Source of the DNA: Planctomycetaceae bacterium
GTDB taxonomy: Bacteria; Planctomycetota; Planctomycetia; Pirellulales; Pirellulaceae
Direction of reading: 5' to 3'
NCBI GenBank assembly: GCA_024642205.1
Contig: JAHEBQ010000023.1
Location: forward strand, 1 to 64,000
DNA length: 64,000 nt
The notes below the pieces were generated by a model that was given only the letters and a program-made list of their open reading frames with translations, was not told the origin of the DNA and did not search any database. Made by a program: the position numbers and the translations under genes. Every line of letters starts with the position of its first letter. Position 1 is the first letter of the stretch. Of the stretch, positions 1 to 64,000 are shown in pieces.

Positions 1-1350
1 ATCATTCGACCGCTGGCTTTCGATCAAACCCAGATTCCATTGGAGATTATTTTTATTCTCGCCGCTTCGGCGACGATCCTGCAGCTCTTGTTGACCGGTC
101 ATCGATGGGTCGACATCCAGCACTCGATCGTGGCGAAATTTCAGCGGGCGATTCCGGCATTCATGATTCTGTTTTCGATCGGTTTGGTGATTGCCAGCTG
201 GATCGTATGTGGGACCATCCCGATGCTGGTTTACTGGGGCCTGAAAATTATAGCGCCTGAATATCTCTACGTCCTCGCTTTCCTGGCCCCAATCGTGTTT
301 TCGACATTGACGGGAACGAGTTGGGGTTCGGTGGGAACAATTGGCGTTGTGATCATCGGGATTGCAACGGCCCTGGACGCAAACCTGGGGATCACGGCCG
401 GCGCGATTATTGGTGGAGCCTATTTTGGCGACAAGCTTTCGCCACTTTCCGATACCACCAATCTCGCCGCATTGGGTGCAGATGTTGATTTGTACGAGCA
501 CATTCGGTCCATGCTCTGGACGACCATTCCCTCGGCCCTGTTCGCGGCCGGGATTTACTTTTGGATGGGCTCGGTTTACCCGCCCCAGGTATCGTGGGAC
601 GAACTCACTTCGCTGGAACCGTTTCTCTCCGGGCTTGATTCAATTTTTCAGTTTTCGTGGTTTCTGCTACTCCCACCATTGATCGTGCTTGTTGGCAGCA
701 TGAAGCGAATGCCACCGGTTCCCGTCTTGATTTCGTCTGTCTTTGTCGCCTGTTTACTGGCGATGATCTTTCAACAGTTTACGCTGACCGATATCATTGC
801 CAGCGTCTACAAGGGCTTTGACACCAAAATGGCGACTTGGGTGAGTGTCGTTCCCGCTCAGATTGGGGTCTTGCTTAATCGAGGCGGTTTGTACGCGCTG
901 AACGAAGCAATCATCATCGCGTTCATGGTTTTTATCTACATTGGAGCCATGGATCATATCAAAGCCATGCCGACGGTGGTTCGTCACCTGATGAATTCGG
1001 TTCGATCCCAATCCGGAACCGTGCTGACCACTTTGTTCGCGACGGCTGCAACCAACGCGATGACCTCGAATCAATATGCCACCAGCTTCATTATTGGTGA
1101 TGCGTTCAAGAGCAAATACGATCAGCAGCGAATTCCTCGAAAGGTCTTGTCTCGCTCACTGGAAGACACCGGGACGATGCTTGAGTCTCTCGTTCCATGG
1201 CATACGTCAGCTGTCTACATGGTCGCGACGTTGGGTGTTCCGTTCGCAGAATACTGGCATTGGCAATTGCTTTCGTTGACCAATTTCGTCGTCGCCATTG
1301 TTCTGGCGGTGACGGGCATTGGTTGTTTTTACGGGAAAGCGGAGGAGTAG
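1..1350 (+). CDS. Na+/H+ antiporter NhaC family, 5' end truncated by window
   Basis: Frame open from base 1 to stop at 1350; multi-TM protein with GTSWGSVGTIGVV and GGAYFGDKLSPLSDTTNLA motifs typical of NhaC antiporters. Confidence 0.85.
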   Translation: MIRPLAFDQTQIPLEIIFILAASATILQLLLTGHRWVDIQHSIVAKFQRAIPAFMILFSIGLVIASWIVCGTIPMLVYWGLKIIAPEYLYVLAFLAPIVFSTLTGTSWGSVGTIGVVIIGIATALDANLGITAGAIIGGAYFGDKLSPLSDTTNLAALGADVDLYEHIRSMLWTTIPSALFAAGIYFWMGSVYPPQVSWDELTSLEPFLSGLDSIFQFSWFLLLPPLIVLVGSMKRMPPVPVLISSVFVACLLAMIFQQFTLTDIIASVYKGFDTKMATWVSVVPAQIGVLLNRGGLYALNEAIIIAFMVFIYIGAMDHIKAMPTVVRHLMNSVRSQSGTVLTTLFATAATNAMTSNQYATSFIIGDAFKSKYDQQRIPRKVLSRSLEDTGTMLESLVPWHTSAVYMVATLGVPFAEYWHWQLLSLTNFVVAIVLAVTGIGCFYGKAEE

Positions 1351-1615
1351 AGGGTCACGGGTCGGCGGCCAAGCACTTCCTGGCTTTGGATTCACGTCGC
1401 GAGTCGGCGATTGCACATCGTTGAGCCTATTCGAGACACGGAAATTGGGCGACTTAGGTTCCCCAGTCCTCGTCGAAGACCGCGGCCTGCGCAAAAATTT
1501 GCAATCCATCGATGAAATTTCGAATATTCACTGGGCCCTGGGTCGCGCACGGATAGAGTTCACGTGAACAGCCCATTGAGGAGATTTCGCGAACTTCGAT
1601 GGAGGCCAAAAGTTG

Positions 1616-2170
1616 CTAATTCGCTGGTTGAGCGGCGGAAAGTTCAAACTGACCGGCGCGTTCGATGACCTTGCCTGTCTCTTTGCAAGTCCGGATTTCC
1701 ACTGGACCATTCCAGAATTCATCCATGATCTTATGCAGATCTTCATCAATGTGCTTGAGGCGGAATTCGGCCTGATGGACCAAATGGATGTCGTCGGGGC
1801 AATACCATCGAAGCTGATCCTTGGTCCCTTCGGGTCGGGGAAACTCGACGATCAGCCCCAGCGTTCCGTCCGGACGTTGGGGGCGATGGGGGACAAGTCT
1901 CGGCAACAGAAACATCTCGCCTTCGCGGATCACGATGTCGTGCGGAGGAGAACCGTCAAGCGGTCGAACGCGAACCGCGATGTCTCCCTTGAGTTGATAG
2001 AACAGTTCCTCGGTCGGGTTGACATGATAGTCGTTCCGGGTGTTTGGGCCTTTGCTAACGAACACGATCACGTCTTCGGCTTCCGGATAGAACTGTTTGT
2101 TCATTACCGGTTTCTTGAAAACGTCATCGTGGTCACTGATCCACTTCATCAAATTGAATGGTTTGTTCAT
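1616..2170 (-). CDS. nbaC: 3-hydroxyanthranilate 3,4-dioxygenase
   Basis: 184 aa cupin; FYPEAEDVIVFVSKGPNTRNDYHVNPTEELFYQLKGD...GEMFLLPRLVPHRPQRP matches the HAAO family pattern. Confidence 0.9.
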   Translation of the reverse strand: MNKPFNLMKWISDHDDVFKKPVMNKQFYPEAEDVIVFVSKGPNTRNDYHVNPTEELFYQLKGDIAVRVRPLDGSPPHDIVIREGEMFLLPRLVPHRPQRPDGTLGLIVEFPRPEGTKDQLRWYCPDDIHLVHQAEFRLKHIDEDLHKIMDEFWNGPVEIRTCKETGKVIERAGQFELSAAQPAN

Positions 2171-2416
2171 CAGAGGGTCCTTCGTGGCAAATGGGTTCTC
2201 AACGAGTTATCGTAGCAACAGGCGTCGCCGCGACACTTCGAGAAATTCCGGTTTTCGTTTCAGGTTCCGAATTTTCATCGAAGTGGAATTCAAATTCGAT
2301 CGCGTCTGTCCATTCTACCGGAATGGATGCACGCTGTCATTTCCCTTCTTTTCGAGGGGCTGGTCGCAGGTAGAATTACCTGTCAGACGGTTGTTAGCGA
2401 TGCTGGAGCCCATCTA

Positions 2417-2734
2417 ATGAAGACCACCAGGGACCATCGACGGATTTCCGAGATGCGAAACCTTGGCCCGGCAAGTGAACGTGATTTGAACGCGGTGGGG
2501 ATATTGACTGCCGAAGACGTTAAACGGCTTGGTCCTGAAGAGACGTTTGTTCGAATGCTGTTGGGGCGGGTCAAGCGGGGCCGCGCCGTCGGGAGTTGCA
2601 ATGCGGCATATCTCTATGCAATCCACGGCGCAATTCACGATATTGACTGGCGGGATTTGCCGGAACAGAAGAAGACGGAATTCAAAGCGTTTGCGCTGGC
2701 CTTGCGTGAGTCGGGTCAGTTTTCACATTCGTGA
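2417..2734 (+). CDS. TfoX C-terminal / helix-hairpin-helix domain protein
   Basis: MRNLGPASERDLNAVGILTAEDVKRLGPEETFVRML...LYAIHGAIHDIDWRDLP resembles TfoX-C; internal ATG at 2417 preferred to the track start. Confidence 0.75.
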   Translation: MKTTRDHRRISEMRNLGPASERDLNAVGILTAEDVKRLGPEETFVRMLLGRVKRGRAVGSCNAAYLYAIHGAIHDIDWRDLPEQKKTEFKAFALALRESGQFSHS

Positions 2735-2819
2735 TGGGTTGGACGGCAGCAAACAGAAGGAACGGTTGAAAAATTCAAGCGCTCGAAACGTCGAATTCAT
2801 GGGAATACCCACGCCACAC

Positions 2820-3236
2820 TCAATCCTGCTGATCCGGAGATTTGCTCTTCGGCGCGCATGGGTACAGTGCAAACGCCAAAAGAGCCCCTCCAATTTCGAC
2901 TGTGATCAAGATGAAAATGATTCGTTTCGGGGTCCCATCGATTAACCGTGACAGTAAACGCCCGATCACATAGCCTGAAAAGACCAAGCCGACACAGAGA
3001 AGCCCCGGTCGGTTGAGGTGCCGATGAGCTGCGCACCAGGACAAAAATAGACCGACGCCGAGGATGCATCCGCCGTAATCAGCGCGGATGTCGGCAAACG
3101 CCGTCGGTGAATCAAACTGAATCTCAACGCTGCTGAGGATTTCCGTCGGCCAGATCAAAAGGGCGGTGCCGAGTCCACAAAAGACAAATGCAGCCAGCCA
3201 CAGGTATCCTCGCGCAAGTTGCTCTTTGATCGTCAT
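2820..3236 (-). CDS. DUF4345-like small membrane protein
   Basis: Four hydrophobic segments, ADIRADYGGCILGVGLFL motif; ATG overlaps the upstream gene stop (ATGA), suggesting coupling. Confidence 0.65.
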   Translation of the reverse strand: MTIKEQLARGYLWLAAFVFCGLGTALLIWPTEILSSVEIQFDSPTAFADIRADYGGCILGVGLFLSWCAAHRHLNRPGLLCVGLVFSGYVIGRLLSRLIDGTPKRIIFILITVEIGGALLAFALYPCAPKSKSPDQQD

Positions 3237-5578
3237 GGGGTGTTGTTTTTCCTGGATTCCCGATTTTTGATCCATTGCAAAGCCACGTTCTGCACCGTTT
3301 GACCTGCAGGGACCGACTTGATCAACGTCAGGTTTTCGGTTGCGCCGGCAGCCTTGTAGGCATCCACAACCATGGAAGCCGATTGTGCGTCTTCACCGAT
3401 TAACAACATGGGTTCAGGAGCTGCCAGGGTCAACAGACCGGGAAGATCCTGGTATTTCAGAACACCAGGAAGTAAATCGGGATCTCGAATGTCTGTGATC
3501 TGGTTGAACCGGAAGCCCCCGGTATTGATCACCAACCCGGCGATTTCGTCCCGTGATTTGAGACCATGCGCGTTCAAGGCGATTTCCAATCCAGACCGAT
3601 CAAAAGCAACCACATACACGGATTCGTCTGGTGGCAAACCGTTGGAGCTCGTCAATTCGGTTACGCTTTGCCAGGTGTTCGCGCGACGCGCCAGTTGTGG
3701 TGCGTTGTAACCGACTGTATAGCACAGTGCTTCGCGCGGGTTGTTGACTCGCCGAGTTTGTTTTTTCTCAGAGGCGCTAATCCAGCCGTTGTTGAATACA
3801 CTGACGGTCATCGAATCCAGGCATGATTTGATAAACGCGTGGAGCTCGTGGTCTGTCTGCAGGGCACCGAACCCGTCATTGTTGATCAGGAGCATGCGCG
3901 TTGATGACCCGTTGGAGATTTCCCGCACGGAGGATACTTCCGGAATGTTGGATGTTCCGAAATCCCACTGGGTTGCGTCCGATCCTTCAAATCCCGATTC
4001 GACTTCTACCGGTTGGCACGATTTCGGCATACCATTGGTCGTTCCGGCCAACTTTGTCACCAATTCCACGAATGTCCCGATGTCATGTTCGTAGTCCACC
4101 AAACTGGGACCCGCGTCCTGGATCAGTGTTTTGAATTCCAGTGCAAACGAGTCCCAATTGGAATGCATGATACGAAACATTGCCTGGCGATCGGAAATGC
4201 CATACTTTTCACCGACTCGTCGGAGTCGTTCAGGATCGTCAGTAAACCGATCAATTAACTGTTCAGTAGCAAAGTTATCGCGAACCGTGCTGGTAGCTGC
4301 CAAATCGGCCAGCAGTCGGCTTTCAAAGAGTTCGCCACCCTGTGGACGCGGGTGGTCGTTGTCAAAAACGGTCAGCTGTTCGGGTTTCAAGAACTCGATT
4401 TCGGTCTCTACTGGCTGCCCATCAAATTTCAAGTGTTTTTTGAACCAGCGGTACATCGCTTCGCGGCTGACTTGATTGTAGTTATGTCCAAACTCAATTC
4501 GGGCCGTGAGGTGAACGTTGTCTTGAACACCGTACAACTCATAGAGTTTTTGCAGTTCAGGAAATCCCCGAGTGGGCATCTCCCTGGTCCAGTCGTTCGC
4601 AGCGGTCAGCCCTAACGGCTTGGGAGCGAACATCGCCGCCAGCTCGACGTTTCCCGTCCCGATCCGGAGATAGGAACAATTTTCACACGTGCAGCCGCCT
4701 TGCATTGCCGTGGAAACCATGACAGCGGGAAATGCTGCTGCCGGACGATCATCGAGTGCACAAACAATAAACGTTTGAGTGCCGCCACCGCTGGCACCGG
4801 TAACGCCGATCCGCGTTGGATCGACATCCGGCAACGATTCCAGAAAATCGAGGGCGCGAATTGAGTTCCAGGCCTGCAATCCCATGACGCTCTGAAGCTG
4901 CTGTTCCGCTTGGGGGCTGAACAGTCCCCAACGACTCGGCGAATTCATTTCCGGTCGTTGTTTGGCGAATCGATGGGCGATGTCGTAACTGATTTGTTGA
5001 CTGTCCGCGTACCCGATCATGTCGTACACGAAAACAATGCAACCCATTTTGGCCAGGTTTGCACAGCGGGACTGGATTTTGTTTTTTGCGTTCGAGCGAA
5101 ATGCCTCAGCGCCGCTGGCGAGGTCATTTGCAATGGCGTCGTCGCTCTGCTCACCAAACCGACCTTGAGGAAAATGGCCGTGAGGCGTGGCGATTCCAGG
5201 GATTTTTCCGTTGAAGTTTTTTGGTTTGTAGAGATTACCTGTCACGAAAAATCCCGGCACACTTTCGAAGTAGACTTTTTCAATCGTGTAATCACCTTGA
5301 TCGATTTTCCCATGAACAACCGCGTTTAACGGTGTTCGTTTGGGGTAGGGCCAGAGTCCGAGTGACACGCGGAGGTGCTTTTTCAACATGGATCTGCGCG
5401 TTTTCCAGGCATCCAAATCCGTTGGAACCTGGAATGGAAAGTAACCATCCAGGTCGCGCAGTGTGGGGACCGGGTTGCGCTCATCAGGGTCTTGCCCTTT
5501 CACGTCCGGGACGCAGGTAGCAAACGCCAGAATCAAGGTGAGGATCCACGAAGCGTTGAGAAATTTGAGTATCGCCAT
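3233..5578 (-). CDS. Secreted alpha/beta hydrolase, acetylxylan-esterase-like
   Basis: Signal peptide MAILKFLNASWILTLILAFATCVPDVKG; nucleophile motif GVTGASGGGTQ; start moved to internal ATG at 5578. Confidence 0.8.
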   Translation of the reverse strand: MAILKFLNASWILTLILAFATCVPDVKGQDPDERNPVPTLRDLDGYFPFQVPTDLDAWKTRRSMLKKHLRVSLGLWPYPKRTPLNAVVHGKIDQGDYTIEKVYFESVPGFFVTGNLYKPKNFNGKIPGIATPHGHFPQGRFGEQSDDAIANDLASGAEAFRSNAKNKIQSRCANLAKMGCIVFVYDMIGYADSQQISYDIAHRFAKQRPEMNSPSRWGLFSPQAEQQLQSVMGLQAWNSIRALDFLESLPDVDPTRIGVTGASGGGTQTFIVCALDDRPAAAFPAVMVSTAMQGGCTCENCSYLRIGTGNVELAAMFAPKPLGLTAANDWTREMPTRGFPELQKLYELYGVQDNVHLTARIEFGHNYNQVSREAMYRWFKKHLKFDGQPVETEIEFLKPEQLTVFDNDHPRPQGGELFESRLLADLAATSTVRDNFATEQLIDRFTDDPERLRRVGEKYGISDRQAMFRIMHSNWDSFALEFKTLIQDAGPSLVDYEHDIGTFVELVTKLAGTTNGMPKSCQPVEVESGFEGSDATQWDFGTSNIPEVSSVREISNGSSTRMLLINNDGFGALQTDHELHAFIKSCLDSMTVSVFNNGWISASEKKQTRRVNNPREALCYTVGYNAPQLARRANTWQSVTELTSSNGLPPDESVYVVAFDRSGLEIALNAHGLKSRDEIAGLVINTGGFRFNQITDIRDPDLLPGVLKYQDLPGLLTLAAPEPMLLIGEDAQSASMVVDAYKAAGATENLTLIKSVPAGQTVQNVALQWIKNRESRKNNTP

Positions 5579-6048
5579 AGTAGTTCTCGTTTGCCAATTA
5601 CGTGTTGTTCGAGTTCGAATTGTAACGTGATTGGGTGCACCTTGCACAAGTGTTTCTTCCGGTCGTTGATTTATCCCGGATTTGATTGACCTCGCAGGCA
5701 GTCTCTTGACAGGACGATGGTGGTCGAGAGAACCTGCCAGCCGAGCAGAACGGCCAGACAGGGTCCGGGGTCGGTTGAATCGTCGTGAGACCCATAAAGT
5801 GCATTATTGATTCGGTTGGTCGCCAGCATTGATAGCCTGCGTTTGCACCACTGAGAAGTTTGGTGCGACGGCTTGCGAATCCCTGGTGTTCCGCCCAGGT
5901 GGAACTGCCTGCCTGGTTTCGAATCAGCCTGACGCAAGTGCCGGTTTAATGGGACGTCCGCGTCGCTTCGCGACTCGGTTGAATAGGCATTCCCAAGGTT
6001 TCACGGTACGATGACCGTTTCCTGTCAGACTGAAAAACGGAGAGTCGA

Positions 6049-6903
6049 ATGCCGATCCTGGGTGCCCACATGTCGATTGCCGGCGGTTATTATAAAGCTG
6101 TCATTGCTGCCCGCCGCGCGGGCTGTGATTGTGTCCAGATCTTTACCAAAAATAACAACCAGTGGCGTGCCAAGGCGTTGACAAACGAGGACACGACCCG
6201 ATTCCGCGATGCGATGGTCGAGCAAGGAATCTCACATCCGCTTTCGCATGCATCGTACCTGATCAATCTTGCCAGCCCCCAGGAGGAATTGCGAACGAAG
6301 AGCGTCAATGCAATGGTCGTTGAATTGGAGCGGGCCAGTGCGTTAGGGATACCCTATGTTGTTTTTCATCCGGGGTCATTCACGACCAGTACCGAAGAAG
6401 AAGGACTCGATGCGATTGTGGGCTCGTTGAATATTATCCACAAAAACACAAGTTCGTTGGATTCAATACCGCTGCTCGAAAACACGGCCGGGCAGGGAAG
6501 CAATCTTGGTTGGAGGTTTGAACACTTGGCACACATTATTGATCAGGTGAAGCACCCCGATCGTGTGGGCGTTTGTATTGATACGTGCCATACATTCGCG
6601 GCCGGCCATCCGTTGGGTACTCCCCAGGAATACAAATCCACCCTCAAAGAGATGGACAAGTCGTTCGGGTTGAACAAGATCAAGGCGTTTCATCTCAATG
6701 ACAGTAAGCAGGAGCTCGGTTCACGGAAGGACCGTCATGAGCACATCGGCGAAGGAAAAATGGGGCTTGAACCGTTTCGGTTGTTGCTCAACGACAAACG
6801 GTTCGCAAAAACTCCGATGTACCTGGAAACGGAAAAGGGCGATCGAGATGGTGAAGACATGGATGAAATGAATCTAAGGACATTGCGCAGGCTGATCGGA
6901 TAG
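6049..6903 (+). CDS. nfo: Deoxyribonuclease IV (endonuclease IV)
   Basis: 284 aa; LGAHMSIAGGYYKAV, CVQIFTKNNNQW, HPGS, DTCHTFAAGH and HLNDSK motifs of AP endonuclease family 2; GGAGAG upstream. Confidence 0.95.
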   Translation: MPILGAHMSIAGGYYKAVIAARRAGCDCVQIFTKNNNQWRAKALTNEDTTRFRDAMVEQGISHPLSHASYLINLASPQEELRTKSVNAMVVELERASALGIPYVVFHPGSFTTSTEEEGLDAIVGSLNIIHKNTSSLDSIPLLENTAGQGSNLGWRFEHLAHIIDQVKHPDRVGVCIDTCHTFAAGHPLGTPQEYKSTLKEMDKSFGLNKIKAFHLNDSKQELGSRKDRHEHIGEGKMGLEPFRLLLNDKRFAKTPMYLETEKGDRDGEDMDEMNLRTLRRLIG

Positions 6904-7007
6904 GGGAGTTGTTCGACGATCACGATTGTCACGCGATCTTGCCATTTTCGTTGGCTGCCTCGACGGCGTTGGCCGTGTTTTGAAGAAGCACCAGGTACCA
7001 GCCTGGC

Positions 7008-8297
7008 CTACCGTCTGACTTTTACGTCGTAATGGGTATGGTTGGAGATAAACCAGTTTTGCCAGGCCAGGGCGTCGAACCCGAAATCCTGTTTTGAGAT
7101 TTTCTTGAGTGCGTTAACGACTTCGGGATTGGGGATATCCCGCATGACTGGTTTCGTATCGCCCCCCAGCGAAAGACCGTTGACGTTCCCGTCGGTTCCG
7201 ACGCCGGTTTGAATGCGACCCGCCTGTCCCGCCGGCTTGACCAGATGCGTCGTTACCAGGGCATTGACAAGTGCGAGCGTTGAACCTGCATCGCCCAGTT
7301 CTCCGATCCCGAATGCAGCGCGTCGTACGTAGACATTGGATTCGGACGCCAGGTAAGTTGCCAGGACTGCGACGGCGGTTGGCTTGTTGAAATGGTCCTG
7401 TGAAAGCAGCGCCAATGCCCGGTCTCGGTTGTCGGCGACCTGGTCTTCGATCGCAAACACACATAAGGCGTTTAACGCAACCTGGGTTGGCACGCGACCG
7501 ATCGCTTCAATAAAGAGCGCTCGAATCGCTGGGCTTTTTTCCTCTCGAGCCGCATTGAAAATGATGGGAACGGCAGTGGCATCGCAGATCCTGAATAAAT
7601 CGGCACGGAGCGCCGCGACATTGGGATTGGGCTTGCTGGCCTCCTTTGACCAAACCCGGAAAGCTGCTTTGCGATCCCCTTCGGCGGATTCAACCAGGTC
7701 GTGTCGTCGATCCACATCACGCTGTTTCATCGGAGCCCAACTGGTTCCCCGCCTTTCGTATCCAAGAGATTGATGATACCGCTCCTCCGGTACCCAACGG
7801 TCCTGCTCACGGAGGTACTGGTAACCCAGTTTTCTTTTTGCAATGTCGTCATTGGGGTCCAGTTCCATGATCCGTTCCAGATGGAACTGTCTTTGATCCT
7901 TGAACCGGACACTGCCGCTGGGCTGGTTTCCACACCATTCGTAAAGTTCCCAATGTGCGTCGGGCGTGTCTTCCAGCCTTGAAATGTGCTGATTGTATTC
8001 CCTGTCGATCTCATCGATTTTCCGTACTCTATTTCGAAACACCATTCTGGCGAGATCAAGTTTGAGGAGTCCACCATCATCGGTTTGAAAAATGATGTAT
8101 TTTCTTCCTTCGTCATCCACGCCTTCTGATTGGACGGTACCAAAGAGTTGTGAACCGGATCTCAGAACCACGCTGTCTTTGACCATTAACGCGTCGCGGT
8201 CGAACGCGTCTTTCTGGGCGAGTGTCGAGCTGACGCAGGAAAACGACAAAACCAGACCGAACCAAACAGTGCGAAAACCAAAATTAAGACGGTTCAT
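7008..8297 (-). CDS. Secreted HEAT-repeat-like protein
   Basis: Start at ATG 8297 (MNRLNFGFRTVWFGLVLSFSCVSSTLAQ signal peptide); HEAT-like repeats in the C-terminal half. Confidence 0.7.
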   Translation of the reverse strand: MNRLNFGFRTVWFGLVLSFSCVSSTLAQKDAFDRDALMVKDSVVLRSGSQLFGTVQSEGVDDEGRKYIIFQTDDGGLLKLDLARMVFRNRVRKIDEIDREYNQHISRLEDTPDAHWELYEWCGNQPSGSVRFKDQRQFHLERIMELDPNDDIAKRKLGYQYLREQDRWVPEERYHQSLGYERRGTSWAPMKQRDVDRRHDLVESAEGDRKAAFRVWSKEASKPNPNVAALRADLFRICDATAVPIIFNAAREEKSPAIRALFIEAIGRVPTQVALNALCVFAIEDQVADNRDRALALLSQDHFNKPTAVAVLATYLASESNVYVRRAAFGIGELGDAGSTLALVNALVTTHLVKPAGQAGRIQTGVGTDGNVNGLSLGGDTKPVMRDIPNPEVVNALKKISKQDFGFDALAWQNWFISNHTHYDVKVRR

Positions 8298-8676
8298 GTT
8301 CTGTGTTTTCCTGGAATGGACGCTCCGATATTTATTCGCTTCGTCGGCTGCCTGAGTCGACGCATCCTCCGGCGTTGAACGACGACTTTGCTGTTTCGCC
8401 AACCCAGTGCAACCTTGCTCTATTTTGGCCAACCGGCACAAATTCGCCAATAACCCGATCCGTCGCCGAAGGCGTTGTGCGATCCTTTTGCAATCTTCAT
8501 GCCTTTCGCCTATTATCGACACAACATGTTTGCCTTGGCAAATTGTCTTGGGAAAAATGGTTAAATGCAGCTTCAAGCCGGAATAAACCAACCCGACAGG
8601 CTGAAGAACCGGGTTCAATGGTAACGATTCGGCGGCATCGTATTCTGTTTTCGAAACAAGGACACTTGAGCGAAGT

Positions 8677-9696
8677 ATGGCAAAAATCAGCATGTCTCAA
8701 ATGGCCAAACTGTTCCATCGCCTCGCGACCAGTTATACCGCGGGAATCGATCTTCGGTCGGCCTACCAACATGAGGCACAAACCGGCAGCCCGGCTTATC
8801 GCACGAAGGCCCAGCAGATTTACAAACAGCTTGGTGGCGGGCAACCGTTGGCCGAGGCGATGGCGAACACCAACGGGTATTTTCCGGAACTCGCGATTTC
8901 TGTTGTCAAAGCAGGCGAACGCGGCGGCCGCCTCGAGGAATCCTTTGCGCGGTTGAGCAAACACTATGGTGATCTGGTTGCGTTTCGAAACAAGTTTCTG
9001 GCCGCGATCGCCTGGCCTGCGTTTGAGTTGTTCGCGGCGATCATGATTGTCGGTGGGTTAATGGTAATCTGCGATTCAATCTTTGAAACAATGGAGATGG
9101 AGAAATTTGACTGGTTCTTGATGGGCAGCACGACGGGAAACGTGATTGCCTATTTCGTTCTGGTTTTCTTGGTCTTTGCCGGAGTCGCGACCATCGTGAT
9201 GGGAACAGCCAGGGGATGGTTTGGCACGTTGCCCATTCGGATCGCGATGAAGATTCCGTTGATTGGCAAGACGATCGAGTGTCTCGCATTGTCACGATTC
9301 GCGTGGACGATGTCCGTAGCCGAAAACGCTGGAATGAACGCGATTGAAACAGCCCAATTGGCCCTTCGATCAACCGAGAATTTTTATTACACGACCCTGG
9401 AGCCGGCTGTTTCCCGCAGTCTCCAGCAAGGCCATCCTTTTTATGAAACGTTTAAGGCAACAAAGGCGTTTCCCGAAGACTTGCTGATTTATATCGAAAA
9501 TGGAGAAAGGGCAGGGGAGCTGTCGGAGTCGATGGATCGGGCCTCGGACGAGCTGCAAGCCCGCGCGGAATTGAATCTGAAGGCGATCGGTACCATTGGG
9601 TTCGTATTGATGATTTTGTTCGTCGCTGCGGTCGTGTTGGTCATACTGGTGTTCGCCGTACAGCAGTATGTCAATATGCTCAATAGCTTGATGTAG
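8677..9696 (+). CDS. Type II secretion system F family protein (GspF/PilC-like)
   Basis: 339 aa; paired T2SSF domains, FPELAISVVKAGERGGRLEESFARLSKHY and FPEDLLIYIENGERAGELSESMDRAS. Confidence 0.9.
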   Translation: MAKISMSQMAKLFHRLATSYTAGIDLRSAYQHEAQTGSPAYRTKAQQIYKQLGGGQPLAEAMANTNGYFPELAISVVKAGERGGRLEESFARLSKHYGDLVAFRNKFLAAIAWPAFELFAAIMIVGGLMVICDSIFETMEMEKFDWFLMGSTTGNVIAYFVLVFLVFAGVATIVMGTARGWFGTLPIRIAMKIPLIGKTIECLALSRFAWTMSVAENAGMNAIETAQLALRSTENFYYTTLEPAVSRSLQQGHPFYETFKATKAFPEDLLIYIENGERAGELSESMDRASDELQARAELNLKAIGTIGFVLMILFVAAVVLVILVFAVQQYVNMLNSLM

Positions 9697-9711
9697 GCAG
9701 GTTTGACTTGG

Positions 9712-11397
9712 TTACGCCTCGCCGAGCTCGCCCGCTGCAAACTTTTCCAGCCATGAATCCAGATCGGGGTGCTCCAGGTGCGCGGTAACGTTCGCCTGAA
9801 ACTTCGAAGCAATGGCGAGCAACCGTTCATCGTCGTTCAAATGTCCGCTCAAAATTACTGGCCTGGGTGATTTGGCTCCATCCCGTTCCCGGTAGCCAAT
9901 GGGCATCACAACGGACGGATGTCCCGTGAAATTCGTTTGTACGAGATCGTTCATATTGACGAACACATCAACGCCGGCAATGGCATTCTCGAACTCCTTG
10001 ATCAGCAATGACCGTGATCGCTGGACTCTGACATAATCAACCGCCGAAATATATTGTGCGGCACGAAAACTCTCGTCCCAGGTGTTGAACCCTTCGGTAT
10101 GATCAGCCCGCAGCAGATCGTCAAATACGGTGGCTGCTTCCACGTCGATGATGGAAAATAGTGCCGAGAATGGCAGGCCTTTGGGTAGTTCGATTTCGAC
10201 CAACTCGCAGCCGAGATCCTTCAGGATTGCCAGTTCTTCGCGGTCCTCGTCGTTTTGACGCGCACTTTTCGCGTATCCGACTTTCAAGTGATCCAGTTTT
10301 TTGGTCGAGGGCCAATTGAATTCGAAATTGCCGGCCGTGAAGTCTTTTCCGTCCGCCCCATGGATCGCATCGAATACCAGGGCGCAGTCTTCGATCGAGC
10401 GACAAATCGGGCCGATCTTGTCGAGCGACCAGGACAGCGGCATACACCCATCGCGGCTGATGCGCCCGAATGTCGGACGCAACGCGGATGCACCGCAGCG
10501 AGTGGACGGCGAGATAATACTGCCAAGTGTTTCCGAGCCCAGAGTAAAACCAACCAGACCCGACACCACCGAACACGCCGAACCAGCCGATGATCCGCTC
10601 GACCCAATTTTTGGATTCCACGGGCATCGAGTCATTCCTCCAAACCACTGGTCGCCTTGAGCCAAGGCTCCAAGCGAGAGTTTGGCCACCAACACTGCAC
10701 CCGCCGATTCCAATCGTTCCGCCACGGTGGCGGTCGTGTCGAGTTCCCGATCTTTGTAATAGGGAATTCCCCAACTGGTCGGATATCCCTTGATCGCAAT
10801 CAGGTCCTTGGCTCCCCACGGAATCCCGTGCAGAGGTCCCCGGTACCTGCCAGCCGCAATTTCCCGGTCCGCTCTCGCCGCCTGTTCGAGAGCCAGTTCT
10901 TCGGTCAACGTTACGACGCATCGCAACATCGGTGAATATTTTTTTAGTCGTTTGAGGTAGATTTTCGTCAAGTCGACGCTGGAGATCTTTTGAGTTCGAA
11001 CCAACCAGGATAATCGGTGGACTGGCAGATAAGCGATCTCTTCTTCTGTTTCCGGCAAGAGAACAACCAGTGCCTCGGTCGGCTCGGCGTTCCTGGTAAC
11101 CGTTTCCAATCGCCTGAACTGTGATGTCGGTGCGAATTGGGTCGCCATCGGGACATCGTACGTTAGCCTGACCTTGCGAAGCTCTGCCATCGCAGATCCG
11201 GTCCGGCGTACGTTTTTCAGAATCTCTTCGCGCTGCGGCTCCGTCAACTCCAGGCCCGTAATCCATTCGGCTTGCTTAATTGAATCCACGCTGATTTCTT
11301 CCGCCGCGGCCAGCAAAGCAGCTGCGGAACGGTGAAACAAAGCAGTACCAATTCCGGTGGCTGCGAGGGACCTGAGCAAATTTCGACGGTCTAACAT
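9712..11397 (-). CDS. Amidase (amidase signature family)
   Basis: GPLHGIPWGAKDLIAIKGYPTSWG and GSSGSSAGSACSVVSGLVGFTLGSETLGSIISPSTRCG amidase signature; Tat-like MLDRRNLLRSLAATG N-terminus. Confidence 0.9.
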   Translation of the reverse strand: MLDRRNLLRSLAATGIGTALFHRSAAALLAAAEEISVDSIKQAEWITGLELTEPQREEILKNVRRTGSAMAELRKVRLTYDVPMATQFAPTSQFRRLETVTRNAEPTEALVVLLPETEEEIAYLPVHRLSWLVRTQKISSVDLTKIYLKRLKKYSPMLRCVVTLTEELALEQAARADREIAAGRYRGPLHGIPWGAKDLIAIKGYPTSWGIPYYKDRELDTTATVAERLESAGAVLVAKLSLGALAQGDQWFGGMTRCPWNPKIGSSGSSAGSACSVVSGLVGFTLGSETLGSIISPSTRCGASALRPTFGRISRDGCMPLSWSLDKIGPICRSIEDCALVFDAIHGADGKDFTAGNFEFNWPSTKKLDHLKVGYAKSARQNDEDREELAILKDLGCELVEIELPKGLPFSALFSIIDVEAATVFDDLLRADHTEGFNTWDESFRAAQYISAVDYVRVQRSRSLLIKEFENAIAGVDVFVNMNDLVQTNFTGHPSVVMPIGYRERDGAKSPRPVILSGHLNDDERLLAIASKFQANVTAHLEHPDLDSWLEKFAAGELGEA

Positions 11398-11808
11398 TCG
11401 TGTTACCAACAGTTCGCATTTGGAAAAGGGTATATTATGATCAAAATTCGGACGTTAGCCACAGTTTTCACCTACTGAGATACGCGCACAATTCGTAAGC
11501 TCAGTTTGCTGGCTTTTAAGTCAGGGCGACATGAACTCGAAACTCACCAGTGTTCCGTCCGTTTCCGGACAGACCGTCATCTGGTGACTTTGATTCTACT
11601 CAAGACTGTTCCCACGCACCCCAACCAGAGGTACTCGACCAGACCGGAGGCTGAGAGGACGGGGGGGCTAAAAACCTCGGCTTTCTTGAAAAACCAACTT
11701 GACCTTCAAGAGTATTCTCGAATTCCAGGAATACGCAGGGCTATCTTCATTCATTTCAGGCGAATCCAAATTACTCGCCAAGAGTTGAATTCGCCTTCCC
11801 GGCCAACG

Positions 11809-12450
11809 TCACCGTCCAAGCCGCCATTCCAGTGTCAGAAGATGCAATTGGAATCCAGTTAAATCGGGGAAGTTCAAATTCAACAGGCAACGGATGCGTG
11901 CCAACGGCAGACATTCCAGGATCCACAACGCGACCGCGAATGGTCGTGAGACATTCAATTTCGAAAACTGGATTCCCAAAACGCAGTAAGTGGCAACAAT
12001 CATGAAGAACCCGGCTCCACGTCCGTGATCGGATAGATCGACAAGAAACTCGCCGGAAAACATGATGTCGCGTACGGAATTCAAGCCGGTCAGTGTAAGC
12101 AACGCTGCAGAGTTCAATCCAAATCATCCGTTGGCGATCCAGCCAAAACCAGGGTGGAGACAGCGATGGGCACGATGCCCGTCGGCGTTCGCTGGACGAA
12201 AGGGAAAGCGTGCGGTTCGGCAAGGTCCCAAGCGGTGGTAATGTCGATTGAACTCAACGTGGTTTCGAAGTTTGTAAAACTCCGTCGAATCACTTCGCCA
12301 AGAGAAAAGTCTGCAAATGGAGGTACATGATGGCGTTAAGAAGCCAGGTTGTTCACGTCCAGGTGAATCGGAGGACACCTGCTAAACCGGCAGAACGGAA
12401 CGAAAAAAGTACGAGTTCGCCTCCTTCATGCACCCCAAGTTTCGGTTGAG
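11809..12450 (-). pseudogene. Decayed membrane protein ORF (frameshift plus in-frame stop)
   Basis: Coherent peptide FSRCPPIHLDVNNLAS*RHHVPPFADFSLGEVIRRSFTNFETTLSSIDITTAWDLAEPHAFPFVQRTPTGIVPIAVSTLVLAGSPTDDL continues after a frameshift near 12120 as LNSAALLTLTGLNSVRDIMFSGEFLVDLSDHGRGAGFFMIVATYCVLGIQFSKLNV; upstream limit approximate. Confidence 0.5.
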
Positions 12451-12710
12451 AACGACTCTCCCTGCAAAGCAGATTTCGGTTTTTCGGTCGCCTTCCTCCA
12501 TGGGTGACGAATTTGGACAATCCGGCGTACAAACAGGTCGCCGGATACGCCTCCACAGAAAACAGTGTGCCTGGCTCGTCATCAAATATCGACTCGGCGC
12601 AGGACTGAAATCTTGGCCGATCGCAAAGCTTCGACCGAGTCCTGCCGGTTGATGACCCTGTCTCGTCCGACGACTCAACTTACCAACCTGGCAACTTCAA
12701 ATGCAAAAGA

Positions 12711-13352
12711 TCAGGACAGTACCTCGATCAAATCAACCAGGGAATGAACGAATGGAACTTTGTTCGTTGGAATTTGGTCGGGACTCGGGGAATAGCCGAT
12801 AACCTGCATGTTTGCCGCCAACCCGGCGTCGATTCCGGCCAAGCTGTCTTCGATGACAACACATCGCGAAACTTCAACGCTCATTTTGCCGGCAGCAAAG
12901 AAAAAGAGATCCGGTTCAGGTTTCCAGGAGTTAATGTCATATGCGCTGAACGTCCGATGGGCTTGGAAGTAACGGTCCAGGCCGGTCGTGGTCAGGTTGA
13001 TTTTTATCTTGTCCTGCGGCGCGTTGGAAGCGACGCAGAATTGACGGGTTATCGCTCCAAGCAACTCGTGTGCGCCTGAAATTGCCCGCACTTCCCGTCG
13101 CAAAGCAATCGCCTGGCGCTGCCGAAAGTCGTCACAAAATGACGTCGGCAAACCGGAACCCAATCGCGATTCCAGCTCGGCAACAATACCGGGCATGTCA
13201 CGGCCAACAAACAGCGGCAGTGCTTCTTCGAAGGCCAAATCCAGGCCGAATTCATTGACAAAATCGACCAGTACGTTGACGGTAATCGGTTCACTGTCAA
13301 CCAAAGTTCCGTCACAGTCGAAGATGATTGCATCAAAGTCTGGATTGATCAT
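12711..13352 (-). CDS. HAD family hydrolase (beta-phosphoglucomutase-like)
   Basis: FDAIIFDCDGTLVDSEPI, KPEPDLFFFAAG, CVVIEDSLAGIDAG HAD motifs. Confidence 0.9.
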   Translation of the reverse strand: MINPDFDAIIFDCDGTLVDSEPITVNVLVDFVNEFGLDLAFEEALPLFVGRDMPGIVAELESRLGSGLPTSFCDDFRQRQAIALRREVRAISGAHELLGAITRQFCVASNAPQDKIKINLTTTGLDRYFQAHRTFSAYDINSWKPEPDLFFFAAGKMSVEVSRCVVIEDSLAGIDAGLAANMQVIGYSPSPDQIPTNKVPFVHSLVDLIEVLS

Positions 13353-13689
13353 ATCCCGGGGAGTTCTCGCTCGCCGCCTCGTCCAATCTCAGGATTGAAA
13401 GGAAATGCGGCTCGTGTTTTAAGATTGGCGGTTGGGTCAATACTCGAAGGACAGGGAACCGAGCCTAGCAGATTGCCTCGAGTAATCGAAGGATATGGAT
13501 CCATTCGGCCCGAGGTTCCCGTTCGGCCTCCAAGAATTAGGCTCAACCGGACTTGCCGGTTACCGGATTCGGCTCACGTTAGCCAAGCTCTATTCGAACT
13601 CATCGATCAACGTCTCACGGATCGGATTCCGGGTAGACGCTGACATCAGGCGATTTGCCAATCGCGTGCCATGACGCACCGTTGCCGGG

Positions 13690-15018
13690 TCAATTTGATT
13701 CCACCCAGACGGGTTTGATCAACAACATGACCCGGGACTTGGAAGTTTTCAATCGATTTCCTTTTGACTTTTGGGATCCTGACTGGATGACGCGCTCAAA
13801 TACGGGATCAATGAACAGGGTGTGGCCTTCTTCGACCAGGGTTGAGAGATGAACCTGTTTGAGCTTTTGTTCCGGAACCTGCAGCGTCACGGAGGTCGCG
13901 GTTTTTTCCGAGCCAGCTAATGGTCCATTTCGTTTGAAATCGGAATAGCCGAATGTTTCCACTGACTCGATTTCCGATAATGCCAGATCGGCGTCGAGTC
14001 GAATTTTCCCGTTTTCTCCGGTTGCCCGTAGCATCAACATCGTTCCCTCCTCGATTGGCTGGACAACAGGCTGGTGAGCGATTGCAAACTCGCCTTCCAC
14101 CCGATTTACGCCAACCACGAACGGTCTTGTTGACGCGTCGGCAATTCCGGCCGTCTGTCCGGGCAGCACGACGAAAGTCGGCGCGACGGTAACGCTGCTT
14201 TTTTCGTCTGATTCCAGGGATTCGATCAGTTTTTTTACGCCGGTGTCATCGAGTCGTCCCATGAAGGTCGGGTAGACTTTGGTTCGCGTTTCCGTTGCCA
14301 CGACAAACGTACCGCCGGTCTGTGATGTCTGATTCTCGTTGGCCGATTCATTCTGGTAGCTCGCAGTCGTCGCGTAAGGAGTCGCTTGGGGAATCTTGTT
14401 ATTGAAGGAATCGAACGATCCGGGCACCATTAGACTTCGGAATGTCTCGGAGTCTTCTGCCGGAATTCCGAGAAAGTGAATCTCGATCGAGAGGTTTCTT
14501 TTTCCGTTCTCAAGGCACAATAAATTCAGCGGAAGTGCCTCAAAAAACTTCTGTGGCGCACTGATTCGATAAATATCCTGTTTGACGATCGAATAGATTG
14601 CCTGCGCTCCTACCATCGGTCGAGCGTTTTTGTCATGAAGTGGGACCATCTTCAGGAATGAAACCGTTTCGGCGAACGCTTCGTTGAGCGAACATTTATT
14701 GTAGGCCGCATATTTTCGCAATGTCTTTTTCAGGTCAATTTCCTTGGTGACCAGAGCCTGAGACGTCGACGGCGATGCCGGCAAGGGGGACGACAACCAG
14801 ACACCGTTGACCTGTTGAGCCTGATTCAACTGGTTGATTAACGGTGTCGTCGCGGAAAACCGGGACAGCGGAGAAGGCTCCATCGGACTGGGAGGTACGG
14901 TTGTCAGCGTCTGATTTGTTTCTCGAATTTGCCCCAATCCGATATTTGTCTGCAGGCATGTTACTCCCAAAATCAAGGAGAAAAACCAAAACGCGCAACT
15001 TGAATCCCTTCTCATCAC
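13690..15018 (-). CDS. Secretin-like protein (type II/III secretion system C-terminal-like domain)
   Basis: Signal peptide; C-terminal SVTVAPTFVVLPGQTAGI...GTMLMLRATGENGKIRLDADLALSEIESVETF...HTLFIDPVFERV resembles the secretin beta domain. Confidence 0.5.
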   Translation of the reverse strand: MMRRDSSCAFWFFSLILGVTCLQTNIGLGQIRETNQTLTTVPPSPMEPSPLSRFSATTPLINQLNQAQQVNGVWLSSPLPASPSTSQALVTKEIDLKKTLRKYAAYNKCSLNEAFAETVSFLKMVPLHDKNARPMVGAQAIYSIVKQDIYRISAPQKFFEALPLNLLCLENGKRNLSIEIHFLGIPAEDSETFRSLMVPGSFDSFNNKIPQATPYATTASYQNESANENQTSQTGGTFVVATETRTKVYPTFMGRLDDTGVKKLIESLESDEKSSVTVAPTFVVLPGQTAGIADASTRPFVVGVNRVEGEFAIAHQPVVQPIEEGTMLMLRATGENGKIRLDADLALSEIESVETFGYSDFKRNGPLAGSEKTATSVTLQVPEQKLKQVHLSTLVEEGHTLFIDPVFERVIQSGSQKSKGNRLKTSKSRVMLLIKPVWVESN

Positions 15019-15517
15019 AGCTCCTCAGTAAGACAAATGGCTACCGGAATTCCTGTTTTTAATGGATGGTCTCAAAATTCACCAAGTCCAATATCGAGGT
15101 CACGGCGACTGCGGCGATGCGAAGCCTCGAAACGCCAGGCTTCAGGCCCGTGTCGCGTTTCCTGAAGCCCTTGTGGAAGCCGGGTCAGACGCTGCGATAA
15201 ATGTTGTTTTGGCGGCAAATAACCGTCTCCGGTTACCGCCTGGACGAAGTCAAATCGAACTTGCGACCGAGGCTCACATCCGATCCACTGAAACGGATTC
15301 GGCGGCTCGCCAGCCGGGGTACCAGGGTCTGCCACGATCACGATAAATCCCGAGGTTCTATGGCAAAATTTCGCTCCAAAAGCACTTACGGGAATCAACT
15401 TTATCGGGTAAAATCTCCGGGTTCAGTCGCCGCAGCCAGGCGACAACCCCCATTTGGTTTCGCAGTCCGGCCAGCGGTCCCCCACTTGCCGGATTTTTAT
15501 TTATACCCACACGATCG

Positions 15518-17002
15518 ATGTTCGACTCATTACAAGACGGCCTCAAGGGTGCTTTCAAGTCGCTGCGCGGTAAGGGCAAGCTGACCGAGAGCAATATGCG
15601 CGACGGGCTCAAGCTCGTTGAGACGTCGCTCCTTGAGGCAGACGTCAGTATCGACGTGATTCGGGCGTTCATGGATCGCGTCACTGAGCAAGCACTTGGT
15701 GAAAAAGTTCTGCTGGCACTCAATCCGTCGGAACAATTGGTCAAGATCGTCTACGAAGAATTGGTCCAACTACTCGGCCCGGTTGGGGACGACCTGCGTT
15801 TGGACCAGGAAGTCAACATCATCATGATGTGTGGCTTGCAAGGCTCGGGTAAGACGACGACTTGTGGCAAACTGGCTCGACTGTTGCAGCGGGAAGCAAA
15901 AATCACACCGTTGCTTTGTGCTGCCGACCTTCAACGACCGGCTGCGATCGACCAGTTGAGCGTGTTGGGGGAATCATTGGGTGTCCCGGTCTATTTCGAC
16001 AAAGAAGAAAAAGATCCAATCAAGGTTTGCCGGGCAGCCGTTGCCCAAGCCAGGGCCAACAAAAACCCCGTTGTGATTCTTGACACTGCAGGGCGTCTGG
16101 CCATTGACGAAGAGTTGATGGAGCAGTTGAAGTCAATCGACCGCGAAGTCCAACCTCATTACGTTTTTCTGGTCGTTGATGGGATGACCGGACAGGACGC
16201 TGTCAAAAGTGCGGGCGCCTTCCACGAAGCGCTCGAACTCAACGGCGTGGTCATGACGAAACTCGACGGTGACGCGCGCGGCGGTGCGTTGTTGTCGGTC
16301 AAACATGTCACCGGGGTTCCGATCCGGTTTCTGGGAACCGGCGAGCACCTCGAAGATATCGAGATCTTTCGACCCGACGGAATGGCCAGCCGAATTCTCG
16401 GCATGGGCGACATGGTTGCGTTGGCACAGCAGGCTCAAAATCTGGTTGATGAAGACGAGCAACGGCGGATGCAGGAGGCCCTTGAAAAGGGCCAGTTTAC
16501 GCTTGATGATTTTCGAAATCACATGCAGAAAATGGCCAAACCAGGCCTGATGCAGAAAATGATGGGGTTGCTTCCCGGCATGCCCAACATGAGCGAAATC
16601 AACGAGATGATGAACCAGGGCGATACTTCCAAGCAAATCAAGCAAATGGTCGGCATCATCGACAGTATGACGCCTGTCGAACGCCGGAATCCCAAAATCA
16701 TTGATCCCAGTCGCCGACAACGAATCGCCGTTGGTTCCGGCGTACAACCCAAACAGGTCAGTGAGTTAATCAAACAATATGATACGATGAAGCCGATGCT
16801 GACCGGGATGGCCGGCATGGGGGTTGGTGATCGAATGAAGCAGATGCAGGATCTGCAATCGCAAATGATGGATCCATCCCGCGGAATGCCGAAAACCAAA
16901 AAGCACACCGGTAAACGACTGACACCCAAAGAAAAAAAGCAACAGGCCAAAGAGCGCGAGAAGCGATTGCGGCAACTACGGCGGGAAAAAAAGAACAAAT
17001 AA
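15518..17002 (+). CDS. ffh: Signal recognition particle protein Ffh
   Basis: GLQGSGKTTTCGKLA, DTAGRL, TKLDGDARGGALLS, Met-rich M domain with GMPNMSEINEMM. Confidence 0.97.
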   Translation: MFDSLQDGLKGAFKSLRGKGKLTESNMRDGLKLVETSLLEADVSIDVIRAFMDRVTEQALGEKVLLALNPSEQLVKIVYEELVQLLGPVGDDLRLDQEVNIIMMCGLQGSGKTTTCGKLARLLQREAKITPLLCAADLQRPAAIDQLSVLGESLGVPVYFDKEEKDPIKVCRAAVAQARANKNPVVILDTAGRLAIDEELMEQLKSIDREVQPHYVFLVVDGMTGQDAVKSAGAFHEALELNGVVMTKLDGDARGGALLSVKHVTGVPIRFLGTGEHLEDIEIFRPDGMASRILGMGDMVALAQQAQNLVDEDEQRRMQEALEKGQFTLDDFRNHMQKMAKPGLMQKMMGLLPGMPNMSEINEMMNQGDTSKQIKQMVGIIDSMTPVERRNPKIIDPSRRQRIAVGSGVQPKQVSELIKQYDTMKPMLTGMAGMGVGDRMKQMQDLQSQMMDPSRGMPKTKKHTGKRLTPKEKKQQAKEREKRLRQLRREKKNK

Positions 17003-17345
17003 TCGCGACTCGAATCCAGGACGGGATGCGTCGTGCGTTGTCCGGTATTCGAAATGGCGACACCGGATTCGATCCCGATGGCCATGATTTACATTGCACG
17101 ACAAAGGATCATTCATCCCGTTTGATCCAAGATTGTATTTTGAAGTAGTAACAGAGACCGCGCGATCGGTTATCGTGACAGATCGGCAATAACCAGAACG
17201 GTTCATCTTCCCAGCGAAGAGGCCACTGATCTTGACGGACAAATTCTGAGTTGGCATCTCAAGTCCGGGATGCCATCCTGGTTTTTCCAATCAAGACAAT
17301 GGTCAGGACTAATGTTTAATCACTTGATTGAAGAAAGAGGAAAAA

Positions 17346-17831
17346 GTGGCAGTAAAAATTCGTTTGAAAAAATTGGGTCGTGCTCATCGGCCTTTCTTTC
17401 GTGTTTGTGCGATGGACCAGCGATCGCCGCGTGATGGTCGCGTCATCGAACAGCTTGGCACGTACGACCCGATGGTTCCTGATACCGACGCCCGGGCCAT
17501 CCTCAATGGGGAGCGGATCAAGTATTGGTTAAGCGTTGGTGCACAGCCGACTCCCAAGGTTGCGACCTTGATCAAGAAATACGGCGTCGAAGGAACTCAC
17601 CTTGAGGCGCAGGCCACCGCAATTGCGAAACTATCCGGTCGTCGGGCAGTCGCCATTGAATCGGCGCGCGCTGCAGCAGCCAAAGTCGAAATGCCGAAGG
17701 CCGAGCCGGAACCGAAGCCTGAGGATGTGGCTGTGGAAGCGACGGCCGAAGGCGAAACTCCGGAGGCTCCTGCGGAGCAAGCTGCCACCGAAGCGGTTGC
17801 CGAACCGGCGACTGAAGAAAAGGCCGAGTAA
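17346..17831 (+). CDS. rpsP: 30S ribosomal protein S16 with Ala/Glu/Pro-rich C-terminal extension
   Basis: VAVKIRLKKLGRAHRPFFRVCAMDQRSPRDGRVIEQLGTYDP; GTG start at 17346 after an AAGAGG Shine-Dalgarno. Confidence 0.95.
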   Translation: MAVKIRLKKLGRAHRPFFRVCAMDQRSPRDGRVIEQLGTYDPMVPDTDARAILNGERIKYWLSVGAQPTPKVATLIKKYGVEGTHLEAQATAIAKLSGRRAVAIESARAAAAKVEMPKAEPEPKPEDVAVEATAEGETPEAPAEQAATEAVAEPATEEKAE

Positions 17832-17837
17832 ATACTC

Positions 17838-18524
17838 ATGCGTTTTGACATACTCACTTTGTTCCCGGAGATGTTTCCGGGATACATGAGCCAGAGTATT
17901 TTGAATAAATCCATTGAACGGGGACTGGTTGAAATCCACGTTCACAATATGCGGGACTGGGCGGAAGGTCGACACCATAAAATCGACGATACGCCCTTCG
18001 GTGGCGGACCGGGAATGATCTTGATGGTCGAGCCGGTGGTCAACTGTGTCCGCGATGTGCAGGCGATGGCTTCCCAACCGGGAACGGTCATCGTGACGAC
18101 GCCTCAAGGCCAACGGTTGAACCAACCGATGGTCGAGGAGTTGGCGGTCAACCAACGAATGATTTTACTGTGTGGGCGGTATGAAGGGTTCGATCAACGT
18201 GTGATCGACGTGCTTCGTCCGCTTGAGGTTTCGATCGGAGACTACATCCTCAACGGCGGCGAAGTCGCTTCGATGGTGTTGGTCGACAGCCTTGTCCGCA
18301 TGGTGCCGGGTGTACTGGGCGATGAGCAAAGTAGCTGGGATGACTCGTTTTCACGAGGAAACCGGTTACTCGAGTATCCTCAATACACGCGACCGCGGGA
18401 TTTCGAGGGCCACCAGGTCCCTGAAATCCTCCTTAGTGGCAATCATGGTGAAATTGAGCGTTGGCGCAAAGCCAAAAGTTTGGAGAATACAAGGGATAAA
18501 CGTAGCGATCTGTTGGATGAATGA
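17838..18524 (+). CDS. trmD: tRNA (guanine-N1)-methyltransferase TrmD
   Basis: MRFDILTLFPEMFPGY, DDTPFGGGPGMILMVEPV, CGRYEGFDQRV, SIGDYILNGGEVASMVLVD. Confidence 0.97.
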   Translation: MRFDILTLFPEMFPGYMSQSILNKSIERGLVEIHVHNMRDWAEGRHHKIDDTPFGGGPGMILMVEPVVNCVRDVQAMASQPGTVIVTTPQGQRLNQPMVEELAVNQRMILLCGRYEGFDQRVIDVLRPLEVSIGDYILNGGEVASMVLVDSLVRMVPGVLGDEQSSWDDSFSRGNRLLEYPQYTRPRDFEGHQVPEILLSGNHGEIERWRKAKSLENTRDKRSDLLDE

Positions 18525-18606
18525 TTCCAATCGATCCACTTGGTCAGAGATTACAAAACAACATTCGAACGCGTCAATCGAACGCGAAATACCAGAGGAT
18601 AAAAAG

Positions 18607-18957
18607 ATGTCTCACAAAATCATGGAACTTGTCGAAAAAGACAGTTTGAAGTCGGAAACACCCGAATTCGAAATCGGCGATACCGTTGACGTTCATTGCA
18701 AGATCCTGGAAGGGCAAAAGTCCCGTACCCAGGTCTTCACGGGAACCGTCATCGGCCGCAGCGGAACGGGTATCCGCGAAATGTTCATCGTCCGACGAAT
18801 CGTCGCCGGCCAAGGGGTCGAACGGAAGTTTCCGGTTCACTCACCCCGAATCGAGAAAATCGAAGTCAAGCGGTCTTCGATTGTCAAACGAGCCAAACTC
18901 TATTACCTTCGTGACCGCGTGGGTAAAGCCGTTCGTTTGAAAGAACGTCGCAAGTAA
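18607..18957 (+). CDS. rplS: 50S ribosomal protein L19
   Basis: GDTVDVHCKILEGQKSRTQVFTGTVIGRSGTGIREMFIVRRI...GVERKFPVHSPRIEKIEV; ATG 18607 inside a longer track ORF. Confidence 0.95.
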   Translation: MSHKIMELVEKDSLKSETPEFEIGDTVDVHCKILEGQKSRTQVFTGTVIGRSGTGIREMFIVRRIVAGQGVERKFPVHSPRIEKIEVKRSSIVKRAKLYYLRDRVGKAVRLKERRK

Positions 18958-18983
18958 TCCGATATCCAACGATTGTCATCAAG

Positions 18984-19012
18984 GCCAGGCGAGGAAATTG
19001 CCTGGCTTTTTT
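18984..19012 (+). terminator. Rho-independent terminator after rplS
   Basis: GCCAGGC gaggaaatt GCCTGGC followed by TTTTTT. Confidence 0.85.
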
Positions 19013-19312
19013 CATGCGCCCTGCTGTTCGAAATCGAAATCGGCAGCAGCTATCGGCATGGGGAAGCCAACATACCAACGTGACAGGCACTCAATCGGTC
19101 GGACGTGTATTTAAAGCGGCCATTCACTCCCGCGAATGATCGCTATTTTATGGAGTAGAACGCCAACTGATTTCTCCATTTCGATCCCCCAGCGGATTAC
19201 GAAGTGGTGACGGAATATGGCGTTGGTCGCGAGTTTGGGTCGGAAATAGATCGGTACCTGTCCTGGTAGATGGCTTGCGAGAGGATGGGCGCAACAACCC
19301 CGGGATTTGTAC

Positions 19313-22282
19313 TTACTTGACCATCGTGAGACCCTGCGGAAGAGACTCGCCGAAGACCTGGGCCTGTTCCTCGGCGTCGAACAGGCCTGACTCGTGTACC
19401 AGATCAATCAGATGCTGGGCGGCGTCTTGAGTCGACAACCAATCGATAACCCTGGCTCGGAGGATGTCGTCGATGTCTCGGTAGCGATCGTCCGTCCGGC
19501 GGGCCATCTGGACGACGGCCAAATGTTCAATGGGTGTACTTTTTGATTGAGAGAGGATTTTCGTGATCCAGTCAGCCGTCTGCCCGGCGTGAACGACGGT
19601 GTTGAGCGGCCCGTACAACGGCGTTCGCTGACCGAGTCGTCCCAAAGCCCAGACCATCGCGTTGCGGGCGTTCTGCAACTTGGGTTTGTCTTTGAAATTG
19701 ACAATCATGTTACCGAGTTCGATCTTCTGGGCTTCGGACAGGAGTTCCAGTGAACCAAGCAATCGCCATGCCTCAACCGATTCTTCGGGACGAATCGGAA
19801 CCGCGCCCCCTTTGACGGGGCGACCGGTCATTTGCTTTTCGAGCGCTTTAAGCGAAGACATCAGCGGTTCCGCCAACGCCGATTGTTGTCCCCGGGAAAG
19901 GCCACCGCTGATTCTCCGCCAGAGGATCATTGAATCGTTCTGGATGTTGGCTGATCCATGGACGAGCTTACCCCGTAACGCTCGCCAGGTTTCGGTGACC
20001 CGCCAGTCGTCCAGAGCGACACCATAGCCCGGTCGAAGTGAGTAGCCCAACAGGTTAAGCCATCGGGACTCGTGTTTGGCACTTTTGCGGCGGCCCGAAT
20101 CGGACGTTGCGGCGGATTCAAACGCCATCAGCGAATCCCAGATCCGGCGGAGGAATGTCATTGGCCATTGGTCTTTTTGCAGCTCCAGCACATCGGTTAT
20201 CTGTTTGACCAAATCCCTGGGATCGACAGCGTCGTTCGAGTCTGCCGGCCGCGGATCAAATACACCGGCGATGCACTGTTCGCATGCCTCCCAGGTCAAT
20301 TCGTCAATAAAACCTTGCGATTCGCCGATCGCCTGATAAGCGTCCATGTCGGTTTGGGTGGTCGAACGAATGTCGAACTGAAGTTTCCAGCTCCGATCAG
20401 TGCCCTGTTCGTGACAAGCCAGGTCAATCGTGCCGATTTCGGTCAGTCCAATTTGCAACTCAACCAGGACGTCAGCTTTTTCATTTCGGCTTTTGGCGCG
20501 CAACACGGTCCGAATCGGTGGTAGAGCCGTCATTTGTTCTGGATCGACCGCCACGATCTGACCCGGTTGATCAGCCAAACGAACACTTGACACAAAAATC
20601 GAGAACTCAACTGGTTGGGAAATCGTCAACAGGAACGTGCGATCCCGGAGAGTAAATGTTTGCCCCGGTTCGGCATTTCCCGGCATGATGCAAATCGTTT
20701 GATTGTCGCCGATTCCGATGTAATAGCTGCGCGCGAGCGAAGCGGCGATTCGAACCCCCAGATCACGGCGAACGACACCGTAATAGGCCGCCCCGCGCGC
20801 GACGGCCAGATCGAGTCGGTCGTTTTCCAACACCAACGGAGACCAATCTGGCTCCGCAACTGTCCGAAACCAGTTCGAGATTCGATCGATCACGGTTTGT
20901 CGTAGGACCGGTGAAGCGAAGAACCCGCCGTTGAACAGGACAACGTCCGGTCGGGCCAGCATCATCGCAGATTCCGTGTCAACCAATGGCTCGCCGGTTT
21001 CGGCGGGCACGTGACCGGCATTGGCGTGAGTCGCCAGGAAGTCCGCCAGGTACCGGGTGATTGCCGGGTCACTGGCGTACGGTAGACCAAACTCCTGAAA
21101 TCCACTCGCATGGCGACTCGGTTTTTCGTCGAAGCGAACATCCGGGAGGAAACCTTTGACGATGAGATTCCGAACTTCATCGCGACTGATTTCTGTTTGC
21201 AGGTTTCCGCCCATCAGTTTGGAGCCTCGAACTGGAAGCCGGATCGTCATTTGATCCACACCCCCGTCCGAAAGCATTTGCTCTTTAACTTTTCTGCTGG
21301 TCCCGACCAGGACGTCCCAATGAAATGCTTCCAGTTTCCCTCCACCGGTCAGTTTTTGCTCCAGGTACCTGGCAACCGCGAGGTCAAGATTGTCGCCACC
21401 CAGGATCAAGTGATTACCAACGGCCACGCGATGAAATTGAATCGTCTGACCGCCGGCCGCATTGTTTTGAGCGTCGGTCCCGCCGGTTGCCCTTTTTTCG
21501 CGACTCACGTCAGTCGCGCATTCGACCCCGCTTTTGCGAACGCGAATCAGTGTAAAATCGGTCGTGCCCCCACCGATATCGCAAACCAGTATTTTTTGTC
21601 CGATCTCAACTCGCGACTCCCAATCAGAATCATGTTTGTAGACCCACGCGTAAAAAGCGGCTTGAGGTTCTTCAATCAAAACGACTCGGGAAAGCCCGGC
21701 CAGTGCAGCTGCTTCGACGGTCAGTTCGCGGGCGATCTCGTCGAAGGAAGCCGGCAACGTGAGCACAATGTCCTGCTCGGCGAGCCGATGGTCGGGGAAC
21801 TGTTGGTCCCATGCCTGGCGAATATGACGCAAATACTCGCCGCTGACTTCAACGGGTGAAAGCCGGTTGACATCGCTGGCGCCATGCCAGGGTAACAGGG
21901 CGGAAGTCCGATCCACTGCCGAATGGCAAAGCCAGGACTTTGCGGAAGCGATCCCGCGCCCCGATGTCTTCGCCGTTTGATCGCGAGCATAGGCTCCAAT
22001 ACACGACCCGGGTGACTTTGTGTGCCATGGCAATCGCAATGATGTATCCGAATTCCGACCGCTCGTTTGTACAGGCTGGTAATAAAATGAGGGCAACGTA
22101 TCGAGTGATTCGACTTCGCCGGAAGCGACCAGTTGAGGTATCGAAAGCACACGAATTTTCCACGGTTGTTCAACGGAATCGATGTAAGTCACCGCCGAGT
22201 TGGTGGTGCCTAAATCAATTCCGACGACATAGCGACTTGGTTGGTGGTCGATCAATGGATCGAAGGATTCAGTTGACATCAA
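19313..22282 (-). CDS. Hsp70 family protein with long C-terminal extension (DUF3731-like)
   Basis: 989 aa; VVGIDLGTTNSAVTYID, CDIGGGTTDFTLI, VLFNGGFFASPVLRQ; about 400 aa extension beyond the ATPase/SBD region. Confidence 0.85.
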   Translation of the reverse strand: MMSTESFDPLIDHQPSRYVVGIDLGTTNSAVTYIDSVEQPWKIRVLSIPQLVASGEVESLDTLPSFYYQPVQTSGRNSDTSLRLPWHTKSPGSCIGAYARDQTAKTSGRGIASAKSWLCHSAVDRTSALLPWHGASDVNRLSPVEVSGEYLRHIRQAWDQQFPDHRLAEQDIVLTLPASFDEIARELTVEAAALAGLSRVVLIEEPQAAFYAWVYKHDSDWESRVEIGQKILVCDIGGGTTDFTLIRVRKSGVECATDVSREKRATGGTDAQNNAAGGQTIQFHRVAVGNHLILGGDNLDLAVARYLEQKLTGGGKLEAFHWDVLVGTSRKVKEQMLSDGGVDQMTIRLPVRGSKLMGGNLQTEISRDEVRNLIVKGFLPDVRFDEKPSRHASGFQEFGLPYASDPAITRYLADFLATHANAGHVPAETGEPLVDTESAMMLARPDVVLFNGGFFASPVLRQTVIDRISNWFRTVAEPDWSPLVLENDRLDLAVARGAAYYGVVRRDLGVRIAASLARSYYIGIGDNQTICIMPGNAEPGQTFTLRDRTFLLTISQPVEFSIFVSSVRLADQPGQIVAVDPEQMTALPPIRTVLRAKSRNEKADVLVELQIGLTEIGTIDLACHEQGTDRSWKLQFDIRSTTQTDMDAYQAIGESQGFIDELTWEACEQCIAGVFDPRPADSNDAVDPRDLVKQITDVLELQKDQWPMTFLRRIWDSLMAFESAATSDSGRRKSAKHESRWLNLLGYSLRPGYGVALDDWRVTETWRALRGKLVHGSANIQNDSMILWRRISGGLSRGQQSALAEPLMSSLKALEKQMTGRPVKGGAVPIRPEESVEAWRLLGSLELLSEAQKIELGNMIVNFKDKPKLQNARNAMVWALGRLGQRTPLYGPLNTVVHAGQTADWITKILSQSKSTPIEHLAVVQMARRTDDRYRDIDDILRARVIDWLSTQDAAQHLIDLVHESGLFDAEEQAQVFGESLPQGLTMVK

Positions 22283-22589
22283 GATTGGGTTTGAAGCATC
22301 AGGAAAGAATTTCGGGTGTCACGCCATTAGTCGACATTCGACTGCGCTCGATTCGAACGGCGACCAGGAGGGCCGACCACCAGTGGTCTGTTCCCGGCAT
22401 GATCTTTGTTTTGCAATCGAGTTGCACGGATCCGGAAAAAGACATTGAATCAAGGCCGATGTCGCCATGGGCAACGACGATCAAGAGTAGGGTACACTAA
22501 TCTCAGACTTGTTGACTCCTGTCAGGATGAACCGACCAAGGGAATTGATTCATAGGAAATCGTAAGGGAACCGCTTCTATTGCGAGATC

Positions 22590-24437
22590 CTAGTCGATTT
22601 CTCGAACGTTGAATTCGAGCTTCCATTGGCCCGGATGTTTTCCGTCCCCGCCGTGTTCGTCACCGGCCCGAACGCACCAAAGTTCAAACATCCCGAGTTC
22701 CGTAATTCTGGAATCGAATGTGACTGGGACGTACGACTCATCGGAACCTTCCAACGCCAGTGTCGCGGTAAGCGAGTCCGTTTCCGTTAACTCTTCGTCG
22801 GTCCAATGATCCAGGATCAACCCGGCTGGGTCCTCCTTTCGCGCATTGGATCGAAAGAACCGGAAGTTTACCGGTTGGCCAACCACCAGGCCAATTTCTC
22901 CCGAGGGAACATGACTCTCAGTTCCTTCTTCCATCCCGAAAGGGACAACGCACAGTGCTTTGAGTGGGCGGGGGGCACCCGGAATGGCAAGTCCCGCCGT
23001 TTCAATACCGACGTAATACGAGTTCGCGGCACCACCGCGGATTCGAAGTCCACCGGAATTTTTGTTCCAGCCGTAGAAACACGCTCCACGTGCAACGGCA
23101 AAATCCAAATCGTGAATTCCGGTCAACGGTTGAACCGGTAGGCCGTCATCCTGTTCCGGTGCACCCGACCAGGTGGACAGGACACTGATCATTCGCTGTT
23201 GGAAGCCTGTCGCTTTGAAAACACCGCCATTGAACAGAACATGGTCCGGTAGATTGACATCACCGTTGTCGTTTGAACAATGCTTACTCACAAAAGATGC
23301 GATGTGCCGCGTGATACCGGGATCGGATTCAAATGGCAGACCGATTTCCTGAAAACCGGACGCTGGCTGTCGTTGGGGCCGATCGCCCAGGTTGCAAAGG
23401 GGAAAGAAGCCGTCAAGCAACAGGTTAGCCAGCTCTTTTCGTTGGATTTCTACAGAAACGGTGCCACCAATCAACTTGCTTCCGCGTCCCAAGACCGAAA
23501 TGGTATGGGTGTTGGGACAGTCAGCCGTCAACAACGTTTCCTTTGCGGCTCGACAGGAGTGCCAAAGCGACACGGATTGCCACGGATTTAATTTCGTACC
23601 ATTTTCCGCGAAGCGAGCCGCCACCAGATGCGCGGCAGCCAGATCCATGTTGTCGCCGCCGACCAGTAAATGGTCGCCAACGGCGACGCGGCGCAACACC
23701 AGTTCACCACCTTCCTCATCCACGGCGATCAATGTCAGGTCGGTCGTGCCGCCACCTACGTCGCAAACCAAAACCGATTGGCCGACGGCCAGTGTCTTGC
23801 GCCATTGCTCACCCTGCTGGGCAAGCCAGGCATAGAGTGCTGCTTGAGGTTCTTCCAGCAGCACGAATTCAACCGGTAACCCTGCCGCTACCGCAGCTTC
23901 GCGTGTCAACTCCCTCGCAACAGGATCGAACGAAGCGGGGACCGTCAGCACGACTTGCTGGTCCCCGATGAGCGCATCCGGGAATTGGTGATGCCAGGCG
24001 GAAACCAGGTGTTCCAAGTATTGCCTGGCTGCTTCCACCGGGGAAATTTTCGCTACTTCGACCGGTGCGTTCCAGGGCAGGATCGGGGCACGCCGATCGA
24101 CCTTGCTGTGGCAAAGCCAGCTCTTGGAAGCGCCGACGGTTCGATCCGGCACTTCGGCCCCCCGCGCACGCGCGAATTCGCCCGTTGCGTAGCGCCGATC
24201 GCTGGCCCACGGCAGGTCAAACGATCCATCCATTGATTCCGCATCGTTCGCAAGATAGGAAAACGACGGTAACGATAGCCTCGACTCAATGGTATGGGGG
24301 GCGACGAGCTGCGGGATCTTGAGCAGTTGAATCCGGGGGCCAGTGTCCTTTTGACTTTGGCCAAATTCGCAATAGGCCAAAACGCAGTTTGTCGTTCCCA
24401 GGTCAATTCCGATGATGTATTTCAAGTCTGGTTCCAT
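22590..24437 (-). CDS. Hsp70 family protein
   Basis: 615 aa; IIGIDLGTTNCVLAYCEFG, CDVGGGTTDLTLI, HVLFNGGVFKATGFQQRM. Confidence 0.88.
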   Translation of the reverse strand: MEPDLKYIIGIDLGTTNCVLAYCEFGQSQKDTGPRIQLLKIPQLVAPHTIESRLSLPSFSYLANDAESMDGSFDLPWASDRRYATGEFARARGAEVPDRTVGASKSWLCHSKVDRRAPILPWNAPVEVAKISPVEAARQYLEHLVSAWHHQFPDALIGDQQVVLTVPASFDPVARELTREAAVAAGLPVEFVLLEEPQAALYAWLAQQGEQWRKTLAVGQSVLVCDVGGGTTDLTLIAVDEEGGELVLRRVAVGDHLLVGGDNMDLAAAHLVAARFAENGTKLNPWQSVSLWHSCRAAKETLLTADCPNTHTISVLGRGSKLIGGTVSVEIQRKELANLLLDGFFPLCNLGDRPQRQPASGFQEIGLPFESDPGITRHIASFVSKHCSNDNGDVNLPDHVLFNGGVFKATGFQQRMISVLSTWSGAPEQDDGLPVQPLTGIHDLDFAVARGACFYGWNKNSGGLRIRGGAANSYYVGIETAGLAIPGAPRPLKALCVVPFGMEEGTESHVPSGEIGLVVGQPVNFRFFRSNARKEDPAGLILDHWTDEELTETDSLTATLALEGSDESYVPVTFDSRITELGMFELWCVRAGDEHGGDGKHPGQWKLEFNVREID

Positions 24438-24699
24438 TATTCTGTTCGGCTTGTAATTGACGGATCCGTTACCGTACTACCGCTGGGTGTCGTTAAAATC
24501 GAGGGCGCTCGCCTCGGATTCTTGAAGTGGTCGTTTCATCGTCCGAATGTCAAACCTGGACCTCTTCCGATATTGCGTTCCTGTTTTTGCACAGGCGTCT
24601 CTAGCTCTCAAGTGCGGGACAGTGTCTGTTGTTGCGCGGGTGAATCGTCTCCCGCAATTTGATACTCGGTGAGGATCAATTAGAATTCCTGCGAGGTCA

Positions 24700-25242
24700 C
24701 TAACCGATTTCCAGCTCGACTGGCGCGACAATCATTGTGGCTGAGGACTTGCCAGACCATTGTGGAACATTGCAGCGAGTTGCCTTCCACCCGTGATGAG
24801 CCACCATTCCGCGAAATGGAGCTTCGCCGGCGACGTTTCCCGTCAGTCGAAACTCCGTCGGGTCAAACGATGTGGGCGTTTCGAGCTGCGATCCGTCTTT
24901 GGCATCGGTCAATGGCACCAGCCCGAACATCCGATCGATCACTTTGCCGGAGTCTCGTAATACATCCCGTGCAGCGGCACCGATCTGGGCGTCAGAATAT
25001 TCATCCAGTGATTCACTGACAATGTCGAGGAATCGGGCTTCCCGTTGAAGGGCCGCCAAGAGGCTGATCGCGTCGCTGCGAACGGGATCCGGATCAGGCT
25101 TCGGGCGAGTCGTGGTTACCTGCAGGTTTGGTTGTTCAATTCTTGGCTGAAGTTCCCCATCCAACATCTTTTGAAACGAATCACTTAGCTCGCGGTCGAA
25201 AAGCAGCTTAAAAAAGGCCTGGGTGGCCGCAACAAGTCCCAT
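24700..25242 (-). CDS. DUF2760-like protein upstream of the Hsp70 pair
   Basis: SDAISLLAALQREARFLDIVSESLDEYSDAQIGAAARDVLRDSGKVIDRMFGL matches my recollection of DUF2760. Confidence 0.75.
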   Translation of the reverse strand: MGLVAATQAFFKLLFDRELSDSFQKMLDGELQPRIEQPNLQVTTTRPKPDPDPVRSDAISLLAALQREARFLDIVSESLDEYSDAQIGAAARDVLRDSGKVIDRMFGLVPLTDAKDGSQLETPTSFDPTEFRLTGNVAGEAPFRGMVAHHGWKATRCNVPQWSGKSSATMIVAPVELEIG

Positions 25243-25698
25243 TGTCTGGCTTTCATTTCATATTCAAAAACGCCTGTTTCAACCCTCATTCTAGTCTTTT
25301 TTTTGCAACTGGAAAATGTGGCCTTGGCTCAGGCAATCGTCGCCACTGTGTCCCTACCCTGATTGACAGTCTCCCTGGAACGTGGGGCAAATCCGTCCGA
25401 ATCCCGGTCATGGTTATGGATGGCTCGCAGTTTTGTTTTGTTTGATTCCATAGTCCAATGGTGTCGAATCGAAACCGGAGGTAATGCGGATTCTGACGTC
25501 CCCAGAAACTTCCTACCTGGTAAGAAGGCATTTGTAAACGATCTGTAATCAATTAAACGATTTGTAATCAATCCCATGATCAGCGACAATTCAACCAGAC
25601 CTCGACTGGATGGAAATTGGTTACACCGGTTGGGATGCGTTGAAGTGGATTCGATGGAATCCTTGTGCGTCACAAGTTTTTCAAACAGGTCGGCCAAA

Positions 25699-26589
25699 AT
25701 GTCAAAACAGGAACAGGACACGCAGTTCGATGCCCGCGGCAATTTCAAGCAAGGTTTTTTTGTTTCCAAGGGAAGCGAGTATCAGGTCGGACTGGTGGCG
25801 GATTCTCACTTGGGCAAGAAACGCCGCCGAAATGAAGATCACTTTGCCGTTTTTCGCAGAACCCGAACGTGCGAGATGTTGATCAGTAATCTGCCATCGG
25901 ACGACGTGGCCGATGTCGAAAGCGAAACCTATGGGTTGCTGGTAGCCGATGGAATGGGAGGGGCTGAGTTCGGAGATTTCGCTTCCCAGTTGGCAATCGA
26001 GACGATTTTTCAAGCGAGCGGTTTGGCGACAAGCTGGGTCATGAAATTCAAAGACCTGGATTCACAAAGCATTAGAGAAAGGACTGCGGCCTATGTCGAT
26101 CGAATTCAAGAGGCCTTTCGCCACTACGGTTCTATTGACCTGGACAAAAACCGCATGGGCACCACGCTGACCGCAGCCTACATGATTCCGCCGCATGTCA
26201 TTATTTCGAACATCGGTGATTCAAGGGCCTACCTGTACAGCAAAGGGATTTTGACCCAGCTTACGCGAGATCAGACACTGGCCCAATCGTTGATCGATGC
26301 CGGTGCCGCCAGAGGAGCCGTTAGTGGACTGCATCATGTGCTGGTCAACAGCCTTGGTGGCAGGAAAGATCATGTTGATGCTGACGTACTTCATGTTGAA
26401 ATGACGTCCGGCGATCGCATTTTGCTGTGTACGGACGGATTAAGTGATATGGTCGATGATGAAAAGATCGCTGCTGCCTTGACGGAGGACAGTTTGCAAA
26501 CGTCTTGCGACGAGCTGATCGATATGGCTCTTGAAGCCGGCGGACGAGATAATATCACGCTGATAATCGGAGAGATAACTGCAACTTGA
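25699..26589 (+). CDS. PP2C-type Ser/Thr protein phosphatase
   Basis: SHLGKKRRRNEDHFAV, VADGMGGAEFGDFAS, NIGDSRAYLYSKG, LLCTDGLSDMVDDEKI, GGRDNITLIIGEI; ATG 25699 preferred. Confidence 0.9.
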   Translation: MSKQEQDTQFDARGNFKQGFFVSKGSEYQVGLVADSHLGKKRRRNEDHFAVFRRTRTCEMLISNLPSDDVADVESETYGLLVADGMGGAEFGDFASQLAIETIFQASGLATSWVMKFKDLDSQSIRERTAAYVDRIQEAFRHYGSIDLDKNRMGTTLTAAYMIPPHVIISNIGDSRAYLYSKGILTQLTRDQTLAQSLIDAGAARGAVSGLHHVLVNSLGGRKDHVDADVLHVEMTSGDRILLCTDGLSDMVDDEKIAAALTEDSLQTSCDELIDMALEAGGRDNITLIIGEITAT

Positions 26590-27536
26590 AAAATGCGCCA
26601 ATTGAACACAGGAAAATCATGAGTTCAACTGTTCGGTCGCGATCAGGCGGTTGAATTAACGGGGAGAAAAATCCGACTTCGGTTTGTTACCGCTCCGTCA
26701 CGCGCGTTATGCGAATAGGTTTTCAACCATGTGGGTAGTTCTGATTGATCGTTTCGCCCGGGCAATACAGTTTCGCGTTTGTCTGGCCGAACAACCGGTT
26801 CACCGCAATCGCGTACGTGGGAATCGGTGCCACCCCTCTGGGTTTTTCGCCGCCAAGTGATATTCGCGGCCGGTCTTGAAGTCGATGACATTCCCGTTTC
26901 ACAGGTGAAATAGAGGTGATTCCATAGTGCAACCGCCGAGGTGGAAAACGTGTAATTTCCTGGTGTCGCGCGTGGCCAATGAACCAGATTACCCGTTGTC
27001 GCATTTCGGACCCCAAACGACCGATGTCATTACAAGTGGGCAGTAAATCGTCCACTGCGGTCGGGTCGGAATATTGGAACCGTCATGAGGTTGTCGTCAG
27101 TCGATTCCGGCTGGCAATGACCTGGTGTCTTTGTCGGTGTGAGATTATCAATGGCAAAAATTCTGAATGTATAGGCAACGGAGCGGCCGTGGCCATGAGT
27201 CAAGTAGATTAACCCGTATGCAAATAATGGCGTCCCATGAAATGGCAAGACAACTGTTCGGGGACGCGAATTTCATGCTCGTTTGTTTCCCGCCGGGTCG
27301 ACATGTGCTAGAGTAAGTCCGATTGATTCGAACAGGTCGGTTATATTACCGGGATTCCAACCGGCTTGTTGCTCCTGTCAACAGTTGAATTGCTGAACAG
27401 GTTTTGCCATTGAAGCTTCAATTATTCACATTTGGATGATTTAAACCTGGCAGTGACAAATCGTTGTCAAGTTGATTCGTGGGGTTTTGATTTTGAAGTC
27501 AACCGTCAACTAATGCCTGATAAAAATAGAGCAGCA

Positions 27537-28382
27537 ATGAATTACTTTCTCCTGCGACGGTGCGTTTTCCAATGCTGTTCAATCCTGTTAATGTTGACTT
27601 GTATGACCCGATTTTCGCAGGCTCAGTTCATCATAGCGCATCGCGGAGCATCAAATGATGCTCCGGAAAACACCCTGGCGGCGTTTCGTTTGGCATGGAC
27701 ACAGGGCGCCGACGGCATCGAAGGTGATTATTATCTTTCCCGTGACGGGCACGTGGTCTGTATTCATGACGACACGACCAAGCGAACCGCAGGGATTGAC
27801 TTGAAGGTCGCCGAATCGACGCTGGAGGATCTGAGGAAACTCGATGTGGGCCGCTGGAAAGACAGGCAATTTGCCGGTGAGCGGATTCCGACGTTGCAGG
27901 AAGTGGTTGACACGGTCCCGTTGGGCAAACGAATCGTAATCGAACTCAAGACTGGGCCGGAGATTGTTGCTCCGATGCAGGAAGTTCTCCAGGCGTCCAG
28001 TCTGAAGCCGTCCCAGGTTCTTGTGATCAGTTTTGATGAAAACACGATTGCTGAATCGAAACGCCTCCGGCCGGACATTCAAGCCCATTGGCTCACGGGA
28101 TACAAGCCCAAGGATGACGTCGGCCCCTGGACGCCAACCGTCGAGCAAATTGCGGAAACCGTCCGTCGAATCGGTGCCGACGGAGTGGGCAGTCAGGCTC
28201 GGCGGAGCGTCCTGAGTGGGGAATTCATCCGGTCACTCAACATGGGAGGCGTCAAGGAATTCCACGTTTGGACCGTCGATGACGCAACAGATGCCCGGTA
28301 TTATCAGTCGCTTGGAGCGGTCGGCATCACTACCAATCTGCCGGGAGTAATTCGAGCCGAACTGAACCAGAAATTTCCGTGA
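27537..28382 (+). CDS. Glycerophosphodiester phosphodiesterase, secreted
   Basis: IIAHRGASNDAPENTLAAFRLAWTQGADGIEGDYYLSRDGHVVCIHDDTTKRTAG; signal peptide. Confidence 0.92.
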   Translation: MNYFLLRRCVFQCCSILLMLTCMTRFSQAQFIIAHRGASNDAPENTLAAFRLAWTQGADGIEGDYYLSRDGHVVCIHDDTTKRTAGIDLKVAESTLEDLRKLDVGRWKDRQFAGERIPTLQEVVDTVPLGKRIVIELKTGPEIVAPMQEVLQASSLKPSQVLVISFDENTIAESKRLRPDIQAHWLTGYKPKDDVGPWTPTVEQIAETVRRIGADGVGSQARRSVLSGEFIRSLNMGGVKEFHVWTVDDATDARYYQSLGAVGITTNLPGVIRAELNQKFP

Positions 28383-28521
28383 CAACGTTTACGTTAATCG
28401 TTAGGCTGGTCTGATTCAAGACTTTCTGGCTCAAACGGTTTCGAGGCGTTGGGAAATCGAAATCGGCATTACGGGCCGGGAATTTGCTTAACCGTTTTCT
28501 TTTCACGGATCAAGGGTGATC

Positions 28522-30012
28522 ATGTCGTACATTCTTGCGTTGGACCAAGGCACGACCAGTTCCCGCGCCATTGTCTTTGACAAACACGGCAGTATTGCAG
28601 GCGTCGCTCAGCAAGAGTTCAAACAGCACTTTCCTCGACCCGGCTGGGTTGAACATGACGCCATGGAGATTTGGCAAACCCAACTCCGAGTGATGAATGA
28701 TGTGATCCGGCAAGGGGGATTTGCGCCTCAGGACATCGCTGCCATTGGGATTACGAATCAACGTGAAACTACCGTGGTTTGGGATCGCAAATCGGGACAA
28801 CCGATTTGCCACGCCATCGTCTGGCAGGATCGTCGCACGGCATCGCGCTGCGACGAACTCAAGTCTGCTGGTCACGCGGACGCGATTCGGCACAAAACAG
28901 GGCTCATTCTGGACGCCTATTTTTCCGGTACAAAGGTTCAGTGGATTCTTGACAATGTTGAGGGAGCACGCGACCGCGCACAACGGGGTGAGTTGGCGTT
29001 TGGGACAATCGACAGTTGGTTGGTCTGGAATTTGACAGGCGGAAAAGTCCACATCACGGATGTTTCCAATGCCTCGCGTACATTGCTTTACAATATTCAT
29101 ACGGGCGAATGGGACGAAGAGTTAATAACGATGCTGGATGTTCCGGCCGCAATGCTGCCCAGAGTTTGCAGTTCGAGTGAAATTTACGGTCGCACGGCCG
29201 GTTCGCAGACTCTCCCCGAAGTGCCGATTGCCGGAATTGCCGGCGACCAACAGGCCGCTCTGTTCGGGCAAATGTGTACTCAACCAGGGATGGTCAAAAA
29301 CACTTACGGGACAGGCTGTTTCATGTTGATGAATACCGGGAACCAGGCGATTGAGTCAAAAAACAACCTGTTGACGACGGTCGCCTGGAAGATCGGCGAC
29401 GAAACAGAGTACGCTTTGGAAGGCAGCATTTTTGTTGCCGGTGCTGTTGTGCAATGGTTGCGGGACGGCTTGGGGTTGATCAATTCGTCGGAAGAAGTCG
29501 AAGCCCTGGCTGAATCGGTCCCGGATAATGGCGACGTTTATATCGTCCCGGCCTTTGCCGGCTTGGGCGCTCCCCATTGGGATCCGTATGCGAGAGGCTT
29601 GATGATCGGGATTACGCGGGGTACCAACAAGGCACATGTTGCCCGGGCGGCGATTGAAGGGATCGCTTTCCAGGTTGCTGATGTTCTCGACGCCATGCAA
29701 TCGGATTCCGGGATTTCGTTGTCGGAATTGAGAGTCGATGGAGGCGCTTCGGCAAACAATCTACTGATGCAGTTTCAGGCCGATCTGATGGGTGTCCCTG
29801 TCATTCGCCCAAGCGTGCTGGAGACAACTGCACTGGGCGTCGCGTACCTGGCCGGACTTGCGGTCGGGTTTTGGAAAGACCTCGATGAAATCTCCCATCA
29901 ATGGCAGATCGATAGGAAGTTCACACCGAACATTCCGGTCGAGAAAGTTGAAACATTGAAACGCGGTTGGCAAAAAGCACTCGACCGTTCCCGAGGGTGG
30001 ACGGAAACCTAG
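28522..30012 (+). CDS. glpK: Glycerol kinase
   Basis: [66 protein letters not shown]. Confidence 0.96.
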
Positions 30013-30092
30013 GCCGTAATTCCACTCGTTCAATTCGGGGATTTCAAAACCGTCCTTGTTCAAACTCGATCGCTCCAACAGGAAACCTGAAA

Positions 30093-30824
30093 ATGCCACT
30101 TGAACCCTACAGTCCAGTGCAGTTGTTTATCGCAGAATTTGTTGGAACGATGCTGCTGATCCTGTTGGGTAATGGCGTTGTCGCCAACGTGGTCTTGAAG
30201 AACACCAAAGGAGAAAACGCCGGATGGATCGTGATTGCCTTGGGGTGGGGAATGGCTGTTTTTGTTGCCGTCTTTTGTGTTGCCAATGTGAGCGGTGCTC
30301 ACATCAATCCAGCCGTCACTCTGGGATTGGCTGTGGCAGGAAAGCTCGAATGGAATTTGGTGCCGATATACGTGATCGCTCAGTTTGGGGGAGCAATATT
30401 GGGAGCGTTACTCGTCTGGGTGATGTATGTTGACCATTTTTCGATCACCAAAGATCCCGAGTCGCAGATGGCCGCTTTTTGTACGTCTCCCGCAATTCGT
30501 CGACCTCTGGTGAACCTGGTGTCCGAGATCATCGGCACCACAGTTCTGGTTTATGCCGTGCTGCATATCATGTCTCCCGAGGGAGGGCTCGGCTCCCTCG
30601 ATGCACTCCCTGTGGGCCTGCTGGTTCTGGCAATTGGGCTTTCATTGGGTGGCACGACGGGCTACGCAATCAACCCGGCTCGCGATCTGAGCCCGCGACT
30701 CATGCACCAGATACTTCCCATTCCAGGCAAACGGGACAGCGACTGGTCATACGCCTGGATACCGGTCGTCGGCCCGATCATTGGAGGCGCGCTGGCTGCA
30801 CTTTGCTACTACGCTGTTGGATAA
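30093..30824 (+). CDS. glpF: MIP family channel / glycerol facilitator
   Basis: FIAEFVGTMLLILLGNGVVA, SGAHINPAVTLGLA, GYAINPARDLSPRL (two NPA boxes). Confidence 0.92.
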   Translation: MPLEPYSPVQLFIAEFVGTMLLILLGNGVVANVVLKNTKGENAGWIVIALGWGMAVFVAVFCVANVSGAHINPAVTLGLAVAGKLEWNLVPIYVIAQFGGAILGALLVWVMYVDHFSITKDPESQMAAFCTSPAIRRPLVNLVSEIIGTTVLVYAVLHIMSPEGGLGSLDALPVGLLVLAIGLSLGGTTGYAINPARDLSPRLMHQILPIPGKRDSDWSYAWIPVVGPIIGGALAALCYYAVG

Positions 30825-31136
30825 CATCTACAGATCTTGAATCTTGGATGGATGACAATCCCAATTGATGATAAATGGACGATTTTCGGCTTGTCAGACT
30901 GGATTCAGGTCAACCTGGGCGAGTGTCATGATTTCCCTCTCGTACCGGGAATTGCCTTTGGATAGCACAATTCGAATGTGTCGACATCGATGGCAGAAAA
31001 AACTGTCCGGTTTCCGGGTTGGTAACACGATAAGTGGTGGCTGGAATGTTTACTTTCCGACGGTTCTTATTATCCTTGGTGGGTCGAATCCGACAGTTCC
31101 GAGTGTCCATTTTATGCGTCATTATACGGGTAATTC

Positions 31137-34100
31137 ATGTCACCTCCAATTCGCTCTTCAAAATACCGGGATCGTTTCACATACAACATTCTAGAGCCCC
31201 GACGGGTTCTTGCTTCCGCCGTTGACTTGGTCATTCCGGCGCTACCGGAGTCCAACTATTTTTTGGAGAACGCAAAACAGGAATCGGTTGCCCGCGAATA
31301 TGTGGCTGCGAACACGGACGTCGCGATACTCGAATCTGGATTCATCGATTTGGAGCTGGTTGAGATTCAACACGGATTGGCCACAACGGTCACGCGGTTT
31401 CAACAGACAATTCAGGGTATACCTGTCGTTGATGCGTATGTCACGACGATCCAGGGACCCGATGGAGATTTCCTGCTAATTCATGATCAAAGATTTCGCG
31501 GCACGATCGGTGATGCAACGCCACAGCGGCTGATCGATTTTTCGGCTACGGAAAAAGTCGCATTGGAATTTGCCGGCGCGTACTCCACGTTTGCTCCTTC
31601 CCGCGGAGAGCTGGTCTGGCTTCCCGGCCAAAACAACGTTGCCGCACAGGTCTGGCAGATGACCGTTTTCGGCGTAACACCGGAAACCCATGGCGATTTT
31701 TTGACTTTCGTCGACGTGGAAACTGGAAAGGTCCTGTCCCAGGAGAATCGAATTTCGCATTTGAATGGGACTGGAAAAGTCTTTTTCCCCAATCCGTATC
31801 AGACGCAGGGTAGCGGAACGGACTTGACGGACCGCGGAGATGCAAATAACACAGCCCTCAGCAATCAACGGGTCAGCGTAACATTGGAGGGCTTGGACAG
31901 TGGAACTGGTTTTTTGAATGGCGAATTCGTCAACCTGTCCTCGCTCAATAGCCCGAATTTGACGGATGTCGATGCGAACGAACCAACTCGAAATTACGAT
32001 TACACACGCGACGACGACCGATTTGAGCAAGTAGTGATTTATCACACGGTCGATCAAATCAATCGCTATTTTCACTTGTTGGGTTTTGATGACGACGCGG
32101 GTGTGGCCAATGGAATTCGGGATTTCGCGACACTGGCAAACGCGCATTGGTACACCAGCGACAATGCGTTTTACTCCACTGGCGACGATGCCATACATTT
32201 TGGAGATGGCGGAGTAGACGATGGTGAAGATGGGGATGTCATCGCTCACGAATACGGTCACGCCGTTCAGCACGATCAAAACGCTTCCTGGGGAGGCGGT
32301 GAAATGGGCGCCATGGGCGAGGGTTTTGGCGATTACCTCGCAGCCAGTTTTTTTCAGACAGTGGGCGACTCGACCTACCTTTCCAACCATGCCGCAGCCG
32401 TCGCTGAATGGGACGCGGTAAGCTACAGCAGCGCTAATCCGCCGAATTTGCGTCGCGTTGATGGAAACAAGGTTTACCCAGTCGATCTGAACGGCGAAGT
32501 ACATTCGGACGGAGAAATCTGGTCCAGGGCACTTTGGGATATCAACCAGACGGTTGGGTCAGCGGTGGCGGACCGGATTATTCTGGAATCGCATTTTATG
32601 CTGCCTGCCAACTCTTCGATGGTTACGGCCGCCGAAATGATCTTGTTGGCAGACCAGAATATCAACTCGGGAGCAAATGCGTCCGTGATTCGTCAAGCGT
32701 TCGAGGATCGTGGCATTCTTGAACCACCAGAGACAATTGGAACGGTGACGCTTGACAAGTCCGTATATTCCGTTGGTGATATGATCACGATAACGGTCAA
32801 GGATGGAAACGGTCCGGCGACCATTCCGGTGTCGATCACGAGCTCAAATGGTGACTCCGAGTCGTTGACGTTGACCGGAAACTCCGGTGTTTACATCGGC
32901 ATGTTGACGACGATTGCTGGAACGCCGACCGCCGGTGACAGTCAACTTCAAGCGGCGCTGGGTGACACATTTACCGTCACCTATCAGGATGCGGACGATG
33001 GAAATGGAAATGGCGTGACCGCGACGGACACTGGCGTATTTGCCGATGTCACTGAGTACACAGCGAATGATGTTCCCATCAACATTACCGACAACACCAC
33101 CATCCGTTCGACCATTACGGTCCCCGATTCCGGAAACCTGCTGGACATCGATTTGCAATTGAACATTACCCACACGTGGGATGGCGACCTGACAGGGATT
33201 TTAACGGCACCCAATGGTGAGCAGATCACGCTGTTCGCCAGAATTGGCAGCAGTGGTAACGACTATGCTGACACTCTGTTTGACGACGATGCCAGCCAGT
33301 CGATCTCCAACGGATCTCCGCCCTATTCCGGAGTTTTCCGGCCGGCGGAGAGTTTTGCGGCACTCGACGGTATTTCGATTACGGGCGACTGGATCCTTTC
33401 AATTACCGACAGCGCTAACTTGGACACAGGCAAACTCAACTCTTGGTCCCTGTTTATCACAGTTGAACCGAATCCTTCCATCGGTCCGGTGACCGACGCG
33501 AACGGTGCCAACGACCAAGTCGCGGAAAATGCTGCAATTGGTTCAACTGTCGGAATTACGGCCTCGGCGGCTGACCCCGGTGATACCGTGACCTATGAAT
33601 TGACCGATAATGCTGGCGGACGATTTGAAATCAATACCAATAGCGGCGTCGTTACGGTCGCCGGTATGCTGGACTATGAAACTGCAATCAGCCATTTGAT
33701 CGACGTCAAAGCAACGAGTTCGGATGGGACTTTTAGTCTGAAGACATTTTCGATCGCGATCTCGAACGTGAACGACGCTGTGATAAGAACGCGACAGCTG
33801 TTCTATGACAATTCCAGTTTCGATGGTTCGGACAATTTTGATGCGGTAGCAACTGATAAACAGTTCCTGGTCGAAGGTCAGTCGGCCAAGTTTGAAAACT
33901 ACTCGTCTTACTGGCTGGGAATCAACGGGTTAGCGCTGGAAGTCAACGACTTGAACACGACTCCAACGCTTGCCAGTATCGGGAACTTCTTTGCATTCAA
34001 AGTCGGTAACGATGATACGCCGGGGGATTGGGCGACTGCACCCGCGCCAAGCAGCGTGGTGTTCCAGGAAAATGTCGACATCATTGGAACGGATCGGGTG

Positions 34101-34712
34101 TTTTTGACCTGGAATGACAATGCCATCGAAAATGAGTGGCTGCAAATAACAGTCCTTTCTGGTGCGGTTTCAGGTCTTGCGGCACCGGACGTATTTTACT
34201 TCGGAAGCGTGATTGGCGAGACCGGCAACGACCCGAGTAACGCAATTGTTAACGGTCTGGATTTGGCGTTTACGCGATTCAATCAGACAGGTTTTGGCAG
34301 TTCAGACATTGATAACGACTACGATTTCAACCGTGATGGACGAGTGAACGGGATTGACATTGCAATTGCCCGGGCAAATCAATCTGGATTTACGGTGGTC
34401 AAGCTGATCACGCCAGGTGCGAACAAGAACAAGGGGATCAGTATCCCAAGCCAGTTCAATTCCGTGTCGGATTCGGCGACCGACAGCAAAGTTGATCAAG
34501 CAATCGAATTGGATCAACGCAAACGGCAAAAACAGCTGGTTGAACCAGGCTTGACTACGTCGTTGACTCTCATCGGCAGCCAAGTTGACGACAAGCGACC
34601 TCTGGTTACGTTGGCGTCCACGGATCGAGTCGATGATCTTTCTGGCGAACGAACCAAATTGAATTTTTCGTTGGACAACGTGTTTGAAAAATTCGATATT
34701 CCGTTGATCTGA
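31137..34712 (+). CDS. Large secreted M36-like metallopeptidase with P-domain, cadherin-like and dockerin-like repeats
   Basis: HEYGHAVQHDQ zinc site and GEGFGDYLAASF; P-domain-like region ending TGDWILSITDSANLDTGKLNSWSLFI; VAENAAIGSTVG cadherin; DNDYDFNRDGRVNGIDIAIARANQSGF EF-hand/dockerin; N-terminal LEPRRVLAS. Confidence 0.85.
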   Translation: MSPPIRSSKYRDRFTYNILEPRRVLASAVDLVIPALPESNYFLENAKQESVAREYVAANTDVAILESGFIDLELVEIQHGLATTVTRFQQTIQGIPVVDAYVTTIQGPDGDFLLIHDQRFRGTIGDATPQRLIDFSATEKVALEFAGAYSTFAPSRGELVWLPGQNNVAAQVWQMTVFGVTPETHGDFLTFVDVETGKVLSQENRISHLNGTGKVFFPNPYQTQGSGTDLTDRGDANNTALSNQRVSVTLEGLDSGTGFLNGEFVNLSSLNSPNLTDVDANEPTRNYDYTRDDDRFEQVVIYHTVDQINRYFHLLGFDDDAGVANGIRDFATLANAHWYTSDNAFYSTGDDAIHFGDGGVDDGEDGDVIAHEYGHAVQHDQNASWGGGEMGAMGEGFGDYLAASFFQTVGDSTYLSNHAAAVAEWDAVSYSSANPPNLRRVDGNKVYPVDLNGEVHSDGEIWSRALWDINQTVGSAVADRIILESHFMLPANSSMVTAAEMILLADQNINSGANASVIRQAFEDRGILEPPETIGTVTLDKSVYSVGDMITITVKDGNGPATIPVSITSSNGDSESLTLTGNSGVYIGMLTTIAGTPTAGDSQLQAALGDTFTVTYQDADDGNGNGVTATDTGVFADVTEYTANDVPINITDNTTIRSTITVPDSGNLLDIDLQLNITHTWDGDLTGILTAPNGEQITLFARIGSSGNDYADTLFDDDASQSISNGSPPYSGVFRPAESFAALDGISITGDWILSITDSANLDTGKLNSWSLFITVEPNPSIGPVTDANGANDQVAENAAIGSTVGITASAADPGDTVTYELTDNAGGRFEINTNSGVVTVAGMLDYETAISHLIDVKATSSDGTFSLKTFSIAISNVNDAVIRTRQLFYDNSSFDGSDNFDAVATDKQFLVEGQSAKFENYSSYWLGINGLALEVNDLNTTPTLASIGNFFAFKVGNDDTPGDWATAPAPSSVVFQENVDIIGTDRVFLTWNDNAIENEWLQITVLSGAVSGLAAPDVFYFGSVIGETGNDPSNAIVNGLDLAFTRFNQTGFGSSDIDNDYDFNRDGRVNGIDIAIARANQSGFTVVKLITPGANKNKGISIPSQFNSVSDSATDSKVDQAIELDQRKRQKQLVEPGLTTSLTLIGSQVDDKRPLVTLASTDRVDDLSGERTKLNFSLDNVFEKFDIPLI

Positions 34713-34766
34713 AACTATGGGTCGACGGCGGAATAATGCCACCCAAACGTAGCGACGAAATAGGCC

Positions 34767-35405
34767 TCAAGTCAATCGTCGGCGACGAACGACAAGTCCA
34801 ACCAATCCACCGACAAGGAACATTGGTGTGGATGGTTCAGGAACGGCGGTGACACGAATGATTCCGTTGGGGGCAATCGTCGTAAGCTGGCTTGTTCCCT
34901 GAAGAAAGTTTGTACTGAACGTATCGCCTTCGACAACGATCCCCGACAATCGAAAATCAATTTCGCCGGTTCCAAATCCCGTGGTATTAAAGACGATTGT
35001 CCCGATCAAACCGTCGGCTGAGACTAACGAACCTGTTTCGACAGTACTTTGTCGGATCAATTGATTGACGGATGGGTCAGACTGAATGGGGCTTGCCGAT
35101 GCCCAAATCGTTCCAGTAATCAAATCGATTGAACTGATAACAGGTGTCGTATCCGTACCGCCAAGAACGCTCCCGCCGTCGCCGACTTGGACATCCAATT
35201 CCATGAAGTCCGAACCACCATCGGCGACAATTCCTGTGGCAAACAAGTGAACGACCTGATTCGCCGTTTCCGCCTGGAGATCAATATACAGTGTGCCGCC
35301 TTCATTGGTTCCGTAATTGATCGTGATATCAGCCATCGCTTGATTTGCGAAAACGGCCAGACCAATAAGCACCAAGAAAGAAAGCAAGAAAAGTCGACGT
35401 TGCAT
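34767..35405 (-). CDS. PEP-CTERM sorting domain protein
   Basis: Signal peptide MQRRLFLLSFLVLIGLAVFANQAMA; C-terminus VPEPSTPMFLVGGLVGLVVRRRRLT. Confidence 0.85.
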   Translation of the reverse strand: MQRRLFLLSFLVLIGLAVFANQAMADITINYGTNEGGTLYIDLQAETANQVVHLFATGIVADGGSDFMELDVQVGDGGSVLGGTDTTPVISSIDLITGTIWASASPIQSDPSVNQLIRQSTVETGSLVSADGLIGTIVFNTTGFGTGEIDFRLSGIVVEGDTFSTNFLQGTSQLTTIAPNGIIRVTAVPEPSTPMFLVGGLVGLVVRRRRLT

Positions 35406-36194
35406 TGTTGATCTCGTGTACAAATCATGTTGAAGTTCAAAGTTCAAGACTGCTGAGCCTATAATAATTGCCTTTTACCCGAATTGCGATCGGATTATCC
35501 GGTTTGAACCACTAAAATCGGGCGCAAATACGATGGTGGGCTCTCGAACCTCTCCCATACGTTGGGCCAACAGATGAAGTAGATGAAATTGAGCCACGTC
35601 GTCTTCCGCTCCCCGGACTGAAATTGTCGCGGATTTTGGCCGATTTTCGCTTTCCGCTGGTCCCAGTGGATTAGTCCAAAAGGGTCGAAGCTGGATGTTT
35701 CGGAACCACACTTGCCGGGCTTCGGTTGGGAGGGCCATGTTTCCAAAGGAGAGTTTCGGGTTTGCATCGCATGCCAGAATCGGCTTGGCTGCGATGCTTT
35801 CCGGGGCCAACTGAGGATTCTGATACCGAAGCAGTTTTTTCCTCCACCGCGATCTCTGATGTTGTCGTGATCCGGGGATCAAACACGATTCGTGATATTG
35901 GCAGACACCATGAAAGTCGAATTTCAAACCCTGGGCGAAACCGAATCGGGAACCATTTCGAAAACCGTGTCAGCCAGAATCCGATTCGAATCACAGAGTG
36001 GAATCCATTGTCGGGCACAATTCAGGTCCAATCCAAGTAAAAACGTAGACTGAACGAAAGCAATCCGCGATGCTGACGCGTAAGTCCCGACCCGACGATC
36101 GTTTGGGATCAGAATCCAGTCGTTGTTCACGTCCTATTTTATTATTTTTCTGGAACCAATCAGCAAAACTCAGTACTTTCCTTACAATGGAAAA

Positions 36195-36941
36195 ATGTCT
36201 GATGGAAATGAAGCGGAAAAACTTGGAGGCAATCGTCAGTTTGCCACAACTCACTGGAGTATCGTACGGGCGGTCAACCACGAGAATTCCGGCGCGGCGT
36301 CGAATGCGCTGCAAGAGTTGTGTCAGATATATTGGTATCCTTTGTATACCTATGTGCGGCGACAAGGCTATGATGCAGATTCTGCGGCGGACTTGACCCA
36401 GGCTTTTTTCGCCGATTTACTCCAGCGCGAAGATCTCAAGAAGGTCGATCCCGAGCTTGGCAAGTTCCGGTCTTTTCTGTTAACCGCCCTGAAACACTTT
36501 CTGATCAATCAGTGGGACAAAGCGAAAACCCGGAAACGTGGTGGTGGCAAACCGGTTTTATCGTTGGATTTCCGTGCCGCAGACGATCGATATCGGCTGG
36601 AGCCGTCGCACAACCAAACTCCGGATTTGATTTACCAGAGACAATGGGCCAGAACTCTTCTCAGTCGGGTTCAGATGGATTTAAGAGCGGAATTTGCCAA
36701 GCGTGGGAAAGCCCATCGATTCGATAAACTTCAGCATTTTCTTGCTGGGAAAAATGACGAAGAAACGCTTGCAATGGCCGCCAACGAACTCGAAATGACA
36801 GAGGTTGCCGTCAAAGTCGCACTCCATCGAATGCGCCAAAGGTTTGGCGAGATTCTGAGGGCTGAAATCGAGCAAACGGTATCAACACCGGAAGAAGTCG
36901 ACGCGGAAATTCAACAGTTATTCGATGTTTTGAGGAAATAG
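36195..36941 (+). CDS. ECF-type RNA polymerase sigma factor (planctomycete type)
   Basis: FATTHWSIVRAV...LCQIYWYPLYTYVRRQGYDADSAADLTQAFFADLL...; C-terminal sigma-4-like MTEVAVKVALHRMRQRFGEILRAEI. Confidence 0.85.
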   Translation: MSDGNEAEKLGGNRQFATTHWSIVRAVNHENSGAASNALQELCQIYWYPLYTYVRRQGYDADSAADLTQAFFADLLQREDLKKVDPELGKFRSFLLTALKHFLINQWDKAKTRKRGGGKPVLSLDFRAADDRYRLEPSHNQTPDLIYQRQWARTLLSRVQMDLRAEFAKRGKAHRFDKLQHFLAGKNDEETLAMAANELEMTEVAVKVALHRMRQRFGEILRAEIEQTVSTPEEVDAEIQQLFDVLRK

Positions 36942-37034
36942 TCAAAAATTCCTGCCGATAAGTGTAACCATTCTGTCAAGATGCTTCTGTTGTGGTTGAC
37001 GATTCCTCCAACCGTTCAACACGAAGTCAACACG

Positions 37035-38768
37035 ATGATTTTTCGAACAGCTGTCAATCCGAACCTGAATTGCCCGGAATGTGGCGCAGATCTTTCGGAC
37101 AGTGCTCCCGGGACGCCTTGCTCCGCGTGTCTTCTGCAATTGGGAATGAAAACCTGGGAGCAACGGGCGGGCGTGGGTAGCCTAGCAATGCAGCCTACCG
37201 CGGCACCGGTCGGCGTATCAGGCGGTGACATTCCTGTTGCCGAAGATCTCGCTGCAAAATTCCCCCAGTTGGAGATTCTGCATTTGGTCGGCAGCGGAGG
37301 AATGGGCGACGTGTACTGCGCGCGTCAAAAAAGCCTGAATCGACTGGTGGCATTGAAGATCATTCGCCCGGAATCCCGGGAGCAGTTGGATTTTGCAGAA
37401 CGGTTTATTCGCGAAGCGCGCGCCCTGGCACATCTGAGCCATCCCAACATTGTAACCGTGCACGACTTTGGACAGACTGACGACGTCTACTATTTCGTGA
37501 TGGAATATGTCGATGGAATCAACCTCCGACAGATGTTACGGGCTGGAAAACTGAATCCAAGCCAAGCGCTTGAAATCGTTCCGGCCGTTTGCGACGCGCT
37601 TCAATACGCCCACGACAAAGGGGTCGTTCATCGGGACATCAAACCCGAGAACATCTTGGTGGATACCGATGGCAAAGTAAAAATTGCCGATTTCGGTTTG
37701 GCAAAACTCCTGGACAAAAAAACGGCGAATCCAGGATTGACCCAGGCGCATCAAGTCATGGGTACGATGCACTACATGGCTCCCGAACAGTTCGAACGAC
37801 CACTCGACGTAGATCATCGCGCCGACATTTATTCCCTGGGAGTGGTGATTTATGAATTGCTGACAGGAGAACTGCCACTGGGGCGATTTGCCGCCCCCTC
37901 CCAGAAAGTCTCGGTGGATGTGCGGATGGACGAAATCGTCCTGCACACGCTTGAGAAAGAACCGTCGCTCAGATACCAGCGAGTCAGCGACGTCAAATCG
38001 GACATGCAGTCCTTGAACTCGGTACAACGAAATAAAACTTACATGGCGGTGGACTCCCCCGGCGAGCATTTTCAGCACAGTATTTCCCGGCCCGTTGCGC
38101 CGATCAAGCAGAAGTTCACGAGTCCGGTTTTGCCGGGTCCCTTTCCTCGGGGTGGCTTCTTTTCTGTATTGACCAATCCACAGTCATACCGGAATGTAGT
38201 TTACCTGCTCCTCTCATTTCCGCTAGGGATTATCTATTTTGTATTGACCGTCGTCGGGCTATCGGTAGGAATTGGAACACTAATCATTTGGGTGGGTGCT
38301 TTTGTCTTGTTGGCGACATTCCTGATGATCCGTGGACTTACCGCGATCGAACGCAAACTCGCGGCCGGATTGCTTCAAACCACGATCCCGTCGCGAATAA
38401 TGCCTTATCCGACTCGTCCGACAGCGGAAACATCGGCCTTTGAAAAAGCCAAGTCGTTGATTTTCTGTCGCGAGAACTGGGCGGGAATTGCCTTCCTGTT
38501 ACTCAAGTTGCCACTGGGGATTGTGTCGTTCGTGTTAACCGTCGCATTGATTCCTGTTTCGCTTGCACTCTCGATCTTGCCGCTGGCTACGACGTTCAGT
38601 CTGGGCAATTTGCGAATGGGTTCCTGGGTGATCGATTCACCGGTCGAGGCGGCTCCGTTTGCGGTGGTCGGAGTTTTATTGCTGTTTTTTTCACTGCACA
38701 TTCTTAACGGGATGGCCTGGCTTCATGCTCAGTGGGCGAAACTCTGTTTGAAGCGATTGCCAAAGTAG
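37035..38768 (+). CDS. Ser/Thr protein kinase with N-terminal zinc ribbon and C-terminal TM segments
   Basis: CPECGADLSDSAPGTPCSAC; GSGGMGDVYCARQKSLNRLVALKII; VVHRDIKPENILVD; IADFGLAKLL. Confidence 0.92.
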   Translation: MIFRTAVNPNLNCPECGADLSDSAPGTPCSACLLQLGMKTWEQRAGVGSLAMQPTAAPVGVSGGDIPVAEDLAAKFPQLEILHLVGSGGMGDVYCARQKSLNRLVALKIIRPESREQLDFAERFIREARALAHLSHPNIVTVHDFGQTDDVYYFVMEYVDGINLRQMLRAGKLNPSQALEIVPAVCDALQYAHDKGVVHRDIKPENILVDTDGKVKIADFGLAKLLDKKTANPGLTQAHQVMGTMHYMAPEQFERPLDVDHRADIYSLGVVIYELLTGELPLGRFAAPSQKVSVDVRMDEIVLHTLEKEPSLRYQRVSDVKSDMQSLNSVQRNKTYMAVDSPGEHFQHSISRPVAPIKQKFTSPVLPGPFPRGGFFSVLTNPQSYRNVVYLLLSFPLGIIYFVLTVVGLSVGIGTLIIWVGAFVLLATFLMIRGLTAIERKLAAGLLQTTIPSRIMPYPTRPTAETSAFEKAKSLIFCRENWAGIAFLLLKLPLGIVSFVLTVALIPVSLALSILPLATTFSLGNLRMGSWVIDSPVEAAPFAVVGVLLLFFSLHILNGMAWLHAQWAKLCLKRLPK

Positions 38769-39033
38769 TGAAAACAGGGTGCAGCATTCTTCTACGACGA
38801 AATCGACCTGTGCGAGAGTAGCCAAACTACCAATCTTGGGACAATCGAATGGACGAGTCTCCCCGGGGAAACCGTTTCAAGTTATTTTCAGCGTCAGTGA
38901 AACTACCGACAGATCCAATCGGTACACCATTGTGGTCCCCGCTTGAATTCCGATTCACCCGGGTTTCAACTGGTATTTTGCAAACACGCCAGTGAATCGT
39001 TCCCAAGCTTGTCATCTCACACAGAGGAAATCC

Positions 39034-40935
39034 ATGTCGACCCAACCCAGCCGATCCATCGTATTGACTGCGATGGCGTTTTTACTTGCTTCTGGCCAAG
39101 CGGTTTTCTGCCAGCAAAAAGCCGTCCAGCAGTACACCATCGAACAGTTTCTCAAAACAACCAGCTTTGCCGGTGCGTCTTTTTCACACGACAACTCGAA
39201 AATTCTTGTCAGTTCAGATTCCACCGGGGTCTTCAATGCTTATTCGATCGACATCGAAACCGGCACGATGACTGCGCTCACCGATTCGAAAAAAGACTCC
39301 ATTTTCGCGATCAGCTACTTTCCCAATGACGATCGGTTTTTCTACACCTCGGATCAAGGTGGAAACGAACTCAACCACGTCTACGTTCACATGAACGATG
39401 GAACATCGCAAGACATGACGCCAGGGGAAGATTTGAAGGCCAGTTTTGCTGGATGGTCCTGCGACGATTCAAAGTTCTATATTACGACGAACGAGCGAGA
39501 CCCTCGTTTCTTCGATGTTTACGAGTATGACGCCGGTGACTTCACCCGCGCGATGATCTATCAAAACGATGATGGATACTTCCCGGGAGGGATTTCTCCC
39601 GACGGCCAGTTGATTGCATTGACCAAGGTTGAAACGCGAGACAATAGTGACGTGTTTATTTTCGACCGCCAGGATAAATCGACCCGATGCGTGACTCCCC
39701 ATGAAGGAGACATCAGCCACTCACCCGCAGACTTCACGCCAGACAGCAAGAGCCTTTTGATCACAACCGACAAGGAGAGTGAATTTCAGTACCTCGTTCA
39801 AATTGACCTGACAAGTGGTGATCAAAAACAGATCGCAAAATTCGATTGGGATATCAGTGGTGCGGGGTTCAGCAAGCACGGGAAATATTTCGAAGTCAAC
39901 GTCAATGAAGATGCAAAAACCAGGGTGCTGCTTTACGAGTACCCGTCGATGCAAGAGATCGATCTTCCGCAGATCCAGGGGGCCAGTATCTCAAGCACTT
40001 CGCTTTCACGAGATGAAACGCGTGTTGCCATGTATGCGACCAGCGGCAGGATGCCCAGCGACTTGTTCTATTACGATTTCACCGATAAGCCGGCCCGGCA
40101 ATTGACACGATCATTAAACCCGGAAATCAACCCGGACGACCTGGTTGACGGCGATGTGGTTCGTTTCAAGTCGTTTGACGGACTCGAAATCCCCGGAATC
40201 GTCTACCTTCCGCATTCCGCGACCGAGGCGAACAAGGCTCCTGCGCTCGTATGGGTGCACGGCGGCCCTGGCGGGCAATCGACGCTGGGGTACAGAGGTT
40301 TAATTCAGTATCTCGTCAACCACGGTTACGCGATTTATGCGATTAACAACCGGGGTAGTAGCGGATACGGCAAGACCTTTCAACAACTCGATGACCAAAA
40401 ACACGGCGAAGGGGACCTGGACGATTGCGTCAGTAGCAAATCAATGTTGATCGGGACCGGTAAAGTTGATCCAGATCGAATCGGTATCATTGGAGGGAGT
40501 TATGGAGGATACATGGTCTGTGCGGCAATGGCATTTCGTCCCGAAGAATTTAAGGTCGGCGTTGATATCTTTGGCGTTACGAACTGGGCGAGAACCGTTC
40601 AGAACATTCCCCCATGGTGGGAAGCCCAACGGAAATCCCTCGAAAAGGAATTGGGCGATTTTGACGATACTGAGTACTTCCGAAAAATCTCGCCGCTGTT
40701 CCACGCCGAAAACATCAAGCACCCGATGATGGTTCTTCAGGGAGCCAATGACCCACGGGTTATCAAAGCTGAATCCGACGACATGGTCGAAGCAGTCCGC
40801 CAAAACGGCGTTTCCGTTGAATACCTGGTCTTCGACGACGAAGGCCACGGGTTCCGCAAGAAACAAAACCAGCTCCGTGGCTATCAAGCGATTTTGAATT
40901 TCTGCGAAAAATACTTGGCTCCTGAAAAAGAGTAA
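39034..40935 (+). CDS. S9 family prolyl oligopeptidase-type peptidase
   Basis: WD/PD40-like N-terminal propeller; [46 protein letters not shown]. Confidence 0.9.
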
Positions 40936-41247
40936 CCTTCCCCAGTCGGACAAAAAGCCGGACGGCAGGGCAGCGATTCCCCGGCACATTCACCCGGTCG
41001 AAAACCGTTGCCACCGACGGCAGGAATGACGTGAGATGGTTCCTTGTTGTCCATCGGTCCCTTGGAAGAAGGGCCCCTGCAGGAATGGCCCGGACTGGAT
41101 GAAAACACGTCAATTTTGTGCCGACGTGAATTTTGCTTCTTCAAGGTGGAGAACAGGCCGGTTACAAGATAAGATTACGCCGAAACCTGTTCATCGCAAA
41201 AATCGACCTCCGGGTCGACGCGAATCAGCCTATCCGGGAGCCGGCGA

Positions 41248-43845
41248 ATGAAGACTCAATTTCGAATTCCTCGGGCAACAAAATTTTGCGTCTCAAACGC
41301 CGGTTTGGCGGCTCTCGTTTTCCTGACGTCGATTTGCGCTGCCAGTTCATGTTATTCGCGACAGGTTGAGTGTGTTGTTCTCAGTGCAGCGAATTGGGAC
41401 GAGTTCGCTCCCCTGGGCAAAGAAGTCGATGCGATTTACGGAGATATTGTACTCCGCAACGAAAAGATTATTGCTGTCATTGCTCAGCCTTCCAGCAAGC
41501 GAAACGCCAATATGACGGTACGCGACGTGGGCGGCTCCATCATTGACTTGACGTCGCGGTCCGAACCGAACGATCAGCTCAGCTGCTTTTATCCAGGTGG
41601 TAACCAACTGGTCTTTCATGACGCGGATAGTGTCAGGTTTACTACGATTCGCGAGACAGATGGCGTGGTCAAGTCGCGCCAGGTTGCGGTCGACGGAAAG
41701 ACTGTCGCGGGAGCGCTCCCGGCGATGGTGATCTACCGTCTCAATTCGGGTGATACATTTCTGACAGTTTCAACATCGATTTCGAACGAATCGGAATCCA
41801 GGATGGCGTTTAATTTTCCCGATTCGGTTCGGGCGGACCGAACCTTCCAGTCGCGGGTTTCCCAGGACAACCGGTTGGTCGCGTTCTATGACCCCTCGTT
41901 CCATCAAGCCTACGGTATTTTTGGAGTGGGGGAGCTGCCAGTAATTGAATTCCCCAAACCAAAGAACGACCGCAACAAAGACTGGTACTACCGCAGCACC
42001 GCGGGGGAACCACAGGAAATTGCCACCGGGGATTCCCTTCAATGGGAAAGATACATTTTTCCCGCCAAAGACGATCTTGAACTGGATGTGATTGCCGATC
42101 AACTTCGGGTTGCCGAAGGAAATCGAATCGAACGAGTCCCCATGGAATTATTCGTTCGCGACAAAACAGGGCCAGTCGAGGACGCAGCGGTGACGATTCG
42201 GCAAAATGGAAAGAGCATCGGTTTTTCCCGGACCGATCATACCGGAAAACTGATTGCGAGCCTTGAGCCACTCGAATTTGAGATCGTTGTTGATTCGGAT
42301 GGGCGTGAAAAGTTGGGAGCGATATTTCAATTCGACAAGTCGAGAATGACGACGATCGAGCTGACTTCCCTTGGTGTCATCGAGGCACAAATCACAGATG
42401 GAAAGGGAAATCCCATCGCCTGCAAAGTTGCGTTTCACGGACTGGATGGAACCGCCGATCCAGATTTTGGACCCGATAGTCGGGCCATCGCGGTCCAAAA
42501 TCTTCGTTATTCCGCGAACGGAGAATTCAAACAATCACTTGGGCCAGGCAAGTATGACGTGATTGTCAGTCACGGGCCGGAATTTGATGCGGTCGTACAG
42601 CAACTGGAGGTGACGGCGGGACTGGTAACGAAGCTCAATGTGACGCTGAATCGCACGGTCGATACGACGGGTTGGGTAAGTACCGAATTTCACAGTCACT
42701 CCTCTCCTTCAGGTGACAACACCAGTGATCAGTTGGGTCGCGTACTGAATTTACTGGCCGAGCAATTCGATTTTGCGCCTTGTACAGAACACAACCGAAT
42801 CGACAGCTATCGGCCTCACCTCGAGAAATTGAACGCCCAGCATCGGATGGCGACTTGCCCCGGAATGGAACTCACCGGCACACCTTTGCCGATAAATCAT
42901 CAAAATGCCTTTCCAATGATCATGCGTCCACGAACTCAGGATGGCGGCGGTCCAACGACCGCCGTTGATCCGGTGGTCCAGGTTGAACGTTTAAAGCTGT
43001 GGGATAATGGGAGTGAGAAACTGGTTCAAATGAATCACCCGAACCTCGTTGCTATCCTGGGCGACCGGGATTCCAACGGCGAAGCAGATGAAGGCTTCGG
43101 CAGAATGTTTGGTTATGTTGATGTGGTTGAAGTGCATCCATTGAGTGCAATATTCGAAGAAGTTACCGAACTGCCCCAGCCAGGCAAACGGGGCAACGTG
43201 ATTTTTAACTGGATGCAGATGTTAAATCTTGGTTATCGCGTTCCAGGTGTCATCAATGCGGATGCTCATTACAATTTTCACGGATCAGGATACCGGAGGA
43301 ACTTTGTCCAATGTTCCACGGATGATCCGGCAAGCATTGACCCGTTGGAAATCGTGAGGAACTCCGCCGCCGGCCGGGTGTTGATGAGCAACGGTCCGTT
43401 TGTAACGGTTCAAGCCCACGGCAAGGGCCCGAAAGAAGAGGACGTGACCGGACAGATTGGCGACAGGATCGTCGCCAAAAAAGACAGCCTGAAACTGGAC
43501 GTCAAAGTGCAATGCCCAAATTGGTTCGATATCAACCGGGTCCAGGTCGCCGTAAATGGTCGACTGAAGAAGGAGCTCAACTTTACCCGCCGCGAAACGA
43601 GTCAAATGTTTGCCGATGGCGTTGTAAAGTTTCAGCAGACGATCGACGTGCCGCTTCTGGAAGACTCCCATTTGATTGTCATTGTCGCTGGCGAAGGATT
43701 GCAATTGGGCCGAGTCATGGGGCCCGAGCATGGTCTCACGATGCCAATCGCGGTTACCAATCCGATTTACGTCGACATTGACAACGATGGCTTCCAACCC
43801 AACCGCGATCTGTTGGGGGCGCCGATATTGATGCCCCAGAAGTAG
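41248..43845 (+). CDS. Secreted CehA/McbA-like PHP-domain metallohydrolase
   Basis: VSTEFHSHSSPSGDNTSDQLGRVLNLLAEQFDFAPCTEHNRIDSY; GVINADAHYNFHGSGYRRNFV. Confidence 0.8.
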   Translation: MKTQFRIPRATKFCVSNAGLAALVFLTSICAASSCYSRQVECVVLSAANWDEFAPLGKEVDAIYGDIVLRNEKIIAVIAQPSSKRNANMTVRDVGGSIIDLTSRSEPNDQLSCFYPGGNQLVFHDADSVRFTTIRETDGVVKSRQVAVDGKTVAGALPAMVIYRLNSGDTFLTVSTSISNESESRMAFNFPDSVRADRTFQSRVSQDNRLVAFYDPSFHQAYGIFGVGELPVIEFPKPKNDRNKDWYYRSTAGEPQEIATGDSLQWERYIFPAKDDLELDVIADQLRVAEGNRIERVPMELFVRDKTGPVEDAAVTIRQNGKSIGFSRTDHTGKLIASLEPLEFEIVVDSDGREKLGAIFQFDKSRMTTIELTSLGVIEAQITDGKGNPIACKVAFHGLDGTADPDFGPDSRAIAVQNLRYSANGEFKQSLGPGKYDVIVSHGPEFDAVVQQLEVTAGLVTKLNVTLNRTVDTTGWVSTEFHSHSSPSGDNTSDQLGRVLNLLAEQFDFAPCTEHNRIDSYRPHLEKLNAQHRMATCPGMELTGTPLPINHQNAFPMIMRPRTQDGGGPTTAVDPVVQVERLKLWDNGSEKLVQMNHPNLVAILGDRDSNGEADEGFGRMFGYVDVVEVHPLSAIFEEVTELPQPGKRGNVIFNWMQMLNLGYRVPGVINADAHYNFHGSGYRRNFVQCSTDDPASIDPLEIVRNSAAGRVLMSNGPFVTVQAHGKGPKEEDVTGQIGDRIVAKKDSLKLDVKVQCPNWFDINRVQVAVNGRLKKELNFTRRETSQMFADGVVKFQQTIDVPLLEDSHLIVIVAGEGLQLGRVMGPEHGLTMPIAVTNPIYVDIDNDGFQPNRDLLGAPILMPQK

Positions 43846-43888
43846 GCTAGAGCGTGGTAATTAACGGGACGATAGGGACTAAAATAAA

Positions 43889-45127
43889 ATGCGAGTTTCG
43901 TTTGCTGATATTCTCAGGCTGGTTTCCATGGTGATCGCGTCGATCGGGACGTTGAATTCGCATTCTCATGCTCAACAGCATTGGCATCGACATACGATCG
44001 ACCAGTCGTCGGAGGGGGCCGACGGTGTCCGCTTGGCAGATTTCGACGAAGACGGATTGACGGACATTGTCACGGGATGGGAGCAGGGAGGAATCGTTCG
44101 TGTTTACAGGAATCCCGGACATTCAGCGTCAAAGAAGCCGTGGCCTGCCGTGACCGTGGGCCCAGCAACCTCAGTCGAGGATGCTGTATTCGTTGACCTT
44201 GATGCAGACGGGAATCTCGACGTCATTAGTTGCTGTGAAGGCGAAACAAAACAGGTGTTTGTACACTGGGCACCTGAGCTGGCCGGCTATTTGGACGAAA
44301 GGAAATGGACAACGGATTCGTTTCCCGAGGTTGCCGGCCGAACTCGCTGGATGTTCTGCTTGCCAATGGATGTCGATGGTTCCAATGGAATTGATCTTGT
44401 CATTGGTTCCAAAGATCCCAATGGCCAAGTCGGCTGGCTTGAATCTCCTCCTTTGAAATCCGCACGAGACTTGTCCCAGTGGAAGTACCATCAATGGCAG
44501 GATGCGGGTTGGATCATGTCGCTCCGATCATTTGATCTTGACGGCGATAACGATCTGGATGTGCTGGTTTCGGATCGGAAAGGTAGCCGGCGCGGTGTTT
44601 ATTGGCTGGAAAATCAAAACGACAAATCAATCGCGCAACAATGGAATCGGCTTGACGTCGGTGGCGAAAAGCACGAATGCATGTTCCTGGACGTGATCCA
44701 ACATCCTAACGGCAAACCAACCATCGTTTGTCCAACGCGCGACGGCGAACTGCTCATCTTTGTGGGGCAACAACCAGTGACATCAATTCCAAATCCGTTT
44801 GGCGTCAAGTCCGGAAAAGGTGCCGCCTGGGGTGACATGAATTTAGACGGTCGAATGGACATTGTTCACACCACCAATACCGGAGCAATGGAGACCAAAG
44901 TCGCGGGTGTCTCGTTACTGCTTGGCCCGGGTCAACTTGCACCGACCGCGCAGGAAAACGAAAAACAAGCCTGGACGTCCCGGGCAATCAGCGATCATGA
45001 AGGGACGAAGTTTGACCGAATCGAGTTGCTGGACCTGGATGGGGACGGCGATCTCGATGTCCTGACGTGCGAAGAACGGGACAATTTGGGCGTGATTTGG
45101 TATGAGAACCCGATTCGAAAACCTTGA
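43889..45127 (+). CDS. FG-GAP/VCBS repeat protein
   Basis: Repeated DxDxDGxxD motifs, e.g. LADFDEDGLTDIV, VDLDADGNLDVIS, LDLDGDGDLDVLT; signal peptide. Confidence 0.88.
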   Translation: MRVSFADILRLVSMVIASIGTLNSHSHAQQHWHRHTIDQSSEGADGVRLADFDEDGLTDIVTGWEQGGIVRVYRNPGHSASKKPWPAVTVGPATSVEDAVFVDLDADGNLDVISCCEGETKQVFVHWAPELAGYLDERKWTTDSFPEVAGRTRWMFCLPMDVDGSNGIDLVIGSKDPNGQVGWLESPPLKSARDLSQWKYHQWQDAGWIMSLRSFDLDGDNDLDVLVSDRKGSRRGVYWLENQNDKSIAQQWNRLDVGGEKHECMFLDVIQHPNGKPTIVCPTRDGELLIFVGQQPVTSIPNPFGVKSGKGAAWGDMNLDGRMDIVHTTNTGAMETKVAGVSLLLGPGQLAPTAQENEKQAWTSRAISDHEGTKFDRIELLDLDGDGDLDVLTCEERDNLGVIWYENPIRKP

Positions 45128-45615
45128 CGATTGACGTCGTTTTTGTTGTGCATGGCAATGCCGAAAACGTCGCGCGGCAGAATGATTGACAATTGCAAAA
45201 ACGGTAGAGATCGGTTCCCTTGTCTTTTAGTGAGCCTTCGTTTGATGGAAACCGAGCCGTAATGGCGAAACGCGGCATCGCGATTCGACTCCTCCGAAAT
45301 TCGCTTCGTCGTTGCTTATGCCGCTCAAATCAGCTTCGCCGGCGGAAATGATGTTCAATTTTGGTCTTTTTCGAATTAATGTTTTAAAACCAAAACGCAG
45401 TCATCTGCATCCGGTTGCGACAAATTCACGACGAATCGCGCCTCGGTTTCGCACTCTGGCCGTTTCGATTCTCTTTTTGTCCTGTTTGTCGGACGAATCA
45501 GTCCTTCGCGGGGCATCGCTTCACGGTAGAAACTGGTAGGATGCTACTTGGGCGGCTAGGCTTGGACACACCGTATCAAGCGACCGCTGAAGAAAACTTT
45601 TTAGGAATTGAACAA

Positions 45616-45813
45616 ATGGCTGAAGGTACGATCAAACGACTCACAGACAAAGGCTTCGGATTTATCGACGTTGGACGTGATAAGGACTTATTCTTTCACT
45701 CCTCAAGCCTCGAAGGCGTGAGTTACGACGAACTCCGGGAAGGTCAGCGCGTGACTTTCACTGAAGCGCAAGGACAAAAAGGTCCGTGTGCAGAGAACGT
45801 TCAAACCGCATAG
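45616..45813 (+). CDS. Cold-shock domain-like small protein
   Basis: MAEGTIKRLTDKGFGFIDVGRDKDLFFHSSSLEGVSYDELREGQRVTFTEAQGQKGPCAENVQTA; ATG 45616 inside the track ORF. Confidence 0.92.
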   Translation: MAEGTIKRLTDKGFGFIDVGRDKDLFFHSSSLEGVSYDELREGQRVTFTEAQGQKGPCAENVQTA

Positions 45814-45866
45814 TGGCGGCAAGCCTTCTCTTTTAATCAGCTATTTTCATTTCCGGAGGATCAGGG

Positions 45867-45974
45867 ATGGGCGACAAGGGAAGTAGAGACAAAGGCAAAA
45901 AAGAGAAACAGAAAAAAGCCGTGCGCACGCCGAAGGAAAAGCGGAAGGCGCAAAAAGAAAAAAAGAACAGGTAG
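45867..45974 (+). CDS. 35-aa Lys-rich small protein MGDKGSRDKGKKEKQKKAVRTPKEKRKAQKEKKNR
   Basis: ATG 45867 to TAG 45974 preceded by GGAGGA (45855-45860); followed by a strong terminator; below the track length cutoff. Confidence 0.7.
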   Translation: MGDKGSRDKGKKEKQKKAVRTPKEKRKAQKEKKNR

Positions 45975-46017
45975 AGTCGATGGAGGTATGAATACCTCTT
46001 CGAATCCACACATTCAA

Positions 46018-46050
46018 AAAGCACCGTTCAAAAGAACGGTGCTTTTTTTT
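46018..46050 (+). terminator. Rho-independent terminator
   Basis: AAAGCACCGTTC AAAA GAACGGTGCTTT plus T-run: perfect 12-bp stem with tetraloop. Confidence 0.93.
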
Positions 46051-46402
46051 CGTCGATACCGCGAATCTTGCGAACACATGATAATCACATTGCCCATCCT
46101 CCAGTTTAACGAATATGAAATAGGTTTCACGGGTTTATCGCGTCAACCCAAACGGCGCCGTTGCGTCTCCTTGTCATTGCCTCGCGGCACCACAATCGTT
46201 GAACTCCAGTGGTGGATTCGCAGTTCGCGCTTGTTTTTGGTCGGTTCGGACGACTTCAGCGGAATGTCGTCGGGCGCGTCGCTTTCAAGGCTGAAAGAGA
46301 ATTTCACGGCTTTCGTGAATCCAATTCTTAATTCCATACGAAATCAATGTGTAGTAATTGGTGATAGGACTCAAACCATCTTACAGAATACGGAAGAACG
46401 AT

Positions 46403-47587
46403 ATGACACGTCTAATGTTGGCAGTTTCGCTGATGGCATCAGCCTTTTTTGGGGGAGAAGCTTGGGCACAGGAAAAAACGATTGTCGAAACGGCTGTCGA
46501 ATCCGGGAATTTCAACACGCTGATCGCCGCGCTCAAGGCTGCCGATCTGATTGACACGCTTGACGGTCACAGCCAGTTTACCGTGTTTGCGCCAACCGAC
46601 GACGCATTTTCAAAAGTCGCTCCGGAGACAATTCAGTACCTGCTAAAACCTGAAAACAAAGCCCAACTGGCAAATGTCTTGACCTATCACTTGATGGCGG
46701 GCAGAGTGCTCGCGCGCAACGCTTATGATCTCAATTCGGCAAAAACCATCAATGGCCAACGATTGCTTCTGAATTTTCGAGGTGATTCGCTGAGCGTCGG
46801 TGATGCGACCATCACCGTGACGGACATTCCGTGTTCCAACGGCATCATTCATGTGATTGACACAGTCCTCTTGCCCACGCAGGACACGATTCCCGCCATT
46901 GCCGCAGCGGCCGGCAAGTTCGCGACTCTCTTGGCCGCAGTCGAGTCGGCAGGTTTGTCCGAATTCCTGTCCGGCCCTGGTCCTTTCACGGTCTTTGCCC
47001 CAACGGATGAAGCCTTTGACGGGTTGCCAGCTGGCACCATTGAATCGTTGCTGCAGCCGGAAAATCGGAAAAAGCTTGCTGACATCCTGAAATTTCATGT
47101 CATTTCTGGTCGCGTTTATGCCAACGACGCGGTCAAAGCCGGCCGCGCCAAGACATTGCTTGGCCCAAGTCTCAGCGTTGATTTTTCTGCAGCTGGGATC
47201 CAAATCAGTAATTCGAAGGTCGTGGCCAGGAATATCGAAGCATCAAACGGCGTGATCCACGTAATTGATCAAGTGTTAATTCCATCGAACATGACCCGTA
47301 GTCACGCAATGAAAACGCTGACAAGTGCCATTGATCAGGGTGTCCCAAAATTTAATTCCGGTGATCACGCGGCATGCTGTACGCTGTACATGGAGGCCAT
47401 GGAATCGATCGCAGTGACAGGCATCGAAAACATGGATGACCACACGCTGTTGGCCGTTCGACACGCGATTGACACTGCCAAAAACACGCACAATGTTACG
47501 GAGCGAACCTGGGTTTTGCGCCGCGGAATGGACACGTTGTACAACCGCTTAAGTAGCATGTCGATGCAAACGCAAACAAGTCGTTAG
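46403..47587 (+). CDS. Secreted protein with two fasciclin (FAS1) domains
   Basis: FNTLIAALKAADLIDTLDGHSQFTVFAPTDDAFSKV and FATLLAAVESAGLSEFLSGPGPFTVFAPTDEAFDGLP; both with NGVIHVID-type H2 motifs. Confidence 0.92.
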   Translation: MTRLMLAVSLMASAFFGGEAWAQEKTIVETAVESGNFNTLIAALKAADLIDTLDGHSQFTVFAPTDDAFSKVAPETIQYLLKPENKAQLANVLTYHLMAGRVLARNAYDLNSAKTINGQRLLLNFRGDSLSVGDATITVTDIPCSNGIIHVIDTVLLPTQDTIPAIAAAAGKFATLLAAVESAGLSEFLSGPGPFTVFAPTDEAFDGLPAGTIESLLQPENRKKLADILKFHVISGRVYANDAVKAGRAKTLLGPSLSVDFSAAGIQISNSKVVARNIEASNGVIHVIDQVLIPSNMTRSHAMKTLTSAIDQGVPKFNSGDHAACCTLYMEAMESIAVTGIENMDDHTLLAVRHAIDTAKNTHNVTERTWVLRRGMDTLYNRLSSMSMQTQTSR

Positions 47588-47671
47588 CAGAGCTGGAACT
47601 CAACGTAAGGGCTTGTTTCTGGTCGGCGCGGCTTGTCTGGCTCAGTCAAGACCGAAATCGTCGGCGTTCTT

Positions 47672-49174
47672 TCAGAGGCTGATGCAAACCGACTTGGTTT
47701 GGAGATAGTTCTCGAGTGCCGCATGGCCCATTTCACGACCCCAGCCCGATTGTTTGTAACCACCGAACGGCAACGCCGCATCGAAAATGCTGTAGCAGTT
47801 GATCCAGACCGTGCCAGCTTTGACCGATTTGGCCAAGCGATGAGCTTTGGAAATATCTCGAGTCCAGATTCCGGCAGCCAAGCCATAGGAGGAGTCGTTG
47901 GCTTGACTGACGAGTTCGGCGTCATTGGCAAACGGCATGGCCGCGACAACGGGACCAAAGATCTCTTCTCGGACAATTGACATACTTTTCGAAGCGTTTT
48001 TCAAAACAGTGGGTTGGACGAAGTACCCCGGTTGATCGAGGGCGGCGCCGCCTGCGGTCGCTTCGGCGCCATCTGCCAATCCCGCTTTGAGATATCCACG
48101 AACACGCTCCAACTGCTCGCGGGAGACGAGGGGCCCCATTTGCGTCTCGGAATCAAAGCCACTCCCGACTTTCAGGTTGTTGGCGATTTCGCTTACCCCT
48201 GCCACCACTTCGTCGTAGATACCCTGTTGCACAAACAAGCGGGAACCTGCACTGCAAACCTGGCCCTGGTTAAAGAAAATCGCATCGGCCGCTCCTGCTA
48301 TCGCCGTATCAAGATCCGCGTCGTCGTAGACGACGTTGGGGCTCTTGCCTCCCAGTTCCAAAGTTACCTTTTTCAGGTTGCCGGCTGCAGCTTTGACGAT
48401 CAACTTTCCAACTTCGGTCGACCCAGTAAAAGCTACTTTATCGATCTGGTCATGGGCAGCGATCGCGGCACCCGCAGTTTCGCCGAAGCCCGTGATGATA
48501 TTGACAACACCATCAGGCACACCGGCTTCCTGTATCAGTTCACCCAAACGCACGGCCGAAAGTGGAGTCTGTTCAGCTGGTTTCAAGACGATCGTACAGC
48601 CGGTCGCCAGGGCCGGGCCAAGTTTCCAGGCGGCCATTAAAAGCGGGAAATTCCACGGAATGATCTGTCCCACGACGCCAACTGGTTCCTTCAATGTGAA
48701 GGCGTGAAACTCGCCGCCGGGAACGTACGGCACGTTGACCGGAATCGTGCTTCCCTCGATCTTGGTTGCCCAGCCGGCCATGTAGCGAAACATGTCGGCG
48801 GCCAGCGCGACATCTGCGGCTTTGGCGACCGCCAGCGGTTTTCCGTTATCCAGCGTTTCCAACTGGGCCAATTCGTCGGCGTTTTGTTCGATCAGATCGC
48901 CAACTTTCCAGATCAATCGGCTGCGTTGTGACGCGGTCATACTCGACCAGGGCCCACTATCAAACGCCTTTCGAGCGGCTGCAACAGCCAGCTCCACATC
49001 GGCTGCGTCGCCTTCCGCCGCTTGCCCGATGACCTGGTCTGTGGATGGGTCGAAAACGTCAAAGCACTTACCGCTCCTGGCCGCAACCCAATCGCCGTCG
49101 ATAAATAATTTCTTGGGAGAACTGAGGAACGACTGCAGCGATTCCGGAACGGACGAAGTGGTAATGGTCGACAT
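47672..49174 (-). CDS. Aldehyde dehydrogenase family protein
   Basis: VIPWNFPLLMAAWKLGPALATG, VTLELGGKSPNVV, NQGQVCSAGSRLFV, EEIFGPVV. Confidence 0.95.
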   Translation of the reverse strand: MSTITTSSVPESLQSFLSSPKKLFIDGDWVAARSGKCFDVFDPSTDQVIGQAAEGDAADVELAVAAARKAFDSGPWSSMTASQRSRLIWKVGDLIEQNADELAQLETLDNGKPLAVAKAADVALAADMFRYMAGWATKIEGSTIPVNVPYVPGGEFHAFTLKEPVGVVGQIIPWNFPLLMAAWKLGPALATGCTIVLKPAEQTPLSAVRLGELIQEAGVPDGVVNIITGFGETAGAAIAAHDQIDKVAFTGSTEVGKLIVKAAAGNLKKVTLELGGKSPNVVYDDADLDTAIAGAADAIFFNQGQVCSAGSRLFVQQGIYDEVVAGVSEIANNLKVGSGFDSETQMGPLVSREQLERVRGYLKAGLADGAEATAGGAALDQPGYFVQPTVLKNASKSMSIVREEIFGPVVAAMPFANDAELVSQANDSSYGLAAGIWTRDISKAHRLAKSVKAGTVWINCYSIFDAALPFGGYKQSGWGREMGHAALENYLQTKSVCISL

Positions 49175-50078
49175 GAAAGATCCCTTCAGGAGTGAATCGG
49201 AGTGTCACCGATCGATCGAGTGCTTAGGGCATTAAATTCGATTCGGAACCGGTTGACAAGTCATACCTCGGGCCAGAAACGTGTTCAAACAGCCACGGGC
49301 AGTGAAATCGACAGCGAGGCGCAAAATTACAACGGCTCCTCCCGCGGAAAAAAACGACCGATCGCCGAAATTCGACTTTGAGCTACCAGGGTTTCCGCCG
49401 TATTATTTCGCGCCGGGCCAGAACCGCCAACGGGTCGAATACCGCGCATGTCTCAGGGATGGAGTCCTGAGGCCTTAAGTGGGCGGAATCAGAAAGCTGG
49501 TTTGCGAGGCAGAGCTTTCTCGGGGCAGTTATGAGTTGGAGCCGAGAACATGAACGTCCGGCCTACAACACAGAAACAGCATTTTGGTACCAACAAGGTA
49601 ACGCACGTCGCAGTCGCGAACAAAATCTCCGTATTGCTGACTTCCCAGGGCGTTCGCTGTTCAACGTCGACGGCGGTTTTCGTTGAGCCCCGATTCGATC
49701 CGCAACCGGAAAGAATAACCAGTGGCAAACTGGCGGCAGCATCAATCACAAGGTTGGGCAACCCAATGTCAATTCTCATGGGGATCCGCCTTTGCATTCC
49801 ATGATACGCCTGCAGAAGGATTGTCACTTTGAAGCTTAGTTGATTGACGGAGCAAAACCCGTCTGGTACCGACTGTGGTCGGCAGAGAATCGGTTGACGA
49901 TCGCACCGCTCAACAGGAATTTGGACGCATGGATGAGGGTGTTTTCGGGCACAGTGACCATGTGGGCGGACGGATCAAGAATCAACTCCAGCCCCGCTTT
50001 CTTGAGCGAAATAATGATTTGAGTGGTATAACAACTTGAGTGAATACAACACTCCTCGGGTCTGACAAACTTGAGTCG

Positions 50079-51053
50079 TCATTCCTGGGCCATGGTATTC
50101 AACTTCGATTCCGCAAGCATGCTGTTCCGCATCGAAATCAAAAACAGCAACACTCCGAACCAGACAAACGCGAAACCAATCAATCGTGTGTAATCGAGCA
50201 ATTCCCCAAACACAAAAAGACCGGTGAGAAACTGAATCGTGGGTCCGATGTATTGCAAGAATCCAACGGTCGATAAAGGCAGGTGCTTGACGGCACTGGC
50301 GTAAAGCGCGAGCGGAGCGATTGTTGCCAGGCCGCTGCCAAACAGCAAAACGTAAGTCCACCAGGGAAACTCCAGGGGGTTTCCCTGGGTTGTCACGAAC
50401 CGCCAAACCAGATAAACCAGGGCCGGAAGCAATACAAATCCGGTTTCCAGGGTTAGTCCGGTCAACGCGGAAAGGCTGGCCTTCTTTTTGACCACTCCAT
50501 AGAACCCAAAGCTAAACGCAATCGTCAGGGGAACCCAGAGCAAACCGCCTTCGGACATCGTCGTGAACCCAACACCGAAGGCAGCCAGCCCAACCGCAAT
50601 CCACTTGAGGTTGCTTAACCGCTCTCGTAACAACAAAACGCTCAGCAACACCACGACCAACGGGCAAATGTAATAGCCCAGGCTTGCGTCAAGTGCATGG
50701 TCGTTCATAACGGCCCAAACGAACGTTAACCAGTTGATCACGATCAACAGCGATGCCAACGCGTGTAGCAAGAGCGTTTTTCGGTCGCGAAGTGACTTCG
50801 CAACTTCGCCCGTCGTTGGAAGCACCGGATGTTTTACGGATCGTGATATCCAGACCAGATTTGCCAGAAGAAAAAACGACCAAATCGCGCGGTGAGCGAC
50901 AAAATCCATCGATTCAACGCTTCTGAGCGCGTAAACATAGATGGGAAAACAGCCCCAAAGAACCTGCGCAAGAATTGCACAAACCAGTCCGAATCTGGGA
51001 TTTTGCTGTACAGAAGGCATGCAGGCTGACCGGCGTTGTTGGACGGAAGCCAT
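50079..51053 (-). CDS. rarD: EamA family transporter RarD
   Basis: LVCAILAQVLWGCFPIYVYALRSVESMDFVAHRAIWSFFLLANLVW and LSTVGFLQYIGPTIQFLTGLFVFGE. Confidence 0.92.
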   Translation of the reverse strand: MASVQQRRSACMPSVQQNPRFGLVCAILAQVLWGCFPIYVYALRSVESMDFVAHRAIWSFFLLANLVWISRSVKHPVLPTTGEVAKSLRDRKTLLLHALASLLIVINWLTFVWAVMNDHALDASLGYYICPLVVVLLSVLLLRERLSNLKWIAVGLAAFGVGFTTMSEGGLLWVPLTIAFSFGFYGVVKKKASLSALTGLTLETGFVLLPALVYLVWRFVTTQGNPLEFPWWTYVLLFGSGLATIAPLALYASAVKHLPLSTVGFLQYIGPTIQFLTGLFVFGELLDYTRLIGFAFVWFGVLLFLISMRNSMLAESKLNTMAQE

Positions 51054-51374
51054 GCAACTTACGACTTCGAAGCAACATTACTAGTGGGGCAGCAAATGGA
51101 TTTCATCCCCGCAACGGTCTTTTCATCGGAATTCCATTCCAGGCAATGCAGCCAGGGGATATCCCTGGTCAATTGTACGCAATTTGGATTGAGTATCCAT
51201 TGACCGTCAAAATCGTTCAAATCCAACTCGTCCTTCGGCCTTTCTTGATCGTTGTGCTTTCGTTCCAATTGGTTCTTGCAACCGGTTGAACCGATCTATT
51301 AACTTCCGAATTGAATTGAATGATCGCAACGAAACCATTCAAGATTCAATTGAACACTTTTCCAAGAGACCTCG

Positions 51375-52169
51375 ATGAAAACTGATCTGCGAAAGCAATT
51401 GACCGGACAAATCAACGCAATGCGGCCCTGGCATCATGATATTCTGCTTTTTGATGACTTCTCCACTGGTCGCGTTTTCTCGCCAGATGGAAAACTCGAT
51501 CGGCCCAGCAATGATGGTGTCAGTCTGATCTCGCCGCGAGTTCGGTACCTGGCACAACTCGATCGACTTTATCCCGATGGCATGAGCGGAAAGAGCTTTC
51601 TTGATTGTGCCTGTAATGCTGGTGGCTATTGCTTCTGGTCGCGCGAGCGAGAAATCGCACTGGGCGTTGGGTTTGACGTTCGCGAGCACTGGATTCAACA
51701 AGCCCGGTTTGTCCAGGAACATCGCACAGTGTTTCCGACCGACAACCTGGAGTTTCACGTCATGGACCTCTACGACGTGCCAACGATGAATTACGAGCCC
51801 TTTGACATGACTTACTTCAGCGGAATTTTCTATCACCTTCCCGATCCTGTCACAGGTTTGAAAATTGCCGCCGACCTGACAACCGATGTCTTGATTCTCA
51901 ATACGGCGTTGATGCTGGATTCAAGAAACCCCCGTGGACTGACAATGGCTCGCGAAAGCCGAACCAAGGTCATGTCAGGAGTACACGAATTGTCCTGGTT
52001 CCCAAATGGCAAGGAAACGCTGCGAGATATCCTGTTGTGGATGGGTTTCAAAGATTTGAAAATCACCATGTTCAACGAGCGCAAAGACAATTTCCGCAGT
52101 CGCATCGAAATCGTCGCCGCTCGTGCTCCCGGTCGTTTGTCAGGGCTGGAAGGCGAATCGCTGACCTAG
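51375..52169 (+). CDS. SAM-dependent methyltransferase (CmoB/DUF1698-like)
   Basis: GKSFLDCACNAGGYCFWSRERE, GVGFDVREHWIQQARFV, MTYFSGIFYHLPDPVTGL. Confidence 0.8.
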   Translation: MKTDLRKQLTGQINAMRPWHHDILLFDDFSTGRVFSPDGKLDRPSNDGVSLISPRVRYLAQLDRLYPDGMSGKSFLDCACNAGGYCFWSREREIALGVGFDVREHWIQQARFVQEHRTVFPTDNLEFHVMDLYDVPTMNYEPFDMTYFSGIFYHLPDPVTGLKIAADLTTDVLILNTALMLDSRNPRGLTMARESRTKVMSGVHELSWFPNGKETLRDILLWMGFKDLKITMFNERKDNFRSRIEIVAARAPGRLSGLEGESLT

Positions 52170-52597
52170 GCTCTATTCATTACTTGGGAGGTCATGAGGA
52201 TTCATCGTTACGCAAGGAACAAGTCTCGTCGGGAGCCTCGACCACCCAAAAAACTGAAATAGAGTCGAAAGCACAGGTGAATTGCCAAACCTGGCTGCGT
52301 CCGTGCCCTTCATCCCCCTCGACAGCGATATAGGTCTCGGGCCGCCAAACCAACGACCGAGCGGTAAACCCAAGACCAATCCCGTTTTCTTCCGATTGCT
52401 GATCCCCGTTCCGGGTATCCGCAGGTATCCCACTCCGCGAGCCTGGTGAATTTATCCGGTTGTTGCTGGCAACCGAAACGTGCATACGTCAAGCGGGTCT
52501 GCAGCACCCAGTCGTTACTCTATCGCAGCCGGGTTTTTGGATCCGTGGGCCAGGAATAACTCCAGGACTGGCAATCCGCTTGATGGGGAATGACGGT

Positions 52598-52658
52598 ATG
52601 TGGCATTTCGCTCACAGGTGGTCATTGTATCTCTCAGCCTCAACGTGAAATGCCACAT
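52598..52658. repeat. 12-bp perfect inverted repeat, 37-nt spacer, intergenic
   Basis: ATGTGGCATTTC at 52598-52609 and GAAATGCCACAT at 52647-52658. Confidence 0.8.
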
Positions 52659-53018
52659 GGTTTTTCCCCTTGGATCACGAGGCGGTGTCCGAAAACACAA
52701 AGGACCACGCACACATGGCATGACAAAACGAATCAGATTTTGTACTGGTCGTTTCGGCTTCGAAAAGAAAAAGCTGACAAATCAGGCTCATTGCCCGCCC
52801 AGCCCCGGCGGAAGTAAATGCCTGGGGGCTTTAATCTCGGCCGCTTCAACCACCAGTTTTCGCCGCCCAGGAGCCCTCCTTACGAATATCAGCCTTCCAT
52901 GAAACTCAAATACATCTTCGGAAGGTTCAAGGCCGGTACAACCAGCGGTGATCACGAGGTAACATTGGTTTCAGCCCGCCCGTCTTCCGATTTATTCCAA
53001 CGTAAACGAGACACAAAA

Positions 53019-54248
53019 ATGAAAGCCGCAATCCTGGTTTTTTTCGTTGCATCCTGTTTGGCATTTTTTACTTCACAAAGCAACGCGCAGGAGGCCGGCA
53101 TTCGTTTTGTGTCGAAACTCTTGACCGTTGACGCCAACGAAGGGATCGACATCGCGGACATCAACGGCGACGGCAAGCTCGATATCGTCGCGGGCAGAAA
53201 CTGGTATCAAGCACCGGAATTTGCCCCGCGACCGCTTCGTCTGATTGCCGATTGGAATGGCTACGTCGAGTCCAATGGTGATTTCTGCGTCGATGTCGAT
53301 CAGGATGGATTGATCGACGTCGTCGCTGGGTCGTTCCTGCCAACGGAAGTGAAATGGTACAGGAACCCGGGAACCGAAGCACTTTCCCTGGGTCAACTTT
53401 GGCCCGAAGCGACGCTGGTCGACACAAAACTGAGCCAGAACGAAGCCAGTTTCCTGCATGACTTTGACGGGGACGGTCAGCCCGAGTGGATTTCCAATAG
53501 CTGGAAACAGGAGAACCCGGTCGTCGTTTGGAAATTCGATATGGTCGAGACGGAAGTTACATCGACCCGGGGGAAAGGCAAGAATGCCAAGGAGGTCACC
53601 CTTAAACAAAAAGTCCCAACGGTTATCAAACATGTTGTCGGTGTAAACGGTAACTCCCACGGGATGGGATTTGGTGATATCAACAACGACGGCCGCGAAG
53701 ACATTTTGATTGCGACCGGCTGGTATGAGCGTCCGGAAAACGATCCATTTGCCAAGCCATGGAAATTTCATCCCGACTGGGAATACCTGCACGCGAGCTG
53801 CCCGATGTTAGTTCGCGATCTCGATGGAGATGGCAAGAATGACTTGATCTGGGGCAAAGGGCATGATTACGGACTCTATTGGTGGAAATCCGAAGGACTT
53901 GCCGAAGACGGGAAGCTCAAGTTTGAACAGCACCTGATCGACGATCAGTATTCCCAACCGCACACGATTCATTTCGCGGACCTGGACGGCGACGGATCGG
54001 ACGAATTGATCAGCGGCAAGCGTGTCCGGGCGCATAACGGCAACGATCCCGGCGGACAAGAGATGGCCTGCATGTACTATTACCAGTGGAATTCTGAAAT
54101 GCGGACTTTCAAACGATTTGTGATCGACGAAGGCCACATTGGGACGGGGCTCCAGATTCGCACCGCCGACTTGAATGAGGACGGCAAGGTGGACATCGCC
54201 GTCGCAGGCAAAGATGGGACCTGGTTGTTGTTCAATCAGGGCAAATAG
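53019..54248 (+). CDS. FG-GAP/VCBS repeat protein
   Basis: DIADINGDGKLDIVAG, VDVDQDGLIDVVAG, LRDLDGDGKNDLIWG; signal peptide from ATG 53019. Confidence 0.88.
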   Translation: MKAAILVFFVASCLAFFTSQSNAQEAGIRFVSKLLTVDANEGIDIADINGDGKLDIVAGRNWYQAPEFAPRPLRLIADWNGYVESNGDFCVDVDQDGLIDVVAGSFLPTEVKWYRNPGTEALSLGQLWPEATLVDTKLSQNEASFLHDFDGDGQPEWISNSWKQENPVVVWKFDMVETEVTSTRGKGKNAKEVTLKQKVPTVIKHVVGVNGNSHGMGFGDINNDGREDILIATGWYERPENDPFAKPWKFHPDWEYLHASCPMLVRDLDGDGKNDLIWGKGHDYGLYWWKSEGLAEDGKLKFEQHLIDDQYSQPHTIHFADLDGDGSDELISGKRVRAHNGNDPGGQEMACMYYYQWNSEMRTFKRFVIDEGHIGTGLQIRTADLNEDGKVDIAVAGKDGTWLLFNQGK

Positions 54249-54293
54249 CCAGGCTGTTCCAGGATGCTTCGGTCCGGTTCAATGGCGCATGAA

Positions 54294-54322
54294 AAAGCGG
54301 CACCGAAATTCGCTGCCGCTTT
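54294..54322. terminator. Bidirectional terminator-like hairpin between convergent genes
   Basis: AAAGCGGCA ccgaaattcgc TGCCGCTTT flanked by A/T tracts. Confidence 0.6.
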
Positions 54323-54384
54323 GAAATGCTGTCCGATTGACCAAGCCGTGTTCTCAAACTCCAGGCACGGTCTCGAATGCTGGG

Positions 54385-55002
54385 CTATTCCATTTCAGCC
54401 AGAAGTTCCTCGATAATGTCATCCTGGGCTTCATGTGCCGCAGAGCGGACGATGCCCTCGGCGTCGATGATGATGACCGTTGGAAAGCCCTTTACGTTAT
54501 AGGCTTCAACAACCGAAGAATCTTCGCCACAAAAGAAAGAGCGCCAGTTGAGTTCTTTTTCTTTCACGGCTTTCTGGATGTCCTCTAACGTATCGTTAAA
54601 GTTGACACCGACCAGCGCGAATGGCTTGCCGGCTTTTTCCATTTCATTGACGAGCGACCGCTCGTGATCGTACATGGCACGACAAGGTCCTCACCAATCG
54701 CCATAAAAATCGAGCATCACAACTTTGCCTCGATAATCACTCAACTTGAATTCAACGCCATCCAAATCCACCCCAACAATTTCCGGAGCTTCGGTTCCAA
54801 TCGTCGGACCGCCCGAAACTCTGTACCTGGCTGCGGGTTTGGAGTTTGCTGATGCCGGATCTGCCGGCGGTGCGATCGTCGACGACGGTTGCTTGGGCTT
54901 GGTCGGCTTTGCTTCCTCGACCGGCTCTTTGCATCCGGTCGTGATCGCAAAAGCGACCAGGAGCGCGACTGCCAATAACTTATGATTCACCTGATTCTCC
55001 AT
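54385..55002 (-). CDS. Candidate selenoprotein: TlpA/thioredoxin-like lipoprotein with in-frame TGA (Sec) in a UGPC motif
   Basis: Same-frame ORFs 55002-54694 and 54690-54385 joined by a single TGA at 54693-54691: GKVVMLDFYGDW[U]GPCRAMYDHERSLVNE; lipobox ITTGC; downstream GFPTVIIIDAEG thioredoxin fold intact. Confidence 0.78.
54650..54665 (-). promoter_or_regulatory. Candidate bacterial SECIS apical hairpin
   Basis: Transcript strand ACGAGC-GGUC-GCUCGU: 6-bp perfect stem, loop at +32 to +35 after UGA. Confidence 0.6.
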
Positions 55003-55182
55003 GCTGTTTGAGTGATTGAACTGCAATCAAATAATATTCTCTCGGGCCTCTTCGTTGAAGACCGAATCGGCCGTAATTTGCTTCGCCTACAACATTTGAC
55101 TCAAATTTGGTAATCCTTCTCACGACTGGAAATCGACGATCCGGATTCTTGCATCAAACCAGTAACACGACCTGTAACCCCC

Positions 55183-55323
55183 TCAATGCACTTCATCGCG
55201 GTCGGGATATTGATTGTCTCGATCAAGCGCTTTTGCGCCAAGAAGAATTGCACCGGTTGCCGCGATGAACGTCAGTCCCATCATTAACCAGGCCACAATC
55301 CAGAATGTCAAATTCAATGTCAT
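55183..55323 (-). CDS. 46-aa single-TM small protein
   Basis: MTLNLTFWIVAWLMMGLTFIAATGAILLGAKALDRDNQYPDRDEVH; one clear TM helix; no strong Shine-Dalgarno seen. Confidence 0.45.
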   Translation of the reverse strand: MTLNLTFWIVAWLMMGLTFIAATGAILLGAKALDRDNQYPDRDEVH

Positions 55324-55378
55324 TTTTGCAACTCACTGCTCCGAGTTCAGGTGAACGCGTTGATCGATTCCGGCAGGT

Positions 55379-56962
55379 TCATTTGGGTACCACGCCTTCA
55401 TATTCGTACAACGCAAAAAGGTAGTGAACGACCAATGCGAAAAGTGTTGCCCACAAAATCGTCGATGTCACACTTCGACTGACATCGCTTGTCGAATACT
55501 TCGGCTTGCGTCCCTGGTAGTATGCGATAATCGCGATGCCGACGCCACAGCATAATAGCTTGGCAATCAGCCAACCAAAACCCTTGTAGGTGAACTGCCC
55601 CAGTTCCTCAAGCCCGCGATGGAAGTGCTGATGCCAGAAATCCGGACCACGGCGTGGATCGGCCAGGACGAACGTAACCAGGCTTGTGTATTTCGCCACG
55701 TAGTAGGCCGCATAGCTGAGCAAAGGCGTGCCGATCACGAACGACCACATGATCGGGGTCAATAGATAGAATTGCGGATTCGCACCAAACGTCTTCATTG
55801 CATCGATTTGATTGCCAAACTGTCGACCACCAATATCCGAGGTGACAGCGGCACCGCAACGAGCCGCAATCAGAACACATGACAATACCGGTACGAAGAT
55901 TCGATACATTGCGAATCCCAACGCGGTCAAGAGATCTTCTACCAACAGAGGTTCGGTATAATTGGAATACGGCAGGAACTGAAACGTGAAATACGTAGTC
56001 ACGAACCCGGAGATCAGTCCGGAAGCCATCAAGTACAAGAACGCCGTCGGACCAAAAACGAGGCGCGCGTAATGAGCAAAAAAACGAAACCCCCAAACCG
56101 GGTTTTTCCAAACTGGAATCAGGCTGCTCAGTCCGATCAATAATGCGATGAGCGCGTTGGTCGTACCGACAAAAAAACTGGAAAACCAGTTTCGGGCCCG
56201 GTCTCCAACCGATCTCGATTCAATGTCATCATGTTTCCTGACGGTCGCTGTCGCCATGGGAGCCAGGCGATCCGGAATTGTTGGCCAGTCGTTTTTTTCA
56301 ACTTCTACCAACTGACCAGCCTGGGGATCCAGCAAGTAAATCCGATCCGCGATCGGCATCAGCGAATGGTAGTCGTGTGTCACGATCACCGAGGTCTTGC
56401 CAAATGTCTCGTGGGTCTCGCGAATCAAGTCAGCGACCTGTCGCCCTGTCAGGGGATCCAGACCCGACGTGGGTTCGTCGTAAAGTATGGCCGCCGGGTT
56501 GTAAGCCAGGGTCCGCGCGATTGCCAGGCGTTGACGCTGGCCGCCACTCAGTCGAGATGTCGGCACATTGGCTGGAACACGAAGTTGCGAGAGCAGTTCC
56601 TTGCATGGAACGGGACTGGCGTGCTCGCGACCACACGAGCGGGCGAACTCCATGTTGCCCAGTGGAGAAAGCTCATCGAACAGGGCAAAAGACTGAAAGA
56701 CAACGCCGGCCCGGCCGCTTTTGGTCTTTACTCCATCGATCAAGACGTTGCCCGTCCAGGAAATCCCTTCGCTGACCGGTTTCAAAAGTCCTGCCATCAT
56801 CCGCAGCAGGATCGATTTTCCAACTCCACTGGGACCGACGATCAATGTAATTTCGCCGGGTCGAAATTTGGCATTGGCTCCGGTCAGGAGTTTTTGCGTA
56901 CCGGCAGTGACATGGATGTTCTGAATCGAAATTCCTGCACCAGCATCCAGTTTATCGTTCAA
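55379..56962 (-). CDS. Fused ABC ATPase + MlaE-type permease
   Basis: LIVGPSGVGKSILLRMMAGLL, RLSGGQRQRLAIARTLAYNPAAILYDEPTSGLDP; C-terminal permease with RCGAAVTSDIGGRQFGNQIDAMKTFGANPQFYLLTPIM. Confidence 0.88.
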   Translation of the reverse strand: MNDKLDAGAGISIQNIHVTAGTQKLLTGANAKFRPGEITLIVGPSGVGKSILLRMMAGLLKPVSEGISWTGNVLIDGVKTKSGRAGVVFQSFALFDELSPLGNMEFARSCGREHASPVPCKELLSQLRVPANVPTSRLSGGQRQRLAIARTLAYNPAAILYDEPTSGLDPLTGRQVADLIRETHETFGKTSVIVTHDYHSLMPIADRIYLLDPQAGQLVEVEKNDWPTIPDRLAPMATATVRKHDDIESRSVGDRARNWFSSFFVGTTNALIALLIGLSSLIPVWKNPVWGFRFFAHYARLVFGPTAFLYLMASGLISGFVTTYFTFQFLPYSNYTEPLLVEDLLTALGFAMYRIFVPVLSCVLIAARCGAAVTSDIGGRQFGNQIDAMKTFGANPQFYLLTPIMWSFVIGTPLLSYAAYYVAKYTSLVTFVLADPRRGPDFWHQHFHRGLEELGQFTYKGFGWLIAKLLCCGVGIAIIAYYQGRKPKYSTSDVSRSVTSTILWATLFALVVHYLFALYEYEGVVPK

Positions 56963-58284
56963 TTGCGGTTCCTCGCCGGTGCGTAAGGAATCTCGGCCGG
57001 GCTATCGGCGATTCGAACAGGTAGAGATTTCGGTTCTGGTACTGCCGCTCTGCTGTTGGCGCTGTCCTGAGCAGCCGTATGAAGCGTAAACCACTGGCTA
57101 TCCTTGTGAAGAATTCGATGCCGGAGCACGCGAGCAAACTCTGGCGTGATTTGTTTTCGTGGGGAGCCAAACAGCGCGATACCGATCTCCGTAATCGTCG
57201 GCTCAAGCCTCTCATTGGCCAGAGCAATGGCTCGGAGCGCCTCAGGACTCTGCCAATGCTGTTCGAGAACGCCTTTTAAGCGGTTGTTATTTTGAAAGAC
57301 CTCCTGAAGCACTTCCTGTAGCAGATCCTGAACCTCGGGGTCGTTGACGACGACTTTGAGGCTTCTCGCCACGGTCAATCGCACTTTTTCGTTCTGCGAT
57401 ATTTTTTTGATCACCGATTTTTGCAACTCGACAAATTCGTTCAAATGCCCCTCAAGAACCGGAATGGCTTTCTCGTCGACGAATCGTTTGAACTCGCGTT
57501 CTGTCAGATTTTTGTCTGGCAACGGGGCCTGGTCATACAGGTATCGCCAGCCAAAACGAAACACAGAAACCTGGCTCCAGATTTCCGCGCCGACCTGGTT
57601 TGCCAGCGGTTCGCATTCAGCCTGAACGATTGGCCAGATTTCATCGCGGATCAATGGGACGATTTCTTTTTCGATCAATTCCGTTTGATAACGCTGTCCG
57701 ATCAGCCGAATCTGATCCTCCCGCGCCTCGAATGCCCGATTCAGATCGTCGCGAATCACATCGGAAGCTCTGCGAAGCGACTCTTCAACGACGGGTCGTA
57801 ACGCTTTAAGAATTTCATCCTGGTTTTTTTGATAGGAATCAACAATCAGCTTCGTCAGTTCACGGCGCTTTTCCGGCGGCAGCATGGTTTGCAGGACCCA
57901 CGCTGAGGAGTCGGGCGCCGAGTGATACATCATGAAATCGCCATCCGCAATTTGAGGAGCCGCTCCGTAGAGTGTCACGTAGGCTTTCGTAACCCAGGCC
58001 AGTCCTTTGAAGGTGCTGTCAGCCTCCTCAAGTCGCGTCACCACGCCGATGGGGGCGACGCTGTCGGAATCTGGTAAATAGACCGGATCGCCTGTGGCAA
58101 CCAGCTGATAATCCTCCATCCTGATCTCAACCAACCGACGCTGATTGCCAACGTATTGTGCAATCAATGTGGTTGCCGTTGGCGCTCGACTGAACGATTG
58201 CCGCGCGAAAATGATTCCGACGGCGACAATCCCGACCCAGATGAGCATCCCTATGATGGCTCGAAATTCCAAGTTTTGTCGCAT
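56959..58284 (-). CDS. Membrane-anchored MCE-like/coiled-coil partner of the ABC transporter
   Basis: N-terminal TM, then GDPVYLPDSDSVAPIGVVTRLEE (weakly MCE-like) and a long helical region; ATGA overlap with the ATPase-permease gene. Confidence 0.5.
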   Translation of the reverse strand: MRQNLEFRAIIGMLIWVGIVAVGIIFARQSFSRAPTATTLIAQYVGNQRRLVEIRMEDYQLVATGDPVYLPDSDSVAPIGVVTRLEEADSTFKGLAWVTKAYVTLYGAAPQIADGDFMMYHSAPDSSAWVLQTMLPPEKRRELTKLIVDSYQKNQDEILKALRPVVEESLRRASDVIRDDLNRAFEAREDQIRLIGQRYQTELIEKEIVPLIRDEIWPIVQAECEPLANQVGAEIWSQVSVFRFGWRYLYDQAPLPDKNLTEREFKRFVDEKAIPVLEGHLNEFVELQKSVIKKISQNEKVRLTVARSLKVVVNDPEVQDLLQEVLQEVFQNNNRLKGVLEQHWQSPEALRAIALANERLEPTITEIGIALFGSPRKQITPEFARVLRHRILHKDSQWFTLHTAAQDSANSRAAVPEPKSLPVRIADSPAEIPYAPARNRN

Positions 58285-58517
58285 GGGCAGATTCGGTTGA
58301 TGGTGGAACAATCGTTCAACACATGTGAAACGATAACGATGGAGTACCAGATTTTCATACCCCAGATCGCGGGAATTTGTTTCGGGTATACCGGAGACGC
58401 GCCCAATGTGCTATTTCCCTTATTCTAGGCTGGAAACCGGTCAAACGCTGTTTTGAGCGGCACGCTTCGTTGTTTGTTCATCACTCCAAACATCAATATT
58501 TCCTGGACCAACCAGCA

Positions 58518-59111
58518 CTAGTCCGCGTCTGGCTTTTTGACTGGATCCAGTGATGACGAGTGGTCGTGAATGATCTTCCAACCAGATTCCAGTTTCTTCA
58601 CGACCAGTGAAAAATTCCCGTCGCGTTTCTCACCGTCTTTCATTTTGAGGTGCCAGTTTCCCAATACCAGCGCCGACTTGGACTCGATCATTGAGATAGC
58701 CAGTTCGTCGAAATGTAATTGGCCCATCTGATTCGGCGGGGCATAGTTTTTCTTATAATTATCAAGTGTGGCCTGCCAGCCGGAGGTCGTCTGTCCTCCG
58801 CTACTGAACGTCAGCTTGTCCGATTTCCAGTACGTGTCCATGAACTTGACAAGGTCGCCTTCATTCCATGCATTGACTTGATCCTTCAAGACGGACTCGA
58901 TCAAGGCCCGATCCTTTTCGACTGCATTCATTTCCGGCTGCGATCCAGATTGGGCGCGGGCTGACGGGAGGCCCAAGACGCCCAGTCCAATACTCCCTGC
59001 AAATAAAAAAACGAGCAAACGGTGGGGGGCGGGGATTTTGTGTGCACCGTTCATCGAAAAATGGCGGAGGACCTGGTGTTTGGGCCTCTCGTGGACTGCG
59101 TAGCTGTTCAT
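58518..59111 (-). CDS. SnoaL/DUF4440-like NTF2-fold secreted protein
   Basis: IESVLKDQVNAWNEGDLVKFMDTYWKSDKLTFSSGG...SLVVKKLESGWKIIHDHSS. Confidence 0.85.
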   Translation of the reverse strand: MNSYAVHERPKHQVLRHFSMNGAHKIPAPHRLLVFLFAGSIGLGVLGLPSARAQSGSQPEMNAVEKDRALIESVLKDQVNAWNEGDLVKFMDTYWKSDKLTFSSGGQTTSGWQATLDNYKKNYAPPNQMGQLHFDELAISMIESKSALVLGNWHLKMKDGEKRDGNFSLVVKKLESGWKIIHDHSSSLDPVKKPDAD

Positions 59112-59375
59112 GTCTGGTTCCCTAGGTGGTCATGTTGAGTGTTTTCGTTTGTGTATGAAAGCGCCATTCTATGTGACTGGTCGAATCGAGCATAGAAAAG
59201 GGATGGCAGAAACCATCCGGATTTTACCCGGTTAATCCGAAGATGTTCTGGTTAAATGGAGTCGACGGCATTAGAATTGACAACGTCCAAAACTCGATTT
59301 TGACGACGGTTGTTCCCTGGAAATTTACTTACGAACAAGCGTCCCACGCTGAGTTTGTCATGAATCTGCCTGAGC

Positions 59376-60593
59376 ATGGAGAATTTGATGGGATCTTACG
59401 TCACCGGCACCTTGGTCGCGCTGTGCATGGTTTTCGGACTTTATGCAACCCATGAGGCATCGACCGGAAATACCATCTTGGGTCAGGATCGGTTGCGGTC
59501 CCTTTCCGAGGAAGACCTTCGGGCCTTGGCCGAAGATGTTACGTCTCCCAAGCAGATTGAGGCGATTCTGCAATTGGGCAAGCGACCGGGGGATCTTCAG
59601 AAAACGGTTCCGATTCTGGCAACCCTGGCGACCTCTCGAAATGAAATGGTCAAGAATTCCGCAGACGCGTCACTGGAGGAGATTGGCGCAGATGCCGCAG
59701 AACATCTGCGGGTTTTCGTTGACCAAGACACCACGCTGGGATACCGCATTTCCTGCTCCGCAATGCGTGCGATTGGATCTGGAAGTAGGATCTACCTGCC
59801 GGAGATCAAGCGTTTGCTGGAAGATGACAATCCGCTTCATCGCAAATGCGGTTTGTACGCGCTGCAGGGCATGGGCGAAGACGGCAAAGAAGCGATGAAA
59901 GAAATCATCATCTGCGTGTTGGACCGGGACCTGAATAACCAGTGTAGTGCCTGCCGGATTTTGGAAAAATTTGGCAACGATGCGATCGAAGCAGAAGAAT
60001 CGCTATTGAAGCTCCAGAAAAAGGGAGGGCCTTCGAGTCGAGGATGGGCTGCGATCTGCCTGGGAGCTATCGGACCGACCTCATCGGAAGTGGATATTGC
60101 GCAATCACTTGCCGACCAGCTTGTTTCGAAATCCGATAAAAGCCCGGTTCCGTTAATTGAACAGCAACGGGTTCTGATCGGTCTTGCCTATTTGGGGCCC
60201 GAAGCAATCAAGGTCGTTAATGTCGTTCGCGAGAAGCTGTTGAGTCATGACAAACTCGTACGTGGCTACGCAGCATATGCACTATGGCGCATTACCGGAA
60301 AAACGAATGAGTCAGCGAAGGTACTTCGGGACCTTTTGAATGATCCCTCTTATGTAAATGACGGAATTCATCTGGTTGGAATCATGGGTTCCGATGGACT
60401 GGGACTCATTGAAGAGGTGTCTCGCGGGCTGGATTCAGTCGAACCAACCACGCGGGAAGTTGCCGTAGTAGCCATCGGAAATTTGGGAACCGCTGCAAAA
60501 TCATACGAAGAGAACATTCGTGCCCGACTGGAAGACAGTAACCCATCGGTAAGAATCGCGGCGCGACGGGCCCTGGTAAATTTGGCCAAATGA
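59376..60593 (+). CDS. HEAT-repeat protein
   Basis: Repeated LRDLLNDPSYVNDGIHLVGIMG / ARLEDSNPSVRIAARRALVNLAK HEAT-like units. Confidence 0.8.
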   Translation: MENLMGSYVTGTLVALCMVFGLYATHEASTGNTILGQDRLRSLSEEDLRALAEDVTSPKQIEAILQLGKRPGDLQKTVPILATLATSRNEMVKNSADASLEEIGADAAEHLRVFVDQDTTLGYRISCSAMRAIGSGSRIYLPEIKRLLEDDNPLHRKCGLYALQGMGEDGKEAMKEIIICVLDRDLNNQCSACRILEKFGNDAIEAEESLLKLQKKGGPSSRGWAAICLGAIGPTSSEVDIAQSLADQLVSKSDKSPVPLIEQQRVLIGLAYLGPEAIKVVNVVREKLLSHDKLVRGYAAYALWRITGKTNESAKVLRDLLNDPSYVNDGIHLVGIMGSDGLGLIEEVSRGLDSVEPTTREVAVVAIGNLGTAAKSYEENIRARLEDSNPSVRIAARRALVNLAK

Positions 60594-60728
60594 CCGACCG
60601 CAGCCATCGATGCCGTTGCGCAGATCGTCGCCTGGTAAAGGTTGAACGTGGACGGTGAGAGCTTCTGAACCTGAATTCTTGGAACACACGGGATTGAATC
60701 CTCCGATTCAAGGTTCCATTTCCGGTGG

Positions 60729-62093
60729 TCAAAGACCACTCGTTTGCCCGACTTTGCCCGCCGCCTTGGCGGCCGCTACGCAAAGGGCCTCGGCGTCGGC
60801 CAACGTACCGGCTTCGGCGATCGCACGCACGATTGGCTCGGTATTACTTGGCCGAACCAGGATCCATTTGTCTGGCCAGTCCAGACGCAGCCCGTCCATC
60901 GTGCTGGCGGCCGCGTCAGGAAAAGACCGCTGCAATTCTTCGTACAACGCCGGAATCTTCCCACTTTCGATGTCGATTTTCGTTTTGTAGATTTCGTACC
61001 GCGGAATCTCCGCCGCCAATTCGCTGATCGACTTGCCGGTACTTGCCATCGCATCCAGGACCTGGGCCATCGCGACAAAACTATCGCGTACAAATCCAAC
61101 GCGTGGATCGATCGGGCCTCCATTCCCTTCGCCTCCGTAAACGGCGTCAAGTTTTTTCATCTTGCTTGTGACGTTGGCTTCCCCGACCGCACTCAAATGA
61201 AGTTCACAACCGTGGGCCTGACAAATGTCGGCCGACATGCGACTGGACGAACAATTGATGACGACCGGGCCGCTGCGGGTCGTTAAGGCGTGGTTCAGAA
61301 CGATCGCCAGCGTGTATTCCTCGCCGATATAGATGCCGTTTTCATCGATCAGTGCCAGCCGATCTGCGTCCGGGTCCTGACAAAAAACGGCGTCGGCTTC
61401 GAAACCGGCTGCCATCGAAATGGTCTCCTGCAAATTGACTTCCGTTGGTTCCGGAGAACGCGTAAACAGCCCGTCCGGCGTATCCCCCAGGCTTTGGAGT
61501 TCGCAACCGAGCTCCTTCAGTAGCCGGATGCCGAGGACAGACCCGGCGCCATGATGACTGTCCAGAACGACTTTGAATTTCCTTGAGCGAATCGACTCGA
61601 CGTCGACCGTTAACAGGACGGCGGCAAGATGAGAACTTGTTGTGTCTCTGAGGTTTGAGATCTTGCCAATTTTGTCGTGCGTTACGGCGGGAAAGTGGTA
61701 GTCTTGATAGGCTTTCAACACCCGCTCCCCCGCGCTTGCCGGGATGACGCGTCCACTTGATTCAAACAACTTGATCCCATTGTAAGGTGCCGGATTGTGG
61801 CTGGCGGAAATCTGGATCCCCCCAGCCGCGTGATGTTCGCGAACCAGAATCCCCGTCGTCGGAGTGGCGGCGACATCACCGTACAACACGTCTCGACCCA
61901 TCGCAGACAGTCCACTGCAAATCGCCTGTGCCAACATCGTCCCGGTCGCCCGCCCATCGCGGGTAACCACAATTGGACCTTCGTCCTCCAGGAGGCTTGC
62001 AAATGCCGTGCTGTACTTGATCGCCAGAATCGGGTCGAGACTCTCGCCAATGATTCCACGCAGGCCGGAAACGCTGATAATGGGTTCGTTCAT
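60729..62093 (-). CDS. glmM: Phosphoglucosamine mutase
   Basis: ISVSGLRGIIGESLDP, GGIQISASHNPAPYNGIKL, DPDADRLALIDENG, GGEGNGGPIDPRVGFVRD. Confidence 0.9.
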   Translation of the reverse strand: MNEPIISVSGLRGIIGESLDPILAIKYSTAFASLLEDEGPIVVTRDGRATGTMLAQAICSGLSAMGRDVLYGDVAATPTTGILVREHHAAGGIQISASHNPAPYNGIKLFESSGRVIPASAGERVLKAYQDYHFPAVTHDKIGKISNLRDTTSSHLAAVLLTVDVESIRSRKFKVVLDSHHGAGSVLGIRLLKELGCELQSLGDTPDGLFTRSPEPTEVNLQETISMAAGFEADAVFCQDPDADRLALIDENGIYIGEEYTLAIVLNHALTTRSGPVVINCSSSRMSADICQAHGCELHLSAVGEANVTSKMKKLDAVYGGEGNGGPIDPRVGFVRDSFVAMAQVLDAMASTGKSISELAAEIPRYEIYKTKIDIESGKIPALYEELQRSFPDAAASTMDGLRLDWPDKWILVRPSNTEPIVRAIAEAGTLADAEALCVAAAKAAGKVGQTSGL

Positions 62094-62672
62094 TTTTTCG
62101 TGGGTTGAATTCGTTTCTGCAAGCCATCGAGTTTAGTGACAAACCCGATTGATCGGTAGCGGAGATCGCCGGTTCATGCCTTCGATCTCGCTCTCCCCTG
62201 TCCGAACACCGAAAGCCGTCGTCGGACGAAATGTTTTGGGTGATTTTTCCGACAGGATGAACAGGATCGAAAAAAAATGAATATGCTTTCGAGATTGGTG
62301 ATAGCCTTGAGATTGCTGATGAATTATTCTCCCGGGCGCGTTATTGGAATCCCAGGTCCTGTGCCATTTTTACCGCCTGGCGATTCTGCTGATTCATTCA
62401 AGTTCCACCCCTTGTCCTGATACATCACTTCCTGTTCCAACGCCTGTCCATCGCCGCCGCTGGATGGGCAAATAGGGCCCCCAGCCGGGATCCACGGAAT
62501 TTCTATTGGCTGTTCACCGTTGGCGACTCCATTGACCGGTCCTATCACCTCCGCTTCGGCACCGCACGGGGCTTGAAGACGTCCGTTGCATCGTCCTAAA
62601 ATCAACGAGTGCATCGCGGGCAGTCTGGCTCGAATTTGCATTTCCTCACCCTTTTTTGAACGGCGTAGCGCG

Positions 62673-64000
62673 ATGCCTGAAGCGACAACTTCTTTTGATA
62701 TCAATGATTGCCTGACCCGGGTCAAATTTGCTGCGGCCGAAGGCAAAATCTCGGAATCGTCAGTAAAGAACATTTCCACCTGGTTAACAGAATCGCGCTA
62801 TTCCCAATACGTCCCGGCCATCACCGAACATATTACCGCCGGGAAGTGGCAGGAGCTGGACGATGTTTTCTGGACGGTCATCCCGTTTGGAACCGGTGGC
62901 CGCCGCGGCATGATGTATCCATTTGGTTCCAACGCAATCAATGAGCGAACCATTGGCGAGAGTGCACAGGGGCTGGCCGACTACGTTAAAGACGTCAAGC
63001 CGGACGGACCGTGGACAATGGCCATTGCCTATGACACGCGCCACCGTAGTCGTGAATTCGCTGAACTGTGTTCCAGCGTGATGGTTGCCAATGGGTTTCA
63101 AGTTTATTTCATCGATGATTACCGCAGTACGCCAGAACTTTCGTACCTGATTCGGTACAAGCAATGCGATTGTGGAATCATGGTCACTGCCAGCCACAAT
63201 CCACCCAGTGACAATGCCGTGAAGGTTTACTGGTCCAGTGGTGCCCAGTTGATTCCACCGCATGATCAGGCGGTTATTGATAAAGTGAGCCAGGTTCAAG
63301 AAATCCCCAAACTGAATTTCGATCAAGCAGTTTCCGATGGAAATGTTCACATCATTCGCGAGGAGATTGACCGGGCGCTGATGTCCGAACACTTGAAACA
63401 GAGTTTTGACGGGCCCCGGGATTTGAAAGTCATTTACTCGCCCTTACATGGAGTTGGTGAGTACAATGTCAAGTCGTTGTTGAATGAAGTTGGATTCGGC
63501 GACCTTGAAATCTACGGTCCTCACCGCGAACCAAACGGCGATTTTCCAAATGTTCCCGGTCACGTTTCGAATCCGGAAAATGCGATTGTGTTCGAAGCGA
63601 TTATCGAACATGCAAAGACGACGGGCGCGGAGCTAATCCTGGCTACGGATCCTGATTGCGACCGGATGGGTGCGGCAGCGCCGGTAACGACCGACCCTCG
63701 CGGGCCCTGGTGCACATTCAACGGAAACCAGCTCGCCGCCATGCTCGGTGACTTTATCCTGAATCGGAGACAATCTGAAGGGACGCTGTCAAGCGACAAC
63801 TATGTCGTCACCACGTTGGTGACGACCAGGATGTTGAAACGAATTTGCGATTCGTATGGGGTTCGCTGTCTGGAAGATAACCAGGTCGGTTTCAAATGGA
63901 TATGCAATGTAATGGACCTCCAAGGGCCCGATGGATTCGTCTATGGCACTGAGGAGTCGCATGGTTTTCTGGTTGGCAAATACTGCCGGGACAAGGATGG
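62673..64000 (+). CDS. Phospho-sugar mutase (phosphoglucomutase/phosphomannomutase), 3' end truncated by window
   Basis: ATG 62673, frame open to window end: VIPFGTGGRRGMMYPFG, IMVTASHNPPSDNAVKVYW, LATDPDCDRMGAA, GTEESHGFLVG; absent from ORF track because it has no stop. Confidence 0.9.
   Translation, partial: MPEATTSFDINDCLTRVKFAAAEGKISESSVKNISTWLTESRYSQYVPAITEHITAGKWQELDDVFWTVIPFGTGGRRGMMYPFGSNAINERTIGESAQGLADYVKDVKPDGPWTMAIAYDTRHRSREFAELCSSVMVANGFQVYFIDDYRSTPELSYLIRYKQCDCGIMVTASHNPPSDNAVKVYWSSGAQLIPPHDQAVIDKVSQVQEIPKLNFDQAVSDGNVHIIREEIDRALMSEHLKQSFDGPRDLKVIYSPLHGVGEYNVKSLLNEVGFGDLEIYGPHREPNGDFPNVPGHVSNPENAIVFEAIIEHAKTTGAELILATDPDCDRMGAAAPVTTDPRGPWCTFNGNQLAAMLGDFILNRRQSEGTLSSDNYVVTTLVTTRMLKRICDSYGVRCLEDNQVGFKWICNVMDLQGPDGFVYGTEESHGFLVGKYCRDKD

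Follow-up and report, generated by a model that had tools for sequence, protein, structure and literature searches.

The window analyzed here is a stretch of 64,000 nucleotides (nt) from a bacterium of the Planctomycetaceae. On its minus strand, positions 54385 to 55026 form a single reading frame whose sole interruption is a TGA codon at 54693-54691 (Table 1). An earlier sequence-only reading had described two open reading frames (ORFs) here (55026-54691 and 54675-54385) that share one frame and are split by this TGA, and its coordinates are right. As it had proposed, translation through the codon yields a complete thioredoxin-fold protein, predicted to be a lipoprotein, in which the TGA takes the place of the first Cys of WCGPC. 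Its parts are a putative lipoprotein signal sequence, a spacer, and a TlpA-like domain of the AhpC-TSA/Redoxin type. The position that it gave for the UGA also stands, but its start codon, ATG 55002, which made the UGA codon 104 of 205, probably does not. Orthologues keep a GGAG some 6 nt upstream of a start codon, GTG or ATG, that aligns with window position 54990, and orthologue L051 has ACG, and thus no start codon, where the window has ATG 55002. Judged from these alignments, GTG 54990 is therefore the more likely start, with the UGA at codon 100 of 201. When the window was scanned for TGA codons that interrupt an otherwise long open frame and are followed 18 to 39 nt downstream by a hairpin with a GGTC loop, this UGA was the only matching site.

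The best Pfam match of the read-through protein was PF00578 (AhpC-TSA; 66.7 bits versus a cut-off of 26), and PF08534 (Redoxin) reached 58.4 bits (cut-off, 26.6). The active-site motif is U-G-P-C, a UxxC motif with selenocysteine (Sec) first. ResA proper (NF002854) was the top NCBIfam profile, yet its score of 70.5 bits lies below the cut-off of 170; NF041054 (ResA-like WAxxUGC protein; 32.9 versus 300) and NF053656 (TUGYCR redoxin; 27.8 versus 100) also scored below their cut-offs. AlphaFold2 produced a confident thioredoxin fold of one domain (domain pLDDT of about 95 to 98), the top Foldseek matches of which were ResA structures (4nmu and 2h1b; TM-score by target, 0.85 to 0.86). The closest proteins by sequence were ResA and Bacteroides thiol-disulfide oxidoreductases. 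The protein resembles ResA in fold only and is not ResA proper by profile. To our knowledge, the ResA and TlpA proteins that have been studied experimentally use Cys. The candidate N-terminal signal/lipobox region, MNHKLLAVALLVAFAITTGC, has a Cys that is invariant in 19 aligned homologues and is the predicted site of lipid anchoring.

Upstream lie the genes for a small membrane-type protein, a fused ABC ATPase/MlaE permease, and a 450-amino-acid protein; the first two recur at all 16 loci tested, and the third at the three where the flank was long enough (Table 1). The close orthologue loci also have the convergent FG-GAP gene, and the methyltransferase gene occurs at the four where enough flanking sequence was available. 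A reading of 56959-58311 as an MCE-domain protein was supported neither by Pfam nor by AlphaFold2, the model of which was too poor to identify the protein. Gene order suggests that the selenoprotein may be functionally tied to the ABC-MlaE transporter.

Table 1. Features of the selenoprotein locus and its upstream neighbors (window coordinates)
Feature	Position	Strand	Basis or remark
Predicted selenoprotein gene, ResA/TlpA-like (PF00578/PF08534) lipoprotein	54385..54990	-	Likely GTG start (alternative, ATG 55002), TAG stop; UGA predicted to be read as Sec
Shine-Dalgarno-like GGAG, 6 nt upstream of GTG 54990	54997..55000	-	Kept in orthologues
Lipobox Cys (TTGC), predicted lipid-attachment site	54931..54933	-	Sequence; Cys invariant in 19 aligned homologues
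UGA for Sec (predicted), first active-site residue of W-U-G-P-C	54691..54693	-	TGA 57/68, Cys 11/68, other 0
Second active-site Cys (TGT)	54682..54684	-	TGC/TGT in 66/68 homologues; TGA in the other 2 (UxxU)
bSECIS apical hairpin ACGAGC-GGUC-GCUCGU, within coding sequence	54650..54665	-	Almost no variation among 57 TGA homologues; lacking from 10/11 Cys homologues
Pro of GFPT, thioredoxin-fold cis-Pro position	54481..54483	-	Invariant column P174 (alignment); cis geometry inferred from family
46-amino-acid small membrane-type ORF, between ABC-MlaE gene and selenoprotein gene	55183..55323	-	tblastn matches, same place in 16/16 loci tested
Fused ABC ATPase/MlaE permease, upstream neighbor	55379..56962	-	Pfam ABC_tran 88 bits, MlaE 99 bits; adjacent in 16/16 loci tested
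450-amino-acid protein, upstream of ABC-MlaE gene	56959..58311	-	No Pfam match; kept in all 3 loci with enough flank

Homologues collected from 60 related genomes, the GTDB contig collection, and further stretches gave 68 non-redundant sites. In this check, which the sequence-only reading had proposed, only Sec (UGA) or Cys aligned with the UGA: 57 sites carry TGA, 11 carry TGC or TGT, and none carries anything else, a ratio of Sec to Cys that is biased upward because the sampling began from a Sec protein. Two order-level relatives (L093, site 1157, and L094, site 1398) are UxxU forms, with TGA at both active-site positions and the same hairpin. In orthologue pairs, dN/dS was about 0.05 to 0.08 on both sides of the UGA and synonymous differences were near saturation; by these comparisons, purifying selection on the coding sequence carries on downstream of the UGA.

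The hairpin ACGAGC-GGUC-GCUCGU begins 25 nt after the UGA, and its loop begins 31 nt after it. A published model of the bacterial SECIS (PMC13188914) specifies a loop of 3 to 9 nt, a stem of 4 to 16 bp, a G in the first two loop positions, a distance of 16 to 37 nt from the UGA, and a minimum free energy of at most −7.5. The hairpin passes all of these constraints, with a 4-nt loop (GGUC) starting with G, a 6-bp stem, a spacing of 31 nt, and a minimum free energy of −15 kcal/mol. In the TGA forms, its codons are fixed or nearly so (Arg CGG in 57/57, Ser TCG in 56/57, and Leu CTC in 54/57), as against saturated synonymous sites elsewhere; in the rest of the same genes, CGG, TCG, and CTC make up 24, 17, and 28% of Arg, Ser, and Leu codons, respectively. 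The check for a bacterial SECIS that had been proposed for this gene thus found a model-conforming hairpin under nucleotide-level selection downstream of the UGA. Variants are few and mostly keep the pairing, with two-sided changes at two pairs; the near-invariance of the hairpin leaves little covariation, and for the same reason RNAalifold recovers just the inner four pairs on the family. The window's own hairpin is not exceptionally stable compared with shuffled sequences (z = −0.84), so that single-sequence stability is uninformative and the case for the hairpin rests on its conservation. Rfam gave no match anywhere in the window, and matches to the SECIS model elsewhere in the window's genome were weak (E values of 0.1 to 5).

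The sole Cys homologue that keeps the apical hairpin, letter for letter, is L027 (TGC; L027:1480-2079, G026:C166). It nests among Sec proteins with support of 100/85, and its genome still has tRNA-Sec. From its sequence and placement, L027 is likely a recent Sec-to-Cys replacement with a remnant SECIS. Cys proteins derived from Sec proteins (FdhA and HesB-like) retain SECIS-like structures (PMC1794560, Fig. 4), and L027 resembles them as a Cys form retaining such a remnant; it differs in belonging to another family and in that its apical hairpin is still intact letter for letter. A search of relatives in which TGY stood for the Sec codon gave four matches, of which three are unlike the gene and look like chance.

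The assembly of the window's own genome (6.83 Mb, 158 contigs, 92% complete) was searched for the Sec machinery, the absence of which the sequence-only reading had named as a refutation. All four components are present and score above curated cut-offs: tRNA-Sec on C54 (66.7 bits; called tRNA-SeC with anticodon tca by ARAGORN), full-length SelB on C9 (380 bits, model positions 2 to 579 of 581), SelA on C125 (575 bits), and SelD on C148 (354 bits). SelD (L069:1530, G000:C148) has its own in-frame TGA, followed downstream by a GGUC-containing hairpin, and is itself a predicted selenoprotein.

In a sample of 392 genomes and 267 genera from across the phylum, 72 genomes and 51 genera had the UGA and hairpin at fixed spacing, a few of these matches looking like chance; a reversed control gave 2 matches. 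Among the 60 relatives, and approximately, since the counts refer to the matches listed, 25 genomes have a TGA homologue together with tRNA-Sec (threshold of at least 60 bits) and 4 have a TGA homologue without it; those 4 are 71 to 88% complete. Where no TGA homologue was listed, genomes split 15/16 for tRNA-Sec; genomes with a TGA homologue tend to have tRNA-Sec as well (Fisher P = 0.0025). The window's genome holds four TGA copies, including this gene, among the matches listed. On its contig C74, Sec and Cys TlpA-domain paralogues lie a few kilobases apart (L075:1215-2918 and 5392-6663, G000:C74).

These data strongly support the earlier inference of a Sec-encoded gene, through the machinery, the alignment of Sec or Cys only, and a SECIS under selection, and none of the refutation tests it had named that were run succeeded. 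We put the probability at roughly 96% that the gene encodes a selenoprotein, a predicted lipid-anchored oxidoreductase of the ResA/TlpA type whose UGA is decoded as Sec by tRNA-Sec(UCA) and SelB with the SECIS in the gene. SelB bound to a SECIS delivers Sec-tRNA at the UGA. In this gene, the internal UGA would be decoded by tRNA-Sec(UCA) and SelB, directed by the hairpin in the coding sequence 25 to 40 nt downstream. The product would then be exported by its signal peptide and lipid anchored, with a thioredoxin fold and a Sec-Gly-Pro-Cys active site. We infer that its site of action is probably extracytoplasmic and its probable role that of a thiol/selenol-disulfide oxidoreductase (a reductase or a peroxidase-like enzyme), in which Sec would attack disulfides or peroxides and Cys107 (ATG numbering) would resolve.

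The alternative that fares best, itself highly improbable, is that the locus yields two products, one being the N-terminal part of the lipoprotein and the other a C-terminal fragment that starts at an internal ATG at 54675. This ATG follows the UGA closely and opens a 96-amino-acid ORF, and under selenium scarcity some termination may occur at the UGA of selenoprotein mRNAs; against this, truncation loses the active-site motif and splits a thioredoxin fold modeled as one domain, and ATG 54675 is the family-conserved Met of RAMY, also found in Cys homologues with uninterrupted frames. Still less credit is due to the idea that a reassigned code or leaky suppression places Trp, Cys, or some residue other than Sec at the UGA. 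The frame would be open under any code with TGA as sense, but some homologous genes in the set terminate with TGA stops, the site alternates with Cys codons only, and a complete Sec system and SECIS are present. Both readings were rejected on conservation. A pseudogene or a sequencing or assembly error, with a Cys codon (TGC or TGT) mutated or miscalled in a dead gene, would take a single A/C or A/T change in a fragmented assembly, but it is already refuted by a TGA kept across genera with its hairpin and followed by persisting coding constraint; a miscall in particular, which the sequence-only reading had named as a refutation, is in effect excluded, since dozens of independent assemblies share this TGA.

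The kind of gene encoding this selenoprotein is already known, since UxxC proteins of the PF00578/TlpA type are cataloged as selenoproteins and the use of Sec by planctomycetes is established. UxxC members of PF00578, PF08534, and cd02966 are known or predicted selenoproteins (PMC13188914; PMC2398784; PMC1088965). The protein is like the Prx-like thiol:disulfide oxidoreductase selenoproteins (“Prx-like 1” of the GOS survey) in belonging to PF00578 and having UxxC with Sec first, and the UxxU form listed for that group is also present in our homologue set (PMC13188914, Table 1; PMC2398784). Unlike them, it belongs to a planctomycete-centered group of predicted lipoproteins whose SECIS is almost fixed in sequence; for the Prx-like (PF00578 UxxC) family, the open-access papers searched mention neither planctomycetes nor a lipoprotein. 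With ResA as its closest structure, it is also like the TlpA/ResA-like and redoxin selenoproteins (cd02966 UxxC and PF08534 UxxC; PMC13188914), although its motif is UGPC or UPPC, unlike that of UGC-containing TlpA. For the Porphyra-associated planctomycete strains P1 and P2, the main text of PMC4807772 reports Sec decoding genes and selenoproteins, which in P1 are not co-localized, as here; that main text does not mention TlpA, the selenoprotein list being in the supplement. A search of the main text of open papers found none that joined TlpA selenoproteins with planctomycetes.

What is unusual is how nearly invariant the SECIS sequence is across the phylum. A much bolder picture, which we consider unlikely, is that of a Sec-TlpA subfamily that spans the planctomycetes and has been duplicated repeatedly, its nearly letter-for-letter SECIS dictating Arg-Ser-Leu after the active site in about 50 genera. 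One clade of it, linked to an operon for an MlaE-type lipid transporter, might then supply the transport of envelope lipids with a redox step that depends on selenium. The almost invariant SECIS is a sharp probe for finding relatives, and the hairpin is a clean natural case of an RNA structure constraining a protein sequence. With its intact hairpin, the Cys homologue L027 makes a recent Sec-to-Cys replacement directly testable. Annotation of many planctomycete genomes would split this gene and its relatives into two fragments each or call them pseudogenes, and would hide a predicted multi-copy group of extracytoplasmic selenoproteins.
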